From a virus, in the IMG/VR virus record IMGVR_UViG_3300020165_000049, positions 1 through 39,717 of that record: 39,717 nt of DNA; one strand, given 5' to 3'. Position 1 is the first letter of the stretch. The number at the start of each line of letters is the position of its first letter. A model generated the notes under the pieces. That model was not told where the DNA came from and ran no database searches. It was given only the letters and a program-made list of their open reading frames with translations. Positions 1 to 39,717 of the stretch are shown in pieces. Made by a program: the position numbers and the translations under genes.

Positions 1-1387
1 ATTTATCTTTATCTTCTCCTTTAGCTATTAATATTTCTTGTAGTGATTTATTTTTTCTAATAAATGTTCCTTTAGCACCATTAAAAGTATAAATGTTAGC
101 AGGTAAAGGTTCAATACCAGCACTAATACCACCTACAATTACAGAATTTGATACTGTTGGTGCAATTGCTAGTAAGTGAGTGTTTCTCATACCTGTTCCT
201 CTACACCATAAAGGTTCACCATATTCAGCTGCTAAATCCATTGATGCCTTTTCTGCTTTACCTCTAATATCAGAAAATATATTTTTAGTATGAGCGGTAG
301 ATGCAATTGAATTAAAGGGTAATCCTTTTTGTTGTAAGAATGAATGCCAACCCATTACTCCTAAACCTAAGGCTCTACCTTTTCTAGCATGTGAATGTGT
401 TCTTTTTAAACTTTCTTTACCGTTTGATTTATCTATAAATTCTTGCATTACACCATCTAGGAACCAAGTTGATAATTCAACAGTATCTGTATCTTTCCAT
501 TCATCATATTTAGCTAAATTTAAAGAAGATAAACAACAAATAAACGAATGTTCTTCATCTGTAAATAATGTAATTTCAGAACAAATATTTGTCATGCTCA
601 CATCTAAATTATTTAATCTATAAGCTATTGGATTATCTTTATTAACATTGTCCTTATACATTATATAAGGTTCACCTGTTTCCATTCTTGATTTTAAAAC
701 AGTAGCCCATTTATCCATTGCCTCCGGGTCTCTTGCTTCTAATTTTCTCATAAATGAGTCACCTACAACAACACATTGGTGTAAATTTAAACATTGTCTA
801 TTTGGGTCACCTTTAGGTCTACGAATTTGCAAAAATTCTTCTATATCCCCATGTTCTATATCTAAGTTTACGGATGCAGCGCCTCTACGAACATTACCTT
901 GATTAGTAGCAATAATTGAAGAATCAAATATTTTAGCCCATGGTACTACACCTTCACTTTTCCCATTTCCTGTAATTCCTGTTCCACGTTCTCTAATACG
1001 AGATAATGAAATACCTACACCACCACCAGAGGCGGTTAATTTCATTAACTCCGCATTAGTTAAACCAATTCCACGTATAGAGTCAGGTGTATCAATACCA
1101 AAACAAGAAATAGGTAAACCACGATCAGTTCCCATATTTGATAAAACAGGTGATGCTAATCCTAACCACCCATTCCACATTATTTTAAAGAATTTATTTG
1201 CTAATTCTGGTTTTTTTAATCTAGTTGCTGAGGCATTTGCTACTCTTCTATATGCTGTTTTTACAGTTTCACCGGGTAATAAATATCCTTTACTAATGGT
1301 TGCTAATGATATTTCATCCATCCATTCTGGATATTGCTTTCCAGCTTCCCAATTACTATAATCTACTTGTAGTGCGTTGTTTTCCAT
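1..1387 (-). CDS. nrdA: Ribonucleotide reductase class I large subunit NrdA (3' part cut off by window edge)
   Basis: Reduces ribonucleoside diphosphates to deoxyribonucleotides together with NrdB, supplying dNTPs for phage replication. The frame is open from an ATG at 1387 to the window edge (about 462 residues), so the C-terminus is missing. Visible class I alpha motifs are the first redox cysteine in LPISCFG, the active-site NICSE stretch (Asn, radical Cys, Glu), the second redox cysteine region SFICCLSSLNL, and the glycine-rich segment near GGISAGIEPLP. The protein begins directly at the reductase fold (MENNALQVDY) with no room for an N-terminal ATP-cone, so dATP activity inhibition is probably absent. 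It starts 3 bases after the nrdB stop, so the two are co-transcribed and probably translationally coupled. Family assignment is firm; loss of the ATP-cone is inferred from length. Confidence 0.95.
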   Translation of the reverse strand, partial: MENNALQVDYSNWEAGKQYPEWMDEISLATISKGYLLPGETVKTAYRRVANASATRLKKPELANKFFKIMWNGWLGLASPVLSNMGTDRGLPISCFGIDTPDSIRGIGLTNAELMKLTASGGGVGISLSRIRERGTGITGNGKSEGVVPWAKIFDSSIIATNQGNVRRGAASVNLDIEHGDIEEFLQIRRPKGDPNRQCLNLHQCVVVGDSFMRKLEARDPEAMDKWATVLKSRMETGEPYIMYKDNVNKDNPIAYRLNNLDVSMTNICSEITLFTDEEHSFICCLSSLNLAKYDEWKDTDTVELSTWFLDGVMQEFIDKSNGKESLKRTHSHARKGRALGLGVMGWHSFLQQKGLPFNSIASTAHTKNIFSDIRGKAEKASMDLAAEYGEPLWCRGTGMRNTHLLAIAPTVSNSVIVGGISAGIEPLPANIYTFNGAKGTFIRKNKSLQEILIAKGEDKDK

Positions 1388-1390
1388 ATT

Positions 1391-2377
1391 TTAAAATAAT
1401 GCTGCGGCATCCCAATTTTGAACACCTTTACTGTAATTTGTTACTCTATTTGCAAAGAAATCTGTATGTTGTTTACCAGCTGATAAACTATCAAACCATT
1501 TCATTCTTTTTACTGCGTCTTTATCAATACCATTTACAATAGGTCCATAACCTAAATCACTCATTTTAGTATTTACTCTATGTTTAATAAATGAAATTAA
1601 ATCATATTTAGGACAACCTGTTAAATCTCCCATTTCATATACTTTATCAATAAAATCTAATTCTAATTTTAAGGATAAATGTGCTGCTTCTTCAATATCA
1701 GCTTTTAATTCTGGGGTATTAAATTCTGGGTGTTCTTGCATTAATGTTCTAAATAACCAACAACCTGCTTCTGAATGTAATGATTCATCTCTAATGCTCC
1801 ATTCTACAATTTGTCCTACCCCTTTTAGTTTATTATCTAATTTAAAGGATAATAAAACAGCAAATGAAGAAAATAAATTTACACCTTCTGTAAATGCAGA
1901 AAAGATTGCTAATGATTTAGCTCTTTCATGCCAGTTAGGAGTACCATCATGAGAATCTCTTACAGTAGTTAAAGCTTCTATTTTAGCCATTGTTGCTTCA
2001 TCTTCTAGAAACTCACTAAAATTATCTAAACCTAATTCTTCATTTAATAAAGAATAAGCTTCTGCATGGATTGTTTCAAATGCTCCAAATGTAACAGCCA
2101 TTTTAATTACTTCCGGTTTTCTAAACCATTTAGTAACTAATGTTGACCAATAATCATTTACTACAGTTTCGGTTTGTGCAAAACCCTTTAAAATAGTACC
2201 AATTATATTTTTTTCTGATTCAGTTAAGTTTTGTTTCCAATCATTAACATCACTCATCATTGGGACTTCTGTATGTAGCCAATGAGCTTGTTGTTGTTTT
2301 AACCAATAATCAGATGCCTCTTGATATTCAAAAGGTTTATAGACTATTCTTTCTTGTAATAATGATGTTTTTGCCAT
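1391..2377 (-). CDS. nrdB: Ribonucleotide reductase class I small subunit NrdB
   Basis: Provides the metal cofactor and tyrosyl radical for the partner NrdA. It is 328 aa, normal for an R2 subunit. Probable metal ligands are E70 (FAQTET), E101 and H104 (ETIH), E164 (FTEG), and E198 and H201 (DESLH). The radical tyrosine is probably Y108, four residues after H104. The C-terminus NWDAAALF ends in the hydrophobic tail that docks on R1. The first ligand reads as Glu, where the E. coli enzyme has Asp84; Glu at this position is known in other R2 subgroups such as the chlamydial one, but those lack the tyrosine. The gene lies between the helicase gene (10-base gap) and nrdA (3-base gap) in the replication operon. 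The identity is clear; the metal type cannot be told from sequence. Confidence 0.95.
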   Translation of the reverse strand: MAKTSLLQERIVYKPFEYQEASDYWLKQQQAHWLHTEVPMMSDVNDWKQNLTESEKNIIGTILKGFAQTETVVNDYWSTLVTKWFRKPEVIKMAVTFGAFETIHAEAYSLLNEELGLDNFSEFLEDEATMAKIEALTTVRDSHDGTPNWHERAKSLAIFSAFTEGVNLFSSFAVLLSFKLDNKLKGVGQIVEWSIRDESLHSEAGCWLFRTLMQEHPEFNTPELKADIEEAAHLSLKLELDFIDKVYEMGDLTGCPKYDLISFIKHRVNTKMSDLGYGPIVNGIDKDAVKRMKWFDSLSAGKQHTDFFANRVTNYSKGVQNWDAAALF

Positions 2378-2387
2378 TTTTTTATTT

Positions 2388-3764
2388 TTAAGGATTTAAT
2401 TCAAAAAATTTCTTACGTAACAATTGTTTATCAAAAGTATCAACATCCGTATCAAATTTATTAGAACGGGGTTGAGATGGTGATAATGCTTCAGGTTCAT
2501 CTCCTTCAACATATTCATTTTTTACAACAAAATGCCCCGTAGAAGTGTCAGCTTGAATACCAAAAGTAATTCCATCCATTCCATATCTATTTTTCATTAA
2601 ATGGAATCTTCCTGTGTTATTAACTTTATCTTCTTTTTTACGAGAAAGAGACATGCAAAAATCAGTTATCATAATTTTATCATACGATCCTGCTGCTTTA
2701 TCCCCCTGAATGACATTATCATTCGCCCCTGCACGATTAACTTGTGAAACAGACCAAATAGGTATATTTAATTGTCTAGCTAATCCTTTAGTACTTGTAT
2801 AAATATCATCAATTTCATCCTTACGCTCACGATTTGTTTTTCTTGATGAAAGAAGATCTACATAATCAATAATTACTAAATCTGGTGCCACTCCCATACT
2901 TGTGCTTTTTGCAATATGTGATTCAATTGTTGAGACTGATGCCCTACCTGTCGGATATTCTTTAATTATTAACTTTCCTGGTAATTGGGGTATAATATCT
3001 TCAATTTTATCTCTATGTGAATCTACTTTATTAACTGGTATTTTTGTGAAAAAAGCATCATATCTTTTACCAACATATTCCTCTCCTAACTCAAGTGTAT
3101 AATGTAATACATTATATCCTAACCTAACAGCGTGCCCTCCTAAAGCAACGAGTGACCAAGATTTACCACCTCCTGGATTACCAAATATAAGACCAAAGTC
3201 TCCATTTCCAAGTCCACCTTGTAATAATTCATTAATTTTATCCCAAGGGGTAGGAACAGTTTCTCTTGAATTTTCTCTATAACGTTCCTCAATATCTTTA
3301 ACATACTCATGTCCTATATTTTTATCTTGTCCTGCTTTTAAAGCATTATCTACAATAAAACGAATACCATCAAAGTCGCCTGCTTTTAATAAATCCACAG
3401 ACGACATTAAGGCCTTCTTCAATTGTTGGTTTTTACAAAAATTTGTAAATTCTTCTTGTACATATTCTAAATCATCATCGGAACTAACAAAAGCTTGTTT
3501 TAGTTGGTCTTTTATAGATATTTGTAATACCTCATTATCAACCTTTTGTAATTCTACTTTTAATATATCTAATGAGGGAGTAGTATGGTACTTATCATAA
3601 TAGTTAAGTACCTCTTTAATCGCCCATTTTTGTGCTTGATTTTCAAAATATTCTTCTGATATAATATCATGAATATTAACTAAAAATTCTTTATGGGTTA
3701 GTAAAGATGATAATACTTTAATTTGAAAATCGTGCCCGTATTGATTTATACTATTTAATGTCAT
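2388..3764 (-). CDS. gp41: Replicative DNA helicase, DnaB/T4 gp41 family
   Basis: Hexameric 5'-3' helicase that unwinds DNA at the replication fork. The protein is 458 aa, the usual size for gp41/DnaB. The N-terminal helical part (about residues 1-150) is followed by a RecA-type motor: Walker A GNPGGGKS at 195-202, Walker B DLVIIDYVDLL at about 295-305, and the conserved SQVNRAG stretch at about 340-346, which matches the DnaB sensor-like SQLNR motif. It is preceded by the 5' nuclease gene (11-base gap) and followed by nrdB (10-base gap). No separate primase (gp61) or helicase loader (gp59) gene is visible in the window. Assignment is secure from motifs and context. Confidence 0.93.
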   Translation of the reverse strand: MTLNSINQYGHDFQIKVLSSLLTHKEFLVNIHDIISEEYFENQAQKWAIKEVLNYYDKYHTTPSLDILKVELQKVDNEVLQISIKDQLKQAFVSSDDDLEYVQEEFTNFCKNQQLKKALMSSVDLLKAGDFDGIRFIVDNALKAGQDKNIGHEYVKDIEERYRENSRETVPTPWDKINELLQGGLGNGDFGLIFGNPGGGKSWSLVALGGHAVRLGYNVLHYTLELGEEYVGKRYDAFFTKIPVNKVDSHRDKIEDIIPQLPGKLIIKEYPTGRASVSTIESHIAKSTSMGVAPDLVIIDYVDLLSSRKTNRERKDEIDDIYTSTKGLARQLNIPIWSVSQVNRAGANDNVIQGDKAAGSYDKIMITDFCMSLSRKKEDKVNNTGRFHLMKNRYGMDGITFGIQADTSTGHFVVKNEYVEGDEPEALSPSQPRSNKFDTDVDTFDKQLLRKKFFELNP

Positions 3765-3775
3765 TTATAACCTTT

Positions 3776-4816
3776 TTATTTTTCATATGTTGGAAATAAT
3801 GCGAATATATCCTTTAACCATGTTTCTAAATTTCTAATCATTCCTCCTAATTTATCTTCATTATAAAATTGAATAAACATTTTAGGATTAAATTCAGGAA
3901 ATTCTTCTACTATTAAATTCTCTATATGATCTTTTCCTTTATCATCTATCATTGGATTACTTAAATCCATAACTTTATAATTAGTTTCAATTCTAGCTTG
4001 TTCCTGAACTATGCGCGAATATACAACGTGTTCCTTAAATTTCCTAGCAGATATATCAAAAATATCTTGAAGGGTTAATTCTTGTGTTTTTAACTCAGGA
4101 AATTTTTTAAATATACCTTTAGCACCAAGACCTTTAATACCTTGAATATTATCTGAGTTGTCTCCTAATAATGTTTTATGTAAAATAAAATTTGAAGGTA
4201 ATACTCCAATTTTTTCTTCTACAACCTTTGGAGTATAATACTCTTTTTCCATTGGTCTATATACAATAATTTTATCAGTTACTAGCTGTAAGAAATCTTT
4301 ATCACTAGATACTATAAAACAAGTTGAGTTATGTTTTTCTACTAATTTTTCAGCTAACACGGCTATAATATCATCAGCTTCTACTTTATCGAGTATGGTG
4401 GTTTTAACAGGTAATAGCTTTAAATATTGGATTATACGCACTATTTGGTCAATTTTTGAGTCATGTTCTTCCTCAATATTATCAAATGCTTCCCAATTAG
4501 TAATTCGCTGTAGGTTTCTTGTTCCTTTGTATTCGGAGAGCAGGTTCTTACGATTTACTGTTGAACCCGCCCCGTCGAATACTACATAAACAGAAGTTGG
4601 ATTTGTTTGTCTAATCATTGCACCTAAAGAACGGAAGAACCCACCTAATCCACCAATGTGAACTCCATCAGGATTAACCATATTCATCATAGCAAAGTTT
4701 CTAAAAAATAGATTTAAACCATCTAAAATTAATACTTTATCATGTTTTTTTAATATAGTCTCTTCCTGATCTTCTTGGACGCTGTCCAACAAGTTAAATA
4801 ATTCTTTATGTTTCAT
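3776..4816 (-). CDS. rnh: 5'-3' exonuclease / RNase H-like flap nuclease (T4 Rnh type)
   Basis: Removes RNA primers and 5' flaps from lagging-strand DNA. The 346-aa protein shows the acidic cluster of the FEN/PIN-like family: D32 in LILDGLN, D81 in VVFDGAG, E146, D148 and D149 in VEADDI, and D172 and D174 in SSDKDF. A helix-hairpin-helix-type DNA-binding region follows at about 218-234 (GDNSDNIQGIKGLGAKG). T4 Rnh is 305 aa, so the size is similar; the extra length is an N-terminal extension of about 25 charged residues before the first beta strand. The gene lies 9 bases after uvsX and 11 bases before the helicase gene. It could equally be labelled a 5' nuclease; the choice of Rnh reflects the T4-like context. 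Confidence 0.9.
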   Translation of the reverse strand: MKHKELFNLLDSVQEDQEETILKKHDKVLILDGLNLFFRNFAMMNMVNPDGVHIGGLGGFFRSLGAMIRQTNPTSVYVVFDGAGSTVNRKNLLSEYKGTRNLQRITNWEAFDNIEEEHDSKIDQIVRIIQYLKLLPVKTTILDKVEADDIIAVLAEKLVEKHNSTCFIVSSDKDFLQLVTDKIIVYRPMEKEYYTPKVVEEKIGVLPSNFILHKTLLGDNSDNIQGIKGLGAKGIFKKFPELKTQELTLQDIFDISARKFKEHVVYSRIVQEQARIETNYKVMDLSNPMIDDKGKDHIENLIVEEFPEFNPKMFIQFYNEDKLGGMIRNLETWLKDIFALFPTYEK

Positions 4817-4825
4817 GTTTTATTT

Positions 4826-5899
4826 TTAAATGTCCTGCTCGTCGAAGAGTACAGGTGTTACATCTTCTTGGTCTTCTACAATTTTGAATGTTCCTCCACC
4901 TAAGATTTTTGTCCATTCATCTGAATGTAATTTCTTATATGCATTCTTGTCTTTATCAGTATCTGTAATAAAACCATGGTTTGTCATAACAATTTTACCT
5001 CTTGATTGCATACCATTAACATGGTTTTTATCAATTTGTAAGTTTGTTCTTTTACCCCATTCTACTTGCTTACCACCTTTAATTGCTTTAATTTTAGATG
5101 TTCCAGCATTAGATACATTACCAAATGTAACTACGAATGTTGCATCATACCACATAGCCATACCACCTTTATTCATCATCTTTGGTTGTCCCATAGGTGA
5201 TTCTGCTTTAGCGGTCCATACTTTATTAATACAACAAAGTGTATTAGTAAATGGTGATGATTCTTTACGAGACATTACAATACTTTGGTTAACTGTATTA
5301 CCAAATTGAGTTGACATTGCTCCAGCATTCCATTCATTATTATTTTTCAGTTTTTCAACTGACATTGCACAAGGAATAGAACCAATTGAATCCCAAAAGA
5401 ACGCTAAGTCATAAGGTAAATTACCTTTTTTCTGCTCATTTTGTAGATCCATAATAAATGCTGCTACGTCTTCAATTGTATGTAATGTTTCTCTATCAAC
5501 ATAAATAAAGTTACCTTCATAATCTACAACATTACCCTCATCATCTTTGATTAGTTTAACTTCTAATCCCATTTGAGCGGCATGTTCCCAATTCCATTTC
5601 ATCTCAGTAATGATAAAAACAGGTAGTACACCCATTTTTTGTGCCGATACTGCTGCTTCTAATAAAGCAGTTGTTTTACCTGTATCAGAATGCCCTCTAA
5701 GTAATGAAATATGTCCCATTGGAACACCTGGTACTCCAGATATTTCTTGGAAAGCAGGGGATAGGGGTATCCATTTTTGTTCCTTAAATTTGACGTTTTT
5801 ATCTAAACCTTTAGACGATTTAAATTTATTTAAATCAAATTTGCTCTTAATCTCGGCAGACACTGCTGCCGAGAGAGACTTTGATATTTTTTTCGCCAT
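4826..5899 (-). CDS. uvsX: RecA-like recombinase UvsX
   Basis: Forms filaments on ssDNA and drives strand exchange in recombination-dependent replication and repair. The 357-aa length matches the UvsX family. Walker A is GHSDTGKT at 69-76; the Walker B region is LAFFWDSIGSIP at about 160. The N-terminal segment is lysine-rich, and the RecA core has the ATP-site continuation SVEKLKNNNEWN and the loop region around AKAESPMGQPKMMNKGG. The C-terminus is acidic. The start ATG is 2 bases after the gp32 stop, so ssDNA-binding protein and recombinase are made from one message, fitting their known partnership. No UvsY mediator is recognised in this window. Confidence 0.93.
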   Translation of the reverse strand: MAKKISKSLSAAVSAEIKSKFDLNKFKSSKGLDKNVKFKEQKWIPLSPAFQEISGVPGVPMGHISLLRGHSDTGKTTALLEAAVSAQKMGVLPVFIITEMKWNWEHAAQMGLEVKLIKDDEGNVVDYEGNFIYVDRETLHTIEDVAAFIMDLQNEQKKGNLPYDLAFFWDSIGSIPCAMSVEKLKNNNEWNAGAMSTQFGNTVNQSIVMSRKESSPFTNTLCCINKVWTAKAESPMGQPKMMNKGGMAMWYDATFVVTFGNVSNAGTSKIKAIKGGKQVEWGKRTNLQIDKNHVNGMQSRGKIVMTNHGFITDTDKDKNAYKKLHSDEWTKILGGGTFKIVEDQEDVTPVLFDEQDI

Positions 5900-5901
5900 A
5901 T

Positions 5902-6735
5902 TTAGAAAGGAAGATCATCACCATTATTACTATCTTTACTATCAAATAGTGAGTCAAACTTATCTACTTTACTTTGTTTAGCTTTATTAGTATCTAAACT
6001 AAAGTTTGTAGAAGGTGCTGGTGTTGATGTAATAGTAGGACCAACTGCTCCCTCAGAATCTTCTTCCGGAGATAGCCATTTTTCTAATGCAGATTTCATA
6101 TCTTCAAATGAATAACGTTTAAATAACCCATCTGTTGGATTTGGTTGTTCACTTGACCATTTTTCTACTAATGAAGCATCTTCACTAAGAGGTGATGTTT
6201 TTAATCTAACACGTACTGATGATTTATTGTATGGAGTACCAGTTGATTCTGGTCCTACAGTTTCAACTGTAATATCTCTACCATTTACAATATCAGTGTA
6301 ATCACCAATTTCATCATCTACAGCAAGAGCTAATAATTCTTCATATACTTGTTTTCCAAATTGCCATAACCTAACACCTTTATCTTCTTCTCCACGTACT
6401 ACAACGGGAACAAAAGTACGGTTTTTAGCATCTAACTTTTTAGCAAGTACATAATTTTCTTTATTATACTCACCTTCACGTAGTTTTCCAGCAAATAGGG
6501 CAATTGGGTCTTTTTCACCAAAATTGGCTGGTGAAATCATAACCTTATTTGTAATACCATAATAGAACTTAAGTTCAGTAAATGGGTTAGAAGAATCATA
6601 TGCCGATGGCACAATTCTGATTTGTTGTTTACCTACTGTGGGTCTCCAAAAAATTAACGAATAATCGGTCTTTTGACCTCCCTGTGGTTTTGATTGGAGG
6701 GTATCCAATTTCTGCTTTAATGCATTTAAATCCAT
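5902..6735 (-). CDS. gp32: Single-stranded DNA-binding protein, T4 gp32-like, without zinc ligands
   Basis: Coats ssDNA at forks and recombination intermediates and partners UvsX. The 277-aa protein has the gp32 layout: a short basic/helical N-terminus (LKQKLDTLQSK), an OB-type core starting with IFWRPTVGKQQIRIVPS, and a flexible acidic Ser/Asp-rich tail. The whole protein contains no cysteine, so the Cys-His zinc site of T4 gp32 is absent. The last residues DDLPF resemble the acidic tip of bacterial SSB (DDIPF), which is a docking site for host repair proteins; whether it works that way here is inference. It is followed 2 bases later by uvsX. The 72-base gap before it may hold a promoter. 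Identity rests on motif resemblance and gene order. Confidence 0.85.
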   Translation of the reverse strand: MDLNALKQKLDTLQSKPQGGQKTDYSLIFWRPTVGKQQIRIVPSAYDSSNPFTELKFYYGITNKVMISPANFGEKDPIALFAGKLREGEYNKENYVLAKKLDAKNRTFVPVVVRGEEDKGVRLWQFGKQVYEELLALAVDDEIGDYTDIVNGRDITVETVGPESTGTPYNKSSVRVRLKTSPLSEDASLVEKWSSEQPNPTDGLFKRYSFEDMKSALEKWLSPEEDSEGAVGPTITSTPAPSTNFSLDTNKAKQSKVDKFDSLFDSKDSNNGDDLPF

Positions 6736-6807
6736 AATTGTAACTTATTTTTAATTATAACTGTTTATATGTAACCTAATATACGAACTATATTTTGGGG
6801 AGCCAAA
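6736..6807 (-). promoter_or_regulatory. Intergenic leader of gp32, possible promoter
   Basis: This 72-base gap is the only sizeable spacer inside the replication cluster. On the minus strand it carries TTCGTATATT (6778-6787), a 10-mer that also occurs in the intergenic spacer upstream of the 88-aa gene (39075-39084). No hairpin with a U-tract is seen. A promoter or translational operator for gp32 would be expected here by analogy with T4, but the sequence gives only weak support. Confidence 0.25.
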
Positions 6808-7275
6808 CTATAATTCAATAATTCTATGTATTTTTGTATTTAATTGACTAAGTTCATTATGTTGAGTAAGTAAAACACAATTTCTATAATGTTGCCAATC
6901 TACTTTATAATTTGTATCAACAACACCACCATTTAACTTCTTAATGAGTTCATTAAGGGCATTAATAGTATATAAAGTATTAGATTCTTTTTTTCTATGT
7001 ACTAAGATTGTATTATCTGGTATAGTATCTATATTAGCTTGTTCTACATTATATGTAACTACATATTCATCTTTCCCCACAATTTCTAATACAAACATTT
7101 TATTATATATTATACTGTATTTAGATTGTATGTTGTGAATTAGCTCATCCATACCTTCTAGATCTGTGAATGTGCAAAATAATTTATTGTTCAAGTCGCT
7201 TAAATTTTGTAAATTTGTTATAACATCGTATTTCGTGTTATACGTATTAAGCGGTTTCTCCAAAGTTGTAATCAT
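6808..7275 (-). CDS. Conserved-looking phage protein of unknown function, in the replication cluster
   Basis: A 155-aa protein that I cannot assign. No signal peptide, membrane segment, Walker motif or zinc site is visible. The middle is beta-rich (KMFVLEIVGKDEYVVTYN), and the C-terminal third is helical with aromatic residues (TLYTINALNELIKKL, then VDWQHYRNCVLL). Its start lies inside the end of the polymerase gene, overlapping by 29 bases, so translation of the two is probably coupled. It precedes the gp32 leader. Position suggests a replication-accessory role, perhaps a polymerase partner, but that is inference from neighbourhood only. Confidence 0.75.
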   Translation of the reverse strand: MITTLEKPLNTYNTKYDVITNLQNLSDLNNKLFCTFTDLEGMDELIHNIQSKYSIIYNKMFVLEIVGKDEYVVTYNVEQANIDTIPDNTILVHRKKESNTLYTINALNELIKKLNGGVVDTNYKVDWQHYRNCVLLTQHNELSQLNTKIHRIIEL

Positions 7276-8524
7276 AACCTTCTATTTCTTTTATATTTAA
7301 TTTATATTTTGTGAAAATATTTCTAATTTCATCTAGTAATTTTGTTTCACTTTCATCCCAGTCAAAAAGAAACGAATCGTAAGTATATAAAACTAGTTTT
7401 GTCTTATATCCCCGTAATATACGAAACATATCCCACAAAACCAAAACATTTTGTGAAGTTTCCATATTTTGTAACACATAATTAAAAAGTTTTTGTGGGT
7501 TCATCTCTCCCAAACCCTCCTTCGTATATACAAAATTTGATATAGGACATACTATATACCCTTTTTTATTAAAATCATCCCAATTATTTAAAACAAATTT
7601 TTCAATCCTTTTAAAGTATTCCAGTTCTCTATAATTTTTAAATACGCCACCATAAAGTTGCTTGAATGTAAGTTCTTTCGATTTTTTATAATCCACTTTA
7701 TATAAAGATGCAAAATGAGAGTGAATATCACTAGTGGGAAAAGTATAATCAACGAGGCGAGCAGCCAAACTAGGATGATAAGCGCTAATATCAATCTCCA
7801 CAAATTTATTATTACGAGGAATAAAACTTTTCCTACATCCATTTTCTTTATTAAGTGCTGCATAATTTACATTTTTAAATTTATTTGAAGGTCTTGTTGT
7901 TGTTGTTTTTAAGTTGAACTGAGTGTTGATATATTCACCATCAACGGGGTGGAAGTATTTACTGAAGGTTTCATTGTGTATTCGTACTCCATTTCTCTCG
8001 ATGGCGTTGAATACCACTGACACTCTATTGTTAAAGAATTCATCATATTTTGTTTTTTCTCTGTTAATATTCGCTTTTAGATCTCTAAAAATCGTTTCAC
8101 ACAATTCATAATGTTTAACAATCGGTATAATTAAATTTAACTCCGGATTATCCTTATGTTGTCTATAGTATAAATCATGTGTTTGTGTTGTAGGTCGTAT
8201 ATACGTATGAGGAGGTGGTGTTATGTCGTAAAGAGTTTTGTTTGGAAAATAATGTAATATTTCTTTTTTATCTCTACAATATAATACTTCAAATTTATCT
8301 ATTAATTCGTTTATACGCGAGTTTAAAGCATTCAAACATTCACTATGCGTAATACATACCATAAAGCCTTTACTCGCTTCAATCGGTCTAATATACACTA
8401 AACTTACGTGATTTTGTACGGGGTGTATTGTGTCATTATAAGGTATTACCTCAATGAAAGCCTCTTTATAACCACTATTTATTAAAACATTTAACTGTTC
8501 CTCGTTTTCTACAAGCCAGTACAT
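7247..8524 (-). CDS. Compact family A DNA polymerase (palm/fingers), thumb reduced and exonuclease region degenerate
   Basis: Template-directed DNA polymerase of 425 aa. Family A landmarks appear in order: the helix VVFNAIERNGVRI (about 170-182, like the pre-thumb ME-x-x-GV helix), TQFNLKTTTTRPSN (about 201-214, matching the TxF-TATGRLSS motif), RKSFIP, motif A DISAYHP with D245, DIH at 266-268, motif B K-x3-F-x2-LYG with K283 and Y291, and motif C YDS with D383 in place of HDE. Only about 20 residues separate the pre-thumb helix from TxTxRxS, where Pol I and Taq have about 100, so most of the thumb is missing. Residues 1-110 may be a relic 3'-5' exonuclease domain: no DxE motif is seen. T4 itself uses the family B polymerase gp43. 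Overlaps the next gene by 29 bases. Confidence 0.85.
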   Translation of the reverse strand: MYWLVENEEQLNVLINSGYKEAFIEVIPYNDTIHPVQNHVSLVYIRPIEASKGFMVCITHSECLNALNSRINELIDKFEVLYCRDKKEILHYFPNKTLYDITPPPHTYIRPTTQTHDLYYRQHKDNPELNLIIPIVKHYELCETIFRDLKANINREKTKYDEFFNNRVSVVFNAIERNGVRIHNETFSKYFHPVDGEYINTQFNLKTTTTRPSNKFKNVNYAALNKENGCRKSFIPRNNKFVEIDISAYHPSLAARLVDYTFPTSDIHSHFASLYKVDYKKSKELTFKQLYGGVFKNYRELEYFKRIEKFVLNNWDDFNKKGYIVCPISNFVYTKEGLGEMNPQKLFNYVLQNMETSQNVLVLWDMFRILRGYKTKLVLYTYDSFLFDWDESETKLLDEIRNIFTKYKLNIKEIEGYDYNFGETA

Positions 8525-8547
8525 ATAACCATTTTATTTCCGTAACG

Positions 8548-9459
8548 TTAATAACCTCCTCCGCCACCTCCAAATGATCCTCTACTTATTGTTGGAGGAA
8601 GATCATTATTATTAGATCCTGTTATTTCAATATTTAATTGTTTAATAGGTTTTAAAAAATCATGTTTTACATCTACATGAGTAGCACCTACCATTGCTCC
8701 TTTAGTAGGGTGGATATGATATTTTCCTTTATAAGGAAGATTAGTAGATGAAATTAAGTATTCGGTTCCATCAGTTTCTAAATTTTCTTGTATTCCTACT
8801 ACTTTATAATATTCTGTTAGTCTATTTTTAAAATATTTTAATAAACCAAATGCTCTTGTTCTTTTTTCAGTTAATTTTAAAATATTATAATTAATATTTG
8901 CTACTTTATTTTTACTTTTTCCTGCTATAGTCCATAGAAATTTAATAGGATAATATAAATCATATTGTACTGTTTGGTCTTTTTTAACATATAAATCATA
9001 TGTTTGTTTATTAACCTCCTTAAATATAGCATTATTACTTTTTCTTAATAAATATCTTTGGAATTTACTATTACTATAATCCTTTTCTGTTGGATAAATT
9101 ACATTATTTACTGGGGATGATAGGTCTTTAGAAAGATAATCTACATTACTTATCTCAAAGTATGGACCATTTATGTATTTAGGTTTAATTTGTATATTGT
9201 CTATAGAAGGAGGAATGGGGTTTTGGTTTAAAGATAATAAAGTAGCATCTTTAATTAAATTAGGTGATGTAAAATTATTCCCATTTTTTCTTAATATTAA
9301 ATCTTCTGTTACAGGAGATTGTGGGGTTTTTCCACTTTTATAACTTCCATCAGAGGTTTTAAAATAATACCCTTTATAATTTTCTCCAGTAAAGGCATTT
9401 TCTAGTTCACCCCCCTGGGTGTATAAATTAGTTGATATTTGTGATTTTGGATAATACAT
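8548..9459 (-). CDS. Probable virion/baseplate protein with glycine-rich C-terminus, unknown function
   Basis: A 303-aa protein I do not recognise by family. It is rich in Asn, Ser, Tyr and Lys, with no signal peptide or membrane span. The N-terminal third is low in predicted structure and contains many turn-forming residues, the middle is beta-rich around VQYDLYYPIKFLWTIAG, and a histidine-containing stretch KYHIHPTKGAMVGATH lies near residue 245. The chain ends in SFGGGGGGY, like the glycine-rich tips of some tail and fibre proteins. Its ATG overlaps the stop of the hub-lysozyme gene by one base (TAATG), indicating tight coupling with baseplate genes. It is the last gene of the structural cluster before the polymerase gene, 23 bases downstream. 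A baseplate or fibre-attachment role is inference. Confidence 0.7.
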   Translation of the reverse strand: MYYPKSQISTNLYTQGGELENAFTGENYKGYYFKTSDGSYKSGKTPQSPVTEDLILRKNGNNFTSPNLIKDATLLSLNQNPIPPSIDNIQIKPKYINGPYFEISNVDYLSKDLSSPVNNVIYPTEKDYSNSKFQRYLLRKSNNAIFKEVNKQTYDLYVKKDQTVQYDLYYPIKFLWTIAGKSKNKVANINYNILKLTEKRTRAFGLLKYFKNRLTEYYKVVGIQENLETDGTEYLISSTNLPYKGKYHIHPTKGAMVGATHVDVKHDFLKPIKQLNIEITGSNNNDLPPTISRGSFGGGGGGY

Positions 9460-12400
9460 TAACTTAAAAATAAATTTGCTTCTCTTTGTCTTCTATCTAT
9501 TAATCCAGGGTTATATACACCAGCTGATGTTAACCTATATTTTTTAATTATTTCTGCTGCTGCAACATAATTTTTTGCTTCTAATGCTTCTTCTAAAGGA
9601 GTGGATAAACCTTTTGATTTACTACCTATTTCACCTGTATTCCATACTATATTTACAAGAGCATCGAATTCACCTTGAGTTACTGGTATATCTCCTACAT
9701 CTCTTATGATATAACCTGTATATTCTTTTATTGCTCCATCATTACCATTAGGACCTTTAAGTATAAGTTCTGCTTCTGCTTCAGTTATTTCTGTATCCCA
9801 AGCTAGAGTTGGGATAACTGCTCGTGTAAACCCATAACCTATTGTAATTTTACCATTAGTTGATCTAATTGTACCATCACTACTTATTACTGCATTTGCT
9901 GGTATTCTTTTTGGATTGGCAAGAGTTCCAGGGGCTTCATCATCATATGCATATTTTCTAAACCCTTCTGAGTGTTTTAATTCTGTTAAACCTGCTGCAC
10001 TAAGTGTATAAGTAGATACAGGATTTCTTTGCCCATTTTTACCATCATCAATAGCAGTTCCTGCTGTTACTTGATCAAGAATATTTTGGTCAACACTATA
10101 ATTCGAGACTGTAACATTAGTACTTCTTCCTGTTGAAGCTGATGCGTTTCGTTTAACTGGTCTTGCATTTAAGTTAGATGTTGATAGAGTTTGTAAGTTA
10201 GTAGTCCACCCACTACCATCTATTTTATGATTTATACCTTTTATTAAAAATTCTAAAGAATTAGCATAATTAGAAGGTAAGAATTCTTGATTAATTCCAA
10301 TTTTATTATAAATATCAAACCCAGCAATACCATCCATTTCCATATCAAATTCTATAGGTAACAAACCAATTTGATTGGAAGCTTCTATATTATTTGGATT
10401 ATTAGCTGCCGCTTTTCTATTTGCTTCATCTAAATATATTTTATAAGAAGATTTACCTGCTTTAGCAAATGAATTTACACCCTTTCTAAACATATATTCT
10501 GATTTGTTTTTGTTGATTGGGGTAATTATCATATTGGAAGCTTGTGCTTGTGCATTAGAAACTGTTGGTTGACCTCCAAACATTTGAGCAAGATAAGCAG
10601 AATAATTTTTACCTGCTAATGTTCTTGCATAATTTGCTCGTACTTGCTCCGCAGTTAGTCCAGTACTAGTACTAGTACTAGATGAAGAAGGAACAGTGTG
10701 AGTTAATACAGGTGTCATAAAATAACTGGTGCTTTCATTAGTTCTAGTAGAATCTGCTACAGTAATAGCATTTCCAACACCATAACCCATGGCTATTCCC
10801 TCTACTATTTTTTCTACAACTATTCGAAATTGCCTCTTTGAACCATTGTTAGGTTTATGATTTAACCATTTTCTAGCTATAGTTTGAGGAGCATCTGTTA
10901 CTGAGTTATCAATACTAAATTTTACAAAGGAAGTTTGTACCCTCTTTGAGGTATCATCGGTAGTAATTCCAGGTAAACCTACTTCCTCTGCTATACTTGT
11001 ACCTCTAATTGTTGCATTTCTATCCCCAGCTACAGGAAGTCTTAGTGTTCTACCGTTTTCAGAAGTTGCTATTACTGGAACTTGATGTGTTGGGATATAT
11101 CCCGGAGGGGTATTAAAATTACTACCAAGTATTTTACCGTCTTTATCAATATTTAATATGATATTATCTATACCATCAACCGATTTCAATCCCCCATCTT
11201 TATAAATGACTTGTTGGGTTAATTTAAGTCCGGTATCTATAGCCATTCCATTAGTACCGTTAAATGGATCACCATTCGAAATATTAGTTAATGTTGAGAC
11301 ATTATTAATAAGAAGTAGAGATCTTATTGCTGAGTTTTGTCCTTCGTATGGTTCACCCCTATTTGCTGGTGGTGGTTGTGTATTATTTCCTGTATTTACA
11401 TTAGGGGGTACAGCATCTGGGTCTTTAATCGTTTGTTGATATCTATCTTCTAAACCTGAATTCCATTTAGAAAGACCTGTAGCGTCTTGTCCCAATGCTA
11501 CACCCCCTGCTGTAGCACCAATAGATAATTGGCTAGCTAATTTAGGGGAAAATTTAGTATTAAAAGAAATATTTCTTAAAAATGTACCTGATTCTATGCT
11601 ATTGTTAAAACCAACAATTTCAAATTCAGCCGTATCTGTTTTAACGTCAGGTAAAATTTTATTTAAATTATTACTAAGCCCTGCTATAGGTTTAGTATCC
11701 ATAAAAGTTATAACCTTATCATCTTTAATTATAGGTTCTATATCTATAACATTAGCAAAAGCAGAATTAATATTATCACACATACTTTGCAAAAATTTAA
11801 AAAAAGTTAAATTTCCTTTTTTATCAACATTTTTACTAAGAGTCTTAAATATCATATCATAATTTAAATATATATTTAATATTCTACCATATAACATACT
11901 ACCCTGAGGAGTTGTTCCTTGATTTGTTGATGGGTTTTGTGAAATAATTTGTTCATATATTACATTATTTTGAACAAGAGGTATTCTAGCGCCACCAGCA
12001 ACAGGTTCATATGTATAATTATTATCTTCATCAGCTATACTAAAACTTTTTTCTGTACGTGTTGTGACTACTGGTTCTAAAAAAGTAGTGAATAATGTTG
12101 TACCTGGTAGTGGTACACTACCATCAGGAAGGACCCGAGTGGTTGTTTTAATTACAACATCAAAACTAGCTTGAGCATTTGCTGAGCTAGTACTTCCATC
12201 TATAACCGTAAAATCTCGCATAGATTTTGTATAATCCGGGAGGTTTATTCCACTTATATCATTTTGGTTTAAATTTAACCCAGTATCCATTTTAATAATA
12301 CACACCTCAGGATCAAAAGATATTAAATTAGGTTGAATACTACATATTACTTTGTCTGTGTTTTGGTCAAAATTAGTAAATTTTATATCTGAAGAACCAT

Positions 12401-13532
12401 TAATATCAGGTGTTATATTTTTTTGTATTACATTTAATAATTCTCCAAACCTAATAAAATAATTATATTCAATTTTCATTGTTCCTGTATTACCAACAAC
12501 AGAACTATACGAAGAATTTTTTAAAGCTTGATATACATTAAAATAATCTCCATTACCCCCCCTACTCCAAAGAGGGTTGTTATTTAAGGTTTTATATAAA
12601 ATGGTACCTAATTTAGTTACAGTTTTATTTGCATCAATAGAAGATTTTGCCTTTTCTAGTAAGTTATATCTTACTGCAGATAAATTTTGTAAAGACTGTT
12701 TTAAGGCTAGTGAAGGTGATTGGTTAATTTTCATAGATTCTATGACATCTCCCATTCCTGTTATTTTAACTGTTATTTGGTAAGAACCATCAGTATTATA
12801 TTTCCAATTAAAATTGACAACTTTTCCAAAAAGACCACCAGTATTTCCATGATATTTTGCTGATGTTGTTGAGATTGACTTAATTATATCATCTTGGTTT
12901 CTTGAACTAAAAAATATACTTTCTGTAACTGTACCTTTTACTAATTTATAGTTACCCTGATTGTCAATATATTTATCCCATCCCCATTCTACTATCATAG
13001 AAAAACCTAATCTACAATATAAAGTTTCAATTAAGTCAAATTGATACCTATTAAAAGCTGTGATTTGAATGGTAGCTGTTTTTATTGATCCCCTATTTTT
13101 ACTATCAACAGATACAGAACTTATACCAGGCATAGGTAAAATACCAAAATCATTTCCTCCTAAACCATAAGCAGAATTATTATAAAATGAAGTTGTTGGA
13201 GGGATATATTGTGGGCCTGTGTTTGTACCACTTCTTTGTTGTAACTTATTATTCTGATCTAATGAAGATAAACCATTAAATAGTATGGCTTTTGTAGCTA
13301 AAGCTCCACCCTTAAAATCAGCTTTTGGGTTTGAACCCCCAGGAACCCTATTTGTCCCCTTTATTAAAACAGAAGATGCCATTTTAATCCAAGCATTTCT
13401 ATTATTCATAAATTGTATATCGGCATTACTACGAGTAGTCCCAATTAAACCCTTTCCATATGTTTTTTGCCTAATTTTTACTTGTTCGGTTATAAATTCT
13501 TTCGTTGGTTCTCCAATTACACTACCTTGCAT
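9459..13532 (-). CDS. Baseplate hub-like structural protein with C-terminal GH24 (T4-type) lysozyme domain
   Basis: A 1357-aa virion protein. The last about 175 residues (from about 1182) form a glycoside hydrolase family 24 domain: the catalytic Glu lies in HSEGF, followed by YAYDDEAPG and the ITIGYGFT motif supplying Asp and Thr, as in T4 lysozyme (E11, D20, T26). This would cut peptidoglycan during tail penetration. The large N-terminal part is beta-rich with Asn/Thr/Gly-rich linkers and segments such as MIVEWGWDKY, typical of baseplate hub proteins. T4 gp5 carries its lysozyme in the middle and is trimeric with gp27; here the domain is at the C-terminus and a gp27-like function may be fused in front. 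It follows the gp53-like gene by 3 bases. The lysozyme domain is certain; the hub role is inferred from context. Confidence 0.85.
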   Translation of the reverse strand: MQGSVIGEPTKEFITEQVKIRQKTYGKGLIGTTRSNADIQFMNNRNAWIKMASSVLIKGTNRVPGGSNPKADFKGGALATKAILFNGLSSLDQNNKLQQRSGTNTGPQYIPPTTSFYNNSAYGLGGNDFGILPMPGISSVSVDSKNRGSIKTATIQITAFNRYQFDLIETLYCRLGFSMIVEWGWDKYIDNQGNYKLVKGTVTESIFFSSRNQDDIIKSISTTSAKYHGNTGGLFGKVVNFNWKYNTDGSYQITVKITGMGDVIESMKINQSPSLALKQSLQNLSAVRYNLLEKAKSSIDANKTVTKLGTILYKTLNNNPLWSRGGNGDYFNVYQALKNSSYSSVVGNTGTMKIEYNYFIRFGELLNVIQKNITPDINGSSDIKFTNFDQNTDKVICSIQPNLISFDPEVCIIKMDTGLNLNQNDISGINLPDYTKSMRDFTVIDGSTSSANAQASFDVVIKTTTRVLPDGSVPLPGTTLFTTFLEPVVTTRTEKSFSIADEDNNYTYEPVAGGARIPLVQNNVIYEQIISQNPSTNQGTTPQGSMLYGRILNIYLNYDMIFKTLSKNVDKKGNLTFFKFLQSMCDNINSAFANVIDIEPIIKDDKVITFMDTKPIAGLSNNLNKILPDVKTDTAEFEIVGFNNSIESGTFLRNISFNTKFSPKLASQLSIGATAGGVALGQDATGLSKWNSGLEDRYQQTIKDPDAVPPNVNTGNNTQPPPANRGEPYEGQNSAIRSLLLINNVSTLTNISNGDPFNGTNGMAIDTGLKLTQQVIYKDGGLKSVDGIDNIILNIDKDGKILGSNFNTPPGYIPTHQVPVIATSENGRTLRLPVAGDRNATIRGTSIAEEVGLPGITTDDTSKRVQTSFVKFSIDNSVTDAPQTIARKWLNHKPNNGSKRQFRIVVEKIVEGIAMGYGVGNAITVADSTRTNESTSYFMTPVLTHTVPSSSSTSTSTGLTAEQVRANYARTLAGKNYSAYLAQMFGGQPTVSNAQAQASNMIITPINKNKSEYMFRKGVNSFAKAGKSSYKIYLDEANRKAAANNPNNIEASNQIGLLPIEFDMEMDGIAGFDIYNKIGINQEFLPSNYANSLEFLIKGINHKIDGSGWTTNLQTLSTSNLNARPVKRNASASTGRSTNVTVSNYSVDQNILDQVTAGTAIDDGKNGQRNPVSTYTLSAAGLTELKHSEGFRKYAYDDEAPGTLANPKRIPANAVISSDGTIRSTNGKITIGYGFTRAVIPTLAWDTEITEAEAELILKGPNGNDGAIKEYTGYIIRDVGDIPVTQGEFDALVNIVWNTGEIGSKSKGLSTPLEEALEAKNYVAAAEIIKKYRLTSAGVYNPGLIDRRQREANLFLS

Positions 13533-13535
13533 ATT

Positions 13536-13823
13536 TTAAGAATTTAGGTTTTTATAGTTTTGAATTATTGAACTTATGTTTGAAGGAACTCTAATTTGTG
13601 TTCCAGGAGTTATAAAATATGAACCTTTATTAATTGATGGGTTTGCTATAGATATAATCCACCATAAAGTTGAATCACTATAAAATTGTTCTGCTAGAAT
13701 ATCTAGCCTATCTCCTTCAGTTGTTATAAAATAACGATCATCAAAACTTAAAGGGATATTAGGGTATCTTGGGACTATACCTTCTAAATCCGAACCATCT
13801 GTTAATAAACTATACCTACCCAT
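13536..13823 (-). CDS. Small LysM-domain baseplate protein, gp53-like
   Basis: A 95-aa protein dominated by a LysM-like fold: the ITTEGDRLDILAEQFYSD stretch (residues about 33-50), then LWWIISIANP and the closing TPGTQIRVP motif. This pattern is shared with T4 gp53 and with the small LysM tail proteins of other contractile phages, which sit at the hub/wedge and stabilise the baseplate around the tube. It is encoded directly before the hub-lysozyme gene and after the 618-aa baseplate protein, as expected for a baseplate component. A variant of the AT-rich late motif lies directly upstream (13824-13837). The LysM domain is clear; equivalence to gp53 is likely but not proven. Confidence 0.75.
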   Translation of the reverse strand: MGRYSLLTDGSDLEGIVPRYPNIPLSFDDRYFITTEGDRLDILAEQFYSDSTLWWIISIANPSINKGSYFITPGTQIRVPSNISSIIQNYKNLNS

Positions 13824-13837
13824 TTTTATTATATATT
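13824..13837 (-). promoter_or_regulatory. Weak variant of the repeated late motif
   Basis: The minus strand reads AATATATAATAAAA immediately before the ATG of the gp53-like gene. It matches the repeated element AATATTTATAATAAAA except for two missing bases. Because it abuts the start codon it may act as an A-rich translation leader rather than as a promoter. Confidence 0.3.
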
Positions 13838-13883
13838 AAAATTAATTTTCTTTATTAAAACGGTCTTCTATTCTTTAATTTAT

Positions 13884-15740
13884 TTAAAAAAATGAAGTTA
13901 CATTATTTAAACTAGCTAAAGCATCTAATTCTTTTTGAGTAAAGCCTTGAGGTTTAACTTTTGCTATATAATTATTTCCACCCGTTGGTGTTCCATCTTT
14001 ATTACCATAGTTATCATTTTGAATTGATGGGAAGTCTACATCTTTTCCATCAATAGTTTTTACTGTTGCTTTAGTCATACCTCCATTAGATAACATAATA
14101 TATCTTTCTTTTCCATAAGCCGTTACAAATCCTCCACTAGCTCCTTGATAGCTAGTTGGATTTGCATCTGTTGCATATGCATTCTTTTGAAGAGATGGTA
14201 CAAAGCTTTGGATAGGGGTGAATTTAAAACCTGAAACTTCTATCCTATGTGGCATTTCTTTTACACTACTATCATTAAATGAACCTGAATTATCAACGCT
14301 ATCACTTATAGCTATTTCCCAGGGACTATCATCTGGTACATCGTATGTAATACCCTCAATAAATCCTACTTGTTCATATAACCAACCACCTATAGTTAGG
14401 CTAATTAAATTACCTCTCATATAACCATCGTCTGAGTAGTCAGGAGCCATAGTTGATGCTAAATAATTTAATTTTTGATACATAGGTATTAATTCTTCTT
14501 TAGATTGTGCTACTACAGTCCAAGATAATGAAATTGATCTAGAAAACCCACCATATCTATAAAGTTCTTCTCCTCTACCTACAAATTGTGTTCCTGACCA
14601 TTTAGATGAATAAGAGTCACTCATTCCATTAATAAAAGCTCTAAAATGAATATAAGTTTTTTTATTAGGTGAGTCATTACTTATAACTCCTATTCTAAAT
14701 TTGACTAAATCATTTGTAACTTTATCTTCTAAAACCTTTTCCGATTGGTATATAGGTAAAGCATTAAGTTTATCTGTGGGACCTATTAAATTACCAGCAC
14801 TATCTAATTTACCTATTACATAACTTGATTTATTACCTCTTTTTCCTGGGTTGCCTAAATTAAGTCTTTTTTCAATATTTTGTGTTTGATAATTTAGAGT
14901 TTTAGATATATTATTATTATCACGTTGGAATTTATTTGGTGGTGATAAAAACTTGGTGAAATTAGTACCTATTGTAGCATTCATGGCCGCAGCACCATTC
15001 GATCCCATTAGAGACATTTGCTCATAGGACATTGTACGTACATTATAATACTTAAGTTTTCCTACAGATGATAAAAGTTCTTCAGCATCTCTAGTGTTTG
15101 AAACTCTGTCTATTCTAGTTCTTCCAATTGTACCTAATATAGATCCAGGACCTCCTCCATATGAAAGTAGTATTTTAGGATTTCTGCTATCCTTATGTAT
15201 TTTTCTTTTGGTTAAATCCCATAATCTATTTTTATCTAGAGGTATAACTCTAGTTTCAAGAACATTAGAATACTTAGGTTGAGTTAATAAATTAGGTATA
15301 CCCGTAAGGTTATTAGTTAAACCCGTTGGGTCTATTCCTTGTTTATTTAAATGTATTCCTAAAGCATTAACCCCAGCTTGTGCTACAGTAGAAGTTGGTA
15401 AATAAATACCATTATTAAATGCTATTGGGCTAGCTTGGGTTTCAACATTAGACCTAGACAACATAAGTTGTTTAGCTGTGAAGAAGATACCATTAAGTGA
15501 TTTGGTATCAATAAACATTTTAGTAAGCCTAGAAACATCATTTACTGTTCTTTTTGCAACTAAAGTACCTCCCCTTAACAGAAAGTCTGTGAAGCCAGTA
15601 CTACCTAATCCAAAGTTCAGTTCTCCTATTTCTCCAGGGATATCTGTAACTATGTAAGGTTGACCACTATCACCACCTCCTGGTCTATCTTTCCCATATC
15701 TTAGGGATTTAAGATCCGTTTGTAGCTCAACTATAGACAT
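13884..15740 (-). CDS. Baseplate/tail-tube-junction structural protein (possibly gp48/gp54-like)
   Basis: A 618-aa structural protein without signal peptide or membrane spans. The C-terminal half is the most recognisable: SRSISLSWTVVAQSKEEL, then a helix MYQKLNYLASTMAP, GNLISLTIGGWL, and the run GITYDVPDDSPWEIAISD, followed by HRIEVSGFKFTPI. This pattern of beta strands and one helix is seen in tube-like and baseplate tube-initiator domains of contractile tails. The N-terminal half is Gly/Asn/Leu-rich and less characteristic. It lies between the tape measure region and the gp53-like gene, where T4-like phages keep hub and tube-cap genes. Assignment to gp48 or gp54 is by position and fold impression only. 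Confidence 0.65.
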   Translation of the reverse strand: MSIVELQTDLKSLRYGKDRPGGGDSGQPYIVTDIPGEIGELNFGLGSTGFTDFLLRGGTLVAKRTVNDVSRLTKMFIDTKSLNGIFFTAKQLMLSRSNVETQASPIAFNNGIYLPTSTVAQAGVNALGIHLNKQGIDPTGLTNNLTGIPNLLTQPKYSNVLETRVIPLDKNRLWDLTKRKIHKDSRNPKILLSYGGGPGSILGTIGRTRIDRVSNTRDAEELLSSVGKLKYYNVRTMSYEQMSLMGSNGAAAMNATIGTNFTKFLSPPNKFQRDNNNISKTLNYQTQNIEKRLNLGNPGKRGNKSSYVIGKLDSAGNLIGPTDKLNALPIYQSEKVLEDKVTNDLVKFRIGVISNDSPNKKTYIHFRAFINGMSDSYSSKWSGTQFVGRGEELYRYGGFSRSISLSWTVVAQSKEELIPMYQKLNYLASTMAPDYSDDGYMRGNLISLTIGGWLYEQVGFIEGITYDVPDDSPWEIAISDSVDNSGSFNDSSVKEMPHRIEVSGFKFTPIQSFVPSLQKNAYATDANPTSYQGASGGFVTAYGKERYIMLSNGGMTKATVKTIDGKDVDFPSIQNDNYGNKDGTPTGGNNYIAKVKPQGFTQKELDALASLNNVTSFF

Positions 15741-15754
15741 TCAGTGTAAGTTTA

Positions 15755-15949
15755 TTATTCGTTACCTGTATTGTCTAAGAGTCTTGTATTAGGAATTCCA
15801 TTAGGAAGATTATCTAAATATTGACCATTTTTGAAAGTAGTATTAACAGGAAGTACATTCCCATCACTTAAAGGTCCAGTTGGTAAAGCACCATTTAGAT
15901 CTCCATCAAAAACAGATCCTTCTTCAGTAAATTTTGAAATAATTGACAT
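15755..15949 (-). CDS. Small protein of unknown function in the tail cluster
   Basis: A 64-aa protein, acidic and rich in Gly, Asn, Pro and Leu (for example GDLNGALPTGPLSDG), with no predicted membrane segment or coiled coil. It is separated from the next gene by 14 bases and preceded by an exact copy of the AT-rich late motif (15975-15990), which argues that it is a real gene. The low-complexity, turn-rich composition fits a small structural or linker peptide in the baseplate, but no function can be given. Confidence 0.6.
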   Translation of the reverse strand: MSIISKFTEEGSVFDGDLNGALPTGPLSDGNVLPVNTTFKNGQYLDNLPNGIPNTRLLDNTGNE

Positions 15950-15974
15950 AATTTTTAAATTTTAAAGTTATTAA

Positions 15975-15990
15975 TTTTATTATAAATATT
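15975..15990 (-). promoter_or_regulatory. Putative late promoter motif, exact copy
   Basis: The minus strand reads AATATTTATAATAAAA, ending 25 bases upstream of the ATG of the 64-aa gene. It contains a TATAAT core and is identical to copies before the tape measure, tube and sheath genes. Promoter function is inferred from repetition and placement. Confidence 0.5.
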
Positions 15991-15994
15991 AATA

Positions 15995-18331
15995 CTAAGG
16001 GGAAATTTCATAAGTGTTCATTGATACTGCAGTACCCATTTTTTCTGCATCCATAGTAACTGTACCTTGTGTTGAAGCTATTCTTCTTAATAAAGTATTA
16101 GTTTGTGCCTGCAATTCTTCTAATCTTTTCATTGCTGTTGCACTCATACCACCTCCACCACCACCACTTTGGGCATTAGCTAAAGCTTTTGATGCCCCAG
16201 GGGCGGCTACAATATCATCATTTGAAGAAAGTTCAAATAAACCTCCTTCTTTAGTAGAAATTTGTGTTTTACCATCAGCTGGAGAATTTACATCACCTGC
16301 TTTTAAATATTTATATCCTAATGCAAGGGCTGCAGCACCTGCTATTGCTGCTAATGCTGGTCCTACAACAGGTGTCATCGCTGCGGATTTTGCTGCTGTA
16401 ATAGCTAAACCACCTACATCTTTTGCTGCTGATGCTGCTTTCATAGCAGCATTTCTTTTCTCCAACATCAAGGATATTTTCTGGTATGTTTGGTAACCTT
16501 TGTAAGCCCCTACAACAGCTAAAATTAAAGATAAATTTTTCTGAGCAAATACAGTTAAATCAGTCATGGTTTGTAAAATAGGTGTAAGAAGTTTTCCCAT
16601 TTCCGTAAAAGTCTCATTCATTTTTTCAGAGGCTAAAGCCATTCTTTCTTGTTCTGAGGCCTGATTGAATAGGTTTTCTAATGTACCTGCTTCTTGGGCT
16701 TCCATAGCAGCAGCTAAACCATGTTTTTCTATAGCAATATCTAATTTTTTCTGTTCTTCTTTAGCTTGTTCTCCGGTTAATCCTTGTAATTGTTCTTGGG
16801 TAAATAGAGTTTGAGCTAAATCTTCTCTAGACATACCAACGGCAGCAGCTAAAGCTTGTTGTTGGATTCTATTCATTTCAGCAAACTCAGCAGCTGATCC
16901 TGCTTCTTTAGATATTTCTTCTGCTACTGTAGCTAAGTCATTATTTAGAGCTGCAGTTCTTGCTTTTTCTAAATTAAGATTTTTACCAAGTAACAATTCA
17001 GCTTCCATTTCTTTTTCAATAGAAGATTCAAAATCAAGTAAACTATCAGCTATACCTTCTACTTTAGACATTTCCATACCTAATGCTTTTGCTGTAGCAA
17101 CTGCATTTGCTATTGCCTTTGGGTTTTTACCTAATGATAAAGTTGTAGCTGCAGATAGTTTAGATACATCCGCCATTAATTTTTTTTCATTTAGTAATAC
17201 TCCTTTTTTTAATGATGCGGATTTTGCTTGAGCTAAGAATTCTCCAGTCATTTTTTCCATATCTTTACCAGTAGCAAAAGATAGCTTACCAATACCCATC
17301 ATTTGTTCTTGGGTCATTCCTGCTAAATTTTCCATTTTAGAAAATGTAGCTAATGTTTTAGCACTTATAGCAGTTGAAGTACCCAATTCAGCATTAATAG
17401 CTTTTAAAGCATGTTTTTGTCCCTCATAAGTAACACCAATACTATCAGATTCTTTAGAAGTTTTTAACATTTCTGCAGATAATTTACCTGCTTCTTTAGT
17501 ACTTATATTTAGACCTTTAGCTATTTCTCCAGCAGATTTATCTGCTTTCACCATACCCTGGAATACTTTTAAAAGAATAGCCATTGGGCCAAATGCTTTC
17601 ATTAGTTCACCCGCTCCTGCAGATAACCCTTTTAATCCTGCTTTAAATTTATCTAATCCGGTTAAAGAACTAGCTATACCATCCTCATTAATAGTAACCA
17701 TAGAGGCTGCTGCTAATTTAGATGCTTCAGCTGCTTTATCAAATCCTTTAGTTAAACCCTTAATTCCTGGAATGACTCCTGCTATATCAGATAAAAACCC
17801 AAATGCTTTAGATGGAGGTAAAGCAGATATCTGGTTAGAGGCTTTAGCCATAGAAGCTAATGATTCTTCACCTGCTCTTAAGTTAGATTTTTGTTCAAGA
17901 AGATCCCCAGCAGTTTTTTCACTAGCTTTTGCTTGGGCCTCCATAGCCTTAAGTTGTTTGACAGTTAAGGTATCTATGTTAGCTTCAGAATCTTCTCTAA
18001 TTTTTCGAGCTTTTGATAAAAGATTTGCAGCGTTTAATTCTAATTTATTTTGGGAAGCTTTACTTGAAGCTAAAGTATCATTTAATTTCTTAGAATCTAA
18101 TAAAGCTTTAACCCCTTGTTTTGCATAATCTACTTGTAGTTCAGAAGCTTTATTGATTTCGTTTAAAGCATTTCTTATAGATTTTTTAGCATCTAATTGT
18201 CCATTAATACCTTTTAACCCTTCACGAATAACATCATTAATGTCTCGATTTAAATCAAGGTTTAACCTTTGGACCTGGGTTAGATCCTCTGCTGCTTTTA
18301 CTTGTTTGTTTATCTCTTCAGAATTTGACAT
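15995..18331 (-). CDS. Tape measure protein
   Basis: Sets tail length and is ejected ahead of the DNA. The 778-aa protein is overwhelmingly helical and rich in Ala, Lys, Glu and Leu, with long coiled-coil stretches in residues 1-170 and a regular Ala/Lys/Met-rich middle. Two hydrophobic stretches near the C-terminus (LSLILAVVGAYKGYQ, then TPVVGPALAAIAGAAALALG) are typical membrane-inserting segments of tape measures. A short glycine run and a final helix follow. It sits immediately after the gp26/frameshift-ORF pair and is preceded by an exact late motif 10 bases before the ATG. In T4 the corresponding protein is gp29 (590 aa); sequence resemblance to gp29 is not obvious, so the call rests on composition and position. 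Confidence 0.85.
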   Translation of the reverse strand: MSNSEEINKQVKAAEDLTQVQRLNLDLNRDINDVIREGLKGINGQLDAKKSIRNALNEINKASELQVDYAKQGVKALLDSKKLNDTLASSKASQNKLELNAANLLSKARKIREDSEANIDTLTVKQLKAMEAQAKASEKTAGDLLEQKSNLRAGEESLASMAKASNQISALPPSKAFGFLSDIAGVIPGIKGLTKGFDKAAEASKLAAASMVTINEDGIASSLTGLDKFKAGLKGLSAGAGELMKAFGPMAILLKVFQGMVKADKSAGEIAKGLNISTKEAGKLSAEMLKTSKESDSIGVTYEGQKHALKAINAELGTSTAISAKTLATFSKMENLAGMTQEQMMGIGKLSFATGKDMEKMTGEFLAQAKSASLKKGVLLNEKKLMADVSKLSAATTLSLGKNPKAIANAVATAKALGMEMSKVEGIADSLLDFESSIEKEMEAELLLGKNLNLEKARTAALNNDLATVAEEISKEAGSAAEFAEMNRIQQQALAAAVGMSREDLAQTLFTQEQLQGLTGEQAKEEQKKLDIAIEKHGLAAAMEAQEAGTLENLFNQASEQERMALASEKMNETFTEMGKLLTPILQTMTDLTVFAQKNLSLILAVVGAYKGYQTYQKISLMLEKRNAAMKAASAAKDVGGLAITAAKSAAMTPVVGPALAAIAGAAALALGYKYLKAGDVNSPADGKTQISTKEGGLFELSSNDDIVAAPGASKALANAQSGGGGGGMSATAMKRLEELQAQTNTLLRRIASTQGTVTMDAEKMGTAVSMNTYEISP

Positions 18332-18341
18332 TTAAGGAGTA

Positions 18342-18357
18342 TTTTATTATAAATATT
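18342..18357 (-). promoter_or_regulatory. Putative late promoter motif, exact copy, before the tape measure gene
   Basis: The minus strand reads AATATTTATAATAAAA, ending 10 bases before the tape measure ATG. It lies just beyond the stop of the frameshift ORF (18369), between two genes, as expected for a promoter, but the leader would then be very short. Confidence 0.5.
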
Positions 18358-18368
18358 AAAAAGAGCAA

Positions 18369-18662
18369 CTATTTATAGCTGCTTTTTCCTTTATAGGGTT
18401 GAGAGGCCCTAGTAAAAGCTGGAGTATTGATCTTACCATCTTTCCCAATTAAAGTTTCTTTTCCTTTTTCTTGGAGTGGAGCAGAAGATTTTTTATTAAA
18501 ATTTTTAATTTCTGAAAATATATATTTTCTTAACCATATAGGAATATTATATACAGTATTAAAATCATAACCTCCATTGCCATGGTAGATTATTTGATGT
18601 AAATGGTTAAATAGATTTAATCTAATTGCAGGTGCATTATCAAGCGTCAGGCCAAAAAAAGT
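18369..18662 (-). CDS. Downstream frameshift ORF of the gp26-like gene (hub/tail assembly chaperone extension, gp51 position)
   Basis: An open frame of 97 codons, from just after an in-frame TAA (18663-18665) to a TAG at 18369-18371, overlapping the end of the gp26-like gene in the +1 (equivalently -2) frame. Reading the codons one by one I find no ATG, GTG or TTG, so normal initiation is unlikely. The protein looks real: LFNHLHQIIYHGNGGYDFNT, then VYNIPIWLRKYIFSEI and a basic tail ending GKSSYK. The overlap has a run of seven U read as UUU UUU UGG, where a ribosome can slip +1 or -2. The position between tube and tape measure is where lambda-type and many myophage chaperones use frameshifting; in T4, gene 51 follows gene 26. 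The first codons shown are the earliest possible; the true product would be a gp26 fusion. Confidence 0.75.
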   Translation of the reverse strand, partial: TFFGLTLDNAPAIRLNLFNHLHQIIYHGNGGYDFNTVYNIPIWLRKYIFSEIKNFNKKSSAPLQEKGKETLIGKDGKINTPAFTRASQPYKGKSSYK

Positions 18663-19368
18663 TTAATCCCAGAGGGACTTCTACCTCCCTTCCATTGTCT
18701 AAAGTGACGGTCATATCAACATCTGGTTGAGAGCTTTTTAAATGTTCTCTAAAGGCTCTAGAATCTCTAGCTAACATATACCCGTCAACAAACTCTCTGA
18801 TAGATTTAGAATCCTCATCACCATTAACAGAAATTATTATATGTTTTAATCTAGTTGTTAATTCAGGTACATTATCTTTTTGGATTTTCTTTAATCCCTT
18901 TAATTCAGCTTCTATTTTAGCATTATCATGACCATTTAGTAGTTTATAAGTAATTTTAGTACCACTATGAGGTAAAGTATAAGCAAGTTCATTTTTTCCT
19001 TCAATTAATACTGAAGGGTCAAATGGTTTGTTTTCTAATTCAGTTAAATCTACATCTTGTATTTCTCCTTCATATGTGATATGATATTTTTTACCATACC
19101 CTAAAATACGAGTTGCAATTAGTAAAGCATTTTTATCTCCTATAAGTAAATCTTTTAATTTTATAGATTTATCTATAATAACGGATTCAAGTACTTTATC
19201 TAAGACTGTTCCTTTTTGAATATAGGATTGATTAGTTAAAATATCTTCTTCCTTAGCGGTCATATATTTAATTTCTACTTTACCACTAGATAAGGGGTTG
19301 TCTTTAGGATATAATAATCCTCCAGAGGGTAAGTCTACTTCTTCAGTTGGGAATTTAAATTCACTCAT
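18640..19368 (-). CDS. gp26: Baseplate hub assembly protein, gp26-like (T4_baseplate family)
   Basis: A 242-aa protein with the characteristic N-terminal signature of the gp26 family: VDLPSGGLLYP, then VEIKYMTAKEEDIL and a helical segment with ATRILGYGKKY, followed by a beta-strand region and a helical C-terminal half. T4 gp26 (208 aa) is needed for hub assembly and is not abundant in the virion. The gene is first after the terminator that follows the tube gene, and a possible promoter lies at 19398-19412. Its end overlaps a second ORF in another frame (18369-18662) at a run of seven U, so a minor longer product is probable. The functional label comes from family resemblance plus position between tube and tape measure. 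Confidence 0.85.
   Translation of the reverse strand: MSEFKFPTEEVDLPSGGLLYPKDNPLSSGKVEIKYMTAKEEDILTNQSYIQKGTVLDKVLESVIIDKSIKLKDLLIGDKNALLIATRILGYGKKYHITYEGEIQDVDLTELENKPFDPSVLIEGKNELAYTLPHSGTKITYKLLNGHDNAKIEAELKGLKKIQKDNVPELTTRLKHIIISVNGDEDSKSIREFVDGYMLARDSRAFREHLKSSQPDVDMTVTLDNGREVEVPLGLNFFWPDA
18654..18660 (-). other. Candidate ribosomal slippery site (U7)
   Basis: On the minus strand the gp26-like reading frame runs AAC UUU UUU UGG CCU GAC GCU UGA. The seven U allow the P-site Phe tRNA to re-pair after a +1 or a -2 slip; either leads into the 97-codon downstream frame, while a -1 slip ends after two codons (UUG GCC UGA). I did not find an obvious strong stem-loop directly downstream. Confidence 0.55.
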
Positions 19369-19397
19369 AATCTTTATTTAATTAAAACGTTTTTATC

Positions 19398-19412
19398 AGT
19401 TATACATATTAA
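19398..19412 (-). promoter_or_regulatory. Possible promoter after the tube terminator
   Basis: The minus strand reads ATTAATATGTATAAC, directly downstream of the terminator at 19416-19442 and about 30 bases before the ATG of the gp26-like gene. The core ATATGTATAA resembles the elements that follow the other two terminators in the window (26560-26581 and 29602-29613). It would restart transcription for the hub/tape measure operon. Confidence 0.4.
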
Positions 19413-19415
19413 TAT

Positions 19416-19442
19416 AAAAAAAAGCTTGACCGAAGCCAAGCT
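19416..19442 (-). terminator. Intrinsic terminator after the tail tube gene
   Basis: The minus-strand RNA forms AGCUUGGC-UUCG-GUCAAGCU (one mismatch in an 8-bp stem) with a very stable cUUCGg tetraloop, followed by eight U. It lies 26 bases after the tube stop codon, separating abundant tube expression from the low-level chaperone and tape measure genes. Confidence 0.9.
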
Positions 19443-19468
19443 ATTCTTAAAAATATTTGTTTTGTTTT

Positions 19469-19957
19469 TTAGAAATTTAACACACAATAATCTGGTTGTA
19501 CAGTGAAAGTTAATTCCTGTGCGGCATCAGCATCTTCCCATGAATAATCTCCAAATGAAGCATCTATAATCATTGCCCCCTTAATTATCCATTCTGATAC
19601 TACATCACCTACTGGTCCTAATACATTAAATGTAAGATCTTTTTTATAGAAATCACTATACCCATCTCTACCTGTTACAGATTCATGGTGTAGTCTTACC
19701 CATTCCATAACGGCTTGAGCACCTGATGGTGTAATTGGATCAAATAATGTGAATTGAACGGTATTCCACACTGTTTTACCTTTGACATAACGTTGTACGT
19801 TGATGTGGTTAAGTGCTACACTACCTTGCGTTAACGACACAGCTCCTACACCTTTTACCATGTATGATGGAAACCCATCTATATACATAATAAATCTGTT
19901 CTTTTGTTTTGGCTCAAAGGCTGTAAAAAATATTTCGTTTGGATCTAATATTGCCAT
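19469..19957 (-). CDS. gp19: Tail tube protein gp19
   Basis: Polymerises into the inner tail tube through which DNA passes. The 162-aa length is almost that of T4 gp19 (163 aa). The start of the protein, with FEPKQKNRFIMYIDGFPSYM, and the strands WNTVQFTLFDPITPSGAQAV and WIIKGAMIIDASFGDYSW, are typical of the gp19 family, ending with the strand LTFTVQPDYCVLNF. It follows the sheath gene by 43 bases, the conserved gp18-gp19 order, with an exact late motif in between (19970-19985) and a strong terminator after it. This is one of the most secure assignments here. Confidence 0.95.
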   Translation of the reverse strand: MAILDPNEIFFTAFEPKQKNRFIMYIDGFPSYMVKGVGAVSLTQGSVALNHINVQRYVKGKTVWNTVQFTLFDPITPSGAQAVMEWVRLHHESVTGRDGYSDFYKKDLTFNVLGPVGDVVSEWIIKGAMIIDASFGDYSWEDADAAQELTFTVQPDYCVLNF

Positions 19958-19969
19958 TTTATTTCTTTA

Positions 19970-19985
19970 TTTTATTATAAATATT
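19970..19985 (-). promoter_or_regulatory. Putative late promoter motif, exact copy, before the tube gene
   Basis: The minus strand reads AATATTTATAATAAAA in the spacer between sheath and tube genes, ending 12 bases before the tube ATG. Together with the terminator at 19416-19442 it would make the tube gene an independent transcription unit. Confidence 0.5.
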
Positions 19986-20000
19986 TATATTTTTTGTTTT

Positions 20001-22286
20001 TTATCCAGGGAATGTTGCTCCTGTTGGAAGTACATTGAAATCTAGGATAATAAATTCAGCTGTTTTTGTTGGTTGAAGGTAAATTTGACCTACCATTTCA
20101 TTTCTATCAATAACATCTGGTGTATTATTCGATTCATCCATTACTACTCTAAAAGCATATAAACCTTGTCTTTGTTGTACTGATTCTAGGTATGGGTTTA
20201 CTGTTGCTAAGAAATTATTTCTTGTTGCAATAGTATTTTGTTCAAATACTAGGTTATCAGATACTTGTACTATATAAGATTTTAATGCTATTAATAATCT
20301 ACGTACATTTACTCTATCTAAAGCACTTGCTTTTTTCTGTAAAGTTTTTTGTCCAAATACTACAACTCCACTTTGTGGGAAAGTAGCTATTGGGTTAATA
20401 TTTGCTTCATATAAACTATCTCTGTTTCCAGACGTTAATTTTCTTTCAGCTCTAACTACTTGACCTAATCCACCTCTAGTTAAACCTGCTGGTGCGAACC
20501 ATGGGTCTGAAGATGCATCTGTAAATGCATATACACCTGGGATTAATACTGATGCTGGGGACCAAATTACTCTTCCAGTATCTGGGTCAATTAGTTGTAA
20601 CCATGGCCAATAAGTTGCGGCATATGAACTATTAAATCCACTTGCAGCTCCTACTACATTTCCAATAGTAGAACCATATCCTCTTAAATCTATAATTGCT
20701 AAACAATCTTTACGAGATTCTGCTGTTGATACAAGTAAATTAATTTCTGATGAGTGGAATTCTTGAATTAGACCTGGTGCTGCTATCACATTAAATTGAT
20801 AATCATCACTATTTGATAACAAATTAATAGAAGCTGTATAATCTATAGCGCTAATACCCTGAGTGTTATTTGCGTCAATATTTTCATTAAATGAAGCTTC
20901 TCCATAAAATAATTCTCCACTACCACTATTAAATGAACCTGAACCCACTAATGGGATACTTGCTGTAAATTCTGTTTTTGCTTCTCCAGCATTATCAAAA
21001 TAACCGGGAGTAGGATAATTTACTTTAGATACGTAAACATATTTACTTCTGTTAACATATGATCCTTCTTGTTGAATATAATAATCTCCACTATCATTTT
21101 GTATATCACCATAATAGCTATTACCTATTACAGTTTCAATATAATTAGTAGCTAATGGATCTAAAGATACATTATTAAATGTTTCTAATATAGATTTTGA
21201 AGTATTTTCATCATCTCCTCTACGAATAGCTAAGCTAAATACTCCAGTATCAGTGTTTCTTGATGTTACTTCCCATCTAACATTATTTTGAGAACCAGAT
21301 ACTAATCCTCCTCCTGAGAGTGCTGAGCCTGAATTGTTCATGATAGCTCCTTGAGAAATAGTACTTAATTCAAACGCAATAGCATTTTCTACTGCTTGTG
21401 CTGTTAAAGGTAAGAAAGTTGCATCATTTGAACCACCAATTGTAGCCGCTGCAAGTGTAACAACATCACCTAATTTATAATTCGTTCCTGGGTTATTAAC
21501 AGTTACTGCTGTAAAAGTTGATTTTAAATCCGCCTGTTGGATTGTAATAACTAAATCAGCACCTACAGTACCAATACTACCATCACCATCCATTAATACT
21601 TTTGTTACTGTTATAGTATCACCTGCTACATAATCTTCAACCCCAACATTAGATATTACTGCTCCAGTAATATTAACTCCATCTGTAGATGAAACTATTA
21701 CTGTCGCTCCTGTACCGTCACCATCAGAGGTTGTTGCTAAGGCAGCTGTTGTTCCTATGGCGGTTGCTGTTTGTGTTGGAGAAACTGTTAATGCCGCGGC
21801 TGTTAAGAAAGTATCTTGTGTTACTACTGTATAATCTACAGTAAGATTTCCATCACCTCCTCCTGTTGTTGCAGCACCTGCTACATTTCCAATAGTTGCT
21901 GTTGATGGGTTACTATTAATTAAAGAAAATAAATTAAATCCTGCTTCTAATCCACCAACTTCTACTTCATTATATATATTTAGAGATTTAGCACTGGTAA
22001 AAGAACCAGATGTTACTCTAGTTACTAATAAAGTTGTACCACCTTGTCTAAAGTAATTATTAGCTGCTATTTGGTTTAAATAAGAATGTTGTTGTGATCC
22101 ACTTGTTACTGACCCACCAAATATCGCTAAATATTCGCTATATGAAGTGATTAATGTTGGAACTTCAACAGGACCCTTAATAGATGGTCCAATTATTGCT
22201 GCACCTACTTCTACTGGGCCTTGAGTAATTTGAGATGTATCGTTTTCTCTTGCTAGTACTCCTGGAGATATTAATGTTTCTGCCAT
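20001..22286 (-). CDS. gp18: Tail sheath protein gp18 with an inserted beta-rich domain
   Basis: The contractile outer sheath subunit, 761 aa (T4 gp18 is 659). The N-terminus (LISPGVLARENDTSQI, then VEVGAAIIGPSIKGPV) and the C-terminal domain (ALDRVNVRRLLIALKSYI, FEQNTIATRNNFLATVNPYL, and the last strand AEFIILDFNVLPTGATFPG) are clear sheath signatures, the C-terminal region being the conserved handshake domain. Between about residues 130 and 297 lies Gly/Asp/Thr-rich sequence with GDG motifs and two copies of a Y-x2-GD-x-[IV]-T-[VL] repeat (YVAGDTITV, YKLGDVVTL), probably a surface domain inserted in the variable part. An exact late motif is 24 bases upstream of the ATG. The sheath call is certain. 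Confidence 0.95.
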   Translation of the reverse strand: MAETLISPGVLARENDTSQITQGPVEVGAAIIGPSIKGPVEVPTLITSYSEYLAIFGGSVTSGSQQHSYLNQIAANNYFRQGGTTLLVTRVTSGSFTSAKSLNIYNEVEVGGLEAGFNLFSLINSNPSTATIGNVAGAATTGGGDGNLTVDYTVVTQDTFLTAAALTVSPTQTATAIGTTAALATTSDGDGTGATVIVSSTDGVNITGAVISNVGVEDYVAGDTITVTKVLMDGDGSIGTVGADLVITIQQADLKSTFTAVTVNNPGTNYKLGDVVTLAAATIGGSNDATFLPLTAQAVENAIAFELSTISQGAIMNNSGSALSGGGLVSGSQNNVRWEVTSRNTDTGVFSLAIRRGDDENTSKSILETFNNVSLDPLATNYIETVIGNSYYGDIQNDSGDYYIQQEGSYVNRSKYVYVSKVNYPTPGYFDNAGEAKTEFTASIPLVGSGSFNSGSGELFYGEASFNENIDANNTQGISAIDYTASINLLSNSDDYQFNVIAAPGLIQEFHSSEINLLVSTAESRKDCLAIIDLRGYGSTIGNVVGAASGFNSSYAATYWPWLQLIDPDTGRVIWSPASVLIPGVYAFTDASSDPWFAPAGLTRGGLGQVVRAERKLTSGNRDSLYEANINPIATFPQSGVVVFGQKTLQKKASALDRVNVRRLLIALKSYIVQVSDNLVFEQNTIATRNNFLATVNPYLESVQQRQGLYAFRVVMDESNNTPDVIDRNEMVGQIYLQPTKTAEFIILDFNVLPTGATFPG

Positions 22287-22310
22287 TGTCTTATATTATA
22301 TTTAATATTA

Positions 22311-22326
22311 TTTTATTATAAATATT
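22311..22326 (-). promoter_or_regulatory. Putative late promoter motif, exact copy, before the sheath gene
   Basis: The minus strand reads AATATTTATAATAAAA, ending 24 bases before the sheath ATG, in a 58-base spacer that is otherwise only A/T-rich. It is one of four exact 16-base copies in the window. Confidence 0.5.
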
Positions 22327-22344
22327 AGAGGGTATTTCAAAAAT

Positions 22345-22575
22345 TTATTCTGGTTTTGTAAATTCTCCAGACTCTAAATCAATATTTCCATCTCCATATT
22401 TTTCTTGAAGTTCTTTACCTAACTTTAATTGTTTTTCTTGAACTATCTTAATTGAAGAATATATCGAAACTTTTTGTGCCTCTATTTGTCCTAAAGAAAA
22501 TACTAATTCATTTCCTTCAGTTTGTAATTCTTTTAATTGTTGTAACTCTTTTTCTGATAACTTAATTTTACTCAT
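22345..22575 (-). CDS. Small coiled-coil protein of unknown function
   Basis: A 76-aa protein that is almost entirely one predicted helix with heptad-like spacing (LSEKELQQLKELQTEGNELV, then IKIVQEKQLKLGKELQEKYG) and an acidic end. It has no membrane segment. It lies between the gp15-like and sheath genes. A degenerate late motif precedes it (22594-22610). Similar short coiled coils occur in phage structural operons as chaperones or internal proteins, but no specific role can be claimed. Confidence 0.65.
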   Translation of the reverse strand: MSKIKLSEKELQQLKELQTEGNELVFSLGQIEAQKVSIYSSIKIVQEKQLKLGKELQEKYGDGNIDLESGEFTKPE

Positions 22576-22593
22576 TATTTAATTATTTAATTA

Positions 22594-22610
22594 TTATAAT
22601 TATAAATATG
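22594..22610 (-). promoter_or_regulatory. Degenerate copy of the late motif
   Basis: The minus strand reads CATATTTATAATTATAA, matching the ATATTTATAAT core of the repeated motif, ending about 19 bases before the ATG of the 76-aa gene. Confidence 0.35.
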
Positions 22611-22626
22611 GTTATTTCTATTAAAA

Positions 22627-23550
22627 TTATCTAACTCTACCATCACTGTTGGGATTTTGATAATTATCAGAACTATCTACATTATCTATATTAGATACAA
22701 CTTCAGAAGTAATAGAAACTTTAGCTTTAGTATTATATTTTTTAATTGAATTTAAATCTTTTTGTATAGTGTCCGGTATTATGTATCCTCTTAAACTTAA
22801 ACCAAAAGTTCCTTTTACTAACCTATCCTTTCCTGCTGTTAATTCAGTTGCTGTTGTAAAGCTATCTACTCTAGCTCTAAATTTAAATCTTTCTGGATTT
22901 CCCCAATATGAATCTGATGCATATTCTACAGCTTCAATTACCTTATTTAATTGTTCCATATAATACGTCTGTATTATACAGCTATATTCTAGGGTAACAA
23001 AATCAGGAACAGCAATAGCTTGAAATTGTTCTACAGGTTTTCTATTATTTAATAAATTAAAATTTGAGTATGCGTTTTTTGAATTAAATCCTTTTCCAAT
23101 GTTTCCATATAAATTAGGCATATTAGAATCTAATTTATTATACGTTGTTCTATCTTTAGTAATTGTATCTCTCTTAATTACTAATATAGGTAACATTACA
23201 GCCCCAGAATCATCTCTATAATAACCATCTCTTTGAAAAGATTTCCATCTTTCAGGGCTACCATATATAACAGGAACTGTTCTTCTTTCACCATTTTGAT
23301 ACACAAAAGGTTTAATAACATTATTAAAATAAAAAAATACAGCTTCATCTAAATCTTGTATACCAATTGAAAGTTGCTTATCAGTATCCCCTTTTGAACT
23401 CATTTTAGTTGATCTATTAAAATCAATACCCGTTTGAGATTGGTTAGGGTTAGCAGGGTTATTAGGGTTTCCTCTATGCTTATCAAAAGCAACTTGTTTA
23501 GAAATACTAATTTCTTTTTGTGATTTAGGGTATGGTTTAAAATTTGCCAT
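22627..23550 (-). CDS. Tail terminator / sheath stabilizer, gp15-like
   Basis: A 307-aa protein. The central stretch DLDEAVFFYFNNVIKPFVYQ followed by NGERRTVPVIYGSPERWKSF is the pattern of T4 gp15-type tail terminators, where a helix and a beta strand with VPxxYGxxER close the tail tube and sheath. Further on come VTLEYSCIIQTYYMEQLNKV, with a helix, and a beta-rich end region (LVKGTFGLSLRGYIIP). T4 gp15 is 272 aa; here the extra length is a Gly/Asn/Pro-rich N-terminus and a Ser/Asn-rich C-terminus. It starts directly after the gp14-like stop, completing the gp13-gp14-gp15 order. Assignment is by motif resemblance and order. Confidence 0.65.
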   Translation of the reverse strand: MANFKPYPKSQKEISISKQVAFDKHRGNPNNPANPNQSQTGIDFNRSTKMSSKGDTDKQLSIGIQDLDEAVFFYFNNVIKPFVYQNGERRTVPVIYGSPERWKSFQRDGYYRDDSGAVMLPILVIKRDTITKDRTTYNKLDSNMPNLYGNIGKGFNSKNAYSNFNLLNNRKPVEQFQAIAVPDFVTLEYSCIIQTYYMEQLNKVIEAVEYASDSYWGNPERFKFRARVDSFTTATELTAGKDRLVKGTFGLSLRGYIIPDTIQKDLNSIKKYNTKAKVSITSEVVSNIDNVDSSDNYQNPNSDGRVR

Positions 23551-24081
23551 TTAGAATCTTTCTTTATATGGGGATATTGATAATTTATCCCTTGGTATAT
23601 AATAGGTTTCAAGTATTATAGATAAGTTAGTACCAAAATCTTCTAATCCTGGATTTAATGGGTTTGGTGTACCATCAGAATCATTATTAGGATAATCTGG
23701 GTTTTTACCTACAAAATATTGGTTTGTAATTGTTTGTTGTACTCCATAATAATCGTTTTGATATAAAACAACATCTCCTATCTCAGGAACTACATTAGCA
23801 TCTACTAAATCATCTCTTAAAAATGAAAATCTAATACTTCTTTGGTATTCTATCCCTAAAGAATCTTCAGGATAAAGTTGTGGTTGTCTTAATAATAAAA
23901 CATTAAATAAGAATGGACCATCATAAAATTTTTCGCCAGCAGCTTCGCCATATAAGTTAACTAGTGTTTCTTCTAATTTATACTTATATATAGCTGCTTG
24001 TTGAGTTATAATATTACCCATTAATTCACGATTAAGATGTCGTACTAAACTAACATCTCGCTGTCGTCCAAACATTGCCAT
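23551..24081 (-). CDS. Neck protein, gp14-like
   Basis: A 176-aa protein with a helical N-terminus (VRHLNRELMGNIITQQAAIYK), the stretch LVNLYGEAAGEKFYDGP, then a strand pair (SIRFSFLRDDLVDANVVPEI) and GDVVLYQNDYYGVQQT. The layout, and the idea of an interface description (PEIGDVVLYQNDYYGV), resemble T4 gp14 (256 aa), which with gp13 seals the filled head and joins the tail. It is shorter than T4 gp14. The gene lies between the gp13-like (1-base gap) and gp15-like genes without spacers. Function by position and resemblance. Confidence 0.6.
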   Translation of the reverse strand: MAMFGRQRDVSLVRHLNRELMGNIITQQAAIYKYKLEETLVNLYGEAAGEKFYDGPFLFNVLLLRQPQLYPEDSLGIEYQRSIRFSFLRDDLVDANVVPEIGDVVLYQNDYYGVQQTITNQYFVGKNPDYPNNDSDGTPNPLNPGLEDFGTNLSIILETYYIPRDKLSISPYKERF

Positions 24082-24082
24082 A

Positions 24083-25228
24083 TTATCCTATATATATTGT
24101 ATACGGAACTTGTTTTAATTCCGTTTGTTTAAATTCTGCTTCTTGTGCTCTTCTTTCTAGTAAGGATTTTCTTGATGTTTCATCTAAATAAGATCTTAAT
24201 CTTTCTATTAAAGAAGTTTTTTCTGCTGTTGCTGCTGCTATTAAATCTGATTGATTTAAAGTAATTTGAGAGTCTGGGATTGGGATGGCTCCATATTTAC
24301 CTCTTACATATCCTAATACTTCTTTTACTAATGCCAGGGTATATTCAAATATCCATTGACGTCCTACAGAATTAATTTCTGAGTAAGTGGGGTTGGTATA
24401 TGGAGTATTTGATACGTTAGAAATTACGCTACCACCTACAATTTCTGATGAATTTACTCTATCATTCCTTTTTATATATTCATACCAAACTTTTCCACTG
24501 CCAGATATAGGTATAGGAAATATTCTTAGTTTATTATTATGTATTTCAAAACTATAATTAGATCTACGAACAGTATCACTCATTTCTATTTGTTGAATAA
24601 CTTGTAAATCATAATTTAAAGGCATCATTAAAAAATTAATAGCAGGACTCATTCCTCCAAAACCAAAACTATCAAACATATTCATAGTACCCATTCCTGT
24701 CCCTACATAAGGATCATAAAACTTTTGTGATGCAGGAGGAGATTCATAAAATACTCTTTTAACTTCTATTCCTAAAGTTCCTGTACCTCCTGGAATATTT
24801 TCTGTTAAATCATAATCTTGTTGGTAAGCTATCATATCTACGGAAGCACTATAATAAGGAATATTTCCTCCCGTTCCCGCTTCAGCACCATACATTTCTG
24901 TTAGTCTAACAATAGGTTCAAAATTAGGTGCAATTAATGTTGTATTTAAATTTCCTGATGATGTATCTCCTTCTAAAGATAATTGATTATCTCTAATTAA
25001 ATAAGCATATATTTCATTTCCATAAGTAGTAGTTGCTTCTTCAAAAGCAGCATAAAAACTTATATCTTGTAATTCTACATCAACTAAAGGATATCCTAAC
25101 CTTCGGGCACAAAAATTTGCTACTTTATCAGCATCTACTCTAAATTCTTTATCATAATCATAAAACCCAAAAGGTGTTTTACCTGGATCAAATGAACTGG
25201 AGCCTTCCCAAATTGGTATATTTGCCAT
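24083..25228 (-). CDS. Neck/head completion protein, gp13-like
   Basis: A 381-aa protein. The N-terminal part contains FDPGKTPFGFYDYD, then a helical region VDADKVANFCARRLGYPLVD and LQDISFYAAFEEATTTYGNE, which look like the helical bundle of head-tail adaptor proteins. The centre has a Gly/Met/Phe-rich loop (YVGTGMGTMNMFDSFGFGGM) and the C-terminal third is helical (IAAATAEKTSLIERLRSYLD), ending near LKQVPYTIYIG. T4 gp13 is 309 aa. The gene precedes the gp14-like gene, as in T4-like genomes. The gp13 label is by order and general layout. Confidence 0.55.
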   Translation of the reverse strand: MANIPIWEGSSSFDPGKTPFGFYDYDKEFRVDADKVANFCARRLGYPLVDVELQDISFYAAFEEATTTYGNEIYAYLIRDNQLSLEGDTSSGNLNTTLIAPNFEPIVRLTEMYGAEAGTGGNIPYYSASVDMIAYQQDYDLTENIPGGTGTLGIEVKRVFYESPPASQKFYDPYVGTGMGTMNMFDSFGFGGMSPAINFLMMPLNYDLQVIQQIEMSDTVRRSNYSFEIHNNKLRIFPIPISGSGKVWYEYIKRNDRVNSSEIVGGSVISNVSNTPYTNPTYSEINSVGRQWIFEYTLALVKEVLGYVRGKYGAIPIPDSQITLNQSDLIAAATAEKTSLIERLRSYLDETSRKSLLERRAQEAEFKQTELKQVPYTIYIG

Positions 25229-25245
25229 AATTTATTTTTATTTTT

Positions 25246-25677
25246 TTAAGCTATTGAATTATCAGCCGCTACTAAATATTCTATTTTATTTTTTGTAGTA
25301 GCTGAGTCTACTTGGCATTTAACAGTTGTAATATCTCTCCAACTACCAGATGTTGCTGTAAAATAATCGTTTGAAAGAAAGAAATTTTCACTACTACCAA
25401 CTTTAAAATGGGCTTCGTCACCATTTGCATTAGAAATTGTTAAAGCTATAGTATTAGATCCCTTATTAGTAATTCTTCCATAAGTTAAAGCATTACCATT
25501 AAATGTCCCAGAACCAATCTCTCCTATTTCAAATATAGTAGTTTGTCTACTTCCCGTTACATACATTTGTCTTTTATCATAGTCCTGAATAGTGTATTCT
25601 TTTTCAGTCTCTATAACAATTTCTGGAGTATCTAAATCTGTAATTTTTTCTCTTAAAAAGAAATTTAACTTTCCCAT
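25246..25677 (-). CDS. Beta-rich small structural protein of unknown function
   Basis: A 143-aa protein made mostly of predicted beta strands with Gly/Ser/Thr turns (TTIFEIGEIGSGTFNGNALT, then TIALTISNANGDEAHFKVG). There is no signal peptide or membrane segment. It lies between the PhoH-like and gp13-like genes and is preceded by a copy of the late motif (25684-25700), with a second copy inside the end of phoH (25711-25726). Composition and location fit a head decoration, head-fibre or neck-associated protein, but I cannot place it in a known family. Confidence 0.65.
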   Translation of the reverse strand: MGKLNFFLREKITDLDTPEIVIETEKEYTIQDYDKRQMYVTGSRQTTIFEIGEIGSGTFNGNALTYGRITNKGSNTIALTISNANGDEAHFKVGSSENFFLSNDYFTATSGSWRDITTVKCQVDSATTKNKIEYLVAADNSIA

Positions 25678-25683
25678 AATATA

Positions 25684-25726
25684 TTTTATTTATAAATATT
25701 AAGTTATTTTTTATTATTATAAATAT
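25684..25726 (-). promoter_or_regulatory. Two tandem copies of the late motif
   Basis: On the minus strand, TATATTTATAATAATAA (25710-25726, overlapping the last codons of phoH) is followed by AATATTTATAAATAAAA (25684-25700), the latter ending 6 bases before the ATG of the 143-aa gene. This is the only place in the window where two copies lie close together. Confidence 0.4.
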
Positions 25727-26441
25727 AGGAACCTGATGTTGTAATTGATATACCTTTATCGATTGCTTCTTGATAATATTCCAATAAATCTTCAACTATT
25801 TCATTTCTATGGTTTGTATTTAAAGTAATTGCTTCTAAATTTTTAATTTTTCTAGCAGCCGTATATAAAAACTTAAAACCAGAATCTGATTTTTTCTTTA
25901 AATCTGTCTGTTGAGCATCTCCACATACCATCATTTTGCTTCTTAACCCCAAACGTGAAGTAATCATTTCCATTTGTTGGTGAGTTACATTTTGTGCTTC
26001 ATCTACTATTATCATAGAATCTAAAAAGGTTCTACCTCTCATAAATGATACAGGTACTATTTCTATTTTACCATCTTCAATAAGTTTTTCGACTTTGGTT
26101 TTATCATATAATTGAAAAAAATTTTGATATATTGGTTGAACCCAGGGGTCCATTTTTTCTCTTAAATCACCAGGTAAAAATCCTATTTCTTCTTTTGATA
26201 CTGTAGGTCTGGTTATTATAATTTTGTCATATTGTCTTCGTAATAAACCATCTAGGGCTACATTACATGCTAAAAGTGTTTTTCCACTTCCAGCACTACC
26301 ACCTAAAAGGGTAATAGTGTTTTCAAGTATAACTGCTTTTGCTTCTTTTTGTTCGTCATTAAGTTGGAGTTTGAACTTAATTGGGTTTTTAGGAATTCTC
26401 TTTGGACGATAAACGTCGTCAGTATGGTGTTTACTTGCCAT
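25704..26441 (-). CDS. phoH: PhoH-like ATPase
   Basis: P-loop ATPase common in marine phages; its role in infection is not established, with RNA-related and phosphate-stress roles proposed for the family. The 245-aa protein has Walker A GSAGSGKT at 48-55, the PhoH signature TRPTVSKEEIGFLPGDLREK at about 78-97, Walker B IIVDEAQN at about 144-151 and a sensor-like MVCGDAQQTDL. The short N-terminus means only the PhoH core is present, without the PIN domain of PhoH2 proteins. It is located directly after the capsid gene terminator, a common place in T4-like phages, with a candidate promoter at 26560-26581. Confidence 0.95.
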   Translation of the reverse strand: MASKHHTDDVYRPKRIPKNPIKFKLQLNDEQKEAKAVILENTITLLGGSAGSGKTLLACNVALDGLLRRQYDKIIITRPTVSKEEIGFLPGDLREKMDPWVQPIYQNFFQLYDKTKVEKLIEDGKIEIVPVSFMRGRTFLDSMIIVDEAQNVTHQQMEMITSRLGLRSKMMVCGDAQQTDLKKKSDSGFKFLYTAARKIKNLEAITLNTNHRNEIVEDLLEYYQEAIDKGISITTSGSYIYNNKK

Positions 26442-26559
26442 AAATTCTTGAAATTAAAGGTTAGGTTATCAGTGAATGCAACCATAGTAAATACGTTAAA
26501 AGACAGTAAATTATTGATATAGCTATATAATGAGATAAATATAGTTTGTGTATAACGCA
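26442..26559 (-). other. Leader region of phoH
   Basis: About 120 bases between the candidate promoter at 26560 and the phoH start. I see no gene, hairpin with U-tract or clear operator in it; it is A/T-rich. It would be the untranslated leader of the phoH transcript. Confidence 0.4.
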
Positions 26560-26581
26560 TTTTATTATACATATGAAAAAG
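26560..26581 (-). promoter_or_regulatory. Candidate promoter downstream of the gp23 terminator
   Basis: The minus strand reads TTTTTCATATGTATAATAAA, with a TATAAT core and a downstream A-rich run, just beyond the gp23 terminator. It shares CATATGTATAA with elements following the other two terminators and TATAATAAAA with the late motif. Likely start of the phoH transcript. Confidence 0.5.
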
Positions 26582-26583
26582 AT

Positions 26584-26609
26584 AAAAAAACCCGGCATAA
26601 AGCCGGGTT
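26584..26609 (-). terminator. Intrinsic terminator after the major capsid gene
   Basis: Minus-strand RNA AACCCGGC-UUUAU-GCCGGGUU followed by a U run: a GC-rich stem of 6 to 8 bp with a 5-base loop, standing out sharply in AT-rich DNA. It lies about 28 bases after the gp23 stop and limits read-through into phoH. Confidence 0.95.
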
Positions 26610-26637
26610 AATTTATTAAGTAAGATTTAATTTCTTA

Positions 26638-28260
26638 TTATAGAGAATTTAAACCATCAACTTGAATTTTACCATAGAATTCTGGACGTACCATTTTCTT
26701 AGCATAACGAGTTAATAGACCCTTTCTTGGTGTGAAAGTTTCTGGATCGTATACTAATGGAGTCATAATTAATGGAATGTATGGAGCAAATACAGCACCA
26801 GCTTCTAAGAATTGAGATCCTCTAAATCCTAATAGGATTTGATTTTCTTTCATATAAGGATTCTTATAAACTTTCTGACGGCTATTAATTGAACCTACCT
26901 TCTGTACACCAAATGCGTAAGAAGCTTTAGAAACATCACCATCTGAATCAGCAGCAAATCCTGGAATTGATTCTAGGATAGTACCCACTGAAGGAGAACA
27001 TACTAGGAAGTTTGCACCACCTCTTAATGTTTTCTGGTGAATAATGTTACTTAGTTTTTGGATTTTAGTTCCTAATGTTTGGAACCATTGTCCTTGACTG
27101 TTGTAGAAATTTAAGTCTGATTGTACTTCTCCTACAAATGATCTGTTATTTACAGCAGACCATACTTCAGTTCCAGCAGCAGCACTTTCCATTAACATAT
27201 CTAATATCTCTAAGTCAATTTCTAATGAAATGTACTCACTCAAGATAGATGTTAATTCAGCTTCAGCATCTAAAGCGTGGTAAGCATTTAAATCTTGTGC
27301 GAACTCAGGAGTCCATACAGCTTTTAGCTTACGTGTTTTAGCTACGATAGCAGATGATTGCATCTGTACGTTAATTTGTGGGATTGAGATTGATGGAGAA
27401 TCTAAGCTGTTTGGCTCTGGGTTTCCATCTTCGAAATCACCTCTAAACTGATCAGTTGGTTGTAATTGGTATGATGCAGTAAATACAGAAGCACCTGCAG
27501 CTCCAAATTTTGAACCTGATATGATGAAACTAATATTTGTACCATCATAAGAAGTAAATTGTGATTCTTGAAGATTACCTACTGTTGCAGCAGATGCAGA
27601 TTGGAATTGAAATCCTCTTACACCTTTAAAATCAGCAAAATCTAGTTGTGAAGCTGCAATATTTACTTTGTTCCATTCACCATTTGCCATTGATGCAGAA
27701 TAATCTGAATTGTAATCTACATCTGCATAAGTAGCAACTGCAGAAGAAGCTACTACTACGTGTGATGATGTGTTGTTTATAGAATAAGTAAATCTACCTG
27801 GTCCATAAGCACCACCTGTATCTGTGTTTCCAAATGGATCATTACCACCTCTGTTACCATATAAAGAATCTCCTGATGAGAATGGATCTTTGTTAGTTCC
27901 ATATTGGAAATCTAAATAAAATACAAGACCTGAAGGTAAATTCATTGGTTGTACTGATACGAATTCTTGAGCTGCGATCTGTCCGAATACTTTACGTACT
28001 AACGGAAGAGCTACACCAGCCCATTGTTCACCTACACCAGCAGTAAAATTACCTGTTGATGCAGCACCCCCACCTGTTTGTGAAGATTCTACTACAAGTT
28101 GTTTAGCTTGGTTTTCAAGTATCATCCCCATGTTGTTTTTGGATGCACCGTTTAAACCTTCTAAAAGACCTGTTTTTTCCCATTTGCTAGATAATCTAGC
28201 TGCGTCACCCTGTACTGAGTGATATGGGTTTGCACTTTCTAATAAAGTTTGTAAACTCAT
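26638..28260 (-). CDS. gp23: Major capsid protein gp23
   Basis: The main shell protein, 540 aa (T4 gp23 is 521). Family features include the N-terminal NPYHSVQGDAARLSSKWE region, VGEQWAGVALPLVRKVFGQI, the FYLDFQYGT strand, the LKAVWTPEFAQDLNAYHALD stretch, and the C-terminal YMKENQILLGFRGS with YDPETFTPRKGLLTRYAKK. In T4 the first 65 residues are removed by gp21; candidate sites of the form [LI]-x-E occur around residues 45-56 here, but the true site cannot be fixed by eye. It follows the scaffold gene by 29 bases, and its own terminator follows. Base composition is a little less AT-rich than its neighbours, as expected of a highly expressed gene. Confidence 0.97.
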   Translation of the reverse strand: MSLQTLLESANPYHSVQGDAARLSSKWEKTGLLEGLNGASKNNMGMILENQAKQLVVESSQTGGGAASTGNFTAGVGEQWAGVALPLVRKVFGQIAAQEFVSVQPMNLPSGLVFYLDFQYGTNKDPFSSGDSLYGNRGGNDPFGNTDTGGAYGPGRFTYSINNTSSHVVVASSAVATYADVDYNSDYSASMANGEWNKVNIAASQLDFADFKGVRGFQFQSASAATVGNLQESQFTSYDGTNISFIISGSKFGAAGASVFTASYQLQPTDQFRGDFEDGNPEPNSLDSPSISIPQINVQMQSSAIVAKTRKLKAVWTPEFAQDLNAYHALDAEAELTSILSEYISLEIDLEILDMLMESAAAGTEVWSAVNNRSFVGEVQSDLNFYNSQGQWFQTLGTKIQKLSNIIHQKTLRGGANFLVCSPSVGTILESIPGFAADSDGDVSKASYAFGVQKVGSINSRQKVYKNPYMKENQILLGFRGSQFLEAGAVFAPYIPLIMTPLVYDPETFTPRKGLLTRYAKKMVRPEFYGKIQVDGLNSL

Positions 28261-28289
28261 GATTTTTAGTTTTTTTTTTAATATTTTTT

Positions 28290-29507
28290 TTAATTTTTAA
28301 TAATTCCAGCTAATTTTTGCATACGTGCAAAAGCATCGTTTTCAACAATTGGCTGTTTAGCTCTAGGAGAAATTCCCATAGCTTTTGAAGCACTACCTTT
28401 TACTTCATTAATTGTTGGTTTTGTCATTTTAGATGACATTCCTTCGTTTAATGTTTCAAAAATAACTTTTGCTTCCTTAACTGTTGAAGCTTTGTCAAAT
28501 GCTTTAAGCACTTTAACTTTTTTAGCCTCATTTAAGTTTTTAGATTTAAAGATTTTGTTAGTGTAAAGTAATTTAGCGTTTAAAAGATTAACTTCTTGTA
28601 ATTCAACTTTAAGAGCATCTATTTCTTTTAATGCTTCTTTAAATCTCATTTTTTCAGTTTCTTTTTCAGTTTTAGAATCGTCTTTGTCTCCATCCTCGTT
28701 TCCAACACCTTTTTCACCTTTTACTTTTTCATCTAATTCTTCTTTTTTCTCATTAATAGAATAAGCTGCTGTTGATTGTCCAACCTTTTTAGGATCTAAT
28801 TCTTTTTTACTAGCTCCTCTTGTAGGGTTGTTTTTATCATTCCAGCTTACTTCATCCATTTCCATGATTTCTTCTTCATCTTCCACTTCGATATCAACTT
28901 CTACTTCTGACTCTTCGTCATCCATTTCCATTTCTTCTCCAGCTTCTAATTCACCAGCTTCTACCATGTCTTTAATGACATCTTCAATGAATCCTTTTAA
29001 GTCATCTTCTGACATATCTTCAAGGTCAATTTCCTCGTCGTCCATGTCTTCCATGTCTTCTTTCTCGTCTTTTTCTCCGTCTAAGTAGCCTTCTTCTTCA
29101 GCATCCGTACGTTCGTCCTCTTTCAAGTCCTCTTTTTCGTCTTTCATACCATCTAAGTAGCCTTCTTCTTCAGCGTCTGTACGAGCATCTTCTTCAAGAT
29201 CTAACTCAGCGAGTAATTCGTCAAGATTAATCTCGTCAAGCTCTTCTTTAGCTTCATCCATCTCTTCTTTTTCTTCTTTCATCTCGTCTTTAGAATCCAT
29301 TTTTTCGTTAACGTCGTCTTCTTCATACTTATCGTATCCTTCGTCAACGTCTTCTTTGTCCATTTCTTCTAATTTCGCAGATAACATAGATTTAAGATGA
29401 GGTGTAAAAGCCTCTTCAAGAGCAAGTTTAGCGTTTGCTATTGCGGTTTCTTTAACCGATTTAGCATCAGCAATTGCTTCTTTAAGCAAGTCTCTGTTGT
29501 TTAACAT
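28290..29507 (-). CDS. gp22: Prohead core scaffold protein, gp22-like
   Basis: Internal scaffold around which gp23 assembles, later degraded by gp21. The N-terminus DLLKEAIADAKSVKETAIAN and LALEEAFTPHLKSMLSAKL is the characteristic start of gp22 in T4-like phages. Residues about 50-215 are extremely acidic (Glu/Asp/Met/Lys) and include two near-identical copies of RTDAEEEGYLDGxKDEKED. The C-terminal part is helical (EALKEIDALKVELQEVNLLN) and ends with FARMQKLAGIIKN, a typical core-protein tail. It is 405 aa, longer than T4 gp22 (269 aa) because of the acidic expansion. It forms a two-gene unit with gp23. Confidence 0.9.
   Translation of the reverse strand: MLNNRDLLKEAIADAKSVKETAIANAKLALEEAFTPHLKSMLSAKLEEMDKEDVDEGYDKYEEDDVNEKMDSKDEMKEEKEEMDEAKEELDEINLDELLAELDLEEDARTDAEEEGYLDGMKDEKEDLKEDERTDAEEEGYLDGEKDEKEDMEDMDDEEIDLEDMSEDDLKGFIEDVIKDMVEAGELEAGEEMEMDDEESEVEVDIEVEDEEEIMEMDEVSWNDKNNPTRGASKKELDPKKVGQSTAAYSINEKKEELDEKVKGEKGVGNEDGDKDDSKTEKETEKMRFKEALKEIDALKVELQEVNLLNAKLLYTNKIFKSKNLNEAKKVKVLKAFDKASTVKEAKVIFETLNEGMSSKMTKPTINEVKGSASKAMGISPRAKQPIVENDAFARMQKLAGIIKN
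29046..29185 (-). repeat. Tandem duplication inside the scaffold gene
   Basis: Two copies of about 69 bases encode RTDAEEEGYLDGMKDEKED and RTDAEEEGYLDGEKDEKED. The DNA copies differ at a few third positions, for example on the plus strand ttcttcagcatccgtacg versus ttcttcagcgtctgtacg, so the duplication is not very recent or is kept by protein selection. Confidence 0.8.
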
Positions 29508-29630
29508 AATCGCAAAATTTTAATTTGTGAAATACGGTTATTAAGAACCGTAATAGGGATTTATTTTATTTGACACCATATAAGAGATGGTGTATTATGA
29601 TCATACATATATGAAAATATCTTAAGATAC
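29508..29630 (-). promoter_or_regulatory. gp22-gp23 leader: candidate promoter and two hairpins
   Basis: Following the terminator, the minus strand has a 12-base palindrome TATCTTAAGATA (29618-29629) and then CATATATGTATG (29602-29613), similar to the elements after the other terminators. Two perfect 7-bp hairpins follow: one at 29573-29593 (ACACCAT, 7-base loop, ATGGTGT) and one at 29533-29552 (TACGGTT, 6-base loop, AACCGTA). Neither has a U-tract, so they look like 5' leader structures that may stabilise or regulate the capsid message. No gene fits in this spacer. Confidence 0.5.
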
Positions 29631-29652
29631 AAAAAGCACTCAAAAGAGTGCT
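29631..29652 (-). terminator. Intrinsic terminator after the prohead protease gene
   Basis: Minus-strand RNA AGCACUC-UUUU-GAGUGCU followed by UUUU: a perfect 7-bp stem, 4-base loop and U-run. It lies about 40 bases after the gp21 stop and separates the low-level head genes from the gp22-gp23 unit. Confidence 0.88.
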
Positions 29653-29692
29653 CTATGTTTTAAGTCCGTCGGTAGCGTCCGAGGAATTTTCT

Positions 29693-30298
29693 TTATGTTA
29701 TAGGACATGAACCTTTAGAACAAAGGATTTCATGTATTATTTTATTTACATTTGTATAATCATATACAACATTTTGTTTTCCTTCATTTAAAGTATGCAT
29801 GTATGAACCTGGATTAGAGGGTGTTGAAACAAAATCCCAACATAATAATTCAAAATCATCTTGTACTTCCATTACACCTCCTCTTTCTTCTAAAGAACCC
29901 ATACCACGAGATGAAACACCTACTGTTACTCCCGCTTTAACTAATTCTTTAAGAATATTTCCTGATGGTGTAGGTAAAATTTCTATCTTACCCATTACGT
30001 TATCTCCATCCCACCAATATTCTGATATTAAATGTGATACATTTTGTAAGTTAATTACAGATGATTCTGGGTGGTCAAGTTCGCCCATTGAGCGCCTTTC
30101 TTTAATTATTTCACCATATTTTTCCATTTCCCTATTCCATAGGTCTTTAGAATAATATCTACCATTACCATTTTTTACTTCAGCTGTAGCTAAAACACCT
30201 TCAACCATTAAATTACCTGTCTCCTTATTAACATTTTCTGTTAATTGAAGAGGGTTGATTTTAAATGTATTTGTTTCTATTAAAAGTGATTTACTCAT
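29693..30298 (-). CDS. gp21: Prohead core protease gp21
   Basis: Serine protease that matures the prohead by cleaving scaffold and capsid proteins. The 201-aa protein has the fold of the T4 prohead protease family: GVLATAEVKNGNGRYYSKDL at the start of the domain, catalytic His in MGELDHPE (H76), and catalytic Ser in GVTVGVSSRGMGS (S129 or S130), with an acidic residue in the EYWWDGDNVMGK strand region. T4 gp21 is 212 aa. The start codon is 2 bases after the stop of the 413-aa gene. It is followed by a terminator. Secure. Confidence 0.95.
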   Translation of the reverse strand: MSKSLLIETNTFKINPLQLTENVNKETGNLMVEGVLATAEVKNGNGRYYSKDLWNREMEKYGEIIKERRSMGELDHPESSVINLQNVSHLISEYWWDGDNVMGKIEILPTPSGNILKELVKAGVTVGVSSRGMGSLEERGGVMEVQDDFELLCWDFVSTPSNPGSYMHTLNEGKQNVVYDYTNVNKIIHEILCSKGSCPIT

Positions 30299-30300
30299 TT

Positions 30301-31542
30301 TTATTTATCTTCGATTAAAGAAACATCTACTATTTTACCATTTTCAACTTTATAATCTTTATCACTACCACCAGCTAAATCTGCAAATCTTACGAGTTTA
30401 GCTCCAGGACCAGCATTTTCACTATTATCTTCAATTGATTTAGGTCTTAATGCATTTTTCATTTGTTCATCTTTAGATGCACCTGGTTTTGTTGTTACTA
30501 AGATATCATTGTTAATTTTACCATTTTTCATTAAATCTTTTAAATCGACACTTTCATTAACAGCATCCATTTCGTCTACCATTCCTTTTTTAGCATATTT
30601 TTTACCGCAAGATTTTTCATAAATCCTTTCCATTTTAGCTTTCTTTCTTTCTAATTCCTTAATTTCCCTTTGCATTTGCTTCATTTTAGTTTTATCAATT
30701 AATTCTTTAAGATTATCATCTTCGTTAATTGAATTAACTCTATCTACTTTTTCCTGGATGTATTCATGTAAATAGTCTAGTTGTGCTTCTAATTTTACAG
30801 CTTCTGCTTCTTTTCCAATTTCAGCTAATTTACTATCAATTGATTCTTTTTTCATTTTTTTAGTTTTTTTATCTTTAAGGGCTTTTTCCATTGACTCTTC
30901 TTTATCACCATCCTTATCTACATCTGGGTAGTCAGGTCTTGCTTCTTCATCCATACCTGCTTTTGCTTGTGAAGCTTGTATTGCTAATTCAGCAGCATCT
31001 ATACTTGATTCCCCCATTAAAGATTCTTTTACTAATTTTTTTAATTTATCTGAGTATCCACTAGCCGCATGTTTACCACTAACTTCTTCTAATTCCGTTT
31101 CTTGATATCCTAAACCTTCAACTCCAAAAGCAGCATTTTTAATATAAAATAAAGGATCTTTAGCTAAATTTTTAGCTACTATTTTTCTTGACTTTGCTAT
31201 AGCTTCTCCAATGTTAGCATCTGATACAGTTTCTCTAACTTTATTCATTTCAAAGTAAACTCCCTTAGAAAATTCTTCAGCATTTAAGTTATCTATGTTA
31301 TTTAAATCAGCATAATCAAAAGCATGTGAATCTACTTCTTCAACGTGTTTAGATTCTTTTTTTGAAACTACTTTTACAGCTTCATCTTCTTTAGCTTTTT
31401 TAGTTTCTTCAGCTAAATATTCAGCATATTTAATTTCATAATTTGTTTTAGGAGATGATTCAATTGTAGTAATAGGTTTAAGATCTACATATCCTAAATT
31501 TTCATTTAGTAAATCTTTAAATAATTTTTCTGCTTTTTTCAT
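30301..31542 (-). CDS. Charged helical protein of the head cluster, probable prohead core component
   Basis: A 413-aa, highly charged and mostly helical protein (Lys, Glu, Asp and Ala-rich), lacking cysteine-rich or membrane features. The N-terminus MKKAEKLFKDLLNENLG contains an L-x-E-like site of the type cut by gp21. Around residue 200 is DYPDVDKDGDKEE, an acidic loop that resembles EF-hand loops and recurs in phage core proteins. The C-terminal 90 residues contain KNGKINNDILVTTKPGASKD, more ordered. It lies between the 77-aa gene and gp21, where T4 has its small core genes 67 and 68. The role as internal core/scaffold protein is inferred from composition and place. Confidence 0.7.
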   Translation of the reverse strand: MKKAEKLFKDLLNENLGYVDLKPITTIESSPKTNYEIKYAEYLAEETKKAKEDEAVKVVSKKESKHVEEVDSHAFDYADLNNIDNLNAEEFSKGVYFEMNKVRETVSDANIGEAIAKSRKIVAKNLAKDPLFYIKNAAFGVEGLGYQETELEEVSGKHAASGYSDKLKKLVKESLMGESSIDAAELAIQASQAKAGMDEEARPDYPDVDKDGDKEESMEKALKDKKTKKMKKESIDSKLAEIGKEAEAVKLEAQLDYLHEYIQEKVDRVNSINEDDNLKELIDKTKMKQMQREIKELERKKAKMERIYEKSCGKKYAKKGMVDEMDAVNESVDLKDLMKNGKINNDILVTTKPGASKDEQMKNALRPKSIEDNSENAGPGAKLVRFADLAGGSDKDYKVENGKIVDVSLIEDK

Positions 31543-31549
31543 AATTATA

Positions 31550-31783
31550 TTATTGTAATAATGTTTCTATATCGTTAAAATAATCGTTAATCATATCTGT
31601 ACCAATTACGACAGAAAAACTTTTAGGATTATCCCTATAATATTTTATTGTTTCTATTTTTGCTAATTTAATAGATTTTTTAATACCCTCAAACCTAGCT
31701 TCTAATTTATCAAAAGCTTCTATACGTTCCTCATGGAATTTAGATGCTTTATTTTCTTGTTCTATTAATGTATGCTTATACAT
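31550..31783 (-). CDS. Small helical protein of the head cluster, unknown function
   Basis: A 77-aa protein, predicted mainly helical, with a charged N-terminal helix (ASKFHEERIEAFDKLEARFE) and a C-terminal stretch SFSVVIGTDMINDYFNDIET. No membrane segment. It is encoded 1 base after the end of the 203-aa gene and 7 bases before the 413-aa gene, so it is part of the same operon. By position it might correspond to the small T4 core protein genes 67/68, but there is no sequence evidence for that. Confidence 0.65.
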   Translation of the reverse strand: MYKHTLIEQENKASKFHEERIEAFDKLEARFEGIKKSIKLAKIETIKYYRDNPKSFSVVIGTDMINDYFNDIETLLQ

Positions 31784-31784
31784 A

Positions 31785-32396
31785 TTAAATATTTTTTACT
31801 TCCAAACCACTACCTTTTTGAACATAGTTTCCTTTTTTGTCTTTAGGTACTAATTTATATTTAAATTGTTTTACGTAAGCATTATCTTTTACTCCATCTT
31901 CTGTCGCTTTAGGTCCTGGGCCTAAATCTGAACCATCACCTAATTTGCCTTCTTTAGCTAAAGTATATCCTAATTCAGTATATGCTTCATCATCCGCTTT
32001 AGAACCTTTTTTTCTAAATGCATATGGTGTTAAATAAGCTCCAGCTCCACCAGAAGTAGACATTTCATCTATATCTGCTTCATTAACTCCTCTAGATTTT
32101 TTATATTCTTCAGGGTAATTGTTTCTTGTGTGTGTACGTATAACATTTCTAAGTTTTCTAGCTTGTTCATATATTTCTAAAAATACTTTATCGTCTTTAA
32201 CTTTAGTATAAACCCCTTTAGCGGTTTGAACTAAATCATCAGCTTCATCAAGTAATTTATCTATATTAGGTATTTGTAAAATATCCCAAGTTATAGCTCC
32301 TGTGACATCATTAACATTAGTAACAGTAGATTTAACACCATTATTAACTTTTACATCACCTACTTCAAATTCCTTAAGTTTATATTTGTACGCCAT
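31785..32396 (-). CDS. Head-cluster protein of unknown function
   Basis: A 203-aa protein. The N-terminal part is beta-like (KEFEVGDVKVNNGVKSTVTN), followed by helices (IDKLLDEADDLVQTAKGVYT, then VFLEIYEQARKLRNVIRTH). A Gly/Ser/Ala-rich stretch STSGGAGAYLTPYAFRKKGS follows, a motif I associate with internal head proteins of marine T4-like phages, then a Gly/Lys-rich tail. The gene overlaps the end of the upstream 289-aa gene by 17 bases, indicating translational coupling. No enzymatic motif is seen. Confidence 0.65.
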   Translation of the reverse strand: MAYKYKLKEFEVGDVKVNNGVKSTVTNVNDVTGAITWDILQIPNIDKLLDEADDLVQTAKGVYTKVKDDKVFLEIYEQARKLRNVIRTHTRNNYPEEYKKSRGVNEADIDEMSTSGGAGAYLTPYAFRKKGSKADDEAYTELGYTLAKEGKLGDGSDLGPGPKATEDGVKDNAYVKQFKYKLVPKDKKGNYVQKGSGLEVKNI

Positions 32397-33246
32397 TAGA
32401 TATTTTAATTTCTTTAACTAATTCATAATATTGTAATAAATCTACTAGATTATCATTAGTAATTTTAGAGGATTTATCTAATTCAACTAAATATTTAGAT
32501 ATTTCATTAATTTTAATTTTTATAGCTTTATCTTTAATATTTTTTAATTCTTTAACTAAAATTTCTTTTAGTTTATTTATTTTTAAATTATAAAAATTTC
32601 TTAAACCCGGGGTAGAATCTACTGAATTAATAAATTCTTTAAGTATTTGTTTTTGTTCAGAAGATAAAATATCATATTTAGTATTAAATTTTTCTAAAAG
32701 TACTTTATACGTTAAAATTCTTAAATCTTTATCATAAGTTTGAAATTCTTTAAGAACATCTTCTTTAACTTTTTTTTCAGTAACTTCTTGTTTAGTTAAA
32801 TATTCTAATAAAGTTATTTTATTTTCAATTAACTGGTTAGTATCACTATTATTTTCAATATTATACCCTTCGATTAAAGTATATAAAGAAGCTAGTTCTT
32901 TATAATTTTTTATTTTGGCGCCAAAAAATACATCTAAATTATAATGCTTTTTAATTTCATTAATTAAGTTATATTTTTGTTTTCTTAGTGAAGTACGATT
33001 TAATTTTTGAGAAGATTCTAAAATAGTAGTAATTATGATATTTGCTTTTCCTTCATTTAATATATTGGATTTCAATACAGTTTCATATAACTTATATTCT
33101 CGACCTAATACAGTTTTTACAAAAAATTCTTTTAATATATTAATAGCTGGTGAGTCACCACCTTTTAATGTATCCGCGGTAATTTGACGTACTAACAGTT
33201 CAAATAGAATACCCGTGTTTTTGTACTTTGAGTGTTTAATTTTCAT
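32380..33246 (-). CDS. Head-cluster helical protein of unknown function
   Basis: A 288-aa, very Lys/Ile/Leu/Asn-rich helical protein. It begins KIKHSKYKNTGILFELLVRQ and contains repeated helices (LNRTSLRKQKYNLINEIKKH, LKNIKDKAIKIKINEISKYL). I chose the ATG at 33246; an in-frame TTG one codon upstream (33249) is possible but ATG is used elsewhere in the window. A copy of the late motif lies at 33257-33273. It directly follows the portal gene in transcription order. I recognise the N-terminal pattern as recurrent near portal genes of T4-like marine phages, but no function is known to me. Confidence 0.7.
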   Translation of the reverse strand: MKIKHSKYKNTGILFELLVRQITADTLKGGDSPAINILKEFFVKTVLGREYKLYETVLKSNILNEGKANIIITTILESSQKLNRTSLRKQKYNLINEIKKHYNLDVFFGAKIKNYKELASLYTLIEGYNIENNSDTNQLIENKITLLEYLTKQEVTEKKVKEDVLKEFQTYDKDLRILTYKVLLEKFNTKYDILSSEQKQILKEFINSVDSTPGLRNFYNLKINKLKEILVKELKNIKDKAIKIKINEISKYLVELDKSSKITNDNLVDLLQYYELVKEIKISNGVQI

Positions 33247-33256
33247 CAAAAAATAT

Positions 33257-33273
33257 ATTTATTTATAAATATG
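33257..33273 (-). promoter_or_regulatory. Degenerate copy of the late motif
   Basis: The minus strand reads CATATTTATAAATAAAT, with one A/T change in the TATAAT core, ending 10 bases before the ATG of the 288-aa gene in the spacer after the portal gene. Confidence 0.4.
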
Positions 33274-33282
33274 TAAAGTTTA

Positions 33283-35190
33283 TTATTCCTTTAATTGTTT
33301 TTCATCTAATAATGAAGTATCATCTTTGTCTTGTTCAAAAATTAACATTTTTTTATTTAACTTTCTAAACATATCTACATTTTTTAAATAAGATATCTGG
33401 GCATTTTCTAATGCTAAACCAGATTTATTAGAATCTGTTCTACTATCTCTTGAATCATTTTTATCAGTATCTTTCATACGTTTTGTTCCTAAGGGATCTT
33501 TTCCAAAATTGCTATCTTGTTTCCCATGGTTAGAAATACTATCTTTAGGACGACCTAATTTAGCATCAGAATCTGTGTCATAACCATCAGGTACATTTCC
33601 TGGGTCTGAGTACATTCTACCTTTACCATATAATGAAGCTAAGTCATGAGGTGTACCATATGATTTACCTGTTTCAACTGGGTCATTACCTTCTGCTACA
33701 ATTTGGGCATTTCTAAATTTACGTTTAGAATCTTCACGAATTAAATCTCTATATTCATCATATTGGTCTTCTGACAAATGAAAAATATTATCATATATCC
33801 AATCACTAGGTAATAAATTATTTTCTAATAGAGATTGGGCTAATTCAGTTTTTGACTTCATTAACTCAATTTTTTCTTGTTCAAAAATTATTGAGGGGGT
33901 TTGCATTGATAGCTCAAAATTAGTCAATGCTTCATCTCTATAACCTTGAGCATATAAATGAACAAGTGCAATTTTATTAAGTTCAGAAACTAATATTCTT
34001 TGTATTCTTTCAATTGTACGCGCAAATCTGATATCCTCAGCCGCTAATGTAGCTTTACCTTCTATATTTTCATCATATCCTAAAAATGCTTTAGGTATTT
34101 TAAGTGCTGCAAATAATTTATCCCTTAAATATTCAACATCCTGAATCCCATCATAGTCTAAACCTTTTGTGGTTTCAATTTTTGTTGTTTGATCATTTCC
34201 ACGAATTGGGATATAAAAATCCTCCATCATGTTTTGCATATTATATTTTAAATTATACTCACCTGTCTTTTGATCCATATATGGAGTACGTTTCATATTT
34301 GAAATAGTTTTTTGCATAAATGCATCTATTTCATTTGGAGGTATACCACCAACATTCATATAAAAAATACGTTTTTCAGGAGCACGAGCAATTCTATGGA
34401 TTAACATTGCATCTTCCATTAAAGTATATTGTTTAAACAATTTACGAGCTGGTTCTATGTAAGAACGGCCATAAGGTAAGTAATTAACATCACCAATTAA
34501 CCTAAAATGGGCCATTTCATAATTATCAAAATATATTCCAGGAGAATTATCTGCTCCTGCTCCAGGTACATTATACATTCCTGAATTAGAATTAACTAAA
34601 CCATCAGGAGAATATCTGTAACGAATTTCAGCTGGGTTGTTTTGGTTAAAATTTTCTTGTCTTTCAATATGATATGCTGTATAAGGAATTACATTGTAGA
34701 CACCATATTTTTCTGATATTTCTAATTTTAAGAAGAAGTCACCATATTTAGACATTTGTCTAACCCAAGACCATAAATTAAACTCTATATTTAATACATC
34801 ATAAAATAAGTTATAAAGTATTTTTTGTATATCTTCATTTGAAGAACGGATAGATAATACTTCACCCATATCATTCTTTAAAGTTGATTCATCTGCTATA
34901 ATATCTAAAGCCGAAGCAATAATTGCATCTGTATCCATTACATCATATTCTGAGTATAATTGGGGTCTTAGATATTGATAATTAAATTGAAATTGTGCAC
35001 CATATAATGAGGAAGGACTAGTAGTAAATATTCTATTATATCTATCTACTAATGAATTAGTTTGTAATCCTCCGTTTTGTTGTATAGTGCTACTATCAAT
35101 TACTTTTATTTGATTACCACCCGTATTACGGATAATTACATCTGTTGAAAATAATCTTTGTAATCTACTAAATAAGCCTTTATCTGCCAT
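33283..35190 (-). CDS. gp20: Portal protein gp20
   Basis: Dodecameric portal at the packaging vertex. The 635-aa protein (T4 gp20 is 524) has clear family segments: LRPQLYSEYDVMDTDAIIAS followed by ALDIIADESTLKND, LPYGRSYIEPARKLFKQYTL, MLIHRIARAPEKRIFYMNVG with MQKTISNMKRTPYMDQKTGE, and FYIPIRGNDQTTKIETTKG, then KLFAALKIPKAFLGYDEN. The C-terminal 130 residues are disordered and charged (GKSYGTPHDLASLYGKGR, then Asp/Ser/Lys-rich), which accounts for the extra length. A variant late motif precedes the ATG (35201-35216). The next gene upstream is the large terminase, the usual order. Confidence 0.96.
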   Translation of the reverse strand: MADKGLFSRLQRLFSTDVIIRNTGGNQIKVIDSSTIQQNGGLQTNSLVDRYNRIFTTSPSSLYGAQFQFNYQYLRPQLYSEYDVMDTDAIIASALDIIADESTLKNDMGEVLSIRSSNEDIQKILYNLFYDVLNIEFNLWSWVRQMSKYGDFFLKLEISEKYGVYNVIPYTAYHIERQENFNQNNPAEIRYRYSPDGLVNSNSGMYNVPGAGADNSPGIYFDNYEMAHFRLIGDVNYLPYGRSYIEPARKLFKQYTLMEDAMLIHRIARAPEKRIFYMNVGGIPPNEIDAFMQKTISNMKRTPYMDQKTGEYNLKYNMQNMMEDFYIPIRGNDQTTKIETTKGLDYDGIQDVEYLRDKLFAALKIPKAFLGYDENIEGKATLAAEDIRFARTIERIQRILVSELNKIALVHLYAQGYRDEALTNFELSMQTPSIIFEQEKIELMKSKTELAQSLLENNLLPSDWIYDNIFHLSEDQYDEYRDLIREDSKRKFRNAQIVAEGNDPVETGKSYGTPHDLASLYGKGRMYSDPGNVPDGYDTDSDAKLGRPKDSISNHGKQDSNFGKDPLGTKRMKDTDKNDSRDSRTDSNKSGLALENAQISYLKNVDMFRKLNKKMLIFEQDKDDTSLLDEKQLKE

Positions 35191-35200
35191 TGTATATAGT

Positions 35201-35216
35201 TATTGTTATAAATATT
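35201..35216 (-). promoter_or_regulatory. Near-exact copy of the late motif before the portal gene
   Basis: The minus strand reads AATATTTATAACAATA, ending 10 bases before the portal ATG. The first ten bases match the repeated element exactly; the TATAAT core is TATAAC here. Confidence 0.4.
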
Positions 35217-35218
35217 AA

Positions 35219-36787
35219 TTATAGAAGCCAACTTATATCTTCTTTCCCTCCATCGGTATCTATATGGTAAGGATTATCATTGCCACTAGCAAAATATCCT
35301 CCTTGATATGTTGTTCTATTTACTTTTATGTTATTTAATGTTTTTCTAGTTATATCTAAACCTCGTTGTCTTAATTTTAGTGCTGTATCTCTAATATACA
35401 TAGCTATACCAAAAGCCATAACTAGATCATCATTATATCCTGTTTGCGCTTCTGCCCTACCATTTTTCCAAATAAACACTTTCATTTCTTCTACTAATCT
35501 TTTTGATTGTATAGTTACTCCTTTATCTGCTATATATTCTTGAAATTTACCTATTACCATAGGTCGCGTTCTAGATGACATAGTAAAACCAGCTACCATT
35601 TTGGAGTGGTCTTGATATCTATCAAAATACGAATTAGCATTGGAGGAGTCACTCTTTTGTGAATAGTAAAGATTTGAATATGCTCTATCAACAGCTACTT
35701 GTATTGTAGCCCAACCAATATTTGCATTTTCTATAATAAGCATTGCCTCATTATATTCAGTAGCTAAACCTACTAGTAAATGGCCAAATTCTTTAGTACC
35801 TAATTGCCCTTTATATTCAGCTACTTGTACATTATTTTCTACATCCATAACATGACAAGTAGAAAAATCTTTTCCATCTCCACGGGCAACATCTGCTACT
35901 ACCATATAGTCCCTACTATAATCTGGAGATTCCCATACCCATAAGTTTTGGTCCGCACCTCTTCTTTCCATAGGTTCTTTAATATGAGACTTTTCATAAA
36001 ATTCTAAATACTCATTATAAAATACTATATCACCTGAAGTACTAAAATCACAATCACATTCTTGTGCTGCTAATCTAGGGTCACCTAATAAAGCATCTTG
36101 TGCATCTCTCCAAGTTTGATCTCTTTCTGGGTGTACATACCAAGGTAATTTGATAGGTAAAAAATCATTTTCACCAGCTTCTGCTTTAACCCAAGTTTGA
36201 TGGAACCAATTACCTGTACCATATGGAGTTGATAATACTATAGCCCCACCACCCGTTGCTAGGGTTTGTTGTGCAGAAGCCCATGTTTCGGCAATGTTAT
36301 CAATAAAAGCTGCCTCATCAATTATTAGCAAAGATACTGCTTCTGATCTTGCGGCATCTGCATTTGAAGATTTTGCTTGTATTTTTGAACCATTTACTAA
36401 TCTAAGAGATAATTTATTATTTTCAGCAGAATCAACTTTAAGCCATGAAGGTAAATTTTCCCACATGAATTGTACTTTTGTTACTAAATTTCTTGCTGTT
36501 GCTTGTGTAGTTGCTAGTGCTAATACGTTTCGATCCTTATGGAAAGTCATTAACCATAAAGAATAACCTGCTGCTAATGTTGATATACCTAGTTGCCTAG
36601 ATTTTAATATAGCACTATAATCATTTTCTTGAAATAACGTTAATACTTTTTCTTGGAAAGGGTATAAATTAAACTGTATACGACCACGTTGGGGGTGTTG
36701 TATATAACAGTATTTACGCATAAAATGTACTGGATTTTTAGCACATTTTAAATATTCCTGGCGTATTACTTTTTTTAGGTCAGACAT
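35219..36787 (-). CDS. gp17: Terminase large subunit gp17
   Basis: ATP-driven DNA packaging motor with headful nuclease. The 522-aa protein (T4 gp17 is 610) has the ATPase adenine-site region FNLYPFQEKVLTLF, Walker A SRQLGIST at 63-70, Walker B LLIIDEAAF at about 153-161 with catalytic Glu158, and the coupling motif STPYGTGNWFH. The C-terminal RNase H-like nuclease shows MVVADVARGDGKDFSTC near 295, IIENANIGWAT, and YNDDLVMAFGIAMY near 470, giving the acidic triad. It starts 3 bases after the stop of the 134-aa gene. No gp16-like small terminase gene was recognised upstream. Confidence 0.97.
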   Translation of the reverse strand: MSDLKKVIRQEYLKCAKNPVHFMRKYCYIQHPQRGRIQFNLYPFQEKVLTLFQENDYSAILKSRQLGISTLAAGYSLWLMTFHKDRNVLALATTQATARNLVTKVQFMWENLPSWLKVDSAENNKLSLRLVNGSKIQAKSSNADAARSEAVSLLIIDEAAFIDNIAETWASAQQTLATGGGAIVLSTPYGTGNWFHQTWVKAEAGENDFLPIKLPWYVHPERDQTWRDAQDALLGDPRLAAQECDCDFSTSGDIVFYNEYLEFYEKSHIKEPMERRGADQNLWVWESPDYSRDYMVVADVARGDGKDFSTCHVMDVENNVQVAEYKGQLGTKEFGHLLVGLATEYNEAMLIIENANIGWATIQVAVDRAYSNLYYSQKSDSSNANSYFDRYQDHSKMVAGFTMSSRTRPMVIGKFQEYIADKGVTIQSKRLVEEMKVFIWKNGRAEAQTGYNDDLVMAFGIAMYIRDTALKLRQRGLDITRKTLNNIKVNRTTYQGGYFASGNDNPYHIDTDGGKEDISWLL

Positions 36788-36790
36788 ATA

Positions 36791-37195
36791 TTATTTTAGT
36801 AAAAATATTGTTCCTATAATTGCTGCTATCCCAGCACCTCCCATTAATTTAGTTTTTAATTTTTGTTTTTTTAAATCGTTTTGAAGTCTTTTTGATAATT
36901 CTTGAGATAGACTTAATTGATCTGATTTGGTTAACATTATAGATTCAAAATTTCCTATTTGAAAATTTAAATTTTTTATAACACTATCTTTTAAAATAAC
37001 CTTTTGTTCTAATAAATTTATTTTACTAATACTAAGTGATAGTTCTTCTTTAGCTCCATCACCCTTAATTAAGTCTTTAATTACTAATTTTACTATCGGC
37101 CTTTTTAACTGAATCGTTGTACTGTCTATAACGGTCTGTGAAAAACTTTGTAAGCTCATCATTATTAAAAGAATCAACGGCATTAACTTTTTCAT
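36791..37195 (-). CDS. Exported coiled-coil protein with C-terminal membrane segment; candidate spanin partner
   Basis: A 134-aa protein with a clear Sec signal peptide (MKKLMPLILLIMMSLQSFSQ, probable cleavage around SFSQ-T), a periplasmic helical region with heptads (SISKINLLEQKVILKDSVIK, QELSKRLQNDLKKQKLKTKL), and a C-terminal hydrophobic helix GGAGIAAIIGTIFLLK. There is no lipobox cysteine. It overlaps the preceding 127-aa gene by 119 bases in another frame. The arrangement recalls Rz/Rz1 spanin pairs, and signal plus C-terminal anchor recalls unimolecular spanins, but typical outer-membrane lipidation is missing. A role in the final lysis step is therefore inference. Confidence 0.7.
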   Translation of the reverse strand: MKKLMPLILLIMMSLQSFSQTVIDSTTIQLKRPIVKLVIKDLIKGDGAKEELSLSISKINLLEQKVILKDSVIKNLNFQIGNFESIMLTKSDQLSLSQELSKRLQNDLKKQKLKTKLMGGAGIAAIIGTIFLLK

Positions 37196-37460
37196 TTACT
37201 TTCCATTTTAAATTTTTTATTCTATTATCTTTTAGACCAATTTGTTTGTCTAATTTTGATATTTGAACATTTAATGTATCAATTTTAAAAGTTAATTTAT
37301 CATTCATATGATGTAATGAATCAACTTTTTGTTCTAAGGCTATTATTTTAGCATTGTAATCTTCAGTATAATCTTCTTCATTGGAAAATAATAACCAAGC
37401 TACAATAACTAATAAAATAATAATTTTTAATAAATAAAAAAACCTTTCGTTAAATTTCAT
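37077..37460 (-). CDS. Membrane-anchored coiled-coil protein; candidate inner-membrane spanin
   Basis: A 127-aa protein with an N-terminal transmembrane helix (FYLLKIIILLVIVAWLLF, residues about 8-25) and a long periplasmic coiled coil (ALEQKVDSLHHMNDKLTFKI, DTLNVQISKLDKQIGLKDNR), ending in NNDELTKFFTDRYRQYNDSV. This is the i-spanin (Rz) layout. The downstream ORF (36791-37195) starts inside it, overlapping by 119 bases. The gene begins 2 bases after the stop of the 253-aa gene. No endolysin or holin gene is seen next to it, so the lysis role rests on architecture. Confidence 0.75.
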   Translation of the reverse strand: MKFNERFFYLLKIIILLVIVAWLLFSNEEDYTEDYNAKIIALEQKVDSLHHMNDKLTFKIDTLNVQISKLDKQIGLKDNRIKNLKWKVNEKVNAVDSFNNDELTKFFTDRYRQYNDSVKKADSKISN

Positions 37461-37462
37461 AT

Positions 37463-38224
37463 TTATTTATCTATAATAGCTTCTAACTCTTTTTTTAATT
37501 TAGTTTTATCTTTTAAGACTTTAACTAATTTTTCTTTTTCTTCACCCTCAGCTTTAGAATACTTTTTAGCTAATGATTTCATCTCACGAGTTAATAAAGC
37601 TAATTCTTCTTTTGCTTTAGCTAAACCTTTTGTTTTTTTAAGATCTGCTTTAGATGGTTCTTTATCTTCATCTTCAGTTACAGGAGTTTCTTCTGTATCT
37701 CCGGCTAAATCTTTTAATTTATCTATTGCTATCTTAAATTTTGCATTATTTAAAAAATCCATTTGTTCCTTTTCTGCCATTTGATTAAAGAAATCTATCA
37801 TTGCCTTTGCAGCAGATGGAGCAGATTTAACATTATTGTTTATTTTTAACATAGAAGAACTAGGAATTTCTTCTTTCATTACACCTCTTTTAACAATAGC
37901 ATCATATGCTTTACCAACATCACCTTTATATAATTGATCTACTATTTTTTTACCTAGTTTTTCTAACTGACTATCATCTAAAGAATGTTTTTTACCGAAT
38001 CCATCTAAATAAGACATACCAATATCTAAATAATCATAAAAAAAGTCTTCACCTTTTGGTGTAGCATCTTCTTCTATACCAGCTTCTTCTTTTGCCTTAG
38101 CTAGATCACTCATTGCTTTAGTTAACTCTTCAGTATCTTTAGTATTTTGTTGTGTTTCTTTATCTTCAGATAATTCAGAAATAATATTTTCTTTAATATA
38201 ATTTTTTAATTCAGATTTTTTCAT
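37463..38224 (-). CDS. Charged helical protein of unknown function, possible internal head protein
   Basis: A 253-aa, Lys/Glu-rich protein, almost wholly helical. It starts KKSELKNYIKENIISELSED, an N-terminal pattern (MKKSEL...I.E.I...L.E) that recurs in virion/core proteins of T4-like marine phages and includes L-x-E sites of the kind cut by prohead protease. The central region (FFYDYLDIGMSYLDGFGKKH) is more ordered, and the C-terminus is coiled coil (KAKEELALLTREMKSLAKKY). An almost exact late motif ends 10 bases before its ATG (38235-38250), consistent with late expression. A small terminase role is conceivable from its place upstream of gp17, but there is no DNA-binding motif to support it. 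Confidence 0.65.
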   Translation of the reverse strand: MKKSELKNYIKENIISELSEDKETQQNTKDTEELTKAMSDLAKAKEEAGIEEDATPKGEDFFYDYLDIGMSYLDGFGKKHSLDDSQLEKLGKKIVDQLYKGDVGKAYDAIVKRGVMKEEIPSSSMLKINNNVKSAPSAAKAMIDFFNQMAEKEQMDFLNNAKFKIAIDKLKDLAGDTEETPVTEDEDKEPSKADLKKTKGLAKAKEELALLTREMKSLAKKYSKAEGEEKEKLVKVLKDKTKLKKELEAIIDK

Positions 38225-38234
38225 TACAAAAGTA

Positions 38235-38250
38235 TTTTATTATAAATATG
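38235..38250 (-). promoter_or_regulatory. Near-exact late motif at the head of the structural cluster
   Basis: The minus strand reads CATATTTATAATAAAA, 15 of 16 bases identical to the exact copies, ending 10 bases before the ATG of the 253-aa gene. It is the first copy met by transcription in this window and marks the switch from metabolic to structural genes. Confidence 0.5.
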
Positions 38251-38781
38251 TTAAAGGTTAGTAACATTTAATATTTGTTGAATACGTTCCTCTGTAGATC
38301 CAGATATCTTTTCTATTTTACCTGCTTTATGACCATGCCTTTTAATAAGAGTTGTAATAGTAAAATCAATTAAATCTCTATAATGTTCATCTGTCTCACG
38401 AATACCATTATCTTCAATTTCTAACCCATAAGGGGATATGTAAAATATATAATCATATTCTCGGATAAATTCACTAGCATATACTTCAAACGCTTCTTTA
38501 TCTTGATATGATATTGACTTAGCATTCATTGTAAATGCCATTACATCAAGTATAGTTCTATCTGTAATAATATTATCCTGCATTAGTTCACCACAACGTT
38601 CAGCTAAAAATACTGTTTGGCCTTTTAATGTTGAATCTGTATTTAATGGAATACCTAATGACATTAAATGTTGACTACGTTCAGTTGCAAAATTATAATC
38701 TTTAAATTGCTTTGTTTTCTTTAAAGCATTTACTAGTGTAGTTTTTCCCACACTCATTGTACCACATAAACCTATTTTCAT
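38251..38781 (-). CDS. P-loop nucleotide kinase / AAA-type NTPase (NadR-like AAA_28 family)
   Basis: A 176-aa protein with Walker A GTMSVGKTT at residues 7-15, a FATERSQHLMSLGI segment after the first strand, a Walker B-like DNIITDRTILDVMAFTM with aspartate, and the lid-like DNGIRETDEHYRDLID stretch. This combination is that of the AAA_28 family, which includes the ribosylnicotinamide kinase domain of NadR and phage nucleotide kinases. The substrate could be a deoxynucleoside (monophosphate) or nicotinamide riboside; the sequence does not decide. It is coded 3 bases after the 88-aa gene and 26 bases before the late motif/253-aa gene. Confidence 0.8.
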   Translation of the reverse strand: MKIGLCGTMSVGKTTLVNALKKTKQFKDYNFATERSQHLMSLGIPLNTDSTLKGQTVFLAERCGELMQDNIITDRTILDVMAFTMNAKSISYQDKEAFEVYASEFIREYDYIFYISPYGLEIEDNGIRETDEHYRDLIDFTITTLIKRHGHKAGKIEKISGSTEERIQQILNVTNL

Positions 38782-38784
38782 ATC

Positions 38785-39051
38785 TTAGTTTCTATAATCA
38801 GATAATAAATTTTTCATTGATTGGTTTTTATAAAAAGGAATACCTTCTCTTTGGCGTCTCATTTCTTTCCAATCCTCTTTATCCTTTTGAAATCCATATA
38901 AATAATATTCTGCTCTTTTTTCATTACCTTCAGGTATTAAAGCGGGTCCATCCCAATTATGTAATTTACCATCCCATGTATAAGCAATGGTACCATCTGT
39001 TTTTACTAATTTTCTTGATTTTGGATATGTTTGTCCTGTTTCTATGCCCAT
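38785..39051 (-). CDS. Small protein with a DGPA-type repeat, unknown function
   Basis: An 88-aa protein. The stretch TIAYTWDGKLHNWDGPALIP followed by RAEYYLYG resembles the short beta-hairpin repeat of the form LHR-x-DGPA...eyy..G found in several phage and bacterial proteins of unknown function. The C-terminus is basic and helical (WKEMRRQREGIPFYKNQSMK). It has no signal peptide or membrane segment. It sits 40 bases after the FAD-dehydrogenase stop and 3 bases before the kinase gene. The spacer carries the element TTCGTATATT (39075-39084). Confidence 0.7.
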   Translation of the reverse strand: MGIETGQTYPKSRKLVKTDGTIAYTWDGKLHNWDGPALIPEGNEKRAEYYLYGFQKDKEDWKEMRRQREGIPFYKNQSMKNLLSDYRN

Positions 39052-39074
39052 AATATTATTTTTTATTTGTTATC

Positions 39075-39084
39075 AATATACGAA
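39075..39084 (-). promoter_or_regulatory. Short element shared with the gp32 leader
   Basis: The minus strand reads TTCGTATATT in the 40-base spacer before the 88-aa gene; the same 10-mer occurs in the gp32 leader (6778-6787). The late motif is absent here, so this might belong to an early or middle promoter. A third copy at 7416-7425 lies in coding DNA, so chance cannot be excluded. Confidence 0.25.
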
Positions 39085-39091
39085 AGTTATT

Positions 39092-39717
39092 TTAATTATC
39101 CAAAAGTGATTCAGCAACATATGTCCCTTGTGCACCACTTACCGTTATACCTCTAGCTGATAATGCATCGCCAACAAAGTGTACGTTAGGATACTTGGTG
39201 AGGGCTAAATTGGTATAATCGACAAGTGGCTCAGGAGAAAGATATTTTACTTCAGGCACATAAATACCCCAATCATCTTTAAGTGTTGGGAATACTTTTT
39301 TCATGTCTTCAATAAAATCCAATACATACCAAAAATATGGTTGCATCGCTTTAGTTATTTCATGTAGTGTATCTACTTTAATTGCTGATACATTTACACC
39401 TTCTGATGTAGTTGATGGTTCTCTAGTTGGACTATAATATAATCCTGTACCCTCTTTTTGTAATTTATTTACTACATCTCTAGACCATTCAAATGGTTTA
39501 TCAATACCTCTAACTTCCATTAATATACCAAAATTGGTCATATTATTTCGAAATGCTTCATCTTTTTTAGCGTGTCCATTGTACGAATGGTCTCCATACG
39601 TTTCTTCAACGGCAACATATGCTGCATTGTTGTTTGTACAGAAAGAACGTAGTGATACTCCTTTGTCTTCATATTTTCTATATAATTTGAAATCATAAGA
39701 TACATCAATTAATTTTT
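39092..39717 (-). CDS. FAD-dependent dehydrogenase, C-terminal part (N-terminus beyond right edge)
   Basis: The frame is open from the TAA at 39092 to the right edge of the window, about 207 residues; the first in-frame ATG at 39541 is internal, because the upstream codons continue the family pattern. Recognisable pieces are GVSLRSFCTNNNAAYVAVEE, then HSYNGHAKKDEAFRNNMTNF and GILMEVRG, resembling the RTFC-xxx-G...NG motif followed by ALLVxV in the uncharacterised COG2509 FAD-dependent dehydrogenases. The end has VHFVGDALSARGITVSGAQG, the GD-x2-x-RG-I FAD-binding closing motif with a final helix. The CPGG of bacterial relatives reads TNNN. Substrate unknown; the FAD-binding GxGxxG N-terminus is outside the window. 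Confidence 0.75.
   Translation of the reverse strand, partial: KLIDVSYDFKLYRKYEDKGVSLRSFCTNNNAAYVAVEETYGDHSYNGHAKKDEAFRNNMTNFGILMEVRGIDKPFEWSRDVVNKLQKEGTGLYYSPTREPSTTSEGVNVSAIKVDTLHEITKAMQPYFWYVLDFIEDMKKVFPTLKDDWGIYVPEVKYLSPEPLVDYTNLALTKYPNVHFVGDALSARGITVSGAQGTYVAESLLDN

Follow-up and report, generated by a model that had tools for sequence, protein, structure and literature searches.

The closest described systems are the tail-assembly chaperones gpG and gpGT of phage lambda and the G-T pairs of other long-tailed phages. The two frames lie between the tube or major tail gene and the tape-measure gene, a -1 slip near the end of G gives two products with one N-terminus, and the T frame has no start codon. 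A review describes this frameshift as widely conserved among long-tailed phages 'except T4' (PMC5009743). The same review covers the tail chaperone shifts of phage Mu (-2) and of the haloarchaeal myovirus HSTV-2 (likely +1). In T4 there are two separate genes and no frameshift: gp26 and gp51 are hub assembly chaperones (PF12322), and gp51 is essential and of unknown function (PMC3004832). Forward shifting is known from bacterial prfB, where a Shine-Dalgarno (SD)-like AGGGGG precedes CUU UGA and CUU U is the slip codon (PMC12421855). In designed constructs with a CUUUGA site, a hairpin placed against the E site acts like the internal SD duplex: on 70S ribosomes it promotes +1 shifting and reduces shifting to -1 (PMC6321510).

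How does the present locus compare with these systems? It lies in a stretch of marine phage DNA of 39,717 nucleotides (IMG/VR record IMGVR_UViG_3300020165_000049), referred to below as the window. Its features are as follows.

19469-19957, minus strand: tail tube protein, directly upstream of G (phrog_4542, E 3.7e-22)
18640-19368, minus strand: G, the gp26-like (phrog_150 'baseplate hub') protein, ATG start, 242 aa, the proposed chaperone product of unshifted reading
18683-18688, minus strand: GGAGGU, SD-like, ending 22 nt 5' of the run of seven U (U7)
18665-18679, minus strand: hairpin AGUCCC-UCU-GGGAUU, 6 bp including one G-U, ending 4 nt 5' of U7
18646-18660, minus strand: putative frameshift site UUUUUUUGGCCUGAC, read UUU UUU UGG CCU GAC in the 0 frame and ... 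GGC CUG AC in the +1 frame
18372-18662, minus strand: proposed T extension, start-less +1 frame of 97 codons, stop at 18369-18371
15995-18331, minus strand: tape-measure protein, directly downstream of T (match to the immuto tape measure)

The locus resembles lambda in its position, in the start-less T frame, in the slip near the end of G and in the two predicted products with one N-terminus. It differs from lambda in that the shift would be +1 rather than -1, the site is U7GG, a hairpin lies on the 5' side, and the G domain is of the T4 gp26 family. In Mu and HSTV-2 the same frame is entered for the same purpose; the site here is different and highly conserved, and it belongs to genes of the gp26 family (our comparison did not extend to the proteins of Mu and HSTV-2). 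With prfB the locus shares a YUU U slip codon and a duplex on the mRNA exit side, whereas the A-site codon is a sense codon (UGG, UAC) instead of a stop, and a hairpin replaces the SD sequence 3 nt upstream, GGAGGU being 22 nt away. The hairpin abutting the E site is common to the designed constructs and to the window, which would be a natural phage case. Our reading is that a programmed frameshift leads into the T frame, and that the gp26-like gene and the start-less frame are G and T of a tail-assembly chaperone. There are no protein or reporter data for it, and on the comparative evidence we consider it very likely.

A start-less frame between the gp26-like and tape-measure genes

The T frame (18369-18662 with its stop, minus strand) has no ATG, GTG or TTG in its 97 codons. 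It is the sole start-less frame of at least 90 codons on the coding strand of the window, and it fills the gap of 308 bases between the gp26-like and tape-measure genes. Between the ORFs counted for this purpose only one gap is longer (886 bases), and it contains a 289-aa ORF with a TTG start. The 3' end of the gp26-like gene reads AAC UUU UUU UGG CCU GAC GCU UGA, and the T frame is +1 (equally, -2) relative to this gene, while the -1 frame at the junction reads UUU UUG GCC UGA and stops after two codons. The string UUUUUUUGG has a single occurrence on the coding strand of the window. The order tube, G, T, tape measure is shown both here and in Flavobacterium phage immuto, to whose tape measure the protein at 15995-18331 is 32% identical over 334 aa (E 8e-30).

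An earlier note, made from the sequence alone, had proposed a programmed frameshift at this place, and its description of the locus held. This applies to the start-less 97-codon frame overlapping the gp26-like gene, to the only gene-free gap over 300 bases (the 886-base gap holds the TTG-start ORF), to the UUU UUU UGG from which a +1 or -2 slip enters the second ORF (the -1 stop, described as immediate, comes two codons on), and to the location between tube and tape measure. The upstream hairpin and the SD-like element were absent from it and are newly found here.

Conservation of the proposed slip site and of the second protein

Is this arrangement kept in other phages? In a scan of viral contigs the gp26-like protein was confirmed at 594 places, of which 80 were kept, and the second frame at 54; a profile scan of the second frame gave at least 600 places. 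Junction, frame and second protein are kept in more than 100 homologous loci, and a non-redundant set of 70 homologues (less than 95% identical DNA) was formed. The isolated relatives are immuto (59% identity) and Microcystis phage Mel-JY01 (42%); jumbo phages, Rhodothermus phage RM378 and SP-15-like phages are more distant. Four copies occur in genome collections, all in metagenome-assembled genomes (MAGs), three of which are named Flavobacteriaceae, Flavobacteriales and Winogradskyella. Only 2 of the 27 window genes have an SD-like motif of even 4 bases before the start. Because of these names and the scarcity of SD-like motifs, we infer that the host is likely a member of Bacteroidota.

The slip site is in the gene's frame in all 103 distinct homologues. 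UUU UUU UGG CCU GAC is constant in the 70 non-redundant homologues with the sole exception of CUU for the second UUU in immuto, the first codon being UUU in 70/70. The variant UUU CUU UGG, found in immuto and in two further relatives (L282 and L303), contains the prfB slip codon CUU U. Wobble changes were counted on a tree for which only the remainder of the gene was used. There were 0 third-position changes at the F, F, P and D codons of the site, against 2-5 at other conserved F codons, 11-27 at P (the hairpin Pro, with 14, set apart) and 3-14 at D. Dual coding can account for the constant P and D codons, because the +1 frame reads GLT there and is invariant too. The third bases of the two Phe codons are unread in the +1 frame after the slip, and their constancy therefore points to the slip itself; taken alone, these two codons give modest support, since few changes are expected there. 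The base 5' of U7 is C in 63 of 69 relatives. The +1 frame is shown to be kept down to 23% identity, as in RM378, whose site UUUUUUUGG is again UUU UUU UGG. It is kept as well in SP-15 (UUUUUUCAC), in GXN1 (UUCUUUCGU, UUC UUU CGU), in LR756508 (AAC UUU CUA) and at the further distant sites UUUUUUUAC, UUCUUUUAC, UUUCUUUGG and CUUUUUUGG.

Some individual sites depart from this pattern. In L274 the gp26-like gene ends with UUC UUC UGG and the T frame is in -1, which may be a different site or a sequence error. In L315 (a Winogradskyella MAG) and L289 the site is UUU UUU UUC, that is, U8 with Phe in the A site, and L315 has little or no hairpin.

Could the run act in transcription instead? RNA polymerase would then slip on T7, and ribosomes would read the altered mRNA without changing frame. 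The T7 run itself speaks for this. However, immuto, L282 and L303 (TTTCTTTGG) and L279 (TTCTTTTAC) have no long run and still keep the frame and the domain; moreover, the run is held at seven with the C before it, and is not lengthened. Because the runs are interrupted in relatives, transcriptional slippage is disfavoured, and we consider it very unlikely.

The second protein is under selection. Third positions account for 61% of the changes in the T frame, and dN/dS has a median of 0.12 (172 pairs), which shows purifying selection. The invariant residues include G L T, H, G, Y, P, W, L and R; in the aligned T family they are H22, G30, Y38, P41, W43, L44 and R45. The length of T is similar across more than 100 loci. 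These observations all but exclude that the second frame is an untranslated, decayed gene, for which one could cite the absence of a start codon and of any family match: in Pfam and phrog profile searches T had no match below E 0.02. The best Pfam match was weak (DUF6760, E 0.02), and a search for DUF6760 in the window's own record and 14 control genomes found nothing. The earlier note had called the product a plausible folded protein. Selection at the protein level is found; the AlphaFold model of T alone (G and T were folded apart) is poor, with pLDDT 63.

A start of its own is the next possibility: the T frame could be translated independently from a non-standard or TTG start, with GGAGGU assisting. 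In favour of it, GGAGGU is conserved 22 nt before U7, and an in-frame start about 4-13 nt after an SD-like motif exists in 26/69 relatives. Against it, the window has a UAA in the T frame just 5' of U7 with no ATG, GTG or TTG beyond. In addition, 19 of 69 relatives lack any ATG, GTG or TTG before T codon 19, and 30 of 69 lack a start codon upstream of U7, so independent initiation cannot be the common mechanism. The rarity of SD-like motifs before the window genes speaks against it as well, and a separate start would not account for the lack of synonymous changes at UUU UUU. We judge this rival to be very unlikely. The frameshift at U7 is thus supported by comparison, through the conserved U7, the +1 frame, the selection on T and the lack of a usable start in many relatives. 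The earlier note had held that it would be refuted by homologues with a normal start for the second ORF or by a U run that is not conserved; no shared start was found and the run is conserved.

The GGAGGU element itself has been assigned no role. It is present in 53 of 69 relatives, and of the 56 relatives with GGAGG, 53 show the spacing of 22, although these phages do not use SD sequences at starts. The Glu codons at the element are GAG in 52/52 and 54/54, while GAG makes up about 12% of the Glu codons in the window. A divergent group that retains U7 and mostly the hairpin is missing it. The GGAGAGGAGGU element does not pair with distant downstream sequence any better than controls do (-10.96 vs -11.05). 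Pairing of this purine tract with U7 was considered and rejected; it would leave GAG over GAA unexplained. A 3' stimulator was also rejected, as downstream folding was only slightly above synonymous controls (-5.2 vs -4.4; -14.3 vs -12.5) and unconvincing.

Direction of the proposed shift and the upstream hairpin

In the proposed mechanism, most ribosomes would read G and stop at the UGA (18640). A fraction of them, with peptidyl-tRNA-Phe on the second UUU and UGG waiting in the A site, would move forward by one base (UUU U -> UUU) and continue with GGC CUG ..., so that a 332-aa G-T fusion is made. On arrival of the ribosome at the site, a small hairpin would refold just behind the E-site codon, where the internal SD duplex sits in prfB, and push the frame forward.

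Is the shift +1 or -2? The earlier note left both possible, and U7 itself permits both alike. The alternative is a -2 slip on U7, of the kind found in phage Mu, which would lead into the T frame with one extra Phe (FFFG, not FFG); the junction peptide would read LNFFGLTLDNAPAIR after +1 and LNFFFGLTLDNAPAIR after -2. Several points favour -2. It is permitted by U7 in the core group and by the sites of SP-15 and LIS04, and the first UUU, constant throughout the core sequences, is needed by -2 and not by +1. The site of Listeria phage LIS04, UUUUUUAGU (UUU UUU AGU), even re-pairs better in -2 than in +1, so that -2 is not excluded everywhere. However, several distant relatives keep the frame at sites where -2 cannot re-pair (UUCUUUUAC, UUCUUUCGU and AACUUUCUA). 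In L279 (UUC UUU UAC) and in the GXN1 and LR756508 sites given above, tRNA-Phe re-pairs one base forward and not two back, where it would mismatch; -2 re-pairing is thus possible in the core group and not in all members. A hairpin at the E site would also push forward and attenuate backward slips (PMC6321510). For these reasons the -2 rival is unlikely, and +1, given that shifting occurs, is the likely direction, an inference from comparison that narrows the earlier alternative.

The hairpin is shown by comparison. In relatives a hairpin of 4-6 bp is re-formed in several registers via linked synonymous changes: GCCC-AUU-GGGC, AGUCC-CUAUU-GGACU and AUCCC-AAUA-GGGAU are found besides the AGUCCC-UCU-GGGAUU of the window, and in most cases 3-5 nt separate its end from U7. 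Folding energy was averaged over 48 distinct 24-nt haplotypes: the mean is -5.38 kcal/mol, compared with -2.11 +/- 0.20 after synonymous re-sampling and -4.16 +/- 0.18 after permutation of codons within columns. The hairpin region is the strongest 24-nt stretch of its sort in the 600 bases 5' of the site. A sister group whose sites are UUUUUUUAC and UUUUUUUGG also folds more strongly than controls, with a mean of -4.73 against -2.46 +/- 0.19. Because the haplotypes are related, these comparisons cannot be taken as probabilities. The hairpin is short or absent in about 10 of the 70 homologues.

What might the hairpin do? Its role is inferred only, and we lean, without much margin, towards its acting as a frameshift stimulator. 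Flavobacterium johnsoniae shows poor shifting at the SD-driven prfB motif (PMC12421855), and a hairpin in place of the SD sequence would suit hosts of this kind.

Codon usage is one of the points that count against the shift. The +1 A-site codon GGC is rare in the window (2.2 per 1000), less frequent than UGG (8.4), and the site therefore does not obey the 'hungry codon' rule. Such sites would be skipped by the predictor PRFect, because its stated rule demands that of the two codons the +1 A-site codon is the commoner.

The proposed G and T and the gp26/gp51 pair of T4-like phages

The earlier note had taken the first gene for a T4-like hub chaperone. We refine this label: the gp26-like protein is best read as the tail-assembly chaperone G, and the second ORF as its T extension. 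G matches phrog_150 (E 4.5e-8), the family of T4 gp26. Pfam PF12322 does not match the window G protein; it does match its distant relative in SP-15 (1.5e-28). The AlphaFold model of G has pLDDT 90.9, and its top PDB match is the HK97 tail assembly chaperone 2ob9 in both Foldseek (E 0.7) and VIA-align (Z 4.2, 84 residues). The match is weak. Only 5 solved-structure entries reached a VIA Z of at least 2, with the HK97 chaperone first. The products are best read as G and GT chaperones by inference; their ratio, their binding to tape measure and tube and their absence from the virion are without protein data. By analogy with lambda, the tape measure would be coated by G domains, and the few GT molecules would use their T part to recruit tube subunits.

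T4 gp26 (6.7e-71) and T4 gp51 (2.6e-84), both PF12322, also belong to phrog_150. In the T4 genome they are paralogues at 5803-6429 (minus strand) and 6480-7229 (plus strand). A further C-terminal region, present in T4 gp51, matches phrog_634 (1.2e-23), as does a -1-frame extension of gp26 in Methylophilales phage Melnitz (1.3e-27). P-HM1, S-H25, Milchi and phiAS5 each have, at the end of gp26, a -1 frame that runs on as gp51 (as annotated, or its equivalent); it opens at GAU/AGU UUU UUC, a standard U UUU UUC -1 heptamer. These junctions appear to be unannotated -1 frameshifts; no report of gp26/gp51 frameshifting was found in the open-access literature searched. In profile comparisons the window T gave E 6e-4 (probability 29%) with the T4-like T set and E 1.4e-4 (probability 52%) with the SP-15-like set, over about 60 columns each.

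The simplest reading, with modest profile support, is one G/GT system in the T4 supergroup, realized via +1, via -1 or, in T4, via two genes. That T4 encodes G (gp26) and GT (gp51) as separate genes seems to us slightly the better bet. A bolder reading sees here a natural phage +1 cassette, in which a hairpin abutting the E site replaces the internal SD sequence in phages without SD use, within a G/GT system spanning the T4 supergroup (by a +1 shift here, by a -1 shift in cyanophages at U UUU UUC, and by gene duplication in T4, with gp26 as G and gp51 as GT); we would not wager on it either way. If true, gp26-type proteins act as G chaperones and the C-terminal domains of the gp51 type act as T, the two being linked by +1 here, by -1 in cyanophages and by in-frame fusion in T4. 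This would suggest where the missing frameshift of T4-type phages lies, and would supply a +1 site of natural origin at which the A-site codon is a sense codon and a hairpin lies upstream.

Some further loci may be mentioned. In immuto the conserved T extension runs where GenBank has only an ORF of 36 codons from a late ATG, annotated 'hypothetical' (KNV73_gp038, 4839-4949). In XacN1 (near 4780) a T-like frame comes after the gp26-like gene in -1, the site being GCU UUU UUU AUU. In Kuttervirus Marshall and Vibrio phage D506 a T-like frame is likewise in -1, at sites that are not standard heptamers.
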